A stretch of DNA of 64,000 bases from contig NZ_JACHIG010000001.1 of assembly GCF_014203095.1 (NCBI RefSeq), positions 1,116,001 to 1,180,000 on the forward strand. The letters run 5' to 3'. This DNA is from Prosthecobacter vanneervenii. GTDB lineage: Bacteria; Verrucomicrobiota; Verrucomicrobiia; Verrucomicrobiales; Verrucomicrobiaceae. The notes under the pieces were generated by a model. That model was given only the letters and a program-made list of their open reading frames with translations. It ran no database searches and had not been told where the DNA came from. A program made the position numbers and the translations under genes. Shown one piece after another: positions 1 to 64,000 of the stretch. Within the stretch, counting starts at the first letter, position 1. Every line of letters starts with the position of its first letter.

Positions 1-625
1 GGACTTTGTGACCTTCAGCCAGGAAGTCTTCGGCGTGCACGATCTTGATCTGGTAATCGTGGGGATCGATGCCGATGCGGAATTTCATTTCCTTCACCTT
101 GCCGCCCTTCTGGTGCTTGTGGGCCTCCTTCTTGTGCTTCTCCTGGATGTACTTGTACTTCCCGTAGTTGACGATTTTGCACACGGGCGGATCGGCGTTC
201 GGCGCCACTTCAACAAGATCCAGACCACGCTCCTTGGCGATGCGGATGGCCTGCTGCGTGGGCAGGATGCCGAGCTGGTGGTGCCCGTCCTCCTCGACGA
301 CGCGGACCTTGGGCGCACGGATGCGCTCATTCACGCGGGTCTGATCGACGAAACGCCCATTGTTCGGGCGGTCGCGGCCGCCGGGGCGATTGCCACCGCC
401 ACCGGGGCGGAAGCCGCCGCCGGCACCTCCCTGATAACCACCTGGACGTGGCGGGGGGCCTGCGGGACGTGGAGCACCGCCCATGGCAGGGCCTGTCGGA
501 CGCTGCACTGGATTGGACGGACCTGCCGGGCCTGTGGGCCGCTGTGGCGGGCCGCCTGTGCCCTGGCCTTGCTGGGGGCGCGGCGCAAAACTGCCGCCGC
601 TCAACTGCTGGAATGGATTGCTTAT
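1..625 (-). CDS. infC: Translation initiation factor IF-3 (3' end off the left edge), likely AUA start
   Basis: IF-3 binds the 30S subunit, prevents premature 50S joining and proofreads start-codon choice. The visible 208 codons contain the family signatures RVNERIRAPKVRVV, GLDLVEVAP, PPVCKIVNYGKYKY and FRIGIDPHDY; the C-terminal tail lies outside the window. Before the conserved NNGRFVDQTR there is an extension of about 85 residues rich in Gly, Pro, Arg and Gln, absent from E. coli IF-3. Start choice: an in-frame TAA at 631-629 closes the frame upstream. ATA at 625-623 lies five bases after a perfect GGAGGT (636-631). The next in-frame options, TTG at 604 and ATG at 484, lack such a site. 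Non-AUG starts on infC are known (AUU in E. coli) and support autoregulation, so AUA is the best reading. Family certain; start inferred. Confidence 0.93.
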   Translation of the reverse strand, partial: MSNPFQQLSGGSFAPRPQQGQGTGGPPQRPTGPAGPSNPVQRPTGPAMGGAPRPAGPPPRPGGYQGGAGGGFRPGGGGNRPGGRDRPNNGRFVDQTRVNERIRAPKVRVVEEDGHHQLGILPTQQAIRIAKERGLDLVEVAPNADPPVCKIVNYGKYKYIQEKHKKEAHKHQKGGKVKEMKFRIGIDPHDYQIKIVHAEDFLAEGHKV

Positions 626-630
626 GGGTT

Positions 631-636
631 ACCTCC
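631..636 (-). promoter_or_regulatory. Strong Shine-Dalgarno (GGAGGT) that fixes the infC start
   Basis: GGAGGT on the minus strand is followed by five bases and then ATA. An in-frame TAA overlaps its last base, so translation in this frame must begin downstream, and the spacing is ideal for the ATA codon. Confidence 0.7.
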
Positions 637-942
637 GGGTGTGTTCAAGACTCCAAGCCACCATGTGACAGGCACTTGGAAATGGTTTTGGGAATGCCGC
701 GCTGAAACAAAAATCATATCAACGCAGACTCGATTCCGACATGCACGCGCCTTCTGCCACCTGATCATGCAGGGTGAGAGTGCGCGAAAAAGAAAAAATC
801 ATGCAGGGAAAATCGAAAGGAAAAAGGCACCTTCTGAAATATTGAAAGGCGCTGGCTGAGCCGTGTACCGGACTCAAACGCTGCATATAGGTAACGACTT
901 TCACGCAAATGAGCAAGCCGATTTATTTAGTCCCAACATTTC
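637..942. other. Intergenic stretch upstream of infC
   Basis: About 300 bases without a supported gene. It is A/T-richer than its flanks and must hold the infC promoter. A possible -10 (TATGAT, minus strand, near 714-719) is visible, but no convincing -35. No tRNA or riboswitch-like structure was recognised. Confidence 0.4.
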
Positions 943-1221
943 CTAGTGGTCTTTGCCACAGACACGGCACATGAACCGATTGGCGCGGTCCGGAATTTCG
1001 TAGCTCCTCCCGCCACAGAAAGGGCAGCGGACGGGAACGTAATTCCGCACAGCCCAGCGGGTGACGATGGCGGAGACCAGCGCACCTACCAGCATGGTCA
1101 CGAGCGGGGCCACGCGATGCTCCTCCAGCATTCTCCAGTTGAGAAAAACCAGACCGCAAAAGAGTGCGGCGGCTGCAACCGGACCAAAAAAGCTGAGGGC
1201 AAAATGACGCGTGGAGGTCAT
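943..1221 (-). CDS. Small membrane protein with a C-terminal zinc ribbon
   Basis: A 92-residue protein with two predicted membrane segments (about residues 10-28 and 37-57) followed by a short cytosolic-looking tail. The tail has two Cys pairs, CPFC and CRVC, about 18 residues apart, the spacing of a small zinc-ribbon or rubredoxin-like knuckle. It lies 27 bases downstream of the aroE stop on the same strand and may be co-transcribed with aroE. I do not recognise a named family. The hydrophobic pattern and the Cys pairs are seen directly; metal binding is inferred. Confidence 0.6.
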   Translation of the reverse strand: MTSTRHFALSFFGPVAAAALFCGLVFLNWRMLEEHRVAPLVTMLVGALVSAIVTRWAVRNYVPVRCPFCGGRSYEIPDRANRFMCRVCGKDH

Positions 1222-1248
1222 GCAGTGAGTATGTACTCAGGCACTCTT

Positions 1249-2133
1249 TCATGCCTTCCCAGCATTCTGCAAGCCCTGACGCATGACTTCCAGCGGTGCA
1301 GGACGGCCGAACCAGTGCTCAAACGAGATCGCCCCCTGGTGCAGCAGCAGGGAGAGCCCGTCCACGGTGCGGGCACCGGCGCGGCGCGCATCGGCCAGCA
1401 GCGGAGTCTCTCCATCCGCACGGTAAACCATGTCGAACACAAGATGGCTCGAGAGGAGCGCATCGGCAGGCATGAGCTTATCATCGCCAGGCTTCATGCC
1501 TAATGAAGTAGCGTTCACAATGAGGTCTGTTTTTGTCATGGCAGTCCTCAGTACATCGTTCTGCCAGGGCAGAACGGCCGTTTCCGCTTTTGTGCCGAGC
1601 TGGAAAATTTCAGCGGCCACGGCCTCGGCTTTTGCTTGGGAGCGGTTCACCAGCGTGAGCTGGCGGCAGCCGCTGAGCGCGCTCTGCACCGCCACGGCGC
1701 GCCCGGCACCACCACCAGCACCGATGATGAGCACGCGCAGATCCTGGATGTCGGCACCCAGGGCCTCCTTCACACTGCGCAAAAATCCGGGGCCGTCGCT
1801 GTTGTAGCCGTGCAGCTTGCCATCTCGAATGGCCAGCGTGTTCACCGCACCGAGCTGGCGGGCCAGAGGATCGAGCACGTCCACGGCGTCCAGTGCTTCA
1901 AACTTGTGTGGGATGGTGATGTTCACGCCGAGAAAACCGCAGTCGGCAAACTGGCGGAAAGCCTGCGCCACGCTGCCCACGGGCACCTGCACACGGATGT
2001 ACTGCGCGTCGATGCCGCAGGCCTGCAGCGCCGGATTGTGCATCTGCGGACTGCGCGAGTGGCCGATGGGGTCGCCAATGACCGCCAGGCGTGCCGGCGG
2101 CGTGTAGCGCCCGGCCACCGCGTTCCAGTTCAT
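1249..2133 (-). CDS. aroE: Shikimate dehydrogenase
   Basis: Catalyses NADPH-dependent reduction of 3-dehydroshikimate to shikimate in chorismate synthesis. The N-terminal substrate domain has GDPIGHSRSPQMHN and NITIPHK with the catalytic Lys; the nucleotide-binding domain has the glycine-rich loop GAGGGAGRAV and a following NRSQAKAE, where the Arg suits NADP(H). The C-terminal GLSLLLHQGAISFEHW is the usual end of AroE. I start at the ATG at 2133 (294 aa), just before NWNAVAGRYTPPARLAVIGDP; an upstream ATG at 2187 would add 18 residues not typical of the family. It stands alone among shikimate genes here. The gene 5' of it (ThuA) is divergent. Confidence 0.95.
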   Translation of the reverse strand: MNWNAVAGRYTPPARLAVIGDPIGHSRSPQMHNPALQACGIDAQYIRVQVPVGSVAQAFRQFADCGFLGVNITIPHKFEALDAVDVLDPLARQLGAVNTLAIRDGKLHGYNSDGPGFLRSVKEALGADIQDLRVLIIGAGGGAGRAVAVQSALSGCRQLTLVNRSQAKAEAVAAEIFQLGTKAETAVLPWQNDVLRTAMTKTDLIVNATSLGMKPGDDKLMPADALLSSHLVFDMVYRADGETPLLADARRAGARTVDGLSLLLHQGAISFEHWFGRPAPLEVMRQGLQNAGKA

Positions 2134-2289
2134 CAATTCATCGAATGGTAAAAAATCTCCCACGCCGCAGACATGGCGTGGAACCACGGGCTGTCAAAGC
2201 TGCCCGCAATTTTCCCGCTCGACATCCCGTTCCATCCGCGCTGCAATCAGCGGCTCTCGTTTTTTCTCCCAACCTCATCCATCCCAGCC

Positions 2290-3153
2290 ATGCGCCTTAC
2301 CCTTCCCCTGATCGCCCTCGCCGGCACTGCGGCCCTGTTTCTTGCCCAGGCCGCCGACTCCACCGTGAAACCGCTGCGCGTGCTCATCGTGGCCGGTGGC
2401 TGCTGCCATGAGTATGACAAGCAGCACCTGGTGCTGAAGGAGGGCATCGAAAGCCGCCTGAACGCCGTGGTGGACGTGGCCTACAATCCGGACAAGACCA
2501 CCAAGGCCACCTTTGAAATCTACAAGGCCAAGGACTGGGCCAAGGACTTTGACGTGATCGTGCACGATGAGTGCAGCGCCGACGTGACCGACCCCGCCTA
2601 CGTGGGCGCCATCCTCGATGCTCACAAGGCTGGCAAGCCCGCTGTGAATCTGCACTGCGCCATGCACAGCTACCGCTGGGGCAACTTCCGCGAGCCCGTG
2701 AAGGCTGGCGCAGACAATGCAGGCTGGTATGAAATGCTGGGACTGCAGTCCACCGGCCACGGCCCGCAGGAGCCCATCGCCATCACCTTCTCCGACAAAA
2801 ACCACCCCATCACCAAAGGGCTGGAAGACTGGAAGACCATCAAGGAGGAGCTGTATAACAATGTGCAGATCCTCACCGGCAAGGCGCTGGCCACCGGCCT
2901 GCAGATCCAGCCGCCCAAGGCCAAGAAAGGCGAAACCCTGCCTCCAGATGCCAAGCCCACCGAAGCCACCAGCGTCGTGGCCTGGACCAATGAGTACGGC
3001 CCGAACAAGACCAAGATCTTCAGCACCACCATCGGCCACAACACCGCCACCGTCAGCGACGCCCGCTACCTCGACCTCATCACCCGCGCCATCCTCTGGA
3101 CCACCGGCCACATCGATGAAAACGGCAAGGCGCTGCCAGGGTATGGGAAGTAA
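2290..3153 (+). CDS. Exported ThuA-domain protein
   Basis: A 287-residue protein with a signal peptide (MRLTLPLIALAGTAALFLAQA) and a ThuA-like domain (trehalose-utilisation family, glutamine-amidotransferase-like fold). Visible features are VLIVAGGCCHEYDKQH near residue 30 and LHCAMHSYRWG near 120. ThuA domains are abundant in Planctomycetes and Verrucomicrobia, often as secreted proteins beside PVC-type cytochromes, as here. The ATG at 2290 is chosen because the signal peptide begins there; the open frame extends upstream to 2173 but reads non-signal sequence. A rho-independent terminator follows at 3203. Substrate unknown. Confidence 0.85.
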   Translation: MRLTLPLIALAGTAALFLAQAADSTVKPLRVLIVAGGCCHEYDKQHLVLKEGIESRLNAVVDVAYNPDKTTKATFEIYKAKDWAKDFDVIVHDECSADVTDPAYVGAILDAHKAGKPAVNLHCAMHSYRWGNFREPVKAGADNAGWYEMLGLQSTGHGPQEPIAITFSDKNHPITKGLEDWKTIKEELYNNVQILTGKALATGLQIQPPKAKKGETLPPDAKPTEATSVVAWTNEYGPNKTKIFSTTIGHNTATVSDARYLDLITRAILWTTGHIDENGKALPGYGK

Positions 3154-3202
3154 GATGCCAGACGCACGTCACGCAGCCGCGTGATCCCCTTCCCTTTTTG
3201 CC

Positions 3203-3242
3203 AATGCCCGGTGGTGCTCCCGCCGGGCATTTTGCTTTCTAT
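3203..3242 (+). terminator. Rho-independent terminator after the ThuA gene
   Basis: ATGCCCGG pairs with CCGGGCAT (stem 3204-3238) with a GC-rich loop, followed by TTTGCTTT. It lies 50 bases after the ThuA stop codon. Confidence 0.7.
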
Positions 3243-3402
3243 GCCATGCCTGCCGTTTCCAGCCTGCCAGTGAAGGCCGTCTGCATTCAGCCATGCGCTT
3301 GATGCCTCGAATTGACACCAGCGTCCGATTCCACCCAAAAGTTGTCCGCACATCAGACTGGTCATGAGGCGTTGTTTCGGGTGAAAATCCGACTCACCGA
3401 CC

Positions 3403-6180
3403 ATGAAAGCCATCCTGCTTGTATTTGCCGCCGCCGTTTTAGCCCATGCCGCCCCCGCCGGACCTGTGCGTGTGCTGTATCTGGACACCGAAGGAAAAGA
3501 GCAGTCCGCCGTGGGACCGCTGCATGAGGCCATGCGCGATCTCGGGCGTGACGCCATCTGGTTTGACTACGCCAAAGAAGACCTGACCGCCGGTGACTAT
3601 GACCTGGTGGTGAAACCAGGCAGCGATCTGAGCAAAGACGCGATCCTTTCCAAGCTGAGCGCGGAGCGCAAAGCCAGCTACGAGGCCTTTCTGAAACAGC
3701 GCGCCCCCGAGGAGCGCAAGAAGCACCCGCAGGTGGCCAACTACGAAAAGCGCCCCGAGCCGCTGACGCTGCAGCTGCCGATGAGCGTGAAGGCCAGCAT
3801 GGAGCGCACCCAGGTGCCGGCAGATTGCGAGCTGAAGCTCTTTGCCAGCGAGCCGGACATCGCCAAGCCCATCGCCTTCGCATGGGATGAGCGCGGCCGC
3901 TGCTGGGTGGTGGAGACACGCGACTACCCGCATGGCGTGACGGACAGGGGCGAAGGCCAGGACACCATCAAGATCTGCGAAGACACCGATGGCGATGGCA
4001 AGGCGGACAAGTTCACCGTCTTTGCCGACAAGCTCAATCTGCCCACGGGCATCGTTTTCGCCCGCAAAGGCATCATCGTCAGCCAGCCGCCGAAGTTCAT
4101 CTACCTTGAAGACACCAACGGCGATGACAAAGCCGATGTGCGGGAAACAGTGATCGACTGCTGGGGCATCCGCGACACCCATGCGCAGGCCAGCAATCTG
4201 CACTACGGCTACGACAACTGGCTGTACGGCTGCGTGGGCTACAGTGGCATCGAAGGCTACGTGGGCGGCAAGAAGCACCAGTTTGCCATGGGCACTTACC
4301 GCTTCAAGGCAGACGGCAGCGCCATCGAATTCCTGCACCAGTTCACCAACAACTCCTGGGCTCACAGCATGAACGCTGCGGGCGACCAGTTTGGCGGCAC
4401 GGCCAATGGCGCACCCATCTTCTTCGGCGGCATCCCGGCCACGGCCTACCCTGAAAACACACGCGGCATGACGGCCAAGAAGATCAATGTGGTGGAGATG
4501 TGCCACACCATCACGCCGAATTTCCGCCAGGTGGATGTCTTTGGCGGCTACACCGCAGCAGCCGGCAGCAATTTCATCTACAGCAATAACCTGCCCAAGC
4601 GCTTTCAGGGCAAGGCCATGGTGTGCGAACCGACGATGAAGGTGGTGTCCGTCTTTGACGTGCAGCCGGATGGCGCAGGCTGGAAGGCGCTCGACTTCAT
4701 GAACATCTACGCCAGCAGCGACGAATGGAACAGCCCCGTGCACGCCGAGGTGGGCCCCGATGGCGCGGTGTGGGTGGCCGATTTCCAAAACTTCATCATC
4801 CAGCACAATCCCACGCCGAGCATGGAGCGCGGCGGCTTTGTGGCCACCACGGGCAAAGGCGGCGCGCATGAAAATGACCTGCGCGACCACAGCCGCGGCC
4901 GCATCTACCGCATCGTGGCCAAGGGCACGAATCCGAAGGCCGAGAAGCCTGCCCTCACCGCCAGCACGCAATACGCCCGCCTGGAAGCCCAGCGTGAGAA
5001 GGTGGAAAGCGGCAGCGCCGATGCCAGCCTGCAAAAGACCGTGCTGGATGCAGACACCACGGCAGCCATCCACGCTCTCTGGACCCTGCAGGGCCTCGGC
5101 CAGCTCGATGAGGCCACGCACAAGGCCGCGCTGCTGAGCAAGGACGCCGGTCTGCGCCGCAATGCCATCCGTGCGCTGGGCAGCGATGCCAAGGCGCAGT
5201 CGCTGCTCTTTGGCGCAGGCGTCATCAGCGATCCCGATCTGCACACACGCCTCGCAGCTTTTGTGAAGCTGTCCGACTTCCCCACCACGCCGGAGATCCA
5301 GACGCTGGTGAAAAAGCTGGCCTCTGATCCCGTGGTGAAAAACGACGAGTGGCTGGCCGAGGCCGCCAAGATGCTAGGCAAGAAACACCAGGCGCTGAAC
5401 TACAAGGAAGGCCCCAACCTGCTGCCCAACCCCGGCTTTGAAGAAGTGGTGGCCAATGCCAAAACACCCACCGGCTGGAAGCTGCGCAACTACGGCACGA
5501 AACCCGGCAACGCGGGCGCAGAGTGGAGCATCGTGACCGATGAGAAGATGGTGCACAGCGGCAAGAATGGCTTCCGAGTGATCACCCGCGATGAGGCAGA
5601 CACCAGCTTCTTTGCCGACGTGGCGCTGAAGCCCAACACGGAGTACAAGCTGAGCGCCTGGATCAAGACCCATGGCTTCCGTGGCAAGGCCAGCCTGAAT
5701 GACCACATCGGCCGCGCCGAGACGAGCACGCTCAAGCGCACGCAGGACTGGACGGAGGTGGAGGTGACCTTCAACAGCAAGACCCGCGACAAGGCCAGCA
5801 TCAACCTCCTGCACGTGGGCAAAGGCGACACCTACTTTGATGATGTGAAGCTGGTGGAGATGATCCCCGAGGCGGAGGATGATGAGTCCAAGCTTGTCGG
5901 CGATGTGAAGCGCGGCGAAAAGATCTTCTGGGAGCACCCTGTGGCCGCCTGCAAAAACTGCCACATGCTCAAAGGCCAGGGCAGCACCGTGGGCCCCGCG
6001 CTGGATGGCATCGCAGGCAGAAAGGATGCAGCCTACATTCTGGAAAGCCTCGTCAATCCGAATGCCAAGCTGGCCGAAGGCTACACCGCCACGCCGATCT
6101 CCCCCATGCCACCGATGAACCTCATCCTGAAGCCGCAGGAGTTTGCGGATGTGAAGGCCTTCATCATGAGCCTGAAGTAA
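3403..6180 (+). CDS. PVC-type membrane-bound dehydrogenase with CBM-like and cytochrome c domains
   Basis: A 925-residue exported protein (signal peptide MKAILLVFAAAVLAHA). Order: a short ThuA-like N-terminal region (VRVLYLDTEGKE...DYDLVVKPGSDL); a beta-propeller dehydrogenase domain typical of the PVC family (about 130-500), with WVVETRDYPHG and many Asp-rich DTNGD turns; helical HEAT-like repeats (about 540-660); a jelly-roll carbohydrate-binding-like module (about 672-820, LPNPGFEEV...TYFDDVKLVEM); and a C-terminal cytochrome c domain with the heme motif CKNCH and distal Met in PMPPMN. It likely passes electrons from oxidation of a sugar-type substrate in the periplasm; the substrate is not known. 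The esterase gene follows by 6 bases, so the two probably form one operon. Confidence 0.88.
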   Translation: MKAILLVFAAAVLAHAAPAGPVRVLYLDTEGKEQSAVGPLHEAMRDLGRDAIWFDYAKEDLTAGDYDLVVKPGSDLSKDAILSKLSAERKASYEAFLKQRAPEERKKHPQVANYEKRPEPLTLQLPMSVKASMERTQVPADCELKLFASEPDIAKPIAFAWDERGRCWVVETRDYPHGVTDRGEGQDTIKICEDTDGDGKADKFTVFADKLNLPTGIVFARKGIIVSQPPKFIYLEDTNGDDKADVRETVIDCWGIRDTHAQASNLHYGYDNWLYGCVGYSGIEGYVGGKKHQFAMGTYRFKADGSAIEFLHQFTNNSWAHSMNAAGDQFGGTANGAPIFFGGIPATAYPENTRGMTAKKINVVEMCHTITPNFRQVDVFGGYTAAAGSNFIYSNNLPKRFQGKAMVCEPTMKVVSVFDVQPDGAGWKALDFMNIYASSDEWNSPVHAEVGPDGAVWVADFQNFIIQHNPTPSMERGGFVATTGKGGAHENDLRDHSRGRIYRIVAKGTNPKAEKPALTASTQYARLEAQREKVESGSADASLQKTVLDADTTAAIHALWTLQGLGQLDEATHKAALLSKDAGLRRNAIRALGSDAKAQSLLFGAGVISDPDLHTRLAAFVKLSDFPTTPEIQTLVKKLASDPVVKNDEWLAEAAKMLGKKHQALNYKEGPNLLPNPGFEEVVANAKTPTGWKLRNYGTKPGNAGAEWSIVTDEKMVHSGKNGFRVITRDEADTSFFADVALKPNTEYKLSAWIKTHGFRGKASLNDHIGRAETSTLKRTQDWTEVEVTFNSKTRDKASINLLHVGKGDTYFDDVKLVEMIPEAEDDESKLVGDVKRGEKIFWEHPVAACKNCHMLKGQGSTVGPALDGIAGRKDAAYILESLVNPNAKLAEGYTATPISPMPPMNLILKPQEFADVKAFIMSLK

Positions 6181-6186
6181 AACGCG

Positions 6187-7065
6187 ATGAAGCCCGCCGC
6201 CTGCGCCCTGCTGCTGATGCTGACGGCTCTGCCTGCGCAGGAGCCGCCCGGCCAGCCACGCAAGGCCTGGAGCCCCATCGTGCTGCAAGAGGATGACAAG
6301 CCCGCCTTCCCTCCGCCACCCAGCGGCTGGGATGTGCGGCGGGACGGCATCCCCCACGGCAGGCTGACGATGATCGAGTATGATTCGAAGACCGTGGGCA
6401 CACGGCGGCACATGAATGTGTACACCCCGCCGGGGTACACGCCGGAGAAAAAGCTGCCCGTTCTCTATCTGCTGCACGGCATCGGTGGCGATGAGACCGA
6501 GTGGCAGCGCTTTGCCCAGCCGGAGGTGCTGCTGGACAACCTCATCGCTGATGGCAAAGCAGTGCCCATGATTGTGGTGATGCCCAATGGCCGCGCGCAG
6601 AAAGACGACCACCCCAAGGGCGATGTCTTCAAGCATGCGCCTGCGTTTTCTGTCTTTGAAAAGGATCTGCTGCAAGATGTGATCCCCGCCATCGAGGCAC
6701 GCTACGCCGTGCTGGCCGACCGCGAGCACCGTGCTCTGGCGGGCCTCTCGATGGGTGGCGGCCAGTCGCTCAACTTTGGTCTTGGCCATCCCGAACTCTT
6801 CGCCTGGGTGGGCGGTTTTTCCTCCGCTCCCAACACGCGTAAATCAGCCGACCTCATGCCAGATGCCACCGCGGCAAAACACCTGCGCCTCCTCTGGCTC
6901 TCCTGCGGCAGCAGGGACGGCCTCATCCACATCAGCCAGGATTTTCACTCATGGCTGAAGACCCAAGGCGTGCCCCATGTGTGGCACGTGACCGACCACG
7001 CCCATGATGCCTCGGAGTGGAAGCAGGTGCTGTATTACTTCCTGCAGCAGTTGAGGTTCGGGTAA
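6187..7065 (+). CDS. Secreted esterase of the enterochelin-esterase/feruloyl-esterase type
   Basis: A 292-residue alpha/beta hydrolase with a signal peptide (MKPAACALLLMLTALPAQ). The strand-loop LYLLHGIGGDETEW, the nucleophile elbow GLSMGGG (Ser near residue 192) and the catalytic His near the end (TDHAHDASEW) match the esterase D/XynZ group. Such enzymes remove feruloyl, acetyl or similar acyl groups from polysaccharides. It begins 6 bases after the cytochrome gene, suggesting co-expression, and the CBM-like module in that neighbour also points to carbohydrate processing. Substrate is inferred only from family and context. Confidence 0.85.
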   Translation: MKPAACALLLMLTALPAQEPPGQPRKAWSPIVLQEDDKPAFPPPPSGWDVRRDGIPHGRLTMIEYDSKTVGTRRHMNVYTPPGYTPEKKLPVLYLLHGIGGDETEWQRFAQPEVLLDNLIADGKAVPMIVVMPNGRAQKDDHPKGDVFKHAPAFSVFEKDLLQDVIPAIEARYAVLADREHRALAGLSMGGGQSLNFGLGHPELFAWVGGFSSAPNTRKSADLMPDATAAKHLRLLWLSCGSRDGLIHISQDFHSWLKTQGVPHVWHVTDHAHDASEWKQVLYYFLQQLRFG

Positions 7066-7128
7066 AGGAAGTGATGGGCGGTAACCGGGGCAACTAACTG
7101 CACACGGAAAGAATATCCCCCATTGTGG

Positions 7129-7320
7129 TTACGGTTTCTTTTTGCCATAGATGGCGGCATCCTCGCGCAGAATCAGCGAGTTCCCCGCCGCCAGTTTGAT
7201 CTCGCGAGCAGCGGCACGCATTTGCTCCACCATGCGCACCTTCTCAGGGTAAGGCAGCGCCATGAGCCGCTTTCGACGCTCACTCTTGCTTTCCAGAGAT
7301 GCTTGCATCAACGGGCTCAT
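7129..7320 (-). CDS. Small basic helical protein paired with a nucleotidyltransferase
   Basis: A 63-residue, Lys/Arg-rich, probably helical protein (ERRKRLMALPYPEKVRMVEQMR) with no recognised domain. Its ATG overlaps the stop of the upstream nucleotidyltransferase gene as ATGA, so the two are translationally coupled. The pair recalls MNT-type or AbiEii-type toxin-antitoxin pairs, but no HEPN or antitoxin signature is visible, and the order is nucleotidyltransferase first. The function is unknown; that it is real rests on the coupling and reasonable codon use. Confidence 0.6.
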   Translation of the reverse strand: MSPLMQASLESKSERRKRLMALPYPEKVRMVEQMRAAAREIKLAAGNSLILREDAAIYGKKKP

Positions 7321-7829
7321 AAGGGATTCAGATAATTTTGTTCAAATCGTTTCCACGCGGTGAGCAGTCCATGTCGCTCTAAAATTTCACGCAGTTTTGC
7401 CTCGTTTGCCACCCGGCACTCCATAAAAGTCACCAGCCGGGCAAAATCCTTTCCCCGCCCGGTTTGAAGAGAAATCGCCATGAGATGCTCCGCAGTCATC
7501 ACATACGCTGGCACCCCCTCAAAGTCCACCTCGCGTGCCGCCTCGACAGCCTCACTCAACAATGCGGATTCAGCGGGTAAAAACTGTACTGGCCAGCCAC
7601 ACACCATCAGCGCATCTCCATCAGGCATGTGCCCTCGCACTTTCAGAAAGTCATAAATTGGCGACAAAGTTAATATCAGAGGCGCGCCTTCAAACAGGAC
7701 AAAGATATCGAGATCGTATGTGGAGATCGGTTCGAGGTAAAACGTTGCCCCCATCGCTCCGCCAATAGCCCATTTTCCGATGAGTCCAGCGGAACGCAGC
7801 AAATTGATCTCAGACAGAGTGTCTTTCAT
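7317..7829 (-). CDS. Nucleotidyltransferase-fold protein (AbiEii/MNT-like)
   Basis: A 170-residue protein with a minimal nucleotidyltransferase pattern: WAIGGAMGATFYLEP followed by YDLDIFVLF, resembling the GG...DxD active site of AbiEii/MNT proteins, and a later conserved region (FEGVPAYVMTAEHLMAISLQTGRGKDFARLVTF) typical of the predicted AbiEii group. These enzymes transfer nucleotides to tRNA or protein targets in toxin-antitoxin and phage-abortive systems. I start at ATG 7829; the upstream reading to 7880 is less typical. It is coupled to the 63-residue gene by an ATGA overlap. Base composition is lower in G+C than the flanking esterase and ilvD genes, suggesting acquisition. Confidence 0.72.
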   Translation of the reverse strand: MKDTLSEINLLRSAGLIGKWAIGGAMGATFYLEPISTYDLDIFVLFEGAPLILTLSPIYDFLKVRGHMPDGDALMVCGWPVQFLPAESALLSEAVEAAREVDFEGVPAYVMTAEHLMAISLQTGRGKDFARLVTFMECRVANEAKLREILERHGLLTAWKRFEQNYLNPL

Positions 7830-7914
7830 AGTGGTGGTGACTTTCCCAGATCCCACCGGGACGCATAGGGTGCAAACCACGGGTTTCCACTGGATTCATA
7901 TCTTTAGGCGGCAT

Positions 7915-9597
7915 CTACACCTTCAGCACCGCCCCCTCATCCGCGCTGGAGACCATGCTGGCGTAGCGGGCCAGGTAGCCGCGGCCGAGGTCGGTGTGCG
8001 GGCGTGGTTTCCACTGGCTGGCGCGCCGCCGCAGCACGGCTTCATCCACACGCAGCGAAAGACGGCGTTGGGGGATGTCGATCTCCACGATGTCTCCGGG
8101 CTCAATCAATGCGATGGGGCCGCCTGCTGCGGCCTCCGGTGAGACGTGGCCGATGGCTCCGCCACGTGTGGCACCGGAGAAACGACCGTCGGTGATGAGC
8201 GCCACGGATTCCGCCAGACCACGCCCAGCGAGCGCGGCGGTGGGAGCCAGCATCTCCTGCATGCCGGGACCGCCGCGAGGCCCCTCGTAGCGAATAACGA
8301 CGACATCGCCCGCTTTCACCTGACCGACGAGGATGCCGATACGGGCGGATTCTTCGGATTCAAAGATCACAGCGGGGCCGCTGAAGGTCATCATGGCGGG
8401 TGCGACACCAGCAGCTTTCACCACAGCCCCCTTGGGAGCCAGATTGCCAAAGAGAATGGCCAGCCCGCCACGCTGCGAGTAGGCATTGTCCAGCGGGCGG
8501 ATGACATCGGCATCGCGCACTTTCGCATGGGCGATGGTCTCGCCAAGCGTGCGGCCGGTGACGGTGATGGCATCCAGATGCAGCAGGCCGGGGCGAGTGC
8601 TCAGCGTGCGCAGGATGGCGGAGATGCCGCCTGCGCGGTCGATGTCCTCCATGTGGTGCAGGCCCGAAGGCGCGACTTTGCAGAGCTGCGGCACGCGGTC
8701 GGAGATGGCATTGATGTCCTCCAGGCGAAGATCCACCCCGGCCTCGCGAGCGATGGCAAGCGTGTGCAGAATAGTGTTGGACGAGCCGCCCATGGCCATG
8801 TCCAGCACCAGCGCGTTTTCAAACGCAGCACGCGTGAGGATGTCGGACGGGCGGATGTTGCGTGCCACGAGATCGACGATGGCGCGGCCTGCGGCTTCAA
8901 AGAGGGCATCGCGCTGCGGATCGACAGCCAGGATGGAGCCGTTTCCCGGCAGCGCCCAGCCCAGCGCCTCGCAGAGGCAGTTCATGGAATTGGCGGTAAA
9001 CATGCCGGAGCATGAGCCGCAGGTGGGGCAGGCGCTGCGCTCGATCTCTCCCAGCTCCGCCTCAGAGATGGCGTTTTTGGAATGCCTGCCCACCGCCTCA
9101 AAAACGGAGGCAAGGTCCAGCGCCTGGCCAGTGAGCGGGTTGCGCCCAGCCGCCATCGGACCACCGGAGACAAAGATGGCGGGGATGTTCACCCGCGCCG
9201 CGCCCATCATCATACCGGGCACGATTTTGTCGCAGTTCGGGATGCAGACCACGCCGTCAAAGCAGTGCGCGCGCAGCATGGTCTCGATGGAGTCAGCGAT
9301 GATCTCGCGCGAGGCCAGGGAGTAGTTCATGCCGCCGTGCCCCATGGCGATGCCGTCGTCCACGCCGATGGTGTTAAACTCAAAGGGCACACCGCCTGCG
9401 GCACGGATCGCGGCGCGAACCTTGCGGCCCACGATGTCCAAATGCGCATGGCCGGGGATGATCTGCACAAAGGAGTTCGCCACGGCGATGAAGGGCTTGT
9501 CCCAGTCGCTCTCAGACTGGATGGCGCCGGTGGCGCGGAGGAGACTGCGGTGGGGGGCACGGAGGGTGCCGCGTTTGATGGTGTCGCTGATGGCCAT
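7915..9597 (-). CDS. ilvD: Dihydroxy-acid dehydratase
   Basis: Dehydrates 2,3-dihydroxy-3-methylvalerate and 2,3-dihydroxyisovalerate in branched-chain amino-acid synthesis. The 560-residue protein has the iron-sulfur ligands in CIPNCDK and [18 protein letters not shown], the conserved GGSSNTILH, and the C-terminal [12 protein letters not shown] and [11 protein letters not shown] blocks. The start is set at ATG 9597 ([17 protein letters not shown]), the usual N-terminus; upstream ATGs at 9648 and 9624 are in frame but read atypical residues. It is divergent from a LysR-type regulator whose probable operator lies in the 69-base gap, so control by that regulator is likely. Confidence 0.96.
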
Positions 9598-9653
9598 GCG
9601 CTGAGGTAAGCCGCAGCATCTCATGACAAAACTACCGCTTTCGTTCACTTATG

Positions 9654-9668
9654 ATACCTTTTTGGTAT
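9654..9668. promoter_or_regulatory. Perfect palindrome ATACC-N5-GGTAT, probable LysR operator
   Basis: ATACC and GGTAT flank five T residues and form a T-N11-A LysR box between ilvD and lysR. Its right arm covers the ATG of the regulator gene, so binding could block regulator translation initiation or transcription as well as act on ilvD. Confidence 0.6.
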
Positions 9669-10548
9669 GGACTTCTCTTTGCGCGAACTGGAGTGCTTCA
9701 CCGCCGTGGCGGAGGAGCTGTCATTCACCCGTGCGGCACAGCGCCTGCATCTGGCGCAGCCACCGCTCTCCCGGCACATCCGCGCGCTGGAGCAGCGGTT
9801 GGGCACGGTGTTGTTTGACCGCAGCGGGCGGCGGGTGGCGCTGACGGCGGCAGGTGCGGTGTTTTATGAGGAAACGCGCAGCGTCATGCCGCAGCTCATC
9901 CGCGCCGGGGAGACGACGCGGCGCTTTGCCTCAGGGCAGACAGAGCGGCTGCGTCTTGGGTTTGTCAGCGCCGTGCTGAGCCCGGAGCTGGTGGAGGTGC
10001 TGCGCCTGTTTCGGGAGAAACATCCGCAGGTCCAGCTCCTGGTGCAGGACCTGCCGCCTGCGGAGCAGCTGGCGGCGCTGCGTCACGGCACGCTGGATGG
10101 CGGTTTCATCGGCCTGCCGCCGGAGGAGCGCACGCCGGGCATCGAACTGCTGCCATGGCGGCAGGAGGCGCTGGCTGCATTTGTGCCCTTTGGTCATCCG
10201 CTGGCAAAGCGGCAGCGCATGGACCTGCGCGCACTGGCAGGCGAGGCGCTGGTGGCGGTGTCCAGCGAGGCCGCGCCCGCCTTTGCCGCCTATCTGCGCC
10301 GGGTGTGTGGCAGCGCGGGCTTCCGCCCGCGCATCGTGCTGGAGTCTCCACGCGCCCAGGCAGTGGCTGTCATGGTGGCTGCAGGCGCAGGCATCGCCCT
10401 GCTGCCAGCCTCCCTGCGCCGTGTGGTGGATGGCGCAGCAGCGGTGGTGCCCATCCGCGATGCGCCAAAGATCTCGCACGTCTTTGCCCATGCCGCAGGC
10501 GCGGTGTCTCCGGCCATGCGTCGCTTCATGAAGCTGCTGAGCAAGTAG
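9667..10548 (+). CDS. LysR-family transcriptional regulator
   Basis: A 293-residue LTTR. The N-terminal winged helix-turn-helix is clear: LRELECFTAVAEELSFTRAAQRLHL, then PPLSRHIRALEQRLGTVLFDR. The effector-binding domain starts near residue 90 (LRLGFVSAVLSPELVEVLRLFREKHPQVQL). It is encoded divergently from ilvD with a 69-base gap holding a LysR box that overlaps its own start codon. This is the common arrangement for a regulator acting on the divergent gene and on itself, so a role in ilvD control is likely. The effector is not known; related proteins respond to small aromatic or keto acids. Confidence 0.9.
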   Translation: MDFSLRELECFTAVAEELSFTRAAQRLHLAQPPLSRHIRALEQRLGTVLFDRSGRRVALTAAGAVFYEETRSVMPQLIRAGETTRRFASGQTERLRLGFVSAVLSPELVEVLRLFREKHPQVQLLVQDLPPAEQLAALRHGTLDGGFIGLPPEERTPGIELLPWRQEALAAFVPFGHPLAKRQRMDLRALAGEALVAVSSEAAPAFAAYLRRVCGSAGFRPRIVLESPRAQAVAVMVAAGAGIALLPASLRRVVDGAAAVVPIRDAPKISHVFAHAAGAVSPAMRRFMKLLSK

Positions 10549-10615
10549 ATGGCAGGCCCAATCACCGCGCCGTGAAAGTTCAGGCCCGGCACGATGCGTA
10601 TTGCATGCAGCCACC

Positions 10616-12043
10616 ATGCCCTTCCACACCTCAGCCCACTCGCAGCGCTGCGCAGGCCCCATGTCGCGCCGCAGTTTTCTCAGCATGGGCACGCTGGGGC
10701 TCACGGGCTGGAGCCTGGCTGACACGCTGCGCGCAGAAACAATCGCCAAGGCTGCCGGGAAGAGGCTGAAGGACAAGTCAGTCATCTTTGTGTGGCTGCC
10801 GGGCGGCATGTCGCAGCTGGAGAGCTATGACATGAAGCCGAATGCGCCGGTGGAGTATCGCGGGGTGCTCAATCCCATCCGCACCAATGTGCCCGGCACG
10901 CACATCTGCGAGCTGTTTCCACGGCAGGCCAAAATCGCGGACAAGTTCAACATCATCCGCAGCGTGCATCATGAGTTCGCGGATCACGGCGGCGGGCACA
11001 AGCGCTTCATGACAGGGCGCAATCCCGCGCTGCCGGTGGGTTTTGTGAATGATGCGCCCTCCGTGCAGTCTATCATCACGCGCAAGCTCCAGCGCGCCGG
11101 GCAGGCGATGCCCACCTGTGTGGCGGGTGTGGATCGCGGGCGCAGCGGGATCGATGTCTTCTCCATGGGCGCGGCCTATCTCGGCCCCTCGGCTTCTCCC
11201 TTCATGGTGGTGGGAGATCCCAGCGCCAAGGACTTCAAGGTGGAAAACATCGGGCTGACTCCAGACATGGAGGCGCGCATCGACGACCGCATTCATCTGC
11301 TGAAGGGCATGGACAATCTCAAGCGCGAGATGGACCGCAGCGGCCTCATGGATGCGATGGACAGCTTCAGCCAGCGTGCCGTGGGCATGCTGACCACGCC
11401 TGCGGTGCGTGATGCGTTTGACCTTTCGAAGGAGTCCACTCAAACCCGCGAGCGTTACGGCTACAGCACCTACGGCCAGCGCGGCCTCATGGCGCGCAGG
11501 CTGGTGGAGGCTGGCTGCCGCTTTGTGACGATGGTGTGGGAAAATCCCTTCTCCACGCCCATCCCGAAAAACTGCACCTACAACTGGGACAGCCACGCCG
11601 TGAACTGCGACATGTATGCGGATGCACGCTGGCGCATGCCGGTGTATGATCAGGCAGCCTCCGCGCTGATCGAGGACATCCACCAGCGCGGGCTGGACAA
11701 GGATGTGCTCGTCATCATCACGGGCGAGTTTGGCCGCACACCCAAGATCAACACACAGATCGGCACACAGACAGGCGTGAGCCAGCCCGGCCGCGACCAC
11801 TGGCCGAATGCGATGTCCTTCATCGTCAGCGGCGGCGGCATGCAGACGGGCCAGGTCATCGGTGCCACGAATCCGCGTGCGGAATACCCCATCGAGCGCC
11901 CGCTGAGCCCGAACGATCTCTGGGCCACGGTGTATCAGCACCTGGGCATCGATCCGGAAGACACCTTCGATGATTTCCAGGGCCGCCCGATGCCAATCCT
12001 GCCGTTTGGAGATCCCATCAAGGAGCTGATGCCGCTGGCATAA
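10616..12043 (+). CDS. Tat-exported DUF1501 protein
   Basis: A 475-residue DUF1501 member of the alkaline-phosphatase/sulfatase-like superfamily. A twin-arginine signal (SRRSFLSMGTLGLTGWSLAD) is present near residues 20-40. Conserved blocks include FVWLPGGMSQLESYDMKP, HHEFADHGGGHKRFMTG and VLVIITGEFGRTPKIN near the end. DUF1501 genes are very numerous in Planctomycetes and Verrucomicrobia and usually sit beside DUF1549/DUF1553 cytochrome genes; here the gene stands alone between lysR and a convergent nfeD. The start is ATG 10616; ATG 10601 adds five residues and cannot be excluded. The biochemical role of the family is not established. Confidence 0.9.
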   Translation: MPFHTSAHSQRCAGPMSRRSFLSMGTLGLTGWSLADTLRAETIAKAAGKRLKDKSVIFVWLPGGMSQLESYDMKPNAPVEYRGVLNPIRTNVPGTHICELFPRQAKIADKFNIIRSVHHEFADHGGGHKRFMTGRNPALPVGFVNDAPSVQSIITRKLQRAGQAMPTCVAGVDRGRSGIDVFSMGAAYLGPSASPFMVVGDPSAKDFKVENIGLTPDMEARIDDRIHLLKGMDNLKREMDRSGLMDAMDSFSQRAVGMLTTPAVRDAFDLSKESTQTRERYGYSTYGQRGLMARRLVEAGCRFVTMVWENPFSTPIPKNCTYNWDSHAVNCDMYADARWRMPVYDQAASALIEDIHQRGLDKDVLVIITGEFGRTPKINTQIGTQTGVSQPGRDHWPNAMSFIVSGGGMQTGQVIGATNPRAEYPIERPLSPNDLWATVYQHLGIDPEDTFDDFQGRPMPILPFGDPIKELMPLA

Positions 12044-12091
12044 GGATACGCTTTTGTTTAAAAACGACAGCCGCAGCACGCGGCAGGCGCA

Positions 12092-14296
12092 TCACGCAGG
12101 CTCCACGATGATCTTCTCCCCGCGCACCTCGCGCACGCGCACGGCGGTGCCGCTTTGCAGGTAGTCGCCCTCGGCCATGGCCTCGATGAGCCGTCCGCCG
12201 ATGTCGATGGTGCCATACGGGCGCAAGGCGCTGCGGGCGGTGCCGGTGTCCCCTGCCCTGGCACGTGCAGCAGCCTGCATGGCAGGCGCGTCATTGAGCG
12301 TGCCACCTGCGGAGGTCTGCAGAATGAGCGAGCGGAAGGGCCGCAGATCCGGCAGCCAGAGGCACAGCAGCGTGATGATGATGGCCGCGCCCGTGACGCC
12401 CAGCGCAAAGTGGCGGAAGCCCGTGGCATAGGCGGCCAGATGGAAGCTGCCTGCATCGCCACCGCTGGAGGGCACCATTTCCCAGCCTGACATGGCATAC
12501 ACGAGAGCGATCATGACGCACAGAAAGCCAAAGATGCCCGGCAGGATGGTGCCCGGCGCGGCCAGCAGTTCCACCCCGATGAGGACGATGCCGACGATGA
12601 ACACAGCCGCCACCACCATCGTCTCCTGTCCCGCCAGACTGCCTGCCACGTAGTGCCCGAAGAAGAACAGCGCAAAGGCTGCCACGGAAACAAAGCCGGG
12701 CAGGCCAAAACCGGGAGACTGCATCTCCAGATACCCGCCCGCGAGGCCGATGAGGATGAGGATGGCGGCGTAGCGAGTGACCCAGATGGCGATGCTCTCA
12801 AAGCCGGTGGGCTCGGCGGTGATGAGCTCGCCTTTGAGAGATTCGATGCGCTTGAGTTCGTCGATGCTTTTGATGATCCCTTTGGCGAGCAGCGGCTTGC
12901 CATCGATGAGCATGGTGGCCTGTGCAGAGTCCAGCGTGACGATCTCGCCCTTGGGCACGATGACCTGGCCGTTGATGACGAGGCCGCGGTTCATGTCCGT
13001 CATGCCTTCGATGATGCGCACGTCGTGTCCTTTCTCGCGCACCACCGTTCGTGCCATGCCCATGAAGGCGGAGTTTTGCTTGGCGCGTTCGGCCTGAGGG
13101 AGAGCCGTGCCGTCTCCTGAGACAGGCGTGCTGGCGCCGATGGCGCTGGCCGGGGCCATGTAGATGGTGTCCGTGGCCATGGCGATCATGGCTCCGGCGG
13201 AGATGGCGCGCGTGTTCACAAAGGCGAAACTGCGCGCCTTGAGCCCCTGCAGGTCTTGCATCATCAGGCTGGTGGTATCCCAGGCCAGACCACCGGGAGT
13301 ATCCAAATTGAAGATCACCGCCTCGGCTCCATCCTGATTGCAGCGGGCCAGCGTGCGCTTCATGAATTCAAAACGCGCCGGCAGCAGCAGGTCATCCTGT
13401 CCCACAGGAATGACGACCACCCTGCCCTTGTAGCTTTGGCGGCTGGAAAAGGCGGCCGCCTTGCTGGGTTGTGCAGGCTTTTTCTCAGCAGGAGCCGTGC
13501 TCTTGCTCTCTGCCGCAGCAGCGGCTGCATGCTGCTTCTGCTTGTCATACCAAGTGACATTGAGCGTGATGGATTTGGCATTGGGTGCTGCGGCCTTGAT
13601 GAGCGCCTCCACATCCGGCACGATGGCACGCGCCAGCAGCGGCCTGCCTTCGATGGATTGCACGGCGGCATCGGCATCCAGCAGCAGGAGCTCGCCCTTC
13701 TGCGCCAGCATGGTGGTGCCGAGCATGAGCCCTCTTTCGCGATCCACAAAGGCCTCGGCGATCTCCGGACGGTGGCCCTTGAGCTTGCAGAGGCTGCGCG
13801 CTCCGGCTTTCAGCACGGCCAGAGATTCGGCCAGCAGTGTGTCCTGGGCTTTTGGAGAGAGCGAGTCATCAGAGGGCACCTTCGGCGGTGCCGCGCCGAT
13901 GCGTGAGCCGGGGGCCATCCAGATGTCATCGCAGGCCAGCGCGAGCAGTGCACCGCCTCCGATGGCAGCGGTGTTTACATAGACCTGCGTTTTAATCTTC
14001 AGCCGCGCCACCTCCTCCGCCAGCGGCAGCGCCGCCTGGGCCTGGCTCTGAGAGACGTTGATGTCCAGCAGCAGCCCCGCCGCGCCTTGCTGGATGGCTT
14101 CATCCATCCACAGCCGCAGCTCACGCCAGCGGCGCAGATCCTCGATGTCCGAATCCGTCACCACCACCCGCACCATCTGACCTTTGAGGGAGGGTGCAGA
14201 CGGAGACTCCGCCAAGCCGCTACCCGCAATGGCAATCAGCGAAAGGATGAAGCTCGGAAGCAGCAACAGCGACAGTGATGAACGGCGGTAGTGCAT
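12092..14296 (-). CDS. NfeD-family membrane serine protease with two ClpP-like domains
   Basis: A 734-residue envelope protein. After a signal peptide come two ClpP/crotonase-fold domains: the first (about residues 40-270) has AIGGGALLALACDDIWMAP where the catalytic Ser is expected; the second (about 300-470) has AISAGAMIAMATDTIYMAP with the Ser in place. Three to five membrane helices follow (about 510-650), then a C-terminal NfeD OB-fold (about 655-734, ALRPYGTIDIGGRLIEAMAEGDYLQSGTAVRV). NfeD proteins work with stomatin-like partners in membrane quality control; no stomatin gene is visible. The start is ATG 14296, at the signal peptide. The first domain is probably inactive as a protease. 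Confidence 0.88.
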   Translation of the reverse strand: MHYRRSSLSLLLLPSFILSLIAIAGSGLAESPSAPSLKGQMVRVVVTDSDIEDLRRWRELRLWMDEAIQQGAAGLLLDINVSQSQAQAALPLAEEVARLKIKTQVYVNTAAIGGGALLALACDDIWMAPGSRIGAAPPKVPSDDSLSPKAQDTLLAESLAVLKAGARSLCKLKGHRPEIAEAFVDRERGLMLGTTMLAQKGELLLLDADAAVQSIEGRPLLARAIVPDVEALIKAAAPNAKSITLNVTWYDKQKQHAAAAAAESKSTAPAEKKPAQPSKAAAFSSRQSYKGRVVVIPVGQDDLLLPARFEFMKRTLARCNQDGAEAVIFNLDTPGGLAWDTTSLMMQDLQGLKARSFAFVNTRAISAGAMIAMATDTIYMAPASAIGASTPVSGDGTALPQAERAKQNSAFMGMARTVVREKGHDVRIIEGMTDMNRGLVINGQVIVPKGEIVTLDSAQATMLIDGKPLLAKGIIKSIDELKRIESLKGELITAEPTGFESIAIWVTRYAAILILIGLAGGYLEMQSPGFGLPGFVSVAAFALFFFGHYVAGSLAGQETMVVAAVFIVGIVLIGVELLAAPGTILPGIFGFLCVMIALVYAMSGWEMVPSSGGDAGSFHLAAYATGFRHFALGVTGAAIIITLLCLWLPDLRPFRSLILQTSAGGTLNDAPAMQAAARARAGDTGTARSALRPYGTIDIGGRLIEAMAEGDYLQSGTAVRVREVRGEKIIVEPA

Positions 14297-14342
14297 GGCG
14301 GAGATTACGTTGGAGGCATACACGCCGCAATGAGCATGCAGT

Positions 14343-14609
14343 TCACCCCTTCTTCCCAAACAGAAAGCGCCAGACATACATGAAGATCAGCGCGCCACCC
14401 ACGGCGGTGATGATGCCTTTGATGCTGAACTCCCCGGCCACGCCCCAGCCGATGAGGTGCCCCACTTTGCCGCCGATGATGCTGCCCACGATGCCGAGCA
14501 GAATGGTGGTGATGGGGTTGATGCCCTGCCTGCCGGGCATGATGAATTTGGCGAGAATGCCTGCTACCAATCCGAGCGCCGACCAGATGAGAAGTCCTTG
14601 GAGTGACAT
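14343..14609 (-). CDS. GlsB/YeaQ/YmgE-family small membrane protein
   Basis: An 88-residue transglycosylase-associated protein with three hydrophobic segments and the family signatures LVAGILAKFIMPGRQGINP and TILLGIVGSIIGGKVGHLIGW. The family is widespread and linked to stress responses, but its mechanism is unclear. It lies 47 bases upstream of nfeD and 54 bases downstream of the rhodanese gene on the same strand, so it may be in an envelope-related transcription unit. Confidence 0.88.
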   Translation of the reverse strand: MSLQGLLIWSALGLVAGILAKFIMPGRQGINPITTILLGIVGSIIGGKVGHLIGWGVAGEFSIKGIITAVGGALIFMYVWRFLFGKKG

Positions 14610-14662
14610 AGTAAGCCGATTCTACTTACAAAGCCACTGCACCGTCAATTCCAATACCCGCC

Positions 14663-15100
14663 TCATTTTGCAGCCTGCTTCCAGGCATTCCACCCACCCT
14701 TGAGGACAAAGCCCTTCTCCACCGGCAGCGTCTGCTTCAGGCGCTCGAGGATGTGGCGGCTGGCATCGCACTTGGCGGCGTTGCAATAGACAATGATCGG
14801 CAGTGTGTTGGTCTGCAGCGTGTCCAGCAGGCCAAAGAGCTGCTGGTCAAAGTGCTGTTCGTTGAGGAGCACCGCGCCGGGTATGTGCCCTTCGTCATAC
14901 TGCTCCTGATAGCGGGCGTCGATCCACAGCACGCGGCCCTGCCAGCGGCTCTGGATCATGGCCATGGACACCTCATCATCCCGCAGCGGTTCCTGCACCA
15001 GATGGAGCGCCGGTGCGCGCGGATGCCACACATGAGTAGCCCACGCCGCAGCAGAGGCGAGGAGGAGCAGGAAGAGAGCCTGACGGATGGCGGCAAACAT
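14663..15100 (-). CDS. Membrane-anchored or exported rhodanese-like protein
   Basis: A 145-residue protein with an N-terminal hydrophobic anchor or signal (FAAIRQALFLLLLASAAAWA) and a single rhodanese domain: VLWIDARYQEQYDEGHIPGAVLL, then IIVYCNAAKCDASRHILERL with the active-site Cys, and the C-terminal GGWNAW. Rhodanese domains carry sulfane sulfur on the Cys. It is 18 bases downstream of the DUF1573 gene, suggesting co-transcription. The partner is unknown. Confidence 0.87.
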   Translation of the reverse strand: MFAAIRQALFLLLLASAAAWATHVWHPRAPALHLVQEPLRDDEVSMAMIQSRWQGRVLWIDARYQEQYDEGHIPGAVLLNEQHFDQQLFGLLDTLQTNTLPIIVYCNAAKCDASRHILERLKQTLPVEKGFVLKGGWNAWKQAAK

Positions 15101-15118
15101 GGCGCAGCTTGTTGCAGC

Positions 15119-15826
15119 TTACTTGTCGGCCTTCGGCTGCGCGGCGGCGGTGGCGGCAGGCGGAGGCTCGGGCTTGCGGGTGATGCTGAAGAACGCGAGC
15201 TGATAGCGGTATTTGGCGATGGGGCTGTTTGTTTCAATCTTCAGCGCGCCCATGGTCACATCCTTCGTGGTCTTGGGCTTCACGTTGATGAGGTACTCCC
15301 GGCCTTCTTTGATCTCCTTCCAGTCAAACTCCACGTTCTCGCGCGTGGGGGTGATCTTGAGGATCTTGGTGGGTGTGTCTCCGGTAAACTGCACGAGGCA
15401 GGCCTTCTTGGTGGGCTCGTCGCCGATGAACCACTGCAGGTTCTTGGGCTTGATGTCCACCACGGCCGGCACGTCGAGGATGAAGTTCACCTGCCAGTCG
15501 GGCTGCTTAGGGTTGTCGGTGTTGACGGTGACAAATTTTTCATGCCTGCCCACAAAGGTGGAGACCTTGAAGGAGGCGCGGCCGGTGCCCACCTCTCCGG
15601 GCTGGTACTCGGCCTTGTCTAGCTCGGCGCTCAGGCAGCTGCAGGCGCTCTCCATGCCGAGGATCTTGACCGGCTTGTCCCCGGTGTTGCGAAACTTGAA
15701 GGTGGTCTCCACCTCCTCGTCCTCGGGCTTGGGTTTGAGCTCGATGGCGGGCACGTCCAGCTTCAGCTCCGCATGCACGGTGGCGGCGAGGGCTAGCAGG
15801 AGGAGGGAGAGGCAGCTGGCTTTCAT
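15119..15826 (-). CDS. Exported DUF1573 protein
   Basis: A 235-residue protein with a signal peptide (MKASCLSLLLLALAATVHA) followed by a DUF1573 Ig-like domain: FKFRNTGDKPVKILGMESACSCL, the usual TNTG...CGC-type motif here read as ACSCL, and a second Ig-like half. DUF1573 proteins are exported, common in Bacteroidetes and PVC bacteria, and have no firm function. The start is ATG 15826 at the signal peptide; the frame opens to 15862 but the extra residues are not signal-like. A 27-bp direct repeat begins 40 bases upstream. Confidence 0.85.
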   Translation of the reverse strand: MKASCLSLLLLALAATVHAELKLDVPAIELKPKPEDEEVETTFKFRNTGDKPVKILGMESACSCLSAELDKAEYQPGEVGTGRASFKVSTFVGRHEKFVTVNTDNPKQPDWQVNFILDVPAVVDIKPKNLQWFIGDEPTKKACLVQFTGDTPTKILKITPTRENVEFDWKEIKEGREYLINVKPKTTKDVTMGALKIETNSPIAKYRYQLAFFSITRKPEPPPAATAAAQPKADK

Positions 15827-15865
15827 CTGGAAATATAGCACATCCCGCCCCCCGGAATGCAAGGG

Positions 15866-15892
15866 CTGTTGACGCGATGCCGCCCCCTGCCC
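15866..15892. repeat. 27-bp direct repeat, left copy, bounding a toxin-antitoxin module
   Basis: Identical to 16516-16542; the core reads TTGACGCGATGCCGCCCCC. The last base overlaps the toxin stop codon (TAG, 15894-15892). Confidence 0.85.
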
Positions 15893-16245
15893 TACCGCCG
15901 GGAACGGATGAGATTCTGGATTTCGTCGTGATTTCCGATGAAAAAGAACACCAGCTCCGGAGGCGTGGCGATAAAGACAAATGCCAGTCTTTCATCCAGC
16001 CCCACACGGCATTCAAAGATATCCTTCGTCAGCCGTCGAATGCTGATGCCTGAGTGCAGGTGGGGACGCCCCCAGGCGGAAAGCACCGAGTTCATCGCTT
16101 CGCCGATGATCTTGCGCTCGGCTTTGGTTCGGCGGCGCAACTGCTCCAGAAGATCATAGGTGACTCTTGCCTGCAACGAGGGCTTCGATGTCTCCGGTGT
16201 ATCTGGCGAGCTTTCCGGCTTTCCGTTCTTTTTCGATTTTGCCAT
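15892..16245 (-). CDS. RelE/ParE-fold toxin of a type II toxin-antitoxin pair
   Basis: A 117-residue protein. The C-terminal half shows the RelE/ParE strand pattern: IRRLTKDIFECRVGLDERLAFVFIATPPELVFFFIGNHDEIQNLI. The N-terminal third is Lys/Ser-rich and atypical, which may reflect a start chosen too far upstream. ATG 16245 is the nearest ATG ahead of the folded part; further starts at 16275 and 16305 exist. It overlaps the antitoxin gene by 92 bases in another frame, an unusually long overlap for such a pair. RelE members cleave mRNA at the ribosome and ParE members poison gyrase; the sequence does not decide between them. Confidence 0.75.
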   Translation of the reverse strand: MAKSKKNGKPESSPDTPETSKPSLQARVTYDLLEQLRRRTKAERKIIGEAMNSVLSAWGRPHLHSGISIRRLTKDIFECRVGLDERLAFVFIATPPELVFFFIGNHDEIQNLIRSRR

Positions 16246-16444
16246 GAACTTTTTTAGCAAAGACGGCGAGATCATCCCCCGTGGCTCCATACTCGCGCGC
16301 AGCATAGTCGGTGGACTCCACCTGCATGGGCCTCAGCGCCACGATCTTTCCATCGACCACGATGCCAATGTCGTCGCCCTTGAGCGCACGGCGCAGCAGC
16401 CGGGACAAATTGGAACGAGCGCTCGTGGGAGTCAGCGTGATCAT
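16154..16444 (-). CDS. Phd/YefM-like antitoxin
   Basis: A 96-residue protein whose N-terminus (MITLTPTSARSNLSRLLRRA) followed by DDIGIVVDGKIVALRPM is the Phd/YefM DNA-binding pattern: an ARSNL helix, then a strand ending with the recognisable IVALRP. The C-terminal half is charged and probably binds the toxin. The order antitoxin-then-toxin is the usual one and allows autoregulation by the complex. Two ATGs, 16450 and 16444, are equally possible. The long overlap with the toxin gene implies coupled translation. Confidence 0.75.
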   Translation of the reverse strand: MITLTPTSARSNLSRLLRRALKGDDIGIVVDGKIVALRPMQVESTDYAAREYGATGDDLAVFAKKVHGKIEKERKAGKLARYTGDIEALVAGKSHL

Positions 16445-16515
16445 GCTCATGTAGAAAGATGCCGCAAACACGACGGAGATGCGAGCAAATATTCACCCCC
16501 AACAGCACACCTCAC

Positions 16516-16542
16516 CTGTTGACGCGATGCCGCCCCCTGCCC
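16516..16542. repeat. 27-bp direct repeat, right copy
   Basis: Exact copy of 15866-15892. It lies 13 bases before the sugar isomerase-like start codon and contains TTGACG, which may serve as promoter sequence for that gene. Confidence 0.85.
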
Positions 16543-16555
16543 ACTCTGCGGGCCT

Positions 16556-17371
16556 ATGCGATTCGCGATCTGCAACGAGACCTACCAGAACTGGAGCTTT
16601 GAAAAAATGTGCGAGGACGCCGCCGCGGCGGGCTACCACGCGATCGAGCTGGCCCCCTTCACGCTGAAAGAGGACCCGCGTGAACTGACGGTGGAGGAGG
16701 CTCTGGCGCTCTGCGCCAAGGCCAAGTCCTTCGGCCTCGAAATCCTGGGCCTGCACTGGCTGCTGACCAAGCCCTCGTGGTTTCACATCACCACGCCGGA
16801 TGCGCTGCAGCGCAAGGAGACGGCCAAGTTTGGCCGTCATCTGGCCCAGTTCTGCGGCGCCACGGGCGGCCGCATCATGGTCTGGGGCAGCCCCAAGGCG
16901 CGCAATGTGCTGCCAGAGTGGAACTACGAGGACGCCTTCAAGCGCGCCGCCGACTGCGTGCGCGAGGTGGCCGAAGAATGCGGCAAGTACGGCGTGGTGA
17001 TCGCCATGGAGCCGCTGGGCCGCAAGGAAACCAACTTCCTGAACACCGCCGAGGAAACCATCCGCCTCTGCAAGCTGGTGGACCACCCCTCCTGCAAGCT
17101 GCACCTGGACGTGAAGGCGATGAGCGATGAGAGCAAATCCATCCCCGACATCATCCGCGACAGCAAGGAGTGGACGGTGCACTTCCACACCAACGACCCC
17201 AACCTCCGCGGCCCCGGCCAGGGCGAGGTGAAGTATGAGCCCATCATCGCCGCGCTGCGCGAGACGAACTACAACGGCTACCTGAGCGTGGAGGTCTTTG
17301 ACTACACGCCCGATGCCCCCACCATCGCACGCCAGAGCATCCAGTACCTGAAGCAGGTGATGGGTGTGTGA
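16556..17371 (+). CDS. Sugar phosphate isomerase/epimerase (xylose isomerase-like TIM barrel)
   Basis: A 271-residue AP endonuclease 2/xylose isomerase-like TIM barrel. It begins MRFAICNETYQNWSFEKMCEDAAAAGYHAIEL, the first strand and helix of the fold. Metal-ligand candidates are Glu in IAMEPLGRKETNF, Asp in KLHLDVKAM, His in WTVHFHTNDPN and Glu in YLSVEVFDY. Members isomerise or epimerise sugars such as hydroxypyruvate or inosose compounds; the exact substrate is not clear. In the state before the toxin-antitoxin insertion it would have been divergent from the DUF1573 gene by about 80 bases. Confidence 0.85.
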   Translation: MRFAICNETYQNWSFEKMCEDAAAAGYHAIELAPFTLKEDPRELTVEEALALCAKAKSFGLEILGLHWLLTKPSWFHITTPDALQRKETAKFGRHLAQFCGATGGRIMVWGSPKARNVLPEWNYEDAFKRAADCVREVAEECGKYGVVIAMEPLGRKETNFLNTAEETIRLCKLVDHPSCKLHLDVKAMSDESKSIPDIIRDSKEWTVHFHTNDPNLRGPGQGEVKYEPIIAALRETNYNGYLSVEVFDYTPDAPTIARQSIQYLKQVMGV

Positions 17372-17402
17372 TGGTGCACGCAGGAGCAATGAACGAGACG
17401 TG

Positions 17403-17615
17403 ATTTGGAGTGCGGTCGCGCAGATGCACGGCGCAAGCCTGCATCGGAGCTACCGCTTTCGGGCGTCTCGTGGCGTGCGTGGATCGAGCGACGAGCGAAC
17501 GTCTCATTGATCGCGAGAGTCTCTGCCTCTCATCGCCCCAAGATATCCGCCAGCCGTCCCGCCGTCGCAAAGCGGTAGCTGCGTTCGTGCCTCACTCCGC
17601 GACCGCACTCCAAAT
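17403..17615. repeat. R1 palindromic element, copy a
   Basis: About 213 bp. The outer arms TTTGGAGTGCGGTCGCG and CGCGACCGCACTCCAAA are 17-bp inverted repeats. Inner arms around GCTACCGCTTTC and the AAAGCGGTAGC complement form a second stem. The middle differs from other copies. No coding potential is supported; this element fills most of the gap between the isomerase and the EF-hand gene. Confidence 0.85.
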
Positions 17616-17652
17616 AGGGCCATGCCCCGTGATAACGATTTGGAACCCGCAC

Positions 17653-17684
17653 AAAAAAGCGGGATGGTCCTGAGACCATCCCGC
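17653..17684 (-). terminator. Rho-independent terminator of the EF-hand gene
   Basis: GCGGGATGGTC and GACCATCCCGC form an 11-bp stem with a 4-base loop, followed on the minus strand by six T residues. It lies 44 bases after the EF-hand stop. Confidence 0.9.
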
Positions 17685-17727
17685 GTGAGGAGAGAGTGAT
17701 TGATTCTACCCGTTTGAAAAACCGGGC

Positions 17728-18588
17728 TTACTCCTTGGGCTTGTCAGGAGCCGGGGCGTCGCCTTCCACGGGCGGACGGCGGAAGCCGCCATTGCCACCC
17801 TGAGGAGGACCGCCGGGGCCTCCGGGACCGCCTTCAGCGGGGCGCATGCCGCCAGGGCCACCAGGGCCACCCTGACCACCGCGTCCGCGGAACATCTCGC
17901 GCATCTTTTCCACGCCCTTGGCATACTCTTCTTCGGTCAGAGTGCCGTTGGCGTCAGTGTCCATGCGCTTGAATGCTTCCTTCGGGTCAAACATTCCACC
18001 CATGCCGCCACGGCGTCCGCCCTGGCCTTCGCCCTCAGGGCGCATGCCTGGGCCACCCTGCGGAGGTCCGCCCTGCGGCTGACCAGCCGCACCGGGAGAG
18101 CCGCCTTCAGCACCTGGGGGGCGACGGAAGCCGCCACCGTTTTCTCCAGGAGGTCCTCCTGGGCCGCCGGGTGGGCCGCCTTCCGGACGACGCATGCCCT
18201 GACCGCCGGGGCCGCCCTGGCGCATCATCTGCATCATCTTGCCGATCTCTTCCTGATCCACGACGCCGTCTTTGTTGGCGTCCATGCGGCCAAAGCGTTC
18301 TTCGCTTTCCTTTTTGCCGAGAGCTTCAAATTCTTCCTTGCTGATCTTGCCGTCGCCGTTGGTGTCGGCGCGCTTGATGAATTCAGCAATGCGTGCGCCG
18401 GGGTCTCCACCACCAGGGCCTCCTTGCTGGCCGCCAGGTCCACCCGGAGGACGTCCGGGAGCACCGCCTTCCGGAGGAGGCGGAGGAGCACCGTCAGGCG
18501 GCGGGCCTTTGGGCGCATCCTGCGCGATGGAGAGGCAGGCAAGGCTCAGAAGACTGAACCCGCAGAGGAATGTTTTTTTGAGTTTCAT
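17728..18588 (-). CDS. Exported Gly/Pro-rich EF-hand protein
   Basis: A 286-residue protein with a signal peptide (MKLKKTFLCGFSLLSLACLS). Three EF-hand calcium-binding loops are visible: DTNGDGKISKEEF, DANKDGVVDQEEI and DTDANGTLTEEEY. Between and after them are long low-complexity stretches of Gly, Pro, Gln and Arg (GGPGG, PPGG units) resembling flexible or collagen-like linkers. EF-hand proteins of this kind are numerous in the PVC group and probably act extracellularly, binding calcium. The start at ATG 18588 matches the signal peptide. A strong terminator follows. Confidence 0.85.
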   Translation of the reverse strand: MKLKKTFLCGFSLLSLACLSIAQDAPKGPPPDGAPPPPPEGGAPGRPPGGPGGQQGGPGGGDPGARIAEFIKRADTNGDGKISKEEFEALGKKESEERFGRMDANKDGVVDQEEIGKMMQMMRQGGPGGQGMRRPEGGPPGGPGGPPGENGGGFRRPPGAEGGSPGAAGQPQGGPPQGGPGMRPEGEGQGGRRGGMGGMFDPKEAFKRMDTDANGTLTEEEYAKGVEKMREMFRGRGGQGGPGGPGGMRPAEGGPGGPGGPPQGGNGGFRRPPVEGDAPAPDKPKE

Positions 18589-18670
18589 GTCGTGCGTGAG
18601 TTTGGTTAGTGAAAGCACGCCGACTCAAACAAGGCGGTGCTGGAATGGTTGCACAGTTTGCGGAAATTTT

Positions 18671-19999
18671 TCACACCAGCTCCGACAGCAGCGCCTGATT
18701 GAGGCGCACACCGGCAATGAAGTTGTCGATGGGGAAGTTCTCATTCGGCGCGTGCGCCTGGCAGTCTGGCAGCGCGAGCCCGAGCAGCAGCGTGTCGGCG
18801 TGCAGCACGTCTTTAAACGCCTGCACGATGGGGATGCTGCCGCCTTCACGGATAAGCGCGGTCTTGTCTCCAAAGACCTTTTTCAGCGCACGCTGCGCCG
18901 CACTGCCCAGCGGTGAATGCGGATCCATGATGTAGGGCATGCCGGTGTGGCCGGGCTTGATCTCAAGGCGCACGCCTTTGGGAAGATGCGCACGCAGATG
19001 CGCTGCGGCGCGCTCCAGGATCACATCTGGATGCTGGTCTGGCACGAGGCGGAAGGAGAGCTTCACAAACGCCTCGCGGCCGATGACCGTCTTGGAACCC
19101 TCTCCCTGATAACCACCACCGATGCCGTTCACCTCTGCCGTGGGCCGTGCCCAGCGGCGCTCGCGCTCGGTGTAGCCGGGCTCGCCAAAGAGTGCAGGAG
19201 AGCCGGTGAGTTCGAGCATCTCGGCGTCGCCATCTCCCAGTTCATTCCATGCCTTGCGCTCCCAGTCCTGCACGGGGCGCACGCCGTCATAAAAGCCACC
19301 GATCATCACGCGTCCTTCGTCATCGTGCAGCGTGGCGGTGAGCCGTGCGGCAGCGGTGACAGGATTGGCGATGGCACCGCCAAAGATGCCGCTGTGCAGG
19401 TCGATCGCGGGGCCGTGAATGCGTGCCTCCATGCAGGCGATGCCGCGCAGGCCGTAGGTGAAGGTGCCCACGCCGGGAGCCACCATGCCGGTGTCTGAGA
19501 TGGCCACCACATCGCACTTCAGCTCATCGCGATGCTGCTGCAGAAAGGGCTTCAAATTCGGGCTGCCGATCTCCTCTTCACCTTCAAAGAGCAGCGTCAG
19601 ATTCACCGGCAGGTCGGCATGCTGAGCCAGTGTTTCAGCGAGGCCCTGCACATGGGCCATGAGCTGGCCTTTGTTGTCCGTGGCGCCACGGCAGTAGATG
19701 CGGCCATCGCGGATGGTGGGCTCAAAGGCGGGCGTCTTCCACTCCGCCAGCGGCTCGGCAGGCTGCACATCGTAGTGCCCGTAGAGCAGCACGGTGCGGC
19801 GGCCGGGGATGTGTTTGTTTTTCACCAGCACCACCGGATGCCCGGGCGTCTCGTGCAGAGCACCGCTGAGGCCCATGGAGCGCAGATGCGCCAGCAGCCA
19901 CTCCGCACAGGCCCGTGTATCAGCACGGCGAGTGGAGTCGGTGGAGACAGAAGGAAAACGCAGGCAGGTCAGGAGATGGTCGAGGCCGGGAGGATTCAT
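18671..19999 (-). CDS. M20-family dipeptidase/carboxypeptidase
   Basis: A 442-residue zinc metallopeptidase of the M20/M25/M40 family. Metal-site motifs: VLLYGHYDVQPAEP (His and Asp), YCRGATDNKGQLMAH (bridging Asp), LLFEGEEEIGSPNL (catalytic and metal Glu), AISDTGMVAPG, and a C-terminal His region. The dimerisation domain lies in the middle (about 190-340, including LHSGIFGGAIANP). Such enzymes hydrolyse dipeptides or N-acyl amino acids in the cytoplasm. It is 82 bases upstream of the EF-hand gene on the same strand. Confidence 0.92.
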   Translation of the reverse strand: MNPPGLDHLLTCLRFPSVSTDSTRRADTRACAEWLLAHLRSMGLSGALHETPGHPVVLVKNKHIPGRRTVLLYGHYDVQPAEPLAEWKTPAFEPTIRDGRIYCRGATDNKGQLMAHVQGLAETLAQHADLPVNLTLLFEGEEEIGSPNLKPFLQQHRDELKCDVVAISDTGMVAPGVGTFTYGLRGIACMEARIHGPAIDLHSGIFGGAIANPVTAAARLTATLHDDEGRVMIGGFYDGVRPVQDWERKAWNELGDGDAEMLELTGSPALFGEPGYTERERRWARPTAEVNGIGGGYQGEGSKTVIGREAFVKLSFRLVPDQHPDVILERAAAHLRAHLPKGVRLEIKPGHTGMPYIMDPHSPLGSAAQRALKKVFGDKTALIREGGSIPIVQAFKDVLHADTLLLGLALPDCQAHAPNENFPIDNFIAGVRLNQALLSELV

Positions 20000-20151
20000 G
20001 GGAAGGAATGACGGATGAATGGTGAAAAGAAAACGATGATGGAAGGCTGCGCTGTTGCGGAGCTTGCCACTATATTGATCACTTTACGCATGAAGATGCG
20101 TTTTGATCGAGGACGAGTTCGAGTAGGAGGACGAGGACGATTCCTTCATGC

Positions 20152-20784
20152 TCACTTCAGCTTCTTCACCTCCACCTCGTCCACGCTGCCCTTCCCTCCG
20201 TAGAGGTTCAGCAGCACGCCGGCCTTGGGGCCTTGGGTGAGTTCGGTTTTGAGTTCGATCACGGCCTGGTCGTTCACCAGGATGGTGATCTTGTCGCCCT
20301 TGGATTCAAAGGCCACGCGCTGCCATTCCTTGGCGGCGTCGGCTCGGGTGTTGGCGGCCTTGAGATTGGTCTGGCTCTCCACATCGCGCACGGCCACCAC
20401 GCCGGTCGGAGTCAGGGCGATGTTGATCTTGCGCTGCGCACCGGGGCGCTCTCCGGGGGTATAAAAGCCGAAGGCAATCCAGGTGCAGGCCCAGGGCTTG
20501 ACCAGGAGCTGGATGGAGGCGTCTTCCACCGGAGCGTCAAAGGCACGCCAGATGACGGCCCCTTTCGCTGCGGCCTGATCCATGAGCAGCGCGCCGTTGG
20601 CGATCTCAAATTTCGCAGCCTCCTCGCCTTTGGCAAAGGTCCACTTTTCATCCAGCTTCTCCGCCTTGAAGTCATCGGCCAGAATGACATCGCCCTTCAG
20701 GCGCATGGCCTTCGGGGGCTTCTTCTCCGCCGCATGCGCTGTGTTGAGAGCGAGCAGGAGACAGAGAAGAAGGCGGGGCTTCAT
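20152..20784 (-). CDS. Exported concanavalin-like (DUF1080-type) protein
   Basis: A 210-residue exported protein (signal peptide MKPRLLLCLLLALNTAHA). The body reads as a beta-sandwich resembling the 3-keto-disaccharide hydrolase/DUF1080 group: ILADDFKAEKLDEKWTFAKGEE near the start, AFGFYTPGERPG in the middle and GGKGSVDEVEVKKLK at the end. These domains are common in PVC bacteria near sugar-metabolism genes. It lies 13 bases downstream of the MFS gene, so the two are probably co-transcribed. No catalytic residue can be assigned with confidence. Confidence 0.7.
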   Translation of the reverse strand: MKPRLLLCLLLALNTAHAAEKKPPKAMRLKGDVILADDFKAEKLDEKWTFAKGEEAAKFEIANGALLMDQAAAKGAVIWRAFDAPVEDASIQLLVKPWACTWIAFGFYTPGERPGAQRKINIALTPTGVVAVRDVESQTNLKAANTRADAAKEWQRVAFESKGDKITILVNDQAVIELKTELTQGPKAGVLLNLYGGKGSVDEVEVKKLK

Positions 20785-20797
20785 GAGAGGAGAAGGG

Positions 20798-22039
20798 TTA
20801 GTGCTTCACTTCGACATTGCAGGAGAGCTCCTTCGGCGGCCAGAAGGCAACGAGAAGCAGCGCCGTCGCCACCAGCGCAAATCCGGTGGGCCAGAGGAAG
20901 AGCTCACGATAATTCACCGTGCCATCCGCAGCGGTCAGGCTGCCCTGCAGCGGGATGAAAATCCACTTGGCGGCGAGGTCTCCGAGCCCCAGCACAAGGA
21001 GATTGAAGAGCCCCTGGGCGCTGGCCCGCACATCCTTGGGGAAGGCGGCGTCGATGAAGATGTAGAGAGTGGCAAAGAAGAAGGCGTAGCAGATGCCATG
21101 CAGCACCTGCACGGCGATGATCATCGTCTGATTGGCCGGCATGAAGGCAAAAACCGCAAAGCGCGCCGCGTGGCCCAGGATGCCCAGCGTCATGGTGGTC
21201 TTCCAGCCCAGGCGTGCCAGCACGGCGCCCAGCACCGCCATGGTGAGGATTTCTGCAATCTGGCCGATGCTCATCACGGGCATGATCCACTCAGGCTTGA
21301 TGCCCACGGCCTTGCTGCCAAGAAAACCACCGGCCATGAGGAAGTAACCGTTGTGAATGGTCGAGTCGATGAATGTCACGATGAACAGCACGAGGAGGTA
21401 GGGATGCCCCAGAAACTTGAAGGCGCTGAGCCAGGCCAGCTTGCTCTCCCCTTCCGCCGCAGGCTTTGGCGGCGTATGTGGCAGGCTCAGGCTGAAGAAG
21501 GCCAGCGCCAGCGAGGAGATGCCTGAAACGAGGAAGATGTTCCGGCTGGCGGTCACTGCCTCCACCCCCGACTTGCCCTGTAGGATGAAATAGAGCGGCC
21601 ATGCAGCCAGGATCCACCCGATGGTGCCGCCCATGCGCACCAGTCCAAATTCCTTCTGCGCATTCTGCAGGTGCGTGAAGGCAAGGGAGTTGGCCACGGA
21701 GATCGTCGGTACGTAAAAGAGCGAGTGCACCAGCATCAGGGCAAAGAAAGTGGGGAAATCCTTCACCCAGTACATGGCCAGAATGGACACGCCGCCGACA
21801 AGGTGGCTGAAGGCCATGAACTTCTCCGCCGCAAAGCTGCGGTCGGCGAACTGATTGCTGAAGAAGATGCCGATGACAGACGCGATCGCAAAGGCCGTGC
21901 CCACCAGCGCCACCTGGGTGTCGGTGAAGTTGAGGCCGTCTTTGCCCATATACCCCCAGATCAGCGGCAGCCACGCCCCCCAGATGAAAAACTCCAGAAT
22001 CATCATGACAAACAGCTTCTTGGCGGCGGGTGACTTCAT
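20798..22039 (-). CDS. MFS transporter, nucleoside:H+ symporter-like
   Basis: A 413-residue protein with about 12 membrane helices. The N-terminal KLFVMMILEFFIWGAWLPLIWGYM and the GLVRMGGTIGWILAAWPL loop resemble the NupG/XapB nucleoside:H+ symporter group of the major facilitator superfamily, which is widely annotated in Planctomycetes and Verrucomicrobia. I use ATG 22039 as start because it places the first helix at the N-terminus. The DUF1080-type gene follows by 13 bases. The substrate could be a nucleoside or a sugar. Confidence 0.82.
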   Translation of the reverse strand: MKSPAAKKLFVMMILEFFIWGAWLPLIWGYMGKDGLNFTDTQVALVGTAFAIASVIGIFFSNQFADRSFAAEKFMAFSHLVGGVSILAMYWVKDFPTFFALMLVHSLFYVPTISVANSLAFTHLQNAQKEFGLVRMGGTIGWILAAWPLYFILQGKSGVEAVTASRNIFLVSGISSLALAFFSLSLPHTPPKPAAEGESKLAWLSAFKFLGHPYLLVLFIVTFIDSTIHNGYFLMAGGFLGSKAVGIKPEWIMPVMSIGQIAEILTMAVLGAVLARLGWKTTMTLGILGHAARFAVFAFMPANQTMIIAVQVLHGICYAFFFATLYIFIDAAFPKDVRASAQGLFNLLVLGLGDLAAKWIFIPLQGSLTAADGTVNYRELFLWPTGFALVATALLLVAFWPPKELSCNVEVKH

Positions 22040-22136
22040 AAGTGGGCGCGAGGCTAGGGAGAGCGCCACACCTTGGCAAGGACAAAACCACTCCGGAGCT
22101 TGAGCCTGGGAAAACCCGATGATATGAGGGAGGCAT

Positions 22137-22700
22137 ATGGTACGTAAAATTGTCCGCTATCCTGAACCGGTGCTCCGCGCCAAATGCCGTCCCGTGACCG
22201 AGGTCACGCCCGAAATCCGCACCCTGGCGGAGGACATGCTGGAGACCATGAAGGAAGCCAATGGCGTGGGCCTGGCCGCACCGCAGGTGGCTGTGGACGT
22301 GCAGCTGGCCGTCATCGATGTCTCCCACAACCCCGACTGCCTCACCTACATGAAGGTGAACGGCGAGAAGGTGGACATGGTGCAGCACATGCCCATCGTG
22401 TTTCTCAATCCCGTGCTCGAGCTCGGCAAGGACAAGGAGATCGGCGAAGAGGGCTGCCTCAGCTTCCCCCGCCTGCGCGGAGACATCCGCCGCTCCAGCG
22501 AGGTGAAGGTGACCTACACCACCCTGGACGGCAGCACCGTAACCGTGGAGGCCGACGGCCTGCTGGCACGCGCCTTTCAACACGAGATCGACCACCTCAA
22601 CGGCATCCTCTTCATCGACCGCCTCAATGCGGTGGCGAAAGTAGGAATGAAGCGCAAGCTGGCCCGCCTGATGCAGGAGTGGGAAGAAGACGACGAGTAG
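22137..22700 (+). CDS. def: Peptide deformylase
   Basis: Removes the formyl group from the initiator Met of new proteins. The 187-residue protein has all three signature motifs: GVGLAAPQV, EEGCLSFP with the metal Cys, and QHEIDHLNG with the two metal His and the catalytic Glu. GAGGGAGG upstream of the ATG at 22137 is a good ribosome-binding site. It stands alone, not beside fmt. Confidence 0.97.
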   Translation: MVRKIVRYPEPVLRAKCRPVTEVTPEIRTLAEDMLETMKEANGVGLAAPQVAVDVQLAVIDVSHNPDCLTYMKVNGEKVDMVQHMPIVFLNPVLELGKDKEIGEEGCLSFPRLRGDIRRSSEVKVTYTTLDGSTVTVEADGLLARAFQHEIDHLNGILFIDRLNAVAKVGMKRKLARLMQEWEEDDE

Positions 22701-22711
22701 CCCCCACGCTC

Positions 22712-22914
22712 TTTGGACATGGTCAGGAGATGCAAGGCGCAGGCCTGCATCGCAGCTACCGCTTTCCGCAGGCAGGTTGAAGGAGCAAGCACCCAGAAAC
22801 ATCCGTGGGCAGGGAGTCTTGCGAGAGATGAAACGCTCAAAGGCAGGTCTGGATCACGAGACGCTCGAAAGCGGTAGCTGTGCTCGTTCCTCGCTCCGCA
22901 ACCGCACTCCAAAT
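22712..22914. repeat. R1 palindromic element, diverged copy b
   Basis: About 203 bp. It retains GCCTGCATCGCAGCTACCGCTT near the left and GCTCGAAAGCGGTAGCTG plus AACCGCACTCCAAA at the right. The left terminal arm is degraded (TTTGGACATGGTC), so it is an older or rearranged copy. Confidence 0.75.
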
Positions 22915-22983
22915 TCACGCTGGATCCACGCGGCTGCGTCTCGCGAAAGACGCGCAACCACACCGCTCTCACCCGGGCATGTC

Positions 22984-24045
22984 TTATTCCTTTTCCACCA
23001 GGCTCATCGCCGCCAGCACGCGGTGCATCAGTTCATGGCCGGGGGCATGGGGCTTTTGGCGGTGCGCCAGGCTGAGGCGGCAGGCCAGGCCGTAGGGCGG
23101 GCACATCTGCATGGCGGGTGCCAGCTCATTCCAGTCCTCCCAGCTCATGCCAGTCTTGGGGTGCACAAACTCGCACTGGTACCAGCACATGAGCCCGTGC
23201 TCGCAGCTCACGCAGGCGCAGAGCGCGCCCAGCGCCAGACCACCGGCGGTCACGGCCTGACGCTGTGATTTTTCAATGAGCGCCTCAAAGTGCGGCTGCG
23301 CTTTCTCGTGGCAGGAGAGCATGTGCAGCACCAGAGCGGCCTCGTAGTCCGCCACCTGGGCGCCGGTCTCTGGCGCCCATTCATGGGCAAACTGCTCGTG
23401 CCCATGAGATGTCAGCCACATGCGCAGCACCAGCGTCCAGAGCGGGTTCGCGTCTTTCATCTCGGCAGTGATGGCCCTGGCCGCAGCCTCCTGATTCTCC
23501 GCCTGCGTAAACCACTCGGCATGCTGGCGGCGTCTCTCCAGTGTGGCAGCCACCCACTTCAGCGTGCCCGCAGGCAGCTTGAGCACCTTGGGGGAAAAGT
23601 CCTCCCCCACACGCGCCGGGATCTTCTTGTGCAGGATCATCACCTCTCCGGGGGCGTCATGCCAGCGATGGTGCTGCAGCCGGTCAAAGAGAGTGATGTT
23701 TCCCGCCGATAGCCCCTGGGGGTCGTGCTCCTCTCCGAGGTAGGTCAGCGTGACTTTGTCCGCAGCAGCGGCCTTGGCGTTGCCCTGCAGCGCGATCTCC
23801 AGCTCCCGTCTCTCCACCCCGCGCCCGTCCTTGGTGAGCTGCTCTTTGGCCGACTTGATCTTCAGCACGCCGTGGATGGCTGATGACAGGCGGTCACTGT
23901 CCGTGGCGATCATATCTGCCAGGCGATGCAGCCCCATGGTGGTCAAAAAGCGCTCTCCCAGACTCGGGTCCTCCACAGCCATGCTCAGCTCTGGCAGGCA
24001 GGTGCATAGCAGCAGGAGAAGACAGACACTTCTTGTCAAAAACAT
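22984..24045 (-). CDS. Exported protein of unknown function
   Basis: A 353-residue protein with a signal peptide (MFLTRSVCLLLLLCTCLPELSMA). No domain is recognised. The N-terminal third is mixed alpha/beta with a region on thiol-free polar sequence (VTLTYLGEEHDPQGLSAGNI); the C-terminal half is helical and has a Cys cluster (CACVSCEHGLMCWYQC) that could form disulfides or bind metal, within what may be TPR-like helices. The start is ATG 24045 because it begins the signal peptide; the longer open frame to 24219 is unlikely. It is flanked by R1 copy b downstream and tRNA-Ser upstream. Confidence 0.65.
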   Translation of the reverse strand: MFLTRSVCLLLLLCTCLPELSMAVEDPSLGERFLTTMGLHRLADMIATDSDRLSSAIHGVLKIKSAKEQLTKDGRGVERRELEIALQGNAKAAAADKVTLTYLGEEHDPQGLSAGNITLFDRLQHHRWHDAPGEVMILHKKIPARVGEDFSPKVLKLPAGTLKWVAATLERRRQHAEWFTQAENQEAAARAITAEMKDANPLWTLVLRMWLTSHGHEQFAHEWAPETGAQVADYEAALVLHMLSCHEKAQPHFEALIEKSQRQAVTAGGLALGALCACVSCEHGLMCWYQCEFVHPKTGMSWEDWNELAPAMQMCPPYGLACRLSLAHRQKPHAPGHELMHRVLAAMSLVEKE

Positions 24046-24282
24046 TGGAGATGAAGAGGTTGGGAAAAAGCAGGGAGCGCAGGTCTTTCGGCGCCGCAGC
24101 GCAGCCGGGCACGCAGAAACGCGCAGCCTAAGCCAAATCTTTGCATGAAAAGTGGAACCTATAGGCTCGGATGCGCGTGAGGCCCCCATCAGCAGATCCT
24201 GCCCTCCGCAGCCGGACACAGCAGTGCCGTGATGTGAGTGAGGGTGGTGTTTGGTCTCAAAAAGCGAGGCTCCAAATTCAAC

Positions 24283-24373
24283 TGGCGGTGAGGGAGGGAT
24301 TCGAACCCTCGGTAGCTGTTAAGGCTACGCATCTTTAGCAAAGATGTGCTTTCGACCACTCAGCCACCTCACC
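24283..24373 (-). tRNA. tRNA-Ser (anticodon GCT)
   Basis: A complete class II tRNA. The acceptor GGTGAGG pairs with CCTCACC and is followed by G and an encoded CCA (24285-24283). The anticodon stem CATCT/AGATG holds the loop TTGCTAA, giving anticodon GCT for AGC/AGU serine codons. A long variable arm (around GTAGCC...AGCTAC) and the T arm GAGGG-TTCGAAT-CCCTC are present. Confidence 0.97.
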
Positions 24374-24538
24374 AAAACTCAGTTGTATTGTTTCCGCAGC
24401 CGTTCGGCCAGCGGAGGGCCTATTTAGCGTGCGGCGTGGCGAATCGTCAAACGAAAATGCAACTAAACGCAGATGCTTTTCTGAAGACGCATGCCGTGGC
24501 AGCAAACTCCCCTTCCCGGCATTCTTGCTCGTTTGCTT

Positions 24539-25222
24539 TTACCGGCTGGAAGGCGGGAGCAGATCGGGCCGGTTGGCACGCGTGCGCTCCAGCGCCTGCT
24601 CGGCGCGCCACGCGGCGATCTTGGCGTGGTTGCCGCTCAGCAGGGTGTCAGGCACTTTGAGGCCACGGTATTCGGCGGGCTTGGTGTATTGCGGGGCCTC
24701 CAGCAGGCCGCTCTCCCCAAAGCTCTCCTCCACCGCGCTCATCTCATCTCCCAGCACACCGGGCAGCAGCCGCACGATGGCGTCCATGACCACCACGGCG
24801 GCGATGGCTCCGTTGGTCAAAACGTAGTCGCCCAGGCTGATCTCCTCATCCACCCAGTGCTCGATGATGCGGTGGTCGATGCCCTCGTAATGGCCGGAGA
24901 GAAAGATGAGATGCGGCTCGGCGGCGAGACGGCGTGCGGTGGCCTGATCAAAGCGCCGGCCTGCAGGTGACATGTAAATCATGCGCGCCTGCGGCGTGTC
25001 GATGCGGTCCAGCGCCTCAAACACAGGCTCCGGGCGGATGACCATGCCCTGGCCGCCGCCATAGGGCGTGTCGTCCACGTGGCGGTGCTTTCCCAGCCCG
25101 TGCTCGCGCAGGTCGTGCACCTGGAGATCAAGCGCGCCTTTTTCCTGGGCACGCCCCATCATGCTGAGCCCCATGGGCACGGTGACGAGTTCCGGGAAAA
25201 GCGTGAGCACATCGATTCGCAT
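24539..25222 (-). CDS. trmD: tRNA (guanine-N1-)-methyltransferase
   Basis: Methylates G37 of tRNAs to prevent frameshifting, using SAM in a trefoil-knot fold. The 227-residue protein has the hallmark motifs MRIDVLTLFPEL at the N-terminus, DDTPYGGGQGMV, LSGHYEGIDHRI and the knot EISLGDYVLTNGA. The start at ATG 25222 gives the canonical N-terminus. It is normally beside rimM/rplS, which are not here; it lies alone between tRNA-Ser and sucC. Confidence 0.97.
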   Translation of the reverse strand: MRIDVLTLFPELVTVPMGLSMMGRAQEKGALDLQVHDLREHGLGKHRHVDDTPYGGGQGMVIRPEPVFEALDRIDTPQARMIYMSPAGRRFDQATARRLAAEPHLIFLSGHYEGIDHRIIEHWVDEEISLGDYVLTNGAIAAVVVMDAIVRLLPGVLGDEMSAVEESFGESGLLEAPQYTKPAEYRGLKVPDTLLSGNHAKIAAWRAEQALERTRANRPDLLPPSSR

Positions 25223-25358
25223 AAAAAAAGCAGTGAAATGCGCTATGCCGCAGGCCGTGGCATAGGGCAAGCGCCGCATTCTCGCACACTTGCGGGAATG
25301 CGCCTTGACGCTGGGGGTGGCACTCCTACTATCGCGGGACCCCTATCCAATCTCCCAC

Positions 25359-26543
25359 ATGAACATCCACGAGTACCAAGCCAAGCAGCTGTTTGAAAAA
25401 TTCGGCGTCGCCAGTCCCAAAGGAATCGTCGCCAGCACGGCGGCTGAAGCAGGAGCCGCCGCACGCGAGATCGGTCAGGCTGGCCTGGTGGTGAAGGCGC
25501 AGATCCATGCAGGTGGACGCGGCAAGGGTACCTTCAAGAACGGCTTTAAAGGTGGTGTGCATGTGATCAACACCCCTGAAGAAGCGGAAGACATCGCCGG
25601 CAAGATGCTGGGCCAGACGCTGGTGACGCACCAGACCGGCCCCGAAGGCAAGCTGGTGAGCAAGGTGCTCATCGCCAAGTCCGTGAACATCAAGAAGGAG
25701 TACTACTTTGCCATCCTGTTTGACCGCGTGAGCAGCAGCCACGCCATCATCGCCTCCACGGAAGGCGGCATGAACATCGAAGAAGTGGCCGAGAAGACCC
25801 CGGAGAAGATCACCAAGGAATTCATCAATCCCGCCATCGGTCTGCAGGGCTACCAGTGCCGCAAGCTGGCCGCCTCCCTCAATCTGCGCGGCGCGCTGAT
25901 GAACCAGGCCGTGAAGCTTTTCACCGCCCTGTGGAACCTCTACCTCAAGAGCGACTGCTCCCTGGTGGAGATCAATCCCCTCTCCGTGACGGATGACGAC
26001 CAGCTCGTGGCGCTCGACGCCAAGTTCAACTTTGACGACAACTCCCTCTACCGCCAGAAGGACGTGACCGCCATGCGCGACACCACGGAGGAAGACCCCC
26101 GTGAAGTGGCCGCCAGCGAGTACGGCCTGAACTACATCGGTCTGGACGGCAACATCGCCTGCCTCGTGAACGGTGCCGGTCTGGCCATGTCCACGATGGA
26201 CATCATCAAATTCCACGGTGGCGAGCCTGCCAACTTCCTCGATGTGGGCGGTGGCGCCACGAAGGAGCAGGTGACTGCGGCCTTCAAGATCATCCTGGGT
26301 GACCCGAATGTGAAGGGCATTCTGGTGAACATCTTTGGCGGCATCATGGACTGCAACATCATCGCCACCGGCATCATCGCCGCAGCGCAGGAAGTGTCCC
26401 TGAGCATCCCGCTGGTGGTGCGCCTGGAAGGCAACAACGTCGAAGCTGGCAAGGCCACCCTGGCCAGCAGCGGCCTGAAGATCACCAGCGCCAGCGACCT
26501 GACGGATGCTGCGCAGAAGATCGTGGCGGCCGTGAACGGCTGA
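25359..26543 (+). CDS. sucC: Succinyl-CoA synthetase (ADP-forming) beta subunit
   Basis: The beta subunit of the TCA-cycle enzyme that makes ATP or GTP from succinyl-CoA. The 394-residue protein begins [17 protein letters not shown], has the ATP-grasp loop [14 protein letters not shown], and the C-terminal [16 protein letters not shown]-like region, [14 protein letters not shown] and [11 protein letters not shown]. The family partner sucD normally follows directly, but here a terminator at 26582 and a pentapeptide gene come next, so the alpha subunit must be elsewhere. The start at ATG 25359 is set by the conserved N-terminus. Confidence 0.96.
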
Positions 26544-26581
26544 TGCCTCACGTGCAGCCTCTGAGCTGACCAACAAATCTG

Positions 26582-26620
26582 AAAACCCGGTTTACGGCCT
26601 CGTAAATCGGGTTTTTCTTT
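26582..26620 (+). terminator. Rho-independent terminator after sucC
   Basis: AACCCGGTTTACG pairs with CGTAAATCGGGTT (one G-T pair) around a GCCT loop, followed by TTTCTTT. It ends transcription of sucC alone, consistent with no adjacent sucD. Confidence 0.9.
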
Positions 26621-26627
26621 AGCCACC

Positions 26628-27095
26628 ATGGCCAGCATCACCATCGAAGAAATCGCCGCACATGCCAGATGGATCTCCAGCGGAGGCGCGAGCGGCAGCA
26701 AGATCGACGAAACCGGAATGAACCTCTCCGGGGCCGACCTGAGCGGAGTCAATCTGGCCAGGGGCCAGTTTGTGGGCACCACCTTCACCGCAGCCACGCT
26801 GGTGGGCACCAACTTCTCCGGCGCAGATTTCAGCGGAGCCAACTTTGACGAGGCCGACCTGAGCGGCGCGGACCTCAGCGGTGCCGACCTCGGTGGTGTG
26901 TCATTGAAAAAGGCCAATCTCAGCGGAGCCAACGTGCGCGGCGCGGACCTCTCCGGTGCCGATTTGCAGGGCGCGAACCTGACCAACGCCGACTTCACCG
27001 ACGCCGATCTCATCGCCGCCAATCTGACCGGCGCTGCGCAAGCTGGCATGCTGCGCGCAGGCGCCAAGCTGGCGGACACGCAGGGGCTGGTGTGA
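26628..27095 (+). CDS. Pentapeptide-repeat protein
   Basis: A 155-residue protein with about 18 consecutive A(D/N)LSG-type pentapeptides (GADLSGVNLARG, GANFDEADLSGADLSG) from residue 30 to 140. Such repeats fold as a right-handed quadrilateral beta-helix; some members mimic DNA and protect gyrase, but most have no known role. The N-terminal ITIEEIAAHARWISSGG is the usual short cap for this subgroup. The start codon is 8 bases after the sucC terminator. Confidence 0.88.
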   Translation: MASITIEEIAAHARWISSGGASGSKIDETGMNLSGADLSGVNLARGQFVGTTFTAATLVGTNFSGADFSGANFDEADLSGADLSGADLGGVSLKKANLSGANVRGADLSGADLQGANLTNADFTDADLIAANLTGAAQAGMLRAGAKLADTQGLV

Positions 27096-27207
27096 TCTGG
27101 CAGCCACAGCCGCCCCCTCCCCTTCCCCTTTTTGAGCTTTTTTGCGCCTCTTTGCGGCCATCTACCGGCGGCTGATAAGGTCATCGCATCCAAGGCGTAG
27201 TGGCTGG

Positions 27208-28137
27208 ATGACTTCACGCCGCACCTTTATCAGCACCGGGATCGCCGCACTCACCACCCACGGACTGGCGCAGACGCCTGCTGCTACGGAGCCGGTGATC
27301 GACATCCACCAGCACATGAACTACCACAAGCGCGCGGACGAGCATCTGCTGACGCATCAGGAGGCCATGGGCATCACCACCACGATCATCCTGCCCGCAG
27401 GCACGTATGTGGACCGCGAGTCCACCCATCATGGAAAGTCAAACGGACTGGCCGCGCAATGCGCCACCACCGAGGCCGCGCGAGACTTTGCCAAAGCCCA
27501 CCCCGGAGCCTACCTTTGGGCCGCGAACGAGGTCACCGATCTGGAGGGCGCACCCGCCGCCATCGAGGCCTGGCTCAAGCAGGGCGCGTGCATGATCGGC
27601 GAGCAGAAGTTCATGGTGCAGTGTGATTCCGCTGAGAGTCAGAAACTGTATGCGCTGGCGGGCGAATACAACGTGCCCATCCTGCTGCACTTCCAGCACC
27701 TGACGTACAACCTGGGCTACGACCGCTTTCACACCATGCTGGAGAAGTTTCCCAAGACGAACTTCATCGGGCATGCGCAGGCGTTTTGGGGAAACATCGA
27801 CAAAAATCACGATCAGAAGGTGAACTACCCGAAGGGCAAGATCACCCCAGGAGGCATCACCGACCGCTATCTGGCAGACTACCCGAACATGTATGCCGAC
27901 ATGTCCGCCGGCAGCGGCCTGCTGGCGCTGACGCGTGATGAAGAGCACACCACCAAGTTCTTTGAGCGCCACCAGGACAAAATACTTTATGGCAGCGACT
28001 GCGCCGACCACCTGGGCCGCGGCCCCGGCTGCCAGGGCGCGCAAACACTCGCCGCCATCCGCAAGCTGGCCCCCAGCAAAGCCGTGGAGCGCAAGATCCT
28101 GTTTGAGAACTCACGCAAGCTCTTCCGGCTGGGGTGA
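27208..28137 (+). CDS. Exported amidohydrolase-family protein
   Basis: A 309-residue TIM-barrel amidohydrolase of the amidohydro-2 type. It begins with a Tat-like signal (MTSRRTFISTGIAALTTHG). Metal-ligand candidates are HQH in IDIHQHMNYH, His in LLHFQHLTY and NFIGHAQAF, and Asp in ILYGSDCADH near the end. These proteins hydrolyse or decarboxylate small molecules; the substrate is not known. The ATG at 27208 is chosen since it begins the RR signal. A run of R1/R3 repeats follows the stop. Confidence 0.85.
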   Translation: MTSRRTFISTGIAALTTHGLAQTPAATEPVIDIHQHMNYHKRADEHLLTHQEAMGITTTIILPAGTYVDRESTHHGKSNGLAAQCATTEAARDFAKAHPGAYLWAANEVTDLEGAPAAIEAWLKQGACMIGEQKFMVQCDSAESQKLYALAGEYNVPILLHFQHLTYNLGYDRFHTMLEKFPKTNFIGHAQAFWGNIDKNHDQKVNYPKGKITPGGITDRYLADYPNMYADMSAGSGLLALTRDEEHTTKFFERHQDKILYGSDCADHLGRGPGCQGAQTLAAIRKLAPSKAVERKILFENSRKLFRLG

Positions 28138-28250
28138 GCGGCATGCTGGCCTATTTGGAACCGTAGCGAAGCGGAACCGGAACGAAGTGGAGATAGACGA
28201 AGTCAAATAGACAGCCGCAGGCTGCCCCGAAGGGGTGAGCGCAGCGAGCC
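28138..28250. repeat. Repeat-rich leader of the R1/R3 cluster
   Basis: Contains TATTTGGAACCGTAGCGAAG and a near-complement ending in GTCAAATA, plus a variant (GGGTGAGCGCAGCGAGCCG) of the R3 sequence that follows. No gene is supported. Confidence 0.5.
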
Positions 28251-28313
28251 GAAGCGAAGCGGAGACAGACGACTGAAAGGAGCCCGTAGGGTGAGCGCAG
28301 CGAATCAATCAAT
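28251..28313. repeat. R3 direct repeat, copy 1
   Basis: Core GACGACTGAAAGGAGCCCG followed by TAGGGTGAGCGCAGCG and AATCAATCA. It ends at the left end of R1 copy c. Confidence 0.85.
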
Positions 28314-28525
28314 GCGGTCGCGCAGATGCGAGGCGCATGCCTGCATCGGAGCTACCGCTTTCGAGCGTCTCGCGGTGGGCGTGGGATCATCGGCACGCGA
28401 ATGCCCTGGACCTCACGAGAGCCGCAGAGAGGCTGCCTGTGGGTATCTTGTGGTATCAGCCAGCCGTCCCGCCTCCGGAAAGCGGCAGCTGCGGTCGTTC
28501 CTCCCTCCGCGACCGCACTCCATAT
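28311..28525. repeat. R1 palindromic element, copy c
   Basis: About 215 bp. Left TGCGGTCGCGCAGATGCGAGG, inner GAGCTACCGCTTTCG, right GGAAAGCGGCAGCTGC and CGCGACCGCACTCCAT. The left outer arm has lost TTTGGAG at the R3 junction, so the element is fused to R3. Confidence 0.85.
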
Positions 28526-28551
28526 CCTGCTGCGAAAGCGCAAAGACGAAC

Positions 28552-28617
28552 TTGGAACCGAAGCGGAGACAGACGACTGAAAGGAGCCCGTAGGGTGAGC
28601 GCAGCGAATCAATCAAT
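28552..28617. repeat. R3 direct repeat, copy 2
   Basis: Same core as 28251-28313, preceded by TTGGAACCGAAGCGGAGAC. It again leads directly into an R1 element. Confidence 0.85.
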
Positions 28618-28828
28618 GCGGTCGCGCAGATGCACGGCGCAAGCCTGCATCGGAGCTACCGCTTTCGAGCGTCTCGCGGTGGGCGTGGGATCGTCGGCAC
28701 GCGAGTGCCTTGGACCTCACGAGAACCGCAGAGAGGCTGCCTGTGGGTATCTTGTGATATCAGCCAGCCATCTCGCCCACGGAAAGCGGTAGCTGCGGTC
28801 GTTCCTCCCTCCGCGACCGCACTCCATA
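28615..28828. repeat. R1 palindromic element, copy d
   Basis: Nearly the same as copy c, with the middle TCTTGTGATATCAGCCAGCC. Copies c and d form a tandem R3-R1-R3-R1 array 3' of the amidohydrolase. Confidence 0.85.
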
Positions 28829-28874
28829 TCCTGCTGCGAAAGCGCGAAGGCGGCCTGCGGAGCCGAACGAATCA

Positions 28875-28954
28875 AAGCGGTAGCTGCGTTTCCCCCTTCG
28901 CTCTCCGAGCTAGGAAGGACGAGCTGTGCCTCCCTCCGCGACCGCACGCCAAAT
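28875..28954. repeat. R1 right-half fragment (copy e)
   Basis: Contains AAAGCGGTAGCTGCG and ends CGCGACCGCACGCCAAAT. The left half is missing. Confidence 0.7.
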
Positions 28955-28983
28955 AGCGCTGCGGCTTCGCGGAGCTGTGCGCC

Positions 28984-30186
28984 TCACCCCGCCAGCGTCT
29001 TGTACAGCGCGTGGGTCTTGCGGGCGATGCTCTTCCAGCTGAAGTGGTCTTCGGCGCGCTGGCGTCCGGCTTGGGCCATGCGGTGGCGGAGGGCGGGATC
29101 GGCCATGAGTTTGTTGATTCCAGCGGCGAGATCCTTGGCGAACTTGTCGGGATGCAGCGCTTCAAAAGGGCTCTCGGTCTGCTGCTCCAGCGGCACGAGG
29201 ATGCCGGTCTCTCCATCGACCACGACTTCCTTGATGCCGCCCACGGCGCTGGCCACCACGGCGGTCTCGCAGGCCATGGCTTCCAGATTGATGATGCCAA
29301 AGGGCTCGTAAATGGACGGGCAGCAGAAGACTTCGGCATGCGAGTACATGACGATCTTTTCCTGCACAGGCAGCATGCTCTGCACCCAGATGACGCCGGG
29401 GCGTGACTTGCTGGCCTCGGCCACGGCGGCCTCCATCTCGGCCTTGATCTCGGGGGTGTCAGGAGCGCCTGCGCAGAGCACGACCTGGAAGCCGGGGTCC
29501 AGATGCTGGATGGCGCGCACGAGATGCACGATGCCCTTCTGCCGGGCAATGCGACCGACGAAGAGGACGTAGGGCTTGTCGGGGTCCACACCGTGCTTGC
29601 GCAGCACGTCGGGAGCTTCGGTGCGGCGGTATTCGGCGAGGTCGATGCCGTTGTAGATGACGTGGATCTTGTGCGGGTCGAGATCGAAATGCTGCAGCAG
29701 GTCGGCCTTGGTGCCTTCAGAGACGGCGATGATGGCATCGGCCATTTTCAGCGCGGTGTTTTCCAGCCAGACGGTGAAGTCGTAGCCGTGGCCGAGCTGC
29801 TCGCGCTTCCAGGGGCGCAGGGGCTCCAGGGAGTGCACGGTCAGCACCATGGGCACGCCGTAGTTCAGCTTGGCCAGGATGCCGCCAAAGTGCGCATACC
29901 AGGTGTGCAGGTGCACGAGGCTGGCATCGATGCCGCTGGTGTTGAAGTCCAGGCAGCGCTGCACTGCGCCAAAGACGGATTTCAGATTGAGAGGGCTGTC
30001 CCAGCCGGTGGTGTCGAGTCCGTAGCCTTTGACCTTGAGGCTGCCCTCATGACTGTCCTGGTCGCCAAAGCAGCGGACGTCCACGTCCATGAGCTTGGCC
30101 AGCTCCTTGGTGAGGTATTCGACGTGAACACCGGCGCCGCCGTAGATGTGGGGCGGGTATTCGTTGGTGAGGAAAAGAGCTTTCAT
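28984..30186 (-). CDS. Glycogen synthase / ADP-glucose glycosyltransferase (GT4-like)
   Basis: A 400-residue GT-B glycosyltransferase. MKALFLTNEYPPHIYGGAGVHVEYLTKELA at the N-terminus, HTWYAHFGG in the acceptor domain, and PYVLFVGRIARQKG plus CPSIYEPFGIINLEAMACETAVVAS in the donor domain match the actinobacterial-type glycogen synthase group (GlgA/GlgM-like) of family GT4. The EPFGIINLE motif holds the donor-binding Glu pair. It probably elongates alpha-1,4-glucan. Fifty-four bases separate it from the upstream coiled-coil gene on the same strand. Confidence 0.88.
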   Translation of the reverse strand: MKALFLTNEYPPHIYGGAGVHVEYLTKELAKLMDVDVRCFGDQDSHEGSLKVKGYGLDTTGWDSPLNLKSVFGAVQRCLDFNTSGIDASLVHLHTWYAHFGGILAKLNYGVPMVLTVHSLEPLRPWKREQLGHGYDFTVWLENTALKMADAIIAVSEGTKADLLQHFDLDPHKIHVIYNGIDLAEYRRTEAPDVLRKHGVDPDKPYVLFVGRIARQKGIVHLVRAIQHLDPGFQVVLCAGAPDTPEIKAEMEAAVAEASKSRPGVIWVQSMLPVQEKIVMYSHAEVFCCPSIYEPFGIINLEAMACETAVVASAVGGIKEVVVDGETGILVPLEQQTESPFEALHPDKFAKDLAAGINKLMADPALRHRMAQAGRQRAEDHFSWKSIARKTHALYKTLAG

Positions 30187-30240
30187 GAGGGGAGAAGGTG
30201 GAGGCGTGCGCCCAGATGCGGTCCGAGGGCGTGAAGAGGG

Positions 30241-31359
30241 TTATTTTTCCTGCGACTGGAACCATTCCTCGATCGCGGGAATGTCGAAGAAGCGGAAGCG
30301 TATTTTGATTCGCTGCTCCAGGGCCAGCTGGGCGTGCTTGGCCACATCGAGGGAGGGGTCTTCCTTGATGGCCTTGATAAGGGCGGCGTTGGTCTGCGGC
30401 AGCGGGCTGCTGATGAGGAGGAAGCACACACGCAGGCGAACCTCCCAGGGCTGCTTGTGGTCTGCCAGGAGCTTGAGCAGGGCCTCGGGGGAGATGTCCG
30501 CCTCGTCGCGGATGCTGGCGTCTCCTTTGAAGAGCTCCGCCACGGGGAGGCGGTAGCGGGGGTCCTCGCGCTGGAGGATCTGGATGGCACGCAAGGCGCG
30601 CATGAATTCAGCCTTGGCGGCATCGTGCAAATGAGGGAGCTGGGGGTCGCGCATGTACTCCACCAGCAGTTCCAGAGGGCGGCGCTCGCCGTTGGCGATG
30701 GCTTCGTCCGCGTATTGGGTGAGGCGGTTGCGCTCCTTGAGCTGGATGAATTCCTCCTGGGTGGGGGAGACTTCGAGCTTGGCATCGGCCATGCGCGAGA
30801 CACCGGGCACTCCCGTGGTGGTGGCGGGGGCGGCAGGCACGAGCTGGGGGTTTTTCAGCGTGGCGGAGATGTTTTCCAGCGACTGCCGGGTGTTCTGCTG
30901 GGTGAGCAGCTGCTCCCGGCGCATGACGTCCACCTGCTTTTGCAGGGAGGCGATCTGCTCGTTGGCTTTGGCCAGCGTCTCCTGCAGAGTCTTCTCTGAG
31001 CCGGTGGAGGCAGCCGCAGCAGGTGCGGCGGTGGTTGAAGTACTGCCGGTCTTGGCGGCACGGCCCTTGCTGAGCCCCACCCCGATAATCAGAAGCACGA
31101 CGCCGATGCAGACGGAGGTGACGAGGGAGATGAGAGCCGTGATGAGAAGCTGCCGCCCGGTGAATTGGGAGCGGCGCTGGCTGGAGGAACTGGAGGACTC
31201 GCGGGACTGAGAGCGCTTAGGGCTCTCGGCTGGCGCGGCGGTTTTCGCGGCACCCTCCGCCGGGGTGCTGCAGCGGGCAAAAAGCAGCGCCTCCTGGGAG
31301 TCTTCGTCTTCCACATCATCGACGGTCTTGGAGGGCGTGGGGGAAAGCGGTTCTGACAT
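30241..31359 (-). CDS. Membrane-anchored coiled-coil protein of unknown function
   Basis: A 372-residue protein. The first 65 residues are Ser-rich and cytosolic; one membrane helix follows (about 72-93, LLITALISLVTSVCIGVVLLIIG); then an Ala/Thr linker, a coiled coil (about 118-165, LQETLAKANEQIASLQKQVDVMR) and a helical C-terminal region resembling HEAT-like repeats (LKLLADHKQPWEVRLRVCFLLIS). No enzyme motif is visible. I use ATG 31359. It may be an envelope scaffold; the function is unknown. Confidence 0.65.
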   Translation of the reverse strand: MSEPLSPTPSKTVDDVEDEDSQEALLFARCSTPAEGAAKTAAPAESPKRSQSRESSSSSSQRRSQFTGRQLLITALISLVTSVCIGVVLLIIGVGLSKGRAAKTGSTSTTAAPAAAASTGSEKTLQETLAKANEQIASLQKQVDVMRREQLLTQQNTRQSLENISATLKNPQLVPAAPATTTGVPGVSRMADAKLEVSPTQEEFIQLKERNRLTQYADEAIANGERRPLELLVEYMRDPQLPHLHDAAKAEFMRALRAIQILQREDPRYRLPVAELFKGDASIRDEADISPEALLKLLADHKQPWEVRLRVCFLLISSPLPQTNAALIKAIKEDPSLDVAKHAQLALEQRIKIRFRFFDIPAIEEWFQSQEK

Positions 31360-31397
31360 GAAGAAGAAGGATGTGCGACGTTGGCGTTGCGCGATGA

Positions 31398-33714
<2,317 letters not shown>

Positions 33715-33806
33715 GCGGGTGGGGTGGGTGAAGGGAGAAAAGGCACTTTGAGATTACGACCTGAAACCGCCGCCGGGCTGGCGACAGTACGGCAAACTCC
33801 CCTGCC

Positions 33807-34232
33807 CTAGCCTGCGGGGCCGGTGGCGGAGCGGCGCTCATCGTAGAGCGTGACGCGCAGCGGGATGCTGGCCACGGTGTCCTCCCCGTGCTGCACCAGC
33901 CAGCGGTAGAGGCCCTGGCGGTCGAATTTGAGCCGCTGGAGGGAGTAAACGACATTCCGCGACACAAAGGGGATGAAGGCGGAAGGAAACGCCACCTCCA
34001 TCTGCACCGGCACGGGCGGCAGGCACTCCTTGCCTTCAGGGTCCACGCAGCGGATGACGAACTCGTGCTTGCCCACATCATCGGCGGTGAAGACGAAGCG
34101 CAGGGCGATGGAGCACTGCGGATGCACGACGGGGAATGAGGGTGAGCACAGCGTGTCAAAGGCTCCGATGACGCAGAGCTTGCCCTGATAGTCGTCAGCA
34201 AAGTCACAGACAGCGGCGAGCTGGATGGTCAT
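33807..34232 (-). CDS. DUF6941-like small protein
   Basis: A 141-residue protein beginning MTIQLAAVCDFADDYQGKLCVIGAFDT, an all-beta fold pattern that resembles the DUF6941 group found widely in PVC bacteria. No catalytic residue is evident. It lies 43 bases downstream of the penicillin-binding protein gene on the same strand. The start is the ATG at 34232; upstream in-frame codons (to 34424) belong to the neighbour's antisense reading. Confidence 0.7.
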   Translation of the reverse strand: MTIQLAAVCDFADDYQGKLCVIGAFDTLCSPSFPVVHPQCSIALRFVFTADDVGKHEFVIRCVDPEGKECLPPVPVQMEVAFPSAFIPFVSRNVVYSLQRLKFDRQGLYRWLVQHGEDTVASIPLRVTLYDERRSATGPAG

Positions 34233-34275
34233 GTGGAGCGGGAGGGAGTGAGAAATGGCGTGGGAGCGGGAGGGA

Positions 34276-36354
34276 TCAGCGGCCAAAGAGACGGCGGAAG
34301 AAGCCGCCGATGCCCTTCTGCTGCGGAGGCGGGGCTGCCTGGGTGGCAGGGCGCGCGGTGCGCACCTCCTGATCGTCTTTGGACGGGCCGGTGGACTCAT
34401 CCACCATCTGGGCCTTGGGCACATCTTTCACCGCCTTCAGCATGGGGTCGTCTGCCGGGGCTTTTTCAAAGATGTTGGTGAAGACCTCGCTCACGATCGG
34501 CGCGGCTTTTTTGCCACCGCTGATGTCCTCTCCGGGCTCGCCCTCATAGACGACGGCAAAGGCAAACATGGGCTTGCCCGCCGGGAGGAAGCCGGTGAAC
34601 CACGCGAGGTTTTGATCCTTGTTGATGCGCCACTGCGCGGTGCCCGTCTTGCCCGCGATCTCCGCCTGCTTGATGGCTGCGGCGTGGCCGGTGCCGCCGC
34701 CGCCATTCACCACGGCCACCATGCCGCTGATCACGGTCTGGCGCTGGTCGGGATTGAGGTCGATGCGCTTGCGGTCCTTGGGCTCGTAGGCCTGCACCAC
34801 GCGGTCTGCCATGTCCTGCACCTGCAGGACGAGGCGTGGCTGCGGAATGCGGGTGCCGTCCCCCAGGCCCGCCATGCACTGGCAGACCTGCAGCGGCGTG
34901 GCCAGCACCATGCCCTGGCCGATGGCCACATTGGCCAGATCCCCCGGGAGCATCTTGTGGCCGCGATGCTGGAGCAGGTAGCTGTTGGTGGGCACAAAGC
35001 CCTCCCCCTCCGCCTTGAGCGGGATGCCGGTGCGCTCGCCAAAGCCCAGGCGCAGCGCCATGTTGGTGATGTAGTCGGCCCCGGCCTCCAGCGCGGCGCG
35101 GTAGAACCAGGTGTTGCACGAGCGCTTGATGGCGCTGACCACGTTCATGCTGCCCTCCCCTTCCTTGTTCCAGTTCTTGAACACGCGGTCGCCGATCTCC
35201 ATGGCGTTGGGGCAGTCATACTGCGTCTTGGCGTCCACCTTGCCGCTGTCCAGCGCGCCCAGGGCGGTGACGATCTTGAAGGTGGAGGCGGGCGGGTATT
35301 CGCCACGGAAGGAGCGCGGGTAGAGCGGCAGGTGGGGGTCCTTGGTCAGCTCGTCGTAGCGTTTCTGGCGGATGCCGGGCACGAATTCATTGAGGTCAAA
35401 GCCGGGATTGGACGCCATGGCCAGGATGTCGCCATTGGCCACGTCCATGATGACCATGGCCCCGCCGGTGGTGTGCTTTTTGAGGGCGTTTTCGGCGTAT
35501 TTCTGGAAGTTGTAGTCGATGGAGAGCACCACGTTGTGCCCCGGGCTGGGCACGCGGCGCACGTCTTCAGAGAGGCGCTTGCCATCGGGGCTGAAGAGCA
35601 CGTTCACAATGCCGGCCTGGCCTTTGAGGTCGCTGTCAAAGGCGCTCTCGATGCCCTCGCGGCCTTCCATTTCCTCAAACACGGGGTCGCCATCCACGAT
35701 GGGGCCGGTGGGCAGCGGGCGGGTCTTGCCGGTGTAGCCGATGATGTGGCAGGCCGTGCCGCCCTGGGGGTAATGGCGCAGGTAGGCGGGCTGCAGCACC
35801 AGCGTGCTGCCCAGGAGGGGCTTCAGCTTTTCCTCCATGTCCGGGGTGATCTCCACATTCAGCCCCTCCTCCACGGAGAAGACGAGCGGCAGCCAGCGGC
35901 GGTGCTTGTAGTGCATGAGCACCTTGTCATCCAGCAGGGACCAGCTCTTGCCCAGGGCCTGGTTCACCTTGGCGATGGTGCTGCGGGCAAAGGCGGTGAT
36001 CTCGGCATCGCTGGCTTTGTCCAGATACGGCATGACGAGCGCGAGGTAGTTGGCCGCCCGGTTCTGCGCCAGCGGGATGCCGTGGCGGTCCACGATCTGG
36101 CCGCGCGGGGCGGGCACGCTGAGGGTGAGGGCGCGCGCCTGGGTCTCGGTGCGCCAGGAGGCCTGGAGGTCCTGCTTTTCCACTGCGGCGGGTTTGACCT
36201 TCTTGGCCTCGTCCTCTTCGGAAATCACGGGCTGCGCCTTGAGCGCCATCGGGGCCTGGGCCAGCACCTGCGGTGCCAGCGCCAGCAGACAGTAACCCGC
36301 CGCCAGAGACCGGCTGAGCGTGCGCGACGGGGTCAGATCATACGAAAAAAGCAT
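34276..36354 (-). CDS. mrdA: Penicillin-binding protein 2 (peptidoglycan transpeptidase)
   Basis: A class B PBP of 692 residues that cross-links peptidoglycan during cell elongation. An N-terminal hydrophobic segment (about 14-33) anchors or exports it. Conserved PBP2 parts: the pedestal APRGQIVDRHGIPLAQNRAANYLALV, then GREGIESAFDSDLKG, and the transpeptidase motifs PPASTFKI (SxxK), SCN (SxN) and KTGTA (KTG). The C-terminal 60 residues are Pro/Gln-rich and not conserved. Usual partners rodA and mreBCD are not adjacent. The start at ATG 36354 places the hydrophobic segment at the N-terminus. A DUF6941 gene follows. Confidence 0.93.
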   Translation of the reverse strand: MLFSYDLTPSRTLSRSLAAGYCLLALAPQVLAQAPMALKAQPVISEEDEAKKVKPAAVEKQDLQASWRTETQARALTLSVPAPRGQIVDRHGIPLAQNRAANYLALVMPYLDKASDAEITAFARSTIAKVNQALGKSWSLLDDKVLMHYKHRRWLPLVFSVEEGLNVEITPDMEEKLKPLLGSTLVLQPAYLRHYPQGGTACHIIGYTGKTRPLPTGPIVDGDPVFEEMEGREGIESAFDSDLKGQAGIVNVLFSPDGKRLSEDVRRVPSPGHNVVLSIDYNFQKYAENALKKHTTGGAMVIMDVANGDILAMASNPGFDLNEFVPGIRQKRYDELTKDPHLPLYPRSFRGEYPPASTFKIVTALGALDSGKVDAKTQYDCPNAMEIGDRVFKNWNKEGEGSMNVVSAIKRSCNTWFYRAALEAGADYITNMALRLGFGERTGIPLKAEGEGFVPTNSYLLQHRGHKMLPGDLANVAIGQGMVLATPLQVCQCMAGLGDGTRIPQPRLVLQVQDMADRVVQAYEPKDRKRIDLNPDQRQTVISGMVAVVNGGGGTGHAAAIKQAEIAGKTGTAQWRINKDQNLAWFTGFLPAGKPMFAFAVVYEGEPGEDISGGKKAAPIVSEVFTNIFEKAPADDPMLKAVKDVPKAQMVDESTGPSKDDQEVRTARPATQAAPPPQQKGIGGFFRRLFGR

Positions 36355-36659
36355 GGGGGGAGATGGCAGACCGCCGCAGGCACGAAAAGGCCAAAAGGCG
36401 TGCCCGAACATGCGGCCCCGCGCCCATGGCGTCAAGCCGGAGGTCGGGGGTGGAGGCAAGATGCAGCCACAAGTTCTTACGCGTCAGTCTGAGAAAGAAA
36501 TTGCGCATTCGCGCCGCTTTTGCTGGAATCTGCGCGCTTTCACCTGCCCCAGCCCTTTTCACCTCGCTTCCCACCTCTGCTGAAGCCCGCGCTTTAATCG
36601 AGGAGGAGCAGGAGGAAGAGGAGGAGGAAGATTCTCAAAGACAACCACCGCACCACACC
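36355..36659. other. Divergent promoter region with a purine-rich tract
   Basis: 305 bases between mrdA (minus) and the MFS gene (plus). It must hold both promoters. A GGA/GAA-rich tract (36599-36634) lies close to the MFS start and may be an expanded repeat. The frame upstream of the MFS start is open but reads unlikely protein. Confidence 0.45.
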
Positions 36660-38183
36660 ATGACTGACACCCCCACCGGCAAGGCCGACATGAAACTCTT
36701 CTGGGCCTGCTTCATCGCCCTGGTCGCCACCTCGTTTGTCTTTGGCGTGCGCGCCGCCACCATCGGCGAGCTGCAGAGCAGCTTTAACCTCTCCGAGTCC
36801 GAGAAGTCCCTGATCAATGGCGCGGGCATGTGGCCCTTTGCGCTGAGCATCATCTTCTTCAGCCTGATCATCGACCGCGTGGGCTACAAGCTGGTGGCGC
36901 TGTTTGCCGCCGCCTGCCATGTGGTGTCTCTGGTGCTCACACTCAAAGCCTCGGGCTTTTACAGCTTTTACCTCAGCTCCCTGCTCGTGGCCGTGGCCAA
37001 TGGCACGGTGGAGTCCTTCATCAATCCGGTGGTGGCCACCGCCTTCAGCCACAACAAATCCAAATGGCTGAACATCCTGCACGCCGGATGGCCCGCAGGC
37101 ATGGCGCTGGGTGCGCTCTTCTGCGCGCTGCTGCCAGATACCAAGCTCTTCTTCTCCGCCGTGTGGCAGTTCCGCTTTGCGCTGTGCTTCATCCCCGTGG
37201 TGCTCTACACCCTGCTCATCCTGCCGCGCAGCTTCCCGGTGAATGAGCGCGTGGCCGCCGGCGTGAGCTACCGGGACATGCTCAAGGAAGTGGGCGCGGT
37301 GGGCTTCTTCATCATCGGCACCTTCACCTACTGCGCCGTGGTGCAGCTGCTGGGGTATGAGGCCTCCCTGCTGGCCTCCGTGGCCGCAGGCGTGGCGCTG
37401 GGTGTGGCCGCTGGCGTGTACACCGGGGCGCTGGGAAACTGGCTCTTCATCATCGTGCTCATCACCATCGGGCCGCTGGCCACCACCGAGCTGGGCACCG
37501 ACGGCTGGATGCCCGAGCTGCTGAAGCTCAGCGGGCCTGACATCCCGAACTTTGGCACCTGGGTGTTTGTGTATGTGTCCGTGCTCATGACCGTGATGCG
37601 CTTCTACGCAGGCCCCATCGTGCATCGGTTCTCGCCCATCGGGCTGCTCGTCATCAGCGCGGCCATCGCCATCACCGGGCTGGTGTTTCTCTCCAATTCC
37701 GTCGGCTGGGTCATCCTGGCCGCAGCCACCGTCTATGCGCTGGGCAAGACCTTCCTGTGGAGCACCACCCTGGGCCTGACTGCCGAGCAGTTTCCCAAAG
37801 GCGGCGCGCTGACTCTCAATGGCGTCTCCGCCGTGGGCGTGCTCTTCCTGGGCGTGCTGGGCGGCCCCTACATCGGCCACAAGCAGGACCACGACATGGA
37901 CCACCGCCTCTCCGCCCCGGCCCACACCGCGCTCTACGCGCAGATCAAAGGAGAGCCCAAAGCAGGCATCTTTGGCAGCGCCCCCACGCTCAATCAGGAG
38001 AAGATCAAAGCCCTGAGCGACCCCCAGCGCCAGGAGCTGGAAACCGTGCAGGCCGCCAGCAAACGCAGCGTCTTCACCACCATCGCCATCCTCCCCAGCT
38101 TCATGCTGGTGTGCTACCTCGGCATGTTCCTCTGGTTCAAGGCCAGAGGCGGCTACAAGCCCGTGGCGATCGCGGATCATTGA
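36660..38183 (+). CDS. MFS transporter (sugar/organic-acid type)
   Basis: A 507-residue major-facilitator protein with about 12 helices (LFWACFIALVATSFVFGVR, then LINGAGMWPFALSIIFFSLIIDRVGYKLVALFAAA with the loop 2-3 signature-like DRVGYK). It is probably a sugar or metabolite transporter, not assignable further. The start at ATG 36660 is the first in a plausible N-terminus. The last 99 bases, coding for AILPSFMLVCYLGMFLWFK and the rest of the tail, are repeated at 40436-40534 beyond a restriction-modification operon. The gene remains complete, but its tail is duplicated. Confidence 0.85.
   Translation: MTDTPTGKADMKLFWACFIALVATSFVFGVRAATIGELQSSFNLSESEKSLINGAGMWPFALSIIFFSLIIDRVGYKLVALFAAACHVVSLVLTLKASGFYSFYLSSLLVAVANGTVESFINPVVATAFSHNKSKWLNILHAGWPAGMALGALFCALLPDTKLFFSAVWQFRFALCFIPVVLYTLLILPRSFPVNERVAAGVSYRDMLKEVGAVGFFIIGTFTYCAVVQLLGYEASLLASVAAGVALGVAAGVYTGALGNWLFIIVLITIGPLATTELGTDGWMPELLKLSGPDIPNFGTWVFVYVSVLMTVMRFYAGPIVHRFSPIGLLVISAAIAITGLVFLSNSVGWVILAAATVYALGKTFLWSTTLGLTAEQFPKGGALTLNGVSAVGVLFLGVLGGPYIGHKQDHDMDHRLSAPAHTALYAQIKGEPKAGIFGSAPTLNQEKIKALSDPQRQELETVQAASKRSVFTTIAILPSFMLVCYLGMFLWFKARGGYKPVAIADH
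38085..38183. repeat. 99-bp direct repeat, left copy (3' end of the MFS gene)
   Basis: Matches 40436-40534 with six mismatches (about 94 percent). Three mismatches are silent; the others change Ala-Arg to Ser-Lys before GGYKPVAIADH. It ends at the MFS stop. Confidence 0.92.
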
Positions 38184-38296
38184 TGGGGGTTGCGCGCCCA
38201 ATCTCCATTCACCATCAATCTGTCATGCAACCCACGGGACAAGTCTAGCGGGCTTCTTCATAGCGGCATTCAAGATCAGATGTTGTCACATGCCGC

Positions 38297-38311
38297 ATCC
38301 TGCATCAGGAT
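38297..38311 (+). promoter_or_regulatory. Hairpin that holds the methyltransferase Shine-Dalgarno
   Basis: ATCCTG and CAGGAT pair perfectly around CAT. AGGA (38307-38310), seven bases before the ATG at 38318, is the only SD-like sequence and is within the right arm of the stem. The stem could also be a DNA operator. Confidence 0.5.
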
Positions 38312-38317
38312 CGCCGC

Positions 38318-39502
38318 ATGCCGAAACGCGTTGCTGAATTTTTTGCCGGAATAGGGCTCATGAGGATGGGGCTGGACAGGGAAGGCTGGACCACAGTCTG
38401 GGCGAATGATCTTGATGAAAAGAAGCAGGAAATGTACGAACACAACTTCAGCAACAAAGATTGCGAATTTGTGCTTGAGGATGTGCATAAAATCGACAGC
38501 AAAGACATTCCGGACATTGAATTGGCAACCGCCTCGTTTCCCTGTAACGATCTGTCATTGGCAGGAGCCAGACACGGTCTTGCTGGAAGCAACTCCTCGG
38601 CTTTTTGGGGCTTTATTGCATCAATCAAGGGCATGGGTAAACGTCGCCCACCCCTGGTGCTTTTGGAGAATGTTGCAGGATTCTTGACGTCAAACAATGG
38701 CAATGACTTCCGCGATGCGCTGCTGGCCTTAAATGATTTGGGATACGCAGTTGATGCTTTCATTCTGGACGCAGTGAGGTTCGTGCCACAGAGTCGCGTA
38801 CGTCTGTTTGTTGTTGGCAGCAAAGCAAAAGCCACAAGAGTCCAGGAAGCCTCCTTAGCACTGCTGCAAAGTGATGTACGTCCTCCTGCCCTAGCTGACT
38901 TCATTTTTATGAACCCTGACATCGGCTGGTCAGTTCGAAGCTTGCCATCACTTCCACCAGCAAACAACCATCTGGCAGATATTATCGAGGATGTGCCCCT
39001 CAACTCGGAATTATGGTGGTCAAAGGAGCGCTGCGAATACCTTCTGAATCAGATGAGCGACAAGCATCTCGCGGAGGCAAAGCGTATGATTGCTGGCTCA
39101 AAGCTTTCATATGGCACAGTCTTCAGACGTGTGCGAAATGGGCGATCCATGGGTGAACTTCGCACCGATGGCATAGCAGGCTGCCTTAGAACGCCTCGCG
39201 GCGGAAGCGGCCGTCAAATTTTATTCTGTGCAGGAAAAGGTCAGTATCGGGTAAGGCTTCTCACACCTCTTGAGTGCGCACGCCTCATGGGTGCTAATGG
39301 CTACAAGATAAATGTCCCGCTCAATCAGGCGCTTTTCGGCTTTGGGGATGCCGTCTGCGTTCCAGCCGTGCAGTGGATTGCCAGCAATTACCTCAATCCG
39401 TTGCTGGACGAAATGATGCATACCCCAATGCCTTTGCCATCAGCCAGAAAACAAGTCCATTACACTGCCGCAGGACGACGGATAACGAAATCGAAAGCAT
39501 GA
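38318..39502 (+). CDS. DNA (cytosine-5-)-methyltransferase of a type II restriction-modification system
   Basis: A 394-residue C5 methyltransferase. Motif I FFAGIGLMRMGL binds SAM; motif IV SFPCNDLSLAG holds the catalytic Cys; motif VI is LLENVAGF; motif VIII QSRVRLFVVG; motif IX-X RLLTPLECARLMG and FGDAVCVPAVQWI. The target-recognition region lies at about 220-320. It protects host DNA from the nuclease encoded next, with which it overlaps by ATGA. Codon use is lower in G+C than the MFS neighbour. The operon lies between two copies of the MFS gene end, indicating acquisition. Confidence 0.95.
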   Translation: MPKRVAEFFAGIGLMRMGLDREGWTTVWANDLDEKKQEMYEHNFSNKDCEFVLEDVHKIDSKDIPDIELATASFPCNDLSLAGARHGLAGSNSSAFWGFIASIKGMGKRRPPLVLLENVAGFLTSNNGNDFRDALLALNDLGYAVDAFILDAVRFVPQSRVRLFVVGSKAKATRVQEASLALLQSDVRPPALADFIFMNPDIGWSVRSLPSLPPANNHLADIIEDVPLNSELWWSKERCEYLLNQMSDKHLAEAKRMIAGSKLSYGTVFRRVRNGRSMGELRTDGIAGCLRTPRGGSGRQILFCAGKGQYRVRLLTPLECARLMGANGYKINVPLNQALFGFGDAVCVPAVQWIASNYLNPLLDEMMHTPMPLPSARKQVHYTAAGRRITKSKA

Positions 39503-40431
39503 GTGAACTTGTCAGCACATTGGAGCAGCTCGCATCAGGCCAGCGCAAATTCCTGAACAAAGGTGGATTATGCGTCGGCTTGGTTATCACCAAAACAGCG
39601 CAAGAAAGAGGCCTTCCCATCGCCCCTGAATCTCTGCGAACAGAAGAGGGTGGACAGGTTGCTGGCCTTGGGAAGGCAGCCGTACAAAATATACTTGCCG
39701 ACTACGGCATCACAAAAGTCCTGGCTGAAGAAGGTGGTAGAACAAGCCGAGGCAGCCTTGGATTGATGGAAAGTTATGTCAAAACACTCAACGAGCTGCA
39801 TGCAAAGCTGAGAGATATTGACTTGGACATAGCCATGAACTGGTGGATCGAGAAGGTAAAGTTATACCTGGCCAGCGAAGGCCCCAAGTTCAATTTTGAC
39901 ACCAGCAAGTCAGTCGCCGCCAATCTTGCCGACATTTTTGTTCAGGCGATGGAGATTCAGAAGAATTCAGGCGGGGCGAACTTTGTCGGAGCCATGCTTC
40001 AGCATATGGTTGGAGCCAAGCTGGACATCGTCTTGGGACAGGGAGCCGTCTCACACCACGGGTTTTCTGTCGCAGACCACTCCACAGACAGAGCCGCTGA
40101 TTTTCAAGTCAATGAAGTGGCAATCCATGTAACAACGCACCCTTCAGAAGCACTGATTAGGAAGGCAGCCGCCAATCTCAGAACGGGACTAAAGCCGCTG
40201 ATCGTAACGCTTGCTGACGGAGTTGAAGGAGCAGCATACCTGCTCAAAAACACCGAATGGAAAGACCGTATTGACGTGATTGATGCCGCCCAATTTCTCA
40301 CGGCAAACGTCTATGAACGCAGCCTGTTCAAGGCCGTTGAATGCAAGACCACCCTTGTCAGCATTTTAACCCGCTACAACGAGATCGTTGCAGAATGTGA
40401 AACCGATCCAGTTTTGCGCATTCGCTTGTAA
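39499..40431 (+). CDS. Probable restriction endonuclease (DUF4928-like) partner of the methyltransferase
   Basis: A 310-residue protein overlapping the methyltransferase stop by ATGA, the usual coupling in type II restriction-modification operons. It resembles the DUF4928 family seen beside cytosine methyltransferases. A possible PD-(D/E)XK-like core is AKLDIVLGQGAVSHHGFSVAD, then DFQVNEVAIHVTTHP, but the catalytic Asp/Glu/Lys cannot be fixed by eye. The start at ATG 39499 fits the overlap; the open frame back to 39373 is shadow of the methyltransferase. G+C is low like its partner. Its stop is four bases before the right copy of the MFS repeat. Confidence 0.8.
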   Translation: MSELVSTLEQLASGQRKFLNKGGLCVGLVITKTAQERGLPIAPESLRTEEGGQVAGLGKAAVQNILADYGITKVLAEEGGRTSRGSLGLMESYVKTLNELHAKLRDIDLDIAMNWWIEKVKLYLASEGPKFNFDTSKSVAANLADIFVQAMEIQKNSGGANFVGAMLQHMVGAKLDIVLGQGAVSHHGFSVADHSTDRAADFQVNEVAIHVTTHPSEALIRKAAANLRTGLKPLIVTLADGVEGAAYLLKNTEWKDRIDVIDAAQFLTANVYERSLFKAVECKTTLVSILTRYNEIVAECETDPVLRIRL

Positions 40432-40435
40432 AAAC

Positions 40436-40534
40436 GCCATCCTCCCCAGCTTCATGCTCGTCTGCTACCTCGGCATGTTCCTCTGGTTCAAGTCCAAGGG
40501 CGGCTACAAGCCCGTGGCGATTGCGGATCATTGA
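40436..40534 (+). pseudogene. Duplicated 3' end of the MFS gene (right direct repeat)
   Basis: Reads AILPSFMLVCYLGMFLWFK then SKGGYKPVAIADH and a stop in the same frame as the original. It has no start of its own. It is the distal repeat of the restriction-modification insertion and, by parsimony, may be the original end of the MFS gene. Confidence 0.9.
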
Positions 40535-40588
40535 GGGGGGGGAGACTCCGCTTTCACGTGCCACCTTCTCCCCCTCCATCCCCCGTGC

Positions 40589-40610
40589 GGAGGGCTGGGG
40601 ACAGCCCTCC
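40589..40610. repeat. R2 hairpin (half element)
   Basis: Stem GGAGGGCTG/CAGCCCTCC with loop GGGA, followed by CTACCC. It is the left half of the R2 twin-hairpin unit. Confidence 0.7.
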
Positions 40611-40634
40611 CTACCCACAACGGGTGCTTCCTGC

Positions 40635-41021
40635 TCAGCGGGGACCGTAGGAGCGGCGCCAGCCTTCCTGGAAGGCATTGCCGTAGTCTTCCGTGCCTGC
40701 GCCCACGACCTTGCCGTCAGCTCCGAAGCGCACGACGTGCTCCTCGACCTTGGCCCAGGTGCCATACACGGGCACATGGCGCTTCCAGCCCTGCTGGGCC
40801 CAGCGCCAGAGCTCGCCGCTGGCGATGGTCTTTTTCTCGTCTGGCTCTCCCCAGAGCTCGATGACCTGGGCCTTCGTCATGCCGGGCTTGATCGTACCAT
40901 CTCCAGAGGAGGAGCCAGAGGGCGCGGAGGCGCTGCCATCCTTGCCCGCAGGCACGGCGCACTGGCAGAGGCAAAGCGTAAGGGCGGCGAGAGAAAACAG
41001 GGGAATGAATTTCAAAAGCAT
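40635..41021 (-). CDS. Small lipoprotein (SmpA/OmlA-like)
   Basis: A 128-residue protein with a lipoprotein signal (MLLKFIPLFSLAALTLCLCQC, lipid-anchored at the last Cys). After a Ser/Gly linker, GMTKAQVIELWGEPDEKKT resembles the SmpA/OmlA/BamE-type helix-turn followed by strands (ELWRWAQQGWKRHVPVYG). Such small lipoproteins aid outer-membrane protein insertion or are of unknown role. It stands alone between the restriction-modification insertion and the repeat-rich replication module. Confidence 0.7.
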   Translation of the reverse strand: MLLKFIPLFSLAALTLCLCQCAVPAGKDGSASAPSGSSSGDGTIKPGMTKAQVIELWGEPDEKKTIASGELWRWAQQGWKRHVPVYGTWAKVEEHVVRFGADGKVVGAGTEDYGNAFQEGWRRSYGPR

Positions 41022-41198
41022 AGGCCGCTGTTTGTACCGAGCACCTCAAAAAACGTCAAGCAGAAGGCACCGGCCACAGGCCTATTTAACGTAAAAACAA
41101 TTCCCCCACCATCATTCGCGGTACCGCACGCGAGACAGCACCACGCTCTGGAGCCCGATTGCTGCTTCGAGAGGCAACCACACCGTCCCCCCTTTCCA

Positions 41199-41375
41199 GA
41201 GAAACTTCTCCATCTTCTCCAATTTCTCCGCAGGGGTATGCACATCGAGGCATGGGCTATCGGAGAAACTTCTCCAACTTCTCCAATTTCTCCGCAGGGG
41301 TATGCACACCTTGGCGTGGGCTATCGGAGAAACTTCTCCAATTTCTCCAACTTCTCCGCAGGGGTATGCACACGC
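41199..41375. repeat. 64-bp tandem repeat, three units, between lipoprotein and DUF3987 genes
   Basis: Units start at 41199, 41263 and 41327. Each begins GAGAAACTTCTCC (a GGAGAA/TTCTCC palindrome), continues with two or three 9-base CAACTTCTC-type units, and ends CGCAGGGGTATGCACA. The same motifs occur, in inverted orientation, inside the DUF3987 gene at 42709-43113. Together with flanking bases this accounts for the 385-base gap, which holds no gene. Confidence 0.88.
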
Positions 41376-41406
41376 ACCGCGACCTGCGGTGCGTGCGGGC
41401 CTGGCA

Positions 41407-43452
41407 TCAGTCCCAGGTGAAGGTGTAGGTGATGCGCTTGCCCACTTTGGAGCGGATGCAGCACTGGCCTTTCTCGATGAGACGGGGAAGGATCTCGCCG
41501 TAGAGGCGGGAGGCGGTGAGGGCGCCACGGCGGCCGCCATGAAGGGCGTAGCGGCGGGTGAGATCGCTGCGGACGATGTCAGCGCTCCTCTGCCCTGGGT
41601 GGTCTCCGCTGATCTGCGCCAGCAGCCACTCGGCGGTGTCCTCCACCTCACAGCGGCCGCTGGTGGCCTCCAGCTCCACCAGCGAGTCGAGGCAGGCATT
41701 TTGGTGTGCCTCTGCCAACGCCAGCACGTCTGCGGTGATGGTGTAGGGGTCCACACGGTTGTCCCTGGCCCACCGGCAGGCCTGGAAGATGACGGCCAGC
41801 TTGAGACAGCGGGCGGGGCTCTCATTCAGGCTGGATAGCAGACTCTCCTCTTTATCGGTATATCCTGGTATGCTCTCGCAGCGCCTGCGGTTGCGCTGCT
41901 GCAGGCCGCGCCAGTACTCCCAGGCCTCCGGCGTAAAGCTCTGCCGGCCGACCACGCCCTTGAGGTGGGTCAGCTCCTCAAACAGGCCCGCCAGGTGGGC
42001 GATCTCGGGGCCGTTGAGGGTTTCCGGCCAGTCGAGATAGCGCTCCCGGTGGCTGGAGAGGTAGAAGCCAAAGCGCCGCCGCAGGCCGCTGCCAGCCTCC
42101 AGCTGGTCCAGCCGTGCCACCCCAAAGGTGCTGCCAATGCACAGGCTCAGCGTGGCCTGCGAGATGCTGCGCTCGGCGCTGCCTTCATCGTGCAGCTTGC
42201 GCTCGCGCAGGTAGTTCTGTGACCACGGTGCGCCATCGTAGAGTTTCAGGTATCTTGCTGAAACTTCGCGCCCATGTGAGCTGGTCTCCCAGGTGCGCAG
42301 GATGGTGTTTCCCTCATCCTCAAACTGCAACCGGTGCGGCTGCACCTCAAAGCTGTCAAACAGCGCAGAGTCACTGGCATTGCCGTAGAGGAGATCGCAG
42401 TCCATCAGGATCTTGCGCGCGATCTTTTCCGCCGGAGCAAAGGTGGTGCTCTTGCGCAGGCCAGAAGGTGTGGTGACGAAGTTGTAGATCGTCAGCGGCT
42501 TGGTGCCGCCAAAGTCCAGCGTGACGTGTGGCGTGAGCAGCCTGCCGCACAGTGCCAGCACTGGTGCGATGATGAGGCCATCTGGCAGCTCTGACACCTG
42601 GCGCACAAAATCTCGATAGTCTGCCAGGATGGAATCCTCTGGGATGGGATGCTCGCGCATTTTTCCATCCGTGGGAATGAGGGAGGGCTCGTCGCTGGCT
42701 GGCGGCGGGTGTGCATACCCCTGCGGAGAAGTTGGAGAAGTTGGAGAAGTTGGAGAAGTTTCTCCGCTGGTGACCTGCACCGGGCTTTCTACCGAGGGCG
42801 TACATCCTGCGCTGGGCAGCGGCGGCTGGGGGACCAGCCGCCCTACCTGCGCTGCGTGTGCATACCCCTGCGGAGAAGTTGGAGAAATTGGAGAAGTTTC
42901 TCCGCTGGTGACCTGCACCGGGCTTTCTACCGAGGGCGTGCATCCTGCGCTGGGCAGCGGCGGCTGGGGGACCAGCCGCCCTACCTGCACTGCGTGTGTA
43001 CACCCCTGCGGAGAAATTGGAGAAGTTGGAGAAGTTTCTCCACCGACAGTCTGTGTATGCGTACATCCCCCCGGAGAAGTTGGAGAAGTTGGAGAAGTTG
43101 CGGAAGTTTCTCCATCAGCATGGGGCGCGGCGGCAGGGCGGGCGCGCAGGTGGGACCAGTCGGCGGAGGGGCGGAAGGCGGGCAGGGCCATCAGCGCGGC
43201 GGTGTCGGCCGAGTGGGTGACGGGCGCAGTCTCCGGCGTGTGGGCCGGAGGCGGTGCCGCACTGGAGGCGGAGGCCGCTGTCTCATCCGGCACAGCCGGG
43301 GATGAAGCAGCGGATGCAGCCGAAGCCGCCGCTGCAGGTGCAGGTGCGGGCTTTATGGAAAAGAGGTCTTTGGTGGTATCAGGTGTGTAGTTCTGGTATT
43401 TCATGGCATCGTTGGTCTTGAATGTTCTGGGTGAGGATGGGCGTGATTTCAT
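41407..43452 (-). CDS. DUF3987-type (primase/helicase-like) protein with an internal repeat region
   Basis: A 681-residue protein resembling the DUF3987 group common in genomic islands and phage-like elements. The C-terminal 460 residues carry the family pattern (SELPDGLIIAPVLALCGRLL, then FVTTPSGLRKSTTFAPAEKI, a Walker-A-like GLRKST, and FGVARLDQLEAGSGLRRRFGFYL). Residues about 115-230 are built of repeats: TSP units from a 9-base repeat, and VGRLVPQPPLP from R2 hairpins. Its ATG overlaps the stop of the Toprim gene as ATGA, which supports the start at 43452 over an inner ATG at 43404. Likely role: replication of a mobile element; the enzymatic activity is inferred. Confidence 0.75.
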   Translation of the reverse strand: MKSRPSSPRTFKTNDAMKYQNYTPDTTKDLFSIKPAPAPAAAASAASAASSPAVPDETAASASSAAPPPAHTPETAPVTHSADTAALMALPAFRPSADWSHLRARPAAAPHADGETSATSPTSPTSPGGCTHTQTVGGETSPTSPISPQGCTHAVQVGRLVPQPPLPSAGCTPSVESPVQVTSGETSPISPTSPQGYAHAAQVGRLVPQPPLPSAGCTPSVESPVQVTSGETSPTSPTSPTSPQGYAHPPPASDEPSLIPTDGKMREHPIPEDSILADYRDFVRQVSELPDGLIIAPVLALCGRLLTPHVTLDFGGTKPLTIYNFVTTPSGLRKSTTFAPAEKIARKILMDCDLLYGNASDSALFDSFEVQPHRLQFEDEGNTILRTWETSSHGREVSARYLKLYDGAPWSQNYLRERKLHDEGSAERSISQATLSLCIGSTFGVARLDQLEAGSGLRRRFGFYLSSHRERYLDWPETLNGPEIAHLAGLFEELTHLKGVVGRQSFTPEAWEYWRGLQQRNRRRCESIPGYTDKEESLLSSLNESPARCLKLAVIFQACRWARDNRVDPYTITADVLALAEAHQNACLDSLVELEATSGRCEVEDTAEWLLAQISGDHPGQRSADIVRSDLTRRYALHGGRRGALTASRLYGEILPRLIEKGQCCIRSKVGKRITYTFTWD
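42709..43113. repeat. In-frame minisatellite inside the DUF3987 gene
   Basis: Four blocks (starts near 42709, 42856, 42994 and 43053) of GGAGAAGTT units, 3-4 per block, each ending GGAGAAGTTTCTCC (the last has a GCGGAAG variant). Spacings of 147 and 138 bases differ by one 9-base unit. Between blocks lie R2 hairpins (stems 42821-42842 and 42959-42980, loop GGGA). All stay in frame. Confidence 0.88.
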
Positions 43453-44543
43453 GGCAGGAAGAGGTTGTTGAGGATCTGGGTGCGTTCGGTTTTGGGGAGA
43501 TGGAAGACATCTCCGAGGTCTTTGCAGGGGGCGGGCAGCATGTGCGCGGTGGCGCAGACGCCTGCGGCCTGCAGGTCGGCCAGCCAGGAGGCGGCGGCAT
43601 CGCGGCCCGAGGCATCGTTGTCCGGCACCACATGCACCTGCCGCCCGTGCAGGCGCTGCATGAGCCCCGGATCCCGCGCAAAGCGGGAGCTGGCGCTGGT
43701 GGCGGCCAGCACGCTCCAGGCGTGCGGCGTGTCCACCAGCAGCATCGCAGCCAGCCCCTCGATCAGGCCCACCGCGCCCTCCACCAGTAGCACGTGCGTC
43801 GTGTCCCCCAGCCAGCCCTGACCGATGAAGGCCCCCTGAGATCCGCTCAGATTCCGCGCTTTGATGCGGTCCCCGGCGGCATTGTGCAGCGCCCCGCCAT
43901 CCAGGCGGCGCACCTGCGCAAAGGTCCCCTCGGTGATGACGAGGCAGCGCTGATCCTGCACCTGCGCGATGCGCAGAAAGCCGTGCCTGTGCGCGAGGTC
44001 CACCGCATCGGGCAGCAGGCCGCGCAGCTTTGACACCGCCAGGATGTCTTCACGCGAAAGCGGATGAAACTCCGGCCAAGACGCCCGCAACCAGGCGCGA
44101 TCCTCCGCCGGTGGGGCGGCCGGAGGCGGCGTGTGGCTTTGGGGTGAGGCGCTGCTCAAGGAGGAAGAGCAGGCTGTATGCGATCTTTCGGCCCCCTGTG
44201 TCCCCTGCCCGCCCTGCGGCCCACGATTTGCAGACCGGGAGGAAGAGAAGGAGAAAGATTTCCCGTTTCGGGAGGGCGGTGGTGCCTCCAGCAGGTAACC
44301 CGCCGGGCGGGTGGCAGTGGTGGCGGCGCTGCGCAGCTTTTGGCGCAGCACGTTTTCCCGCCAGGGCGGCCGGCAGCCCTCATTCCAGCGGCAGAGCAGA
44401 GGCAGCGCCTCCTGCTCCGGGAGGTCAAAGCCGCGCACCAGCGCCACGGCGGCGCTGAAGGCGGCGGTGTGCCCGCCCTGCCCGGAGACGGACACCGGCA
44501 TGCGGGAGAGATAGGCGCTGGCGCGCTCGAGCACCGTCTTCAT
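43449..44543 (-). CDS. Toprim/primase-like protein of a mobile-element module
   Basis: A 364-residue protein. The N-terminal 85 residues are a primase-helper-like region (LPLLCRWNEGCRPPWRENVLRQKL). A Ser/Gly linker follows, and the C-terminal part has a Toprim-like core: VLLVEGAVGLIEGLAAML (the conserved Glu), then VHVVPDNDASGRDAAASWLADL with the DxD-like DND. It resembles the primase partners found beside DUF3987 proteins in phage-like islands. ATGA overlaps join it to both neighbours; the HTH gene precedes it and DUF3987 follows. GGAGG lies before its ATG at 44543. Confidence 0.8.
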   Translation of the reverse strand: MKTVLERASAYLSRMPVSVSGQGGHTAAFSAAVALVRGFDLPEQEALPLLCRWNEGCRPPWRENVLRQKLRSAATTATRPAGYLLEAPPPSRNGKSFSFSSSRSANRGPQGGQGTQGAERSHTACSSSLSSASPQSHTPPPAAPPAEDRAWLRASWPEFHPLSREDILAVSKLRGLLPDAVDLAHRHGFLRIAQVQDQRCLVITEGTFAQVRRLDGGALHNAAGDRIKARNLSGSQGAFIGQGWLGDTTHVLLVEGAVGLIEGLAAMLLVDTPHAWSVLAATSASSRFARDPGLMQRLHGRQVHVVPDNDASGRDAAASWLADLQAAGVCATAHMLPAPCKDLGDVFHLPKTERTQILNNLFLP

Positions 44544-44896
44544 GAGCGGTCCTCCCCACAGTACCAGCGGAAGCACATCAGAGCCCCAAAAACAGAGCTG
44601 TAGCCATGACGCCTGTAAGCCAGCACCAGGCTCTCCTCCCGGTCGGCGGCCACCACCTTTTCATACTGCTCCAGCGCCACGAGCACCCTGGCAGGCTCAT
44701 AGCGTCGGCAGCGGCCCACCTTGACCGTGGGCAGGATCTTTTTACGCGTCCATTTTTCCACCTCCCGGCGGGAGAGGCCCAGGATGCGCGCCAGCCTCTG
44801 TGCAGTGAGCAGCTTTTCGGGAGGCCGTGCTGCGGATGTGTGGGCGGCACCGGGGCTGGCGCTGCCTGTGGTAGTGTTGTCTTCCATTGGTTTCAT
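44540..44896 (-). CDS. Helix-turn-helix (excisionase/MerR-like) protein
   Basis: A 118-residue protein with a winged HTH of the excisionase/MerR-N type: LLTAQRLARILGLSRREVEKWTRKKILPTVKVGRCRRYEPARVL (about 30-75), a typical DNA-binding adaptor of integrating elements. It leads a three-gene operon coupled by ATGA overlaps to the Toprim and DUF3987 genes. The start is ATG 44896, although ATG 44887 is possible. It may control the operon through two GGTAT repeats (44923-44937). Confidence 0.8.
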   Translation of the reverse strand: MKPMEDNTTTGSASPGAAHTSAARPPEKLLTAQRLARILGLSRREVEKWTRKKILPTVKVGRCRRYEPARVLVALEQYEKVVAADREESLVLAYRRHGYSSVFGALMCFRWYCGEDRS

Positions 44897-44922
44897 ATGA
44901 CTTTTATTTGATGCTTTGTTTT

Positions 44923-44937
44923 GGTATCTAATGGTAT
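44923..44937. promoter_or_regulatory. Direct repeats GGTAT, 10 bases apart, upstream of the HTH gene
   Basis: GGTAT at 44923-44927 and 44933-44937 lie one helical turn apart, 27 bases before the HTH start codon. TATAAT, 44935-44940 on the plus strand, overlaps. It is a plausible operator of the HTH protein. Confidence 0.35.
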
Positions 44938-44940
44938 AAT

Positions 44941-45220
44941 ACAGCACTTTGTGCGCACGGAGGCGCGGCGTGGTGCGTGTGTGTTTCACGGACTCTCCTG
45001 GCAGGCGGGGCGGGCCTGTACGGGTCCGGTGCCGCCTGCATCCATCGGTTGCGTCGCCGAGTTCTTCACTGCCGCTCCGCTGTCATCCCTTCGGCGGCCG
45101 TGTTCTCCACACCAGCAGCATCAGGAACACAAGGCCGGTTGGGATCACTTTGAGGAAAGTCAAATGCATTCGTGGTATAAAGTGATTTTTCATGACAGGA
45201 CTGGAAAGCGCAAGGGCGCA
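44941..45220. other. Intergenic stretch between the replication module and the R1/R3 array
   Basis: 280 bases with no gene that can be supported. Short frames here do not show a domain or a good start. It is G+C-rich at the left and becomes A/T-richer towards 45190. Confidence 0.4.
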
Positions 45221-45293
45221 TTTGGAACCGAAGCGAAGCGGAGACAGACGACTGAAAGGAGCCCGTAGGGTGAGCGCAGCGAATCAATCAATG
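45221..45293. repeat. R3 direct repeat, copy 3
   Basis: Begins TTTGGAACCGAAGCGAAGC; the core is the same as in 28251-28313 and 28552-28617. It again runs straight into an R1 element. Confidence 0.85.
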
Positions 45294-45504
45294 CGGTCGC
45301 GCAGATGCGAGGCGCAGGCCTGCATCGGAGCTACCGCTTTCGGGCGTCTCGTGGTCTGCGGGGGCTGATTGGCACGCGGATGCCATAAACCTCGCGGGAG
45401 ACGCAGAGATGCTGCCTGAGGGTATCTTATGGTATGCGACAGCCGTCCCGCCTCCGGAAAGCGGTAGCTGCGGTCGTGCCTCCCTCCGCGACCGCACTCC
45501 AAAT
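45290..45504. repeat. R1 palindromic element, copy f (tandem unit 1)
   Basis: Contains GAGCTACCGCTTTCGGGCG and, to the right, GAAAGCGGTAGCTGCGG and CGCGACCGCACTCCAAAT. The left outer arm is joined to R3, as in copies c and d. Confidence 0.9.
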
Positions 45505-45526
45505 TCACTGCGCGTGCTGCGGCGCT

Positions 45527-45747
45527 ATTTGGAGTGCGGTCGCGCAGATGCGAGGCGCAAGCCTGCATCGGAGCTACCGCTTTCGGGCGTCTCGTGGTCT
45601 GCGGGGGCTGATTGGCACGCGGGTGCCATAAACCTCGCGGGAGACGGAGAGATGCTGCCTGAGGGTATCTTGTGGTATCAGCCAGCCGTCCCGCCTGCGG
45701 AAAGCGGTAGCTGCGGTCGTCCCTCCCTCCGCGACCGCACTCCAAAT
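45527..45747. repeat. R1 palindromic element, copy g (tandem unit 2)
   Basis: A complete 221-base unit from ATTTGGAGTGCGGTCGCG to CGACCGCACTCCAAAT. Linker CACTGCGCGTGCTGCGGCG joins it to units on both sides. Confidence 0.92.
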
Positions 45748-45769
45748 TCACTGCGCGTGCTGCGGCGCT

Positions 45770-45990
45770 ATTTGGAGTGCGGTCGCGCAGATGCGAGGCG
45801 CAGGCCTGCATCGGAGCTACCGCTTTCGGGCGTCTCGTGGTCTGCGGGGGCTGATTGGCACGCGGATGCCATTAACCTCGCGGGAGACGCAGAGATGCTG
45901 CCTGAGGGTATCTTGTGGTATGCGACAGCCGTCCCGCCTCCGGAAAGCGGTAGCTGCGGTCGTTCCTCCCTCCGCGACCGCACTCCAAAT
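45770..45990. repeat. R1 palindromic element, copy h (tandem unit 3)
   Basis: A complete 221-base unit that differs from copy g at few positions. The period between units g and h is 243 bases. Confidence 0.92.
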
Positions 45991-46048
45991 AGCGTGGCAT
46001 TGCTCCTGCGGAGTGCTGCGGGCTCGGAGGCCCGTGCTCCAAAGACTC

Positions 46049-46090
46049 ACTTCCCATGCGCCAGCACCACGCGGAAGCCGCGGGTGTTGC
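46049..46090. repeat. 42-bp copy of the kinase-FGE gene end (distal repeat)
   Basis: Matches 47067-47108 with one mismatch. On the minus strand it reads NTRGFRVVLAHGK and TGA stop, equal to the kinase-FGE C-terminus except Leu to Arg. It lies one base from the stop of the 113-residue gene (46092). Confidence 0.88.
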
Positions 46091-46091
46091 T

Positions 46092-46433
46092 CTATGCAGC
46101 CTGCCAGCATGAGACGCAAAGCACCGCTTTGCTGGCGGCCAGCCGGTTCAGATCCTCTGGAGAAAACTCCAGATTGCACTGCTGGTCATACTCGTACAAA
46201 ACCCACAGGCTGATGGCATGATCCAGATCATCCACCACCACGGCCATGCGGTCTCTTTTCCCTTCGATTTTCATCAGCAGATGCCCGATGCCCGACTCTC
46301 CGGCACAAAGCTGGCCTCCATCAATCCAGAAAGTCCAGGGTTGATCATGCGGTGCCATCGACAGCATGCCTATTGCCCCTTCCAGAGAAGGCACATTGTC
46401 AGTTTCAATTTTTAACAGATAGCGAACGCTCAT
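46092..46433 (-). CDS. Unknown 113-residue protein, immunity-like context
   Basis: The sequence (MSVRYLLKIETDNVPSLEGAIGML...WTFWIDGGQLCAGESG) has no family I recognise. It is mixed alpha/beta, acidic and without a signal peptide, like many immunity proteins. It follows the SUKH gene on the same strand by 64 bases. The stop codon is one base from the distal repeat. G+C is lower than in the kinase gene. A role in toxin immunity is inferred only from size, charge and neighbour. Confidence 0.6.
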   Translation of the reverse strand: MSVRYLLKIETDNVPSLEGAIGMLSMAPHDQPWTFWIDGGQLCAGESGIGHLLMKIEGKRDRMAVVVDDLDHAISLWVLYEYDQQCNLEFSPEDLNRLAASKAVLCVSCWQAA

Positions 46434-46497
46434 GAAAAGTGGGGCTGGCCGCCGGAGAATCAGGTTTCTATAGCAGCGTGATCACTACAGGTTCCTA

Positions 46498-47049
46498 TCA
46501 GGGCAAATCCACCTTGAGAGAAGGTCTAGCTTGGAGTTTCAGCCTCTCATCAGGCCACCCAAAGTAGCCATAGAACGCATTGTCCCAGAAAGAGACACCT
46601 TGCCGATTCTCAAAAAGTTTTTGCAGCATTTCAGTAAAGTTTAATGCAACGACCCGGCTGCTCCCTGTGGCGTGGTCACCACTATAGCTGTCAAAACAGC
46701 GTCCAAGCCTCGCTGGGTGAGTGTCTATGCTAATGTAATCGGGACCACATCCTCTCACGGCGATGACGTATAACCCCTCAGATACTGTGCCGTCAAAATC
46801 CTCCGGGTGGTCCTGATAGGCCCCCTCCAAGATGACATGATCCGCCCGCAGAAATTCTGAAGGAGCAACAATGCGCCAGCCCCAGTCTTCCTCTGGAAAC
46901 AGATCCATCCCGCCACACAGCGAGTAAAATTCATGAAGATCAGGCGGTAGTAGCAAGCCCTGAGGCAGCGACGGCAGACCAGAAGGAGGCTCTATAACAC
47001 AGCCGTGCTCTTGCCCAACTTGTGCGATGATTTCAGAAATAGTCGTCAT
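46498..47049 (-). CDS. SUKH (SMI1/KNR4) superfamily protein, probable immunity protein
   Basis: A 183-residue SUKH-fold protein: LLLPPDLHEFYSLCGGMDLFPE is the hallmark helix and loop, followed by WGWRIVAPSEFLRA and a beta-rich part. SUKH proteins are usually immunity factors of polymorphic toxin systems, although some have other roles. No cognate toxin is seen. A GAGGGGGG run lies before the ATG at 47049, and the gene begins 15 bases after the kinase-FGE stop, so it could be co-transcribed with that gene. The pair lies between two copies of the kinase-FGE end. Confidence 0.82.
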   Translation of the reverse strand: MTTISEIIAQVGQEHGCVIEPPSGLPSLPQGLLLPPDLHEFYSLCGGMDLFPEEDWGWRIVAPSEFLRADHVILEGAYQDHPEDFDGTVSEGLYVIAVRGCGPDYISIDTHPARLGRCFDSYSGDHATGSSRVVALNFTEMLQKLFENRQGVSFWDNAFYGYFGWPDERLKLQARPSLKVDLP

Positions 47050-47064
47050 TGATTCCGCCCCCCT

Positions 47065-49617
47065 CTACTTCCCATGCGCCAGCACCACGCGGAAGCCGAG
47101 GGTGTTGCGGCGGGCGTCGGAGGGGACGGGGGTGCGGGCGGAGGAGAGGAGCTCTTCCTGGGTGGAAGAGCGCCAGTTGCCGCCACGGGTGGTGCCCAGC
47201 ACGGGGCGGGCGGGCTCGTCCGGCTTGGCGGGGGGCGTGGGGGCGTAGTCGGTGTCCACCCATTCGGAGACGTTGCCGCCCAGGCCGTAGATGCCGCGCT
47301 CATTGGCACGCAGGGCGGCCACAGGGGCCAGGAAGGGGAATTTATCCTCGTAGCCGGGGATGGTGTTTTCCAGGCTGGCTTTGCGCGCAGCGTTCATGTC
47401 GGCCAGGTTTTCCACGTCTTCGGGCGGCGGCCAGTCAAAGCCCCAGGGGTAGATGCCACGGATGCGGCTGTTGCGCTCCTCGGGGGTGGTGCCGCGCTCC
47501 AGCGGCAGGCCCACGGCGCGGCTCCATTCCTCGTCGGTGGGCAGGCGGTAGAGGTCCTTGGGGCCGATGAGTCCGGCATTGCGCTCGCGCTCGGTCAGCC
47601 AGGCGCAGAAGGCGCGCGCCTCGGTGCGGTCCACGCCCACCACGGGCACGGTGCCTGCGCCGCCTTTGTTGCCGGCGTCCAGCCGCATGGGGCGGCGGGC
47701 CTGGGTGGCCTTGCAGTACTCCATGTAGTCGCGGTGGCGGGTCTCCCAGGCGGAAAACATCACGTCTCCCAGCGGCACCAGGTTCATGCCCAGGCTGTTG
47801 GCCTTCCACTGGCGGCCAAAGGTCACGGCCTTGCGCGTCTGCATGTCGGCAAAGAGCTCTGACTGCTCCCCTTCCCGCACCTCGCCCTCCAGCACCACAT
47901 CGGCAAAGCCCTCCTCCCGCAGCTCAAACTCCACCGGCCCGGTGCGCACGCGCGGCAGCTCCAGCGGTGTCTCGCCCAGAAACTCATCATGCTGATACAC
48001 GCGCACCTTTTCCGGCTGGCTCTGCACGATGACGCTGCCGTAGGTCTGGCGCTCCACACGCAGGTGAAAGGCGCGCCAGTTTTTGTCCTCGGCCTGGTCG
48101 CCCCGGTCCGTGTCCTTGGCATCGGGCATGTCATCGGGAGAGGGCTGGCCGCTTTCCACAAAGTAGAAGGGCTCCACCTCGTAGTGGTGCTCCTGGCTCA
48201 GGTAGGCCTCGCTGCGGTCGCGATCTGTGAGCCAGTAGCGGAAGGCCTCGGCATCGCCATCCGGCACCACGACGAGATACGCGCTCTCCTGGTCCTTGCC
48301 GCGCTGATAGCGCACCACCTTGCCCTCAAAGGAGCGGCCGGTGGCTTCGAGGAATCGCTTGAAATACTTCATCTCCACGGGCTCGGCGCTGATGTGGCCG
48401 CCCGCGCCGGGCTTGAAGACCATGCCGAGGCTGTTGAGCCAGCGCTCCCCCTTCTGCGGCAGGCGGGAGGGCTCCAGCTTCAGGTCAAAGACGGCCGACT
48501 TTTCATCCGAGGCGCGGTGCTCGATCTCCACCTGCTTGTAACCCGGCAGGCGGAGCTGGTAGATGACGGGCACGCCCTCGGCAGGGTTGAGCTCCAGCGG
48601 GGTGACGCCGAGCTGGTCCTCCCCGGCAAAGACGGTTGCCCCGGCGGGCTGGGTGATGATCTTGAGATGCGGCACCGTATTGCTCATGGCCACCAGCGTG
48701 CGGGCGCGGCGGTTCTGCGCCAGCCACATGCCAAAGCCCACCGCCAGCAGCAGCGCCACCGAGCCGATGGCCGCCCACGTCCACAGCACCCGGCGGGAAG
48801 ACGGCAGCGGCTGGCCGCGCAGCGCCAGCGCCATCTCCCGTGCGCTGATAAAGCGGCCCCGGGCCTGCGGCGCGCAGGCGGTGCACACCACATCCTGCAG
48901 CCTGCGCCAGGACTCCAGCGCGGAGCCCGTCTCCGTGCACGAGGGCAGATCCGGGAAATCCAGCCGGTCCTTGCCCGTGCTGGCCTCATACAGCACCATG
49001 CCGAGAGAGAAGATGTCAGACGCCGCCGTGCCCGGCCCCTCCGGAGCCACAAAGCCCTCCGTGCCCACAAAGCTGCGCTGCCCCAGCAGGGCCACCAACC
49101 CGATGTCCGCCAGACGGCACACGCCGTCGATGAAGATGAGGTTGGAGGGTTTGACGTCGCGGTGGATGAGCTTGCTGCGGTGCAGGTAGTCCAGCCCCTC
49201 GGCGATCGTGACGCCAAACTGGATGCACTGCTCGGCGCGCACGCATTTGTCCCGCTTCATCTGCAGGCCCAGGGTGTGCGGCTGGTAGGAATCGGCCTGG
49301 ATGTCGCGGCCCTTTTCCAGGTCATCGGCCAGCTCCATCACATAGTAATAAAAGCCCTCCTGGTCATTGCGGCCCACCTGCAGGATGGGCACCAGCGCCT
49401 CGTGCCGGCGGGAGATGGGCTCAAAGCGCTTGATGGCCTCAAACTCGCGCTCAAAGGAGTCCGGCCGGTCATAGTCCTCCCGCCACACCACCTTCACCGC
49501 ACGCAGCATGCCGGTGACGCTGCGCGCCATCCACACCTCCCCAAAAGCCCCGCGCCCGATGATGCGAAGCGTCTCGTGATCTCGGATATCAGGCGCTGTG
49601 CGTGGCTTGGGCTGCAT
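47065..49617 (-). CDS. Membrane Ser/Thr kinase with PEGA and formylglycine-type (FGE/SUMF1) domains
   Basis: An 850-residue protein. The kinase domain (about 15-270) has GRGAFGEV, VK42, HRDVKPSN (His152) and DIG at 171 in place of DFG. A membrane helix at about 278-300 leads to two PEGA-type beta modules (about 325-375, 540-595). The C-terminal 240 residues are a FGE-sulfatase-like domain ending GNVSEWVDTDYAP and GFRVVLAHGK. The cytoplasmic kinase would be linked to an exported FGE-like domain, a common architecture in PVC bacteria. The natural signal is not known. The C-terminal end is duplicated 1 kb downstream (46049-46090). Confidence 0.9.
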   Translation of the reverse strand: MQPKPRTAPDIRDHETLRIIGRGAFGEVWMARSVTGMLRAVKVVWREDYDRPDSFEREFEAIKRFEPISRRHEALVPILQVGRNDQEGFYYYVMELADDLEKGRDIQADSYQPHTLGLQMKRDKCVRAEQCIQFGVTIAEGLDYLHRSKLIHRDVKPSNLIFIDGVCRLADIGLVALLGQRSFVGTEGFVAPEGPGTAASDIFSLGMVLYEASTGKDRLDFPDLPSCTETGSALESWRRLQDVVCTACAPQARGRFISAREMALALRGQPLPSSRRVLWTWAAIGSVALLLAVGFGMWLAQNRRARTLVAMSNTVPHLKIITQPAGATVFAGEDQLGVTPLELNPAEGVPVIYQLRLPGYKQVEIEHRASDEKSAVFDLKLEPSRLPQKGERWLNSLGMVFKPGAGGHISAEPVEMKYFKRFLEATGRSFEGKVVRYQRGKDQESAYLVVVPDGDAEAFRYWLTDRDRSEAYLSQEHHYEVEPFYFVESGQPSPDDMPDAKDTDRGDQAEDKNWRAFHLRVERQTYGSVIVQSQPEKVRVYQHDEFLGETPLELPRVRTGPVEFELREEGFADVVLEGEVREGEQSELFADMQTRKAVTFGRQWKANSLGMNLVPLGDVMFSAWETRHRDYMEYCKATQARRPMRLDAGNKGGAGTVPVVGVDRTEARAFCAWLTERERNAGLIGPKDLYRLPTDEEWSRAVGLPLERGTTPEERNSRIRGIYPWGFDWPPPEDVENLADMNAARKASLENTIPGYEDKFPFLAPVAALRANERGIYGLGGNVSEWVDTDYAPTPPAKPDEPARPVLGTTRGGNWRSSTQEELLSSARTPVPSDARRNTLGFRVVLAHGK
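47067..47108. repeat. 42-bp direct repeat, kinase-FGE 3' end (proximal copy)
   Basis: The original copy; the kinase stop codon TAG (47067-47065) starts with its first base. See 46049-46090. Confidence 0.88.
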
Positions 49618-49677
49618 GGGCTAGCTGGAGTGCCTGATTACACCGCAGTGGGAGACGGAGGTCAAGGGGACAAGAAT

Positions 49678-49744
49678 CTTCCTCGTCCTCTCGGAAAGGG
49701 AGGAGGAGTGAGTAGAAGAAAGAGGAAGATCTGAGCTGCGAATG
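49678..49744. repeat. Pyrimidine/purine-rich repeat, copy 1
   Basis: CTTCCTCGTCCTCTCGGAAA, then GGGAGGAGGAGTGAGTAG and AAGAGGAAGATCTGAGCTGC. It can fold back on itself. The 477-base gap between kinase and GT39 genes is filled with this, copy 2, and an R2 element; no gene is supported. Confidence 0.8.
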
Positions 49745-49773
49745 ATCTGGATCTTCTCACCGCCACAGACCAC

Positions 49774-49859
49774 GGCGGCTGGAGGACCAGCCGCCCTACC
49801 TGCGCCGGGCCTGCGAGCGCCCAGCGCGAGAAGGTAGGGAGGGCTGTCCCCAGCCCTCC
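49774..49859. repeat. R2 twin-hairpin element (complete)
   Basis: Hairpin 1: GGCGGCTGG/CCAGCCGCC, loop AGGA (49774-49795). Hairpin 2: GGAGGGCTG/CAGCCCTCC, loop TCCC (49838-49859). CTACCTGCGC and AGGTAGGG flank the spacer as a third inverted repeat. Confidence 0.85.
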
Positions 49860-49936
49860 GCCTTCGGAGCCCTGTGCCTGCTAGAAACCCACTCGCATTG
49901 ATAGCCGGTCATCCTTCTCTTCCTCCTACTCCTCCT

Positions 49937-49997
49937 CTTCCTCTCGGAAAGGGAGGAGGAGTGAGTAGGAAAAAGAGGAAGATCTGAGCTGCGAATG
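49937..49997. repeat. Pyrimidine/purine-rich repeat, copy 2
   Basis: Repeats GGGAGGAGGAGTGAGTAGG and AAGAGGAAGATCTGAGCTGC of copy 1. It is preceded by TCCTCCTACTCCTCCTC, which is complementary to its right arm, so this copy can form a long hairpin. Confidence 0.8.
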
Positions 49998-50094
49998 CAC
50001 GGGCCGTTTCCGGCCAACCACGGCAAACCATCGCAAACCGCGCAGGCTTGCGGCACGCAATGATCGAGGACGACTCAGGCTCGCGCCCGCCGCC

Positions 50095-51759
50095 TCACGG
50101 CGCCGTCTTGATGCGCAGCAGCACGCGCTCGCCCATGGTGGCCAGGGTTTCCATGCGGCCTTTGAGGGGGGATTGATCTGCTTCGCAGTGCCTCACGTCG
50201 CGGTTCAGGAAGACGCAGAGCACGCTGGGGTACTTGCTGGCAAACTCCTTGGCCCCGGCGGCTCCGCGCAGCATGTGCAGCGGCGGGTGCGGGGTGAAGT
50301 AGGGCTGCACCTGCTCGGCGGTGGAGGGGAAGAAGATGACCCCCTGCGGCATGCTGCCGGTGTAGTACGTCACCGCACGGGCGATGAAGCTGGAGGTGAT
50401 GATGGGCTCCCCGGGCAGGCGCTGCTTCATGGCCTCGGCGGCGATGCCTTCGGTGGAGGAGTAGAGGCGCACCTTGTCGTCCACGCCATACTGCATCATG
50501 AGGATGATCACCACGGTGACACCCACGGTGCTGGCCGCCCAAGCGACAAAGCGCTGCTTGAGCATGAAGAACATCGGCACGGCGATGAAGGCCACCAGCA
50601 CAAAGATCAGCGGCGTGAGATCCTTGATGAAGAGGTTGCTGTCCTTCGGCAGCATCAGGGTGATGATGCTAGCCGCCAGCAGCACCAGCACCACCTGCAG
50701 CACGGAGAGGGAGGAGGCCAGGATGCGCTCCCCTTTGGTGCGGAAGCCGCCGCCGATCCACTGGTCCAGCAGATGGCCGCAGATGAGCGCCAGCGTCACA
50801 AACAGGAAGAAGGTGTAGGTGGGCAGCTTGCTGTTGCAGATGGTGAAGAAGATCAGATTCGGCACAAACCAGCACACCAGGAAGAGGATGCGGCGGTCGG
50901 TCTTGGTCTCCTTGACGGTGCGCACGATGGCGGAGATGAGCAGCGGGATCCACGGCAGGCTGCCGGCCACCAGGATCATGATGTAGTACCACCAGTGGTT
51001 GCTGTGCTTGTGCTCGGCGCTGGTCAGGCGCTCCCAGTTTTCATGCACAAAGAAGCGGTGCCAGTACTCCATGCCGTATTTGGCAAACATGGTGGCATAC
51101 CATGGCACGGCGATGACCACCCAGGCCAGCAGGCCCAGCACCAGCCCCTTGCCACGCCAGGGGGAGCGCGTCTTGGTCAGCCACAGGTAGCAGATGGAGC
51201 CCAGGGTGGGCACCAGGATGCCCACGGGGCCCTTGGTCAGCATGGCAAAGGCGGAGGCCACAAAGTGCAGGATCAGCCACTTGTCCCGCTTGTCCTCCTC
51301 ATTAATGGCCAGCCACAGGCAGAAGACGGAGGCGCTGATGCACAGGGCCAGACAGATGTCGGTGAGCATGAGGCGGGACATCACGCAGTACTCCACGCCA
51401 GAAGCCAGCACCACGGCGGCACAGAAGCCCGCCCGTGCGGAGAACATCCGGCGGCCGAACCACCACGTCAGCAGCACCAGCAGCGTGGCCGCTGCGGCGG
51501 AGGGAGCGCGGGCGGCAAAGTTGCCACCGCCAAAGATCTTCCACGCCAGCATGGACTGCCAGTAGAAGAAGATGGGCTTTTCAAACTGCCGCTCGCCAAA
51601 GATCGTGGGCGTCAGCCACTCATTGCGCTCCACCATTTCTTTGGTCGTCTCGGCGTAGAAGGGCTCGTCCGGGTCGATCAGCGGCAGATGCCCCAGCCGC
51701 AGCCAGAAAAGGACGGAGCAGAGGGCGATGAGGGTGAAGAACTGGGCGCGTAGGTTCAT
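50095..51759 (-). CDS. GT39-like (ArnT/PMT-type) membrane glycosyltransferase
   Basis: A 554-residue integral membrane enzyme with about 12 helices. The N-terminal periplasmic loop LPLIDPDEPFYAETTKEMVERNEWL has the acidic DPDE typical of the PMT_2/ArnT group, which use polyprenyl-phosphate sugars as donors. The next WLTPTIFGERQFEKPIFFYW motif is also characteristic. It probably adds a sugar to lipid A-like or surface molecules. Its ATG overlaps the PIG-L stop (TGATG), so it is translationally coupled to it; the divergent GT2 gene suggests a common sugar-transfer pathway. Confidence 0.88.
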   Translation of the reverse strand: MNLRAQFFTLIALCSVLFWLRLGHLPLIDPDEPFYAETTKEMVERNEWLTPTIFGERQFEKPIFFYWQSMLAWKIFGGGNFAARAPSAAAATLLVLLTWWFGRRMFSARAGFCAAVVLASGVEYCVMSRLMLTDICLALCISASVFCLWLAINEEDKRDKWLILHFVASAFAMLTKGPVGILVPTLGSICYLWLTKTRSPWRGKGLVLGLLAWVVIAVPWYATMFAKYGMEYWHRFFVHENWERLTSAEHKHSNHWWYYIMILVAGSLPWIPLLISAIVRTVKETKTDRRILFLVCWFVPNLIFFTICNSKLPTYTFFLFVTLALICGHLLDQWIGGGFRTKGERILASSLSVLQVVLVLLAASIITLMLPKDSNLFIKDLTPLIFVLVAFIAVPMFFMLKQRFVAWAASTVGVTVVIILMMQYGVDDKVRLYSSTEGIAAEAMKQRLPGEPIITSSFIARAVTYYTGSMPQGVIFFPSTAEQVQPYFTPHPPLHMLRGAAGAKEFASKYPSVLCVFLNRDVRHCEADQSPLKGRMETLATMGERVLLRIKTAP

Positions 51760-52445
51760 CAGGCGTATGGGTTGGGAATGAAAATCTCTTCATCGCGCGC
51801 GTAGGCGCAGAAGCGGGTGCTGCTGAGGTAGAGCTGCGTCTCGTGGCACTCGATGGCCGCCAGCTTGCGGGCTTTTTGCTGGAGGGTCAGGTTCAGGGTC
51901 AGGCCGGAGGCCTCCGGGCAGAACCAGCGGCGGTGGATCAGGTAATCCCACTGCCGCACGGCAGTCAGGCCGGCACGTTTCCGCGCCTCCTGCACCAGCT
52001 CGTAGGAGCCGCCATGGTCGGGGTGGTTGTCATCCTGGGAGGGCACCACCAGCAGGGTGGGGCGGAAGTTTTGCAGATCCGCCACATGCAGGTCCAGCGT
52101 GCGCGCATCCTGCTGCATCCAGAGGCGTGTCAGGCCCTGATCCGGCAGGCCGTAGAAAATGGCGTCCTCTGCCCGCAGGCCCAGCGTCTGCACGGAGCGC
52201 AGCGCCTCCTGCCTGCGCCGGGCACCCCAGCGCCTGCGGCAGTCGTCATCGATGCTCCAGCGCTGCTCCACGTAGCGCTGCGGCCAGGGGTTGTTGTCCC
52301 CGTCCGTTTGGAAGATCACCCGCACCTGTGCCCCGGCGGCCACCGCATGCTGAATGAGCCCCCCGCAGCCCAGGGCCTCATCGTCCGGATGAGGGGCAAA
52401 AACCAGCACGCGATCCTGGGCAGTAAGCGTGGTGGAGGCAGGCAT
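51759..52445 (-). CDS. PIG-L family N-acetylglucosaminyl deacetylase
   Basis: A 228-residue zinc-dependent deacetylase (LmbE/PIG-L). The motif VFAPHPDDEALGCGGLI near residue 15 holds the metal His and Asp pair with the general-base Asp, and PDHGGSYELV (His) completes the site. Substrates are N-acetylglucosamine-type lipids or thiols. ATG 52445 is preferred to an upstream TTG at 52463. It precedes and overlaps the GT39 gene; with the divergent GT2 (dolichol-phosphate-mannose-synthase-like) it suggests assembly of a surface glycolipid. Confidence 0.9.
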   Translation of the reverse strand: MPASTTLTAQDRVLVFAPHPDDEALGCGGLIQHAVAAGAQVRVIFQTDGDNNPWPQRYVEQRWSIDDDCRRRWGARRRQEALRSVQTLGLRAEDAIFYGLPDQGLTRLWMQQDARTLDLHVADLQNFRPTLLVVPSQDDNHPDHGGSYELVQEARKRAGLTAVRQWDYLIHRRWFCPEASGLTLNLTLQQKARKLAAIECHETQLYLSSTRFCAYARDEEIFIPNPYA

Positions 52446-52593
52446 TTTAGGAGATTCGGGCAAAGGGAGAAAGGCGGAAAAGGGCCTTCCCTAAACCGGC
52501 TTCGTTCCACGCGCCAGATGAATTGTTGGTCGGCAGATTTTCGAGTTGGACAGCCTGCCGGAAACCGTGGAAGATTGCCAGCCCTTTATTTCC

Positions 52594-53340
52594 ATGCAGG
52601 CCGCCAGCCCGACCACCAACCCACCGTGCAAGATCGCCGCGCTCATTCCGGCCTACCGTGAAGCCGCCGCCATCGCCGATGTGGTCACGCGCACTCTTCC
52701 CCAGGTGGACCTGACGCTGGTGGTGGACGACGGCTCCCCGGACAACACCGCCGAACTGGCCCGCCAGGCCGGGGCCGAGGTCATCGTACACACGGTGAAC
52801 CAGGGCAAGGGCGCCGCCATGAAGACCGGCATGAAGACCCTGGCCGAGCGCGGCTACGACTACATCATGCTCCTGGACGGCGACGGCCAGCATGCGCCGG
52901 AGGAGATCGCCCGCTTCACCGCCGTGGCCCGCGCTGGAGCCGCCCATGTGGTGCTGGGAAACCGCTTTGAAAACGTCAAGGGCATGCCCCTTGTGCGCCG
53001 CTTTGTGAACAGCCTGATGTCCCGCATCATCAGCAATGCCTGCGGCGTCGGCATCCCGGACACCCAGTGCGGCTTCCGCCTGGTGCGCTCCTCCCTCGTG
53101 ACGTACATCATGGGCAGCAGCGACCACTTTGACTTTGAAACCGAGATGCTCCTGCTGGCCAGCCGCGCCGGATTCACCATCCAGAGCGTGCCCGTGAGCA
53201 CCATCTACGGGGCTGAGAAGACCAAGATCCGCCCCGTGCAGGACACCATCAAGTTCATCAAACTGATGCGCCGCTGGCAGAAACAGTCCGGCACCTTCCC
53301 GGCGGCTCCGCTCAGCCCCTCCAAGGCTACGGAGCTTTGA
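52594..53340 (+). CDS. GT2 glycosyltransferase (polyprenyl-phosphate sugar synthase-like)
   Basis: A 248-residue GT-A enzyme: CKIAALIPAYREAAAIADVV, then VVDDGSPDNTAELA with the DDG nucleotide-binding Asp, MLLDGDGQHAPEEI with the DxD metal motif, and a C-terminal DTQCGFRL. It is similar to dolichol-phosphate mannose synthase and could make the lipid-linked sugar used by the GT39 gene across the divergent promoter. The start is taken as ATG 52594; TTG 52546 in the same frame is possible. Confidence 0.88.
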   Translation: MQAASPTTNPPCKIAALIPAYREAAAIADVVTRTLPQVDLTLVVDDGSPDNTAELARQAGAEVIVHTVNQGKGAAMKTGMKTLAERGYDYIMLLDGDGQHAPEEIARFTAVARAGAAHVVLGNRFENVKGMPLVRRFVNSLMSRIISNACGVGIPDTQCGFRLVRSSLVTYIMGSSDHFDFETEMLLLASRAGFTIQSVPVSTIYGAEKTKIRPVQDTIKFIKLMRRWQKQSGTFPAAPLSPSKATEL

Positions 53341-53406
53341 GCTGAGGGGCCGCCCTCCTGGAACTTCTTTTCTCAGGCACATCCCGCCCCTCATCTCTTG
53401 CCCGAC

Positions 53407-53979
53407 ATGAAGCGCATTCAGCCTGCCCATCTTGAGGAGCTTGTTTACCACAGCATTAAAACGGCTTTCACCACCCTCATCTCCGCCACCGGCGGTCAGA
53501 AGGTCTATGTCTTTGGGCTGTTCACAGACGACGGCCTGCAGTTCCTCTACCCCGTCGCCAATACTGAGGAGGCTCTGACAGCCACCGTGCAGCGCTACCA
53601 GACCACGGTGGATCCCAAATATGGCTGCACCAGCACGCGCAGCGGCATGCGCTGGTCCTATGGTGACTGGGGCTTCTTTCCCACTGTGGACCAAGAAGCC
53701 TTTCAGCAGGTGAACGAACTCCTCAGCACCAACTTTGAGCAAATGCTGGAAGCGGATGATTTCGACGGAGATCTTGAATTGCTCTGGCCAGCCATCCTGA
53801 ACGGCTTTAAGCGCGCCGAGGCCGAGGGCTTTTTTGGCGCAGCCGTACCTCGGGACAGCCTGACTCTCATCCTCACAGGAGACCTACCCCATACACTGGT
53901 GAATCAATGGGTCACGACCCTGAATCCGCCCGAGGTGGCTTCAAAGTATCTGCACTGGAATTGCGCCGCAGAAGACTGA
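53407..53979 (+). CDS. DUF4303 family protein
   Basis: A 190-residue protein with the DUF4303 pattern: a helical start (LEELVYHSIKTAFTTLIS), then VYVFGLFTDDGLQFLYPVANTEEAL, RWSYGDWGFF, and a C-terminal helical region. The family occurs as candidate immunity proteins in polymorphic toxin loci and as stand-alone genes. No toxin is seen here. ATG 53407 is preferred to a TTG at 53398. It follows the GT2 stop by 66 bases. Confidence 0.75.
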   Translation: MKRIQPAHLEELVYHSIKTAFTTLISATGGQKVYVFGLFTDDGLQFLYPVANTEEALTATVQRYQTTVDPKYGCTSTRSGMRWSYGDWGFFPTVDQEAFQQVNELLSTNFEQMLEADDFDGDLELLWPAILNGFKRAEAEGFFGAAVPRDSLTLILTGDLPHTLVNQWVTTLNPPEVASKYLHWNCAAED

Positions 53980-54286
53980 GGCCGGAACTCGCGTGGCGTA
54001 TTCCCCGCAGGCCATGTCATGCAGCACGGACATTTGAGCAGCCCACCGGCCCTAGGCAGTGTGGTTTCACCTTCGTAGCCCCCTTTTATTTGCCCATGTT
54101 AGCAAATATTATTCTACACTCGCCCGGGAGTTTGCGGGCGTAGGTGTGCAAGATGCCGCAGCCCTGCGGCGTTCGCCTTATCCCCCCAACAGCGCATGCT
54201 CTGCCTCCCTTGCGAAAGCTCTCAAAATCGCATTGAAGCGCGGCGCGTGCTCACGATGTTTCATTGACCATCCTCTTCCCCACTCC
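53980..54286. other. Intergenic stretch before the beta-propeller genes
   Basis: 307 bases. An A/T-rich part (GTTAGCAAATATTATTCTACAC near 54096) is the most promoter-like spot. The propeller frame is open upstream to 54059 but not convincing as protein. No RNA gene is recognised. Confidence 0.4.
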
Positions 54287-56575
54287 ATGCACCACCGACC
54301 CCGCCCCTCCTATGGCCGCCTGCTGGCCGCCACGCTGGCCCTGACCGGAATCTCCCAGGCGAATGACTGGACCAACTGGCGCGGCCCGCTCCAAAACGGC
54401 GTGAGCCTGGAGCACTACACCAAGGCCGGAAAGCTGGCCGACAAGCCCGCCTGGACAGCCCCCATCCGCAGCCGTGGCACGCCCGTGGTGGTGGATGGCA
54501 AGGTCATCCTCTGGGGCTACAAAGGTGAAACCTCCGACCTCATTGAGCTGCTGACCTGCCTGGACGCCAAGACCGGCAAGATCCTCTGGCAGCATGAGAT
54601 CCCCGACTACCTCAGCGACTCCATCTACAACCGCTACTCCATCGGTGCCCCCACCGTCGATCCTGAGACCAAGCGCATCTACCTGACCAGCAATGCGGGC
54701 AATTTTCTCTGCTATGAGCTGGACGGCACCAAGGTCTTCGAGATTCCGCTGATGGAAGACTTTGGCCGCATGACCTTCCCGAACTCCCGCGTGGGCAGCC
54801 CGGTGATCGAGGGCGAGTTCGTCATCATCCACTTCATCTTCTCCAACTGGGGTGCCGACGGCCCTGCCGCCGACCGCGTTTACGGCTTTGACAAAAAGAC
54901 CGGCGAGCTGGCCTGGTGGACCCTCCCCGGCGTGAGCCCGCCCGTGGACAGCTCCTTCTCCACCCCCGTGCTGGAAACTCGCGACGGCAAGCGCGTGGCC
55001 TACTTCACCACCGGCTGCGGCCACATCGTCTGCGTGAACACGCACAACGGCAAGCCCTACTGGAAGATGCCCATCTGCAAAAACGGCGTGAACCCCTCCG
55101 TGGTCCTGCACAAGGGCAACCTCATCGCCATCCACGGAGATGAGAACGTGGATAACTCCGAGAAGGGCCGCATGGTCTGCATCAAGCTCCCCGAGAAGCT
55201 CACCGCCCCGGTGCCGCCCGCTCTCGAAGCCACCACGCTGGAGCCCAGCGCTGAAGTCTGGCGCAACCCCATCGGCGCCACCAGCAGCTCCCCCGTTCTC
55301 GTGGGCGATGTGATCTATCAGCTCACCGACGGTGCCGAGCTCTACGCCATCGACGCCAACACCGGCACCGACCTCTGGAAGCTTAAGCTCAGCAATGCCA
55401 ATCTGCACTCATCCCCCCTCTACGTGGACGGCCTGCTCTACTGCCCCCTGCTGGACGGCAAGCTGGTGGTGGTAAAGCCCGGCGAGAAGTCCGGTGAAGT
55501 GGTGCAGGAGATCAAGCTCGGCGAAAACATCCAGTGCCTAGGCGCACCCACCGTATGTGATGGCACCCTCTATGTGACCACCACAGAAGCCTTCTACGCC
55601 TTCCCGATCCCGAACAAGGGCATCAAGACGGACGCCGCTCCCAAAGTGGAAATGCCCAAGGCCGGCAAGGCCGTGGCGTTGCAGATCATCCCTGCTGAAA
55701 CCGTGATCATGACCGGCCACAAGCAGTCCTTCCGCGTGCGCAGCGTGGACGCCAACGGCTTCCTGGTGAATCCGGACGTCAAAGGCGTGAAGTGGGAAAG
55801 CTTCATCCCCCCGACCGCCAAGGTGAAAGCCACGATGGACGGCAAATTCAACGACGCAGGCGAGCTCGTGGTGGCTCCTGACGCCAAGTCCAGCGCCGGT
55901 GCCTTCAAGGCCACCGCTCCGGACGGCACCTTTGGTACCATCCGCGGCCGCGCCCTGCGCAACCTGCCGCTGGTGGAAAACTTTGACGGCTACGAGCTCA
56001 AGGACGAGCAGCCCACGGAGAAGATCATGTTTGCCTATCCTCCCCTTCCCTGGATCGGCGCACGCTTCAAATTCGACGTCCGCGAAGTCGTCGGCGCTCC
56101 TGGCAACAAGGTCTTCGCCAAGACCTTTGACCGCCTGCTCTTCCAGCGTGGCACGGTGTTCCTGGCCCCGTCCAACCTCACCAACTACACCATGCAGGCA
56201 GACGTGATGACGGACGGCAGCGCCCGCTCCAAGTCCGACATCGGCCTCATCAACCAGCGCTACCTTATCTGCGTCCGTGGCAATGCAGGCAAGCTGGAGG
56301 TCAGCTCCAACCCCGAGCGCCTCAAGCAGGAAGTGCCCTTCAAGGTCGTGGCCAACACCTGGTACACCCTGAAGACCAAGGTGGACGTGGCCAAGGACGG
56401 CAGCGGTGTCATCATGGCCAAGATCTGGGACAAAGCCCAGCCCGAGCCTGCCGCCTGGACCATCGAAGTGAAGGTGCCCCGCGCCCACAAGAACGGCTCC
56501 CCTGGCATTTTCGCCCTGACCCCGATGAACCAGAAGCGCGTCTATCTGGACAACCTGAGCGTCACCCCGAACTGA
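54287..56575 (+). CDS. Exported PQQ-type beta-propeller protein with C-terminal lectin-like domain
   Basis: A 762-residue exported protein (signal near RLLAATLALTGISQA). It has an eight-bladed-type PQQ-binding-like propeller: DWTNWRGPLQNGVS, LTCLDAKTGKILWQHEI, DRVYGFDKKTGELAWW, LYAIDANTGTDLWKLKL. The C-terminal 200 residues are beta-sandwich-like, ending VYLDNLSVTPN. No cofactor ligands of true quinoprotein dehydrogenases (the vicinal Cys, for instance) are visible. It may act in binding or sensing. Forty-one bases separate it from the second propeller gene, so the two are probably one operon. Confidence 0.85.
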   Translation: MHHRPRPSYGRLLAATLALTGISQANDWTNWRGPLQNGVSLEHYTKAGKLADKPAWTAPIRSRGTPVVVDGKVILWGYKGETSDLIELLTCLDAKTGKILWQHEIPDYLSDSIYNRYSIGAPTVDPETKRIYLTSNAGNFLCYELDGTKVFEIPLMEDFGRMTFPNSRVGSPVIEGEFVIIHFIFSNWGADGPAADRVYGFDKKTGELAWWTLPGVSPPVDSSFSTPVLETRDGKRVAYFTTGCGHIVCVNTHNGKPYWKMPICKNGVNPSVVLHKGNLIAIHGDENVDNSEKGRMVCIKLPEKLTAPVPPALEATTLEPSAEVWRNPIGATSSSPVLVGDVIYQLTDGAELYAIDANTGTDLWKLKLSNANLHSSPLYVDGLLYCPLLDGKLVVVKPGEKSGEVVQEIKLGENIQCLGAPTVCDGTLYVTTTEAFYAFPIPNKGIKTDAAPKVEMPKAGKAVALQIIPAETVIMTGHKQSFRVRSVDANGFLVNPDVKGVKWESFIPPTAKVKATMDGKFNDAGELVVAPDAKSSAGAFKATAPDGTFGTIRGRALRNLPLVENFDGYELKDEQPTEKIMFAYPPLPWIGARFKFDVREVVGAPGNKVFAKTFDRLLFQRGTVFLAPSNLTNYTMQADVMTDGSARSKSDIGLINQRYLICVRGNAGKLEVSSNPERLKQEVPFKVVANTWYTLKTKVDVAKDGSGVIMAKIWDKAQPEPAAWTIEVKVPRAHKNGSPGIFALTPMNQKRVYLDNLSVTPN

Positions 56576-56616
56576 TCTGCCGCCCTTTCTAAACCCAACT
56601 GATTTCAACGTCATAC

Positions 56617-58251
56617 ATGAGAACGAAACTCACACCCATCCTCGCTGCGGCTCTGGCTGCCACAGCAGCCCTGAACGCCGCCGACTACACCCAGTGGGGT
56701 GGCGGCAACACCCGCAACATGGTGTCTGACGAAAAAGGACTGCCCACCGACTTCAACCCCGGCAAGAAATACGGTCCCAAGGCCGCGCCAAAGGAAGCCG
56801 GACGCCTCCGCCCCAACGCCCAGGACGCCAACAAGGCCCCCGGCGCCGAGGACATCGACATGAGCACCACCAAGAACTGCCTCTGGGTGGCCAAGCTGGG
56901 CTCCCAGACCTACGGCACGCCGATGATCGCCAACGGCCAGGTCTTTGTGGGCACCAACAATGAGTCGCCCCGCGACCCCAAGAGCGTGGGCGACCGCGGC
57001 ATCATGATGGTCTTTGACGAGTACACCGGCCAGTTCAAATGGCAGCTCGTCTCCCCCAAGATGGGCAGCGGCAAGGTGAATGACTGGGAATACCTCGGCA
57101 TCTGCGCCAGCCCCACCGTCGTCGGTGACAAGGCCTACGTGCCCAGCAACCGCTGCCAGATCGTCTGCCTGGACGTCAAAGGCATGTCCAACGGCAACCA
57201 GGGCATGCAGGACGAAGGCGCCTTCATGGCCCCTCTGGACAAAGACGGCAAGCCCACCGCCCCCCTCACCCCTGGCGACACCGATGCCGACATCCTCTGG
57301 GTGTATGACATGTACAAAGAACTCGGCGTCTTCCAGCACAACGCCACCGCCGGCTACCCGCTGGTGATCGATGGCAAGGTCTTCGTCCCCACCTGCAACG
57401 GCGTGGACTGGACCCACACCAACATCCCCGCCCCGAACTCCCCCAGCTTCATCATGCTGGACGCTGAGAACGGCACCCTCCTCGGCGAAATGGACCACGT
57501 GGCCTCCGAGCGCGTGCTGCACTGCTCCTGGTCCTCCCCCAACTCCGTGGACGTGGACGGCAAGAAGCAGATCGTCTTCGCTGCTGGCGACGGCTGGGTG
57601 TACTCCATGGCCCCGGAAACCCACAAGGACGCTGAAGGCCTGGACATCCTGAACGAAAACTGGCGCTATGACGCCAACCCGCCCGAGTATCGCAAGAACT
57701 CCGCTGGCGAGCCCATCAAGTACGTCGAATACGACGGCCCCAGCGAGATCATCGCCACCCCCACCATCGCTGATGGACTGGTGTATGTGAACATCGGCCA
57801 GGACCCCGAGCACGGCGAAGGCGTCGGCTGCCTGAGCTGCATCGACCCCAAGGGCAAAGGCGATCTCACCGGCAAGGCCCTCTGGACCTTCAAAGGCATC
57901 GAGCGCACCATCTCCACCCCTGCGGTGAAAGACGGCCTCGTCTATGCGGCTGACTACACCGGCCGCGTGTTCTGCCTCGACGCCAAGACCGGCAAGGAAT
58001 ACTGGAAGTTCGACACCAAAGGCCACATCTGGGCCAGCCCGCTGGTGGCTGACGGCAAAGTGTGGATCGGCAACGAAGAAGGCGAGCTCTTCATCCTCGC
58101 TGAAGGCAAGGAGCTCAAGGAACTCGGCACCATCGAGTTCCCCTCCCCTCTGCTCAGCTCCGTCGTGGCCGCCAACGGCGCCCTCTACGTGACCACCCAC
58201 ACCCACCTCTACTGCTTCAAAGAAGGCGCCAAGACGCCCGAGGCGAAGTAA
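56617..58251 (+). CDS. Second exported PQQ-type beta-propeller protein
   Basis: A 544-residue protein with a signal peptide (MRTKLTPILAAALAATAALNA). Its blades (MVFDEYTGQFKWQLVS, IVCLDVKGMSN, FCLDAKTGKEYWKFD) and the N-terminal DYTQWGGGNTRNMVSDEKGLP match the PQQ-binding-like beta-propeller family common in Verrucomicrobia and Planctomycetes. It appears to be a paralogue-like partner of the upstream propeller. A strong terminator at 58279 ends the operon. Function not known. Confidence 0.88.
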   Translation: MRTKLTPILAAALAATAALNAADYTQWGGGNTRNMVSDEKGLPTDFNPGKKYGPKAAPKEAGRLRPNAQDANKAPGAEDIDMSTTKNCLWVAKLGSQTYGTPMIANGQVFVGTNNESPRDPKSVGDRGIMMVFDEYTGQFKWQLVSPKMGSGKVNDWEYLGICASPTVVGDKAYVPSNRCQIVCLDVKGMSNGNQGMQDEGAFMAPLDKDGKPTAPLTPGDTDADILWVYDMYKELGVFQHNATAGYPLVIDGKVFVPTCNGVDWTHTNIPAPNSPSFIMLDAENGTLLGEMDHVASERVLHCSWSSPNSVDVDGKKQIVFAAGDGWVYSMAPETHKDAEGLDILNENWRYDANPPEYRKNSAGEPIKYVEYDGPSEIIATPTIADGLVYVNIGQDPEHGEGVGCLSCIDPKGKGDLTGKALWTFKGIERTISTPAVKDGLVYAADYTGRVFCLDAKTGKEYWKFDTKGHIWASPLVADGKVWIGNEEGELFILAEGKELKELGTIEFPSPLLSSVVAANGALYVTTHTHLYCFKEGAKTPEAK

Positions 58252-58278
58252 GCGGAAGGTCAGAGAAAGTTCATCCCC

Positions 58279-58309
58279 AAAGGCGGGCCGGAAACGGTCC
58301 GCCTTTTTT
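58279..58309 (+). terminator. Rho-independent terminator after the propeller pair
   Basis: GGCGGGCCG and CGGTCCGCC pair (one G-T) around GAAA, followed by six T residues. It ends 58 bases after the stop. Confidence 0.93.
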
Positions 58310-58355
58310 CATGATGAAGGATGAACCCAGGATCCGGAAGCATGAACCACAGACT

Positions 58356-58859
58356 TCACAGAGACCTGTACAACGCAGCCTCGATTTCAGTCCACAAGTC
58401 GTCAGGTCCGTAGAAGGCGATTTCAAATTCGTCAAAGACGCTGAAGATGATGGCACCGCGTTTATTGCGGATCAAAACAGCCAGCATCTGCGGCCCGCCT
58501 TGTTCCACCGGGATCTCTTGAAAAAAGCGCAGCAACAACGGAGACCACATTTCGGGAGTCAACGGATGGTGACCGTGAAGCTCAATCCACGCGCCATCCG
58601 GAAAGGTGAAATAGGCGTAACTGGCATCCTGCGAGATGCAGGGGCGGAGATGCTCAAAAAAACTTTGGGAGGGAGTCTTACCTGGCAGGCAGGTCCAGTT
58701 CGGGAGCCGAGGTGCCGGGTCCACGGCCATGCCCAGCAATGTCTCACTTGCTGGCCGCGCAAAAAGAAGATGCTTCCTGCCGATCCTTTCAGGATACCAG
58801 GAGTAAGAGTCGCACAAGTGCTCAGCAATCCATGCGTCTTTTGCCTTATCAGCACACAT
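58356..58859 (-). CDS. Unknown 167-residue protein, possible immunity-type gene
   Basis: A 167-residue protein (WIAEHLCDSYSWYPERIGRK ... IIFSVFDEFEIAFYGPDDLW), acidic and without signal peptide or recognised domain. Low G+C compared with the propeller genes suggests acquisition. It lies convergent to the propeller operon, after its terminator. Its shape resembles small immunity proteins, but this is only an impression. Confidence 0.6.
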   Translation of the reverse strand: MCADKAKDAWIAEHLCDSYSWYPERIGRKHLLFARPASETLLGMAVDPAPRLPNWTCLPGKTPSQSFFEHLRPCISQDASYAYFTFPDGAWIELHGHHPLTPEMWSPLLLRFFQEIPVEQGGPQMLAVLIRNKRGAIIFSVFDEFEIAFYGPDDLWTEIEAALYRSL

Positions 58860-59083
58860 ATCGCAAAAGACTACGCGAGGTGTCAGACAATTCCACTCGC
58901 TGCTTGATCATCAAAAGCGCCTTCCCTGAGAAAGGATGATTGATGTTTGAAGGCGCAATCATTGAAAACGAGTTCGTGCAGAGGTAGAAGCCAACCTTTC
59001 ACAGGCCGCCACCTCGCCACTCCATAAACAAGCGCCCTGTGCGGGGATCAAGATGATCCCCCTCCGACGCTGGGGCGAAGCCT

Positions 59084-59135
59084 CTGGCGGAGTGGGGTCG
59101 TCCCGATCCCTCACGTGCACGCAAAGACCAGCGCC
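59084..59135 (+). repeat. R5 dispersed repeat, copy 1
   Basis: About 52 bases, centred on GGGTCGTCCCGATCCC; inverted relative to 62247-62298, with about 80 percent match. Confidence 0.6.
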
Positions 59136-59194
59136 TTCGCGTTATAGCCTATGGCAAAACAGATTTCCGAAAAGGATACGTGGAGACACCCGGC

Positions 59195-59277
59195 GGAGGC
59201 TTGAGGACAAGCCTCCCTACCTCGCGCCGGGCGCGCGCATGCCCAGCGCAGGTAGGGCTGGCTGTCCCCAGCCAGCC
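59195..59277. repeat. R2 twin-hairpin element (complete)
   Basis: Hairpin 1: GGAGGCTTG/CAAGCCTCC, loop AGGA. Hairpin 2: GGCTGGCTG/CAGCCAGCC, loop TCCC. Spacer flanks CTACCTCGCG and CGCAGGTAGGG match the copy at 49774 although the stems differ. Confidence 0.87.
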
Positions 59278-59474
59278 GCCGTCGGAGCCCATGAATTTCT
59301 CGCCACGAGAGTCCGCTCAAACGGAAAGAGTTTGGCGAATGGCTAGACCATCACGCCCCACTCTCCCGCGCCACTTCATTCCACAAACACACCCAATGGG
59401 CGCGGATCAAGAGCCCCTTCCGGCTTATGCCGGGCTGTCAGACCCGATCTTAGCAGATCAGGGTATCAACTGCC

Positions 59475-60638
59475 TCAGCGCCACATCACCTTGCTGAAGT
59501 ACCAGTCCACGAACTGCGGGCCGTAGAAGACCCAGATGGCGGCGCCGAGGGCGAGGTAGGGACCGAAGGGGATCTTGGCACCCCATTCGGCTTTGCCGGT
59601 GATGCGGTGGATCACAGCAAAGACGGTGCCGATGACGGAGGCGGCCAGAATGGTGAAGAGCACGGCCTGCCAGCCGGTGAAGGCCCCGATCATCATGAGA
59701 AAGAGCACATCGCCAAAGCCCATGGCTTCGCGGGGAATGACCACCTGGGTGGCCATGGCCTTGAGCTTGGAGACGCCCTCCAGCGGGATCTCGTGCAGTT
59801 CGGTGCCTTCGCGCACCTTGAGCTTTTCCATCCACAGCTCGGCGGTCACCGCGCCAAAGCTGCGGTCATTCACCTGCAGGCTGGTGCAGGAGATGACCAT
59901 GCGGTCGGAGGCGCGCATGAAGAGGTCCTGCCAGTCGTAGCGGTGCTCGGCAAAGACGACGACGGGGGGCTCGTTTTCATCGGGCTGGGTGACCTCCCAG
60001 CTCTCTTCTTTGACAAAGACGTACTTCTTGCGGCCAAAGGCCAGCTTTCCCAGCTCCACCACAGCCCAGAGGCCGCCAAAGCCGAGCCCGGCGCTGGCCA
60101 GGGAGATGAGCAGCCCGCGCGTGTGCTCGGTCTCCGCCACCAGGGCAGGCACGCCCCAGGCGCAGAGCACGCCGGCCACCGCACCGCCGATGGTGATGGT
60201 GTGCGGGAGAATGAAGTGGTCGATGTCGATGAAGGTACCGGAGATGAGCAGGCTCATGAAGAGCCAGAGGCAGAGCACCTGCGGCCCCCAGGCCTGGAGG
60301 TAGGGCCAGGGATTTCCCCCGACGGAGTACTCGGCAGTGACCTTGAGAAAGACGAGGTAAAACATCACGCCGGTGAGCAGCTCCACGAGGAAGTAGCGGA
60401 TGGAGATCTTGCCGCCGCAGTTGGCGCACTGGCCGCGCAGCAGCAGCCAGCTCAGCAGCGGGATGTTCTGCCACATGGGGATCTTGTATTTGCAGGAGGG
60501 GCAGAAGCTGCGGCGCGGATTGTTCACCGAGATGCCCAGCGGCAGGCGGTAGATGACCACATTGAGGAAGGAGCCGATGCCCGCCCCCATGTAAAAGGCC
60601 AGGCAGTGCAGCAGGGTGTTGAGGATTTGAAAGCGCAT
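59475..60638 (-). CDS. Prepilin peptidase (A24) with an unusual insertion
   Basis: A 387-residue type IV leader peptidase and N-methylase. N-terminal part: GIGSFLNVVIYRLP, zinc-binding CPSC and CANC, SIRYFLVELLTG. Catalytic Asp residues are in GTFIDIDHFILPH and GFGDVLFLMMIG. Between the last two helices lies an extra soluble domain (about residues 200-305: KYVFVKEESWEVTQPDENEP...GVSKLKAMATQV) not present in normal enzymes. ATG 60638 is taken as start. It processes pilin-like proteins for type II/IV systems, not visible here. It is divergent from the VanX-like gene. Confidence 0.9.
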   Translation of the reverse strand: MRFQILNTLLHCLAFYMGAGIGSFLNVVIYRLPLGISVNNPRRSFCPSCKYKIPMWQNIPLLSWLLLRGQCANCGGKISIRYFLVELLTGVMFYLVFLKVTAEYSVGGNPWPYLQAWGPQVLCLWLFMSLLISGTFIDIDHFILPHTITIGGAVAGVLCAWGVPALVAETEHTRGLLISLASAGLGFGGLWAVVELGKLAFGRKKYVFVKEESWEVTQPDENEPPVVVFAEHRYDWQDLFMRASDRMVISCTSLQVNDRSFGAVTAELWMEKLKVREGTELHEIPLEGVSKLKAMATQVVIPREAMGFGDVLFLMMIGAFTGWQAVLFTILAASVIGTVFAVIHRITGKAEWGAKIPFGPYLALGAAIWVFYGPQFVDWYFSKVMWR

Positions 60639-60700
60639 GAAAAGTGGCTGTGTTTGCAAACTTGGCCTGCCGTGCGTGAATACGGAAGCAAAAACTCGGC

Positions 60701-61411
60701 ATGACTTCAGATTCCCGGCAGCGACTGCGTCTCATCCTCCTTCTGGCCCCCGCCTTCATGGGCCTGGCCTGCACCCAGTCACGGCCCGGCAGCGGCCTGA
60801 ACCCCTCCGCCCAGGTGATGAAGCAGGCGCAGAAGCGCAGCCTGGTGGATGTGCGCCAGGCGGTGCCCGGCATCGTGATCGACATGAAGTACGGCACGGC
60901 CGACAACGTGACCGCGCGGCCCATCTACCCCGCACGCATGCCCTGCCTGCTGCGCACGGAGACGGCGGCAAAGCTCAAAAAAGCGCAGGAGCTGCTGCGG
61001 GCGCAGGGCTACGGCCTCTGCATCTGGGACGCCTACCGCCCGCCCGAGGCGCAGGAGGTGCTGCACAAGGCCGCCGGCAGCACAGGCATGTACCTTTCCC
61101 CCAACTCCGGCTGGAGCCGGCACTGCGGCGGGATCGCCGTGGATCTGACGCTGGTGGATGCGAAAGGGCGGCTGCAGCGCATGCCCACGGGCTTTGACCA
61201 GGACTTTGCCCACGCAGGCATCCACTACCAGGGCAGCGATCCGCTGGTGCGGCAAAATCTGCAGATCCTGAATGCGGCGATGAAGGAGGCGGGCTTTACC
61301 CAGCTGGAGTCGGAGTGGTGGCATTTTGACGACGCCGACTACATCACCGATCCGCAGCCCGTGGTGTTTGCACAGAAGCTGGGCCTTCCCCTCATGACCC
61401 CTGCCCCGTGA
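60701..61411 (+). CDS. D-alanyl-D-alanine dipeptidase (VanX/DdpX-like) lipoprotein
   Basis: A 236-residue M15D peptidase. A lipoprotein-like signal ends LAC. Active-site motifs: IVIDMKYGTADN, IWDAYRPPEAQ with the Arg, and SRHCGGIAVDLTLVD with the zinc His and Asp; EWWHFDD near the end contributes the catalytic Glu and zinc His. It cleaves D-Ala-D-Ala and may be used in peptidoglycan recycling or resistance-like functions. Its stop overlaps the GTG start of the pseudouridine synthase as GTGA. Confidence 0.92.
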   Translation: MTSDSRQRLRLILLLAPAFMGLACTQSRPGSGLNPSAQVMKQAQKRSLVDVRQAVPGIVIDMKYGTADNVTARPIYPARMPCLLRTETAAKLKKAQELLRAQGYGLCIWDAYRPPEAQEVLHKAAGSTGMYLSPNSGWSRHCGGIAVDLTLVDAKGRLQRMPTGFDQDFAHAGIHYQGSDPLVRQNLQILNAAMKEAGFTQLESEWWHFDDADYITDPQPVVFAQKLGLPLMTPAP

Positions 61412-62160
61412 CCGCGAGCATCCGGAACAACGCCACCTTCACCGTCCTCGACGAGGCGGACGGCTACATCGTGGTTAACAAGCCTGCGCCTTTGCAGATC
61501 CACCCCGGAGATCCCAACGGGCCGCCCACGCTCTGGCACCGCGTGTGCGATCTGCTCTCCTACGAGATCGCGAATGGCGGGCAGGTTTCCATCATCAACC
61601 GGCTGGACCGCGAGACGAGCGGCGTGGTGCTGATCGCGAAGAACCACGAGCTGGCGAGGCTGTTTGGCATGGCCATGCAGGAGCGCCGCATCCACAAGAC
61701 CTACACCGCGCTGGTGCACGGCTGGCCGGAGTGGGAGGAGCTGACGCTGGACGCGCCCATCCTGAATGCGCGCGATGTGCAGCCGAGCGACATCTGGGTG
61801 AAGCAGAGGGTACACCCCGCAGGAACGCCCTGCCTCACCGCTTTCCGCACGCTGCGGCGTTTTGAGCGCAGGGGCGAGAAACATGCGCTGATCGAGGCAC
61901 GGCCGGAAACGGGACGCATGCACCAGATCCGCGTGCATCTGCATCACCTGGGCCTGCCCATCGTGGGAGACAAGCTGTATGGCCGCGATGACCGCTGCTA
62001 CCTGGAGTTTATCGAGACGGGGTGGACGGAGGCGCTGGAGCAGCGGCTGATTTTGCCCCGGCAGGCGCTGCATTCATCCAGGCTGGAACTGAATGTGGAA
62101 GGCTTTCCTTCAGCATGGGAGGCTCCGCTGCCGGAGGAGTTTGAGATCGCCAGCTGCTGA
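61408..62160 (+). CDS. RluA-family pseudouridine synthase
   Basis: A 250-residue enzyme converting uridine to pseudouridine in RNA. YIVVNKPAPLQIHPG is the usual first motif; the catalytic Asp lies in IINRLDRETSGVVLIAKN; GRMHQIRVHLHHLGLPIVGDKLYG completes the family signature. No S4 domain is present, as in RluA/RluC-type truncations. The start is GTG 61408, which overlaps the stop of the dipeptidase by GTGA. Target rRNA or tRNA position is not determined. Confidence 0.93.
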   Translation: MTASIRNNATFTVLDEADGYIVVNKPAPLQIHPGDPNGPPTLWHRVCDLLSYEIANGGQVSIINRLDRETSGVVLIAKNHELARLFGMAMQERRIHKTYTALVHGWPEWEELTLDAPILNARDVQPSDIWVKQRVHPAGTPCLTAFRTLRRFERRGEKHALIEARPETGRMHQIRVHLHHLGLPIVGDKLYGRDDRCYLEFIETGWTEALEQRLILPRQALHSSRLELNVEGFPSAWEAPLPEEFEIASC

Positions 62161-62246
62161 AAAGAGGTGTTGTTTCGGCGTGCGGAGGTGTTGGAGGATG
62201 CGGTGGCACCGGACGTGAACCCACGGTGTGTGTGGCAATGCGAGAA

Positions 62247-62298
62247 CGCTGGTCTTGGCGAGAGCGTGAAGGATCGGGACGATCCCTCTCCGCCGGAG
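62247..62298 (-). repeat. R5 dispersed repeat, copy 2
   Basis: Related, inverted, to 59084-59135: CGCTGGTCTTGGCG and GGATCGGGACGATCCC (itself palindromic, GATCG/CGATC) with CTCTCCGCCGGAG. Confidence 0.6.
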
Positions 62299-62332
62299 TT
62301 TTGTGGCGCGGACTTTCGTCGCACGTTGACAT

Positions 62333-62366
62333 AAAAAAACGGAGTGATGCAGGGCACCACTCCGTG
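62333..62366 (-). terminator. Rho-independent terminator of the DUF4340 gene
   Basis: ACGGAGTG and CACTCCGT form the stem (62339-62346 with 62358-62365), with a run of T on the minus strand (A run 62333-62339). It is 30 bases after the DUF4340 stop. Confidence 0.9.
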
Positions 62367-62395
62367 AGGGGGGAAGATCGCAAACAGCGGTCGGC

Positions 62396-63889
62396 TTACT
62401 TGGCAGGTTCGGCGGCGGGCTTGGCGGGCTTGGCGGGCTCGGCAGCCGGTTTGGCGGGTTCAGCGGGCTTGGCCGGTTCCGGAGCCTTGGCGGGCTCGGC
62501 GGCAGGCTTGGCGGGCTCGGTGGGCTTCGCACCCGGGACGGCGTCCGGAGCGGGGGCGGGCTTGAGCTCGACCTTGGGGGCCTGGGGCAGCTGCGTGGGC
62601 GGGGTGGTGACGGAGACCGGTGGCGTGGTCACGGTGGTGGGTGTGGAGGAGGTGGTGCCGGGCAGGAAGCCTGGGACCATCTTTTTCACGTCAGGCAGGC
62701 CGGCTGGCTTGCCACCACTCGAGGCGGGATCGTCCTTTTTATCCGACGGGGCCGCGAGGATTTCAGAGCGCTTTTTCATGAGGGTGCTGACGGTGTACTC
62801 GCCCACTTCGAAAACCCAGCCTGCGAGCCTCTTCTCGTTGGCCAGCTTTTCTTCGAGGGTCTTGATCTCGGCGGCGAAGGCCTCGTCACTGGCCTTTTTC
62901 TCCTCGGGCTTCTCGTTCTTTTCAGCAGGGCGCACCTTGGGGAAGCTGGCGCTGACATTCACGGTGACGTAGTACTTGTCCGCACCGCCACCAGCCGGGG
63001 CGGGCTGCTTGGCGAGCTCCAAGTCATAGGTGAAGCCCTTGAAGGTGAGGAGCCGGGCCTTGGTGGCCCCCTTCATGGCGGCAGCCGCCTTGTCCTTGGG
63101 CAGCACATCGATAAAGGCGGCACCGGAGAGCAGCGTGCCGAGCGTGGCCTTGCCGGGATCGAGCTTCTCGCCGGGCTTGGCGTCCGCGAGGGTGAAGTCG
63201 CCGTTTTCCTCGGCACGGGTGGCTTTCCAGGAGTCTTCAGCTTTGGGCAGCGTGACCTCCACGGACTGGAGTCCCTGCACGTCGAAGAAGCCCTTGGCCA
63301 GCCAGGAGTCAGGCTTGGTGACGAGGTCAGGAAGCTGCTCGCCGATTTCCCAGATGGTGTCCTCGCCGACGACACGGACAAAGCGGTTGCTGTTGGCACC
63401 GCCGCCAAACATGTTCATCTGGTCGTTGGAGCTGCCGCCGGAGCTGGTGACCTTGCCGCCGAGCACGAGGGAGTACTTGAGCTGGTCCTTGTCATCATAC
63501 ATCTCAACAACGGTGCCGATGCCGTAGCCGGCGTCCGGGGTGTTGAGGTTGATCTTGCCCCAGGAGTCCTTGCCGATGCGGCGGCCGGCCTTGATCTTTT
63601 CATACTTGAGGCTGAGCAGAGCGGTCTGCAGCTTTTCCTTGTCGAGGGGATAGCCGCTGCGCTCCTGCACGACCCAGGTGTCGTTTTGCACCACGAGGGT
63701 GACTTCAGACTTCTCCTCCTTGATGCGCACTTTTTTGATGCCGTTGACATCAAAGGTGGGGAAGAGAAGCTCGCGCAGCTTGACGGTGGTCAGGTTGCGG
63801 TTCAGGCGGGAGTTGCGCTCATTGCCCTTGAACCAGGCAAAGCCCAGGATGAGGACGAGAGCGCTCAGGAGGATGATGATCTTCTTCAT
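62396..63889 (-). CDS. DUF4340 family membrane-anchored protein
   Basis: A 497-residue protein with an N-terminal membrane anchor (MKKIIILLSALVLILGFAWF) and the DUF4340 pattern in about 30-330: VVQNDTWVVQERSGYPLDKEKLQTALLSL, VEMYDDKDQLKYSLVLGG. The last 130 residues are a Pro/Ala/Lys linker (PAKPAAEPAK repeats), probably extended in the periplasm. DUF4340 genes follow GldG-like ABC auxiliary genes; the adjoining gene at the right edge fits that. It may belong to a gliding-type or surface export complex. Confidence 0.88.
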   Translation of the reverse strand: MKKIIILLSALVLILGFAWFKGNERNSRLNRNLTTVKLRELLFPTFDVNGIKKVRIKEEKSEVTLVVQNDTWVVQERSGYPLDKEKLQTALLSLKYEKIKAGRRIGKDSWGKINLNTPDAGYGIGTVVEMYDDKDQLKYSLVLGGKVTSSGGSSNDQMNMFGGGANSNRFVRVVGEDTIWEIGEQLPDLVTKPDSWLAKGFFDVQGLQSVEVTLPKAEDSWKATRAEENGDFTLADAKPGEKLDPGKATLGTLLSGAAFIDVLPKDKAAAAMKGATKARLLTFKGFTYDLELAKQPAPAGGGADKYYVTVNVSASFPKVRPAEKNEKPEEKKASDEAFAAEIKTLEEKLANEKRLAGWVFEVGEYTVSTLMKKRSEILAAPSDKKDDPASSGGKPAGLPDVKKMVPGFLPGTTSSTPTTVTTPPVSVTTPPTQLPQAPKVELKPAPAPDAVPGAKPTEPAKPAAEPAKAPEPAKPAEPAKPAAEPAKPAKPAAEPAK

Positions 63890-63933
63890 GGCGTATGAGC
63901 AGATGAGAATGAAATGCGTGGGGTGGTGAAGGA

Positions 63934-64000
63934 TCAGGCGGCGGCGGTGCGGACGCGGCGCTGCATGGCGAGGATGAGGCCCACGACGCCGACGATGAGC
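63934..64000 (-). CDS. C-terminal end of a membrane protein, probably GldG-like ABC auxiliary component (partial)
   Basis: Only the last 21 residues are in the window: LIVGVVGLILAMQRRVRTAA and stop, a final membrane helix with a basic tail. It lies 44 bases before DUF4340 on the same strand. In related genomes an ABC_transp_aux (GldG-like) gene precedes DUF4340, so this identity is inferred from position. Confidence 0.5.
   Translation of the reverse strand, partial: LIVGVVGLILAMQRRVRTAAA

What the first reader, a model, noticed from the sequence alone, without database searches (positions are those of the whole stretch)
38085..40534. Restriction-modification operon flanked by a duplicated MFS gene end
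The last 99 bases of the MFS gene recur immediately after the endonuclease gene, in frame, including the stop. Three of the six mismatches are silent and three change two adjacent codons (Ala-Arg to Ser-Lys), so the two copies have been under coding constraint. The operon is lower in G+C than its flanks. Recombination between repeats would remove the operon and leave an intact transporter, so gain and loss should be reversible.
Basis: partly seen in the sequence, partly recalled or inferred. Interest (0 to 1): 0.8.

Follow-up and report, generated by a model that had tools for sequence, protein, structure and literature searches.

The report
DNA-cutting defence pair beside transporter gene
A two-gene bacterial defence system has inserted itself at the very end of a transporter gene and duplicated that gene's last 106 bases so the gene stays whole; the same kind of defence pair did the same thing at an unrelated essential gene (gyrA) in a distant relative, which fits a known but poorly understood way such systems move.

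Summary
A 106-nt direct repeat (93%; 99 coding nt with 6 mismatches, then six more bases) at 38084-38189 and 40435-40540 flanks a C5-methyltransferase plus DUF4928 endonuclease operon of lower G+C (about 51% against 60-67%). No other place in the genome matches it, and no searched congener has the RM pair here.

In another family of the class (G087), a homologous pair (72%/68% identical) lies at the 3' end of gyrA. There, 73 nt of gyrA (97%) recur 2 nt after the endonuclease stop, and a congener (G270) shows the uninterrupted site, collinear on both sides. In both cases the two copies share bases absent from the compared relatives, so the host's own sequence was duplicated. No integrase or transposase is present. 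[quoted passage not shown]

Reversible excision is possible by geometry but untested: exact stretches are at most 30 nt. Only 2 of 18 intact homologous loci show such repeats. New member of a known kind, with a good natural experiment (gyrA filled and empty sites).

The parts
36660..38183 (+). MFS transporter gene (507 aa), the insertion target; its 3' end is intact
   Evidence: PF07690; orthologues 68-86% identical in congeners
38084..38189 (+). left copy of the 106-nt target duplication (MFS 3' end, stop and 6 nt)
38190..38317 (+). unique leader of the inserted unit, including a TTGTCA box about 35 nt before the methyltransferase start that is also seen in homologous units of G001 and G026
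38318..39502 (+). C5-cytosine DNA methyltransferase (394 aa)
   Evidence: PF00145, TIGR00675, PADLOC MTase_II
39499..40431 (+). DUF4928 protein, predicted Type II restriction endonuclease (310 aa), overlapping the methyltransferase by 4 nt
   Evidence: PF16280, PADLOC REase_II; next to a C5-methyltransferase in the intact homologous loci
40435..40540 (+). right copy of the target duplication (displaced MFS 3' end, no start codon), 3 nt after the endonuclease stop

Best explanation
A Type II RM pair (C5-methyltransferase plus DUF4928 endonuclease) arrived by horizontal transfer and was inserted just after the 3' end of an MFS gene by 'insertion with long target duplication'. Original: A-X-B, where X is the last 100 nt or so of the gene including the stop. 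Product: A-X-[RM]-X-B. Because X holds the end of the reading frame, the transporter stays whole and the second X is a non-expressed remnant. Shown: the structure, absence of the RM pair at this site in congeners, independent recurrence at gyrA with an empty site, and a common right end of the unit at the endonuclease stop. Inferred: the joining chemistry, most likely non-homologous joining or replication template switching that re-enters the host about 100 nt upstream of where it left. No integrase or transposase of its own is visible. Survival is filtered by selection for an intact target gene.
For: Repeat and its uniqueness. MFS orthologues without the RM pair. Homologous RM pair in G087 between two 73-nt copies (97%) of the gyrA 3' end, the right copy starting 2 nt after the endonuclease stop. 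G270 is the empty site: gyrA 95.8% identical up to the repeat, then 94.8% and 93.8% collinear beyond it, with tail and flank TAAATCCGCC matching G087's right copy. In G087 both copies share GAAGAGGTC where G270 has GAGGAAGCC. In the window both copies share TTCCTCTGG and the GCGAT(C/T)GCGGAT stretch, absent from the seven closest orthologues. Both therefore come from the host's own sequence. Left-right divergence is 0.063 against 0.385 at fourfold sites to the nearest congener: insertion after that split. Sequence beyond the endonuclease stop is unrelated among ten homologous units (25% identity), so the unit ends there. PMC3874152 states that some RM systems insert with long, variable target duplications in the order of 100 bp; also PMC3031569 and PMC1643837.
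Against: No empty site is sequenced for the window itself: the right flank (BamE-like gene) was not found next to MFS in any relative. Of the five polarisable mismatches, four are derived in the left copy and one in the right, the opposite of what a free-drifting right copy predicts, though not significant. Only 2 of 18 intact homologous RM loci have such repeats. The left end of the unit is not conserved (128 against 37 nt before the methyltransferase).
Confidence: 0.72

Rival explanations
1. Import by homologous recombination on one side and illegitimate joining on the other (homology-facilitated illegitimate recombination). DNA from a closely related strain that already carried the RM pair next to its MFS gene recombined in MFS, so the left tail is the donor's and the right tail is the host's.
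For: Four of five polarisable differences are derived in the left copy, while the right copy looks native. The mechanism is described in bacteria (PMC3240628, title and abstract).
Against: Both copies share bases unknown in other orthologues, so any donor would have to be a close unsampled relative. In G087 the gyrA body stays 97-100% G270-like right up to the repeat, with no foreign tract. It does not explain how the first donor got the arrangement.
Confidence: 0.15
2. Site-specific integration at a gene 3' end, as for phages and integrative elements that carry a replacement gene end, with the integrase supplied in trans or since lost.
For: The target is a gene 3' end in both cases, the gene is restored, and the right copy looks native.
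Against: No integrase match in the 64-kb window; the genome's seven matches lie elsewhere. The two targets share no sequence. Copies derive from the host's own sequence in G087, not from a carried replacement.
Confidence: 0.07
3. Excisable cassette: the repeats recombine often, so the operon flips in and out of the population.
For: Direct repeats flank the operon, and a crossover anywhere in them would leave an intact MFS gene (sequence).
Against: Exact stretches are only 30, 24 and 23 nt; about 6% divergence has accumulated between the copies without being evened out; no excised allele is seen in the assembly.
Confidence: 0.04

Closest known systems
Insertion of RM systems with long target duplication (Helicobacter pylori 26695/J99; Nobusato et al. 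2000; Furuta et al. 2010; cited in PMC3874152, PMC3031569, PMC1643837)
   Same: A bare RM unit inserted between direct repeats in the order of 100 bp made from the target; no transposase; an empty site in a relative (for the gyrA case).
   Different: Different phylum (Verrucomicrobiota). RM family is C5-MTase plus DUF4928. Both targets here are gene 3' ends, one of them the essential gyrA. The window's own empty site is missing.
Phage and integrative-element insertion at gene 3' ends with a carried replacement tail (such as phage 21 at icd; from general knowledge)
   Same: Gene 3' end duplicated on both sides of the insert; target gene stays intact.
   Different: No integrase; unrelated targets; in G087 the duplicated piece is the host's own, not a carried diverged tail.
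C5-MTase + DUF4928 RM pairs on proteobacterial plasmids (25 PLSDB records, 16 of them conjugative)
   Same: Same kind of two-gene pair (endonuclease about 45% identical).
   Different: Plasmid-borne, whereas this one is a chromosomal insertion.

Membership tests
Type II restriction-modification system | DNA methyltransferase gene with catalytic family domain | tested here: met
   PF00145 E 1.1e-48; PADLOC MTase_II E 2e-117
Type II restriction-modification system | Adjacent restriction endonuclease | tested here: inconclusive
   PF16280 (DUF4928) E 2.2e-45 and PADLOC REase_II E 7.2e-37; no solved relative; structure model too poor to use (pLDDT 37)
Type II restriction-modification system | Cleavage of unmethylated DNA and protection by the methyltransferase | not testable with these tools
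   needs biochemistry or methylome data
RM insertion with long target duplication | Direct repeats in the order of 100 bp at both ends of the inserted unit | tested here: met
   106 nt, 93%; homologous unit: 73 nt, 97%
RM insertion with long target duplication | Related genome with a single uninterrupted copy (empty site, both flanks collinear) | tested here: inconclusive
   Met for the gyrA case (G270). For the window, single-copy MFS orthologues exist but no relative was found to share the right flank
RM insertion with long target duplication | No mobile-element enzyme needed | tested here: met
   Only the two RM genes lie between the repeats; no integrase match near the locus
Integrase-driven element at a gene 3' end | Integrase encoded by the element | tested here: not met
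Integrase-driven element at a gene 3' end | Conserved attachment sequence between targets | tested here: not met
   MFS tail and gyrA tail are unrelated

The most novel reading that the evidence does not exclude
The C5-MTase/DUF4928 pair is itself a minimal mobile unit with a fixed right end at the endonuclease stop codon. It preferentially enters the 3' ends of genes, where duplication of about 100 nt keeps the target alive, and the endonuclease takes part in its own insertion by cutting the target.
Probability: 0.13. Interest if true: 0.7.

Novelty: new member of a known kind. Interest (0 to 1): 0.42.

Why it matters
How bare RM genes move without a transposase has been open since long target duplications were noticed in Helicobacter. 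Two independent insertions of one RM family, at unrelated genes in different families of one class, one of them with a filled and an empty site in the same genus at an essential gene, give a comparable pair of junctions. They show that the duplicated segment is the host's own sequence, and that the shared part of the unit ends at the endonuclease stop. That makes joining models (template switching, one-sided homologous recombination, endonuclease-assisted insertion) testable on defined junctions.

Tried and rejected
Right copy as remnant of a second MFS gene: rejected, homology stops at 106 nt. Imported tail from another known species: rejected, both copies share bases absent from the compared orthologues. 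Integrase nearby: none. Empty site for the window: searched through the BamE-like neighbour and the MFS downstream flanks, not found. Closest RM homologues in the same family (G015, G026, G683, G016, G717; endonuclease 72-80%) lie in other surroundings and show no flanking repeat. Viral contigs and phages: no relative of the RM genes found; plasmids: no DNA-level match. DUF4928 fold: no solved relative by sequence or profile, single-sequence model useless. Furuta et al. 2010 is not in the library, so its details are taken only from papers citing it.

Full report
Observation. The last 99 coding bases of the MFS gene (stop included), with six further bases and one before, recur 2351 nt downstream: 38084-38189 and 40435-40540, 106 nt, 93% identical, no gaps. 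The repeat occurs nowhere else in the 6.66-Mb genome. The DNA between the copies has 50-52% G+C, the flanks 60-67%.

Content. Between the repeats lie only a C5-cytosine methyltransferase (38318-39502; PF00145, PADLOC MTase_II) and, overlapping it by 4 nt, a DUF4928 protein (39499-40431; PF16280, PADLOC REase_II). DUF4928 has no solved relative, so 'endonuclease' rests on family annotation and on its regular partnership with a methyltransferase. One held paper mentions DUF4928.

Target gene. The window belongs to a Prosthecobacter-like member of the Verrucomicrobiaceae (record titles; 34 congeners). MFS orthologues end like the two copies; G013, the congener with the most similar end, has GISDH* against AIADH* and matches the right copy slightly past the stop. 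No congener examined has an RM pair at this site. Only G032 also has a second MFS tail, around a different insert.

The second case. Homologues of the RM pair were collected and tested for repeats hugging the unit. In G087, of another family of the class, the pair (72%/68% identical) follows gyrA. The gyrA segment LIDLRPGEVLQGIAPVISDEEEVE recurs as LIDLRAGEVLQGIAPVISDEEEVE two nt after the endonuclease stop: 73 nt, 97%. The congener G270 has the uninterrupted site: gyrA 95.8% identical up to the repeat, then 154 nt at 94.8% and 4.6 kb at 93.8% collinear beyond it. Its gyrA end and following bases match G087's right copy. So the right copy is the native end, and one copy plus the RM pair is the insertion. 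Both G087 copies carry GAAGAGGTC where G270 has GAGGAAGCC, so the duplicated piece is G087's own. gyrA itself now ends in EAPEAQA* instead of EEGKAET*.

Back to the window. The same logic holds: both MFS copies share TTCCTCTGG and the codons around AIADH, unknown in the seven closest orthologues. Divergence between copies is 0.063, against 0.385 at fourfold-degenerate sites to the nearest congener, so the insertion is younger than that split. Four of five polarisable differences are derived in the left, expressed copy and one in the right. This is the reverse of free drift of the right copy, but with five sites it is not significant; it leaves room for one-sided import from a close strain.

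Unit boundaries. In ten homologous units the sequence after the endonuclease stop is unrelated (25% identity), so the shared unit ends at that stop. Upstream of the methyltransferase only about 40 nt are shared, by some units (TTGTCA box). In the two repeat-flanked cases the right junction lies 3 and 2 nt after the stop. The left junctions lie 128 and 37 nt before the methyltransferase. The two targets share no sequence.

Mechanism. PMC3874152 says that some RM systems insert with long and variable target duplications in the order of 100 bp; PMC3031569 and PMC1643837 describe the same. Both cases fit this. The joining chemistry is unknown; I favour non-homologous joining or template switching, with selection keeping only events that leave the gene whole (inference). 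Integrase-driven insertion is unlikely. One-sided homologous import is the main rival.

Limits. Only 2 of 18 intact homologous loci with both flanks show such repeats: the others may be old, decayed or inserted otherwise. The window's own empty site is missing because its right flank (BamE-like gene) lies elsewhere in relatives. Tail duplication may not be specific to RM cargo: G032 and G630 show older, more diverged gene-end duplications around non-RM inserts.

Coding constraint on both copies is not needed to explain the pattern. Excision would leave an intact MFS gene, but the longest exact stretches are 30, 24 and 23 nt and no excised form was seen, so 'reversible' is untested.

Noticed in passing
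L054:8053-13521 (G013, same MFS locus): A Type II CRISPR-Cas system (Cas9-like with RuvC_III and HNH_4, Cas1, a short downstream ORF in the cas2 position, 66-nt-spaced repeat array) lies about 500 nt after the stop of the MFS orthologue: the same slot holds different defence systems in two species.
   Followed up: partly
L058:7410-10761 and L033:1-742 (G032): A second, frame-shifted MFS tail (190 nt, 81%) lies beyond an insert that seems to run through an IS630-like element broken over two contigs: another insertion with tail duplication at the same gene end.
   Followed up: partly
L184:2056-9831 (G630): A decayed 230-nt gyrA tail (84%) lies about 7.4 kb downstream of gyrA, beyond what look like metabolic genes, not RM genes; empty site not found.
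   Followed up: partly
L216:4089-5749 and L217:199-2091 (G001, G023): Loci with only the first part of the methyltransferase and the last 187 residues of the DUF4928 protein, about 1 kb apart: similar internal losses in two species, or a different gene arrangement.
   Followed up: no
window 41199-41390 and 42710-43113: A GGAGAAGTTGGAGAAG-type repeat occurs inside the DUF3987 gene (41407-43452) and, inverted, just beyond its 3' end, with a 138-nt tandem duplication in frame.
   Followed up: no
window 28251-28852 and 45230-46013: Related tandem arrays with units of 304 and 243 nt, 17 kb apart (71-95% identical to the reference copy).
   Followed up: no
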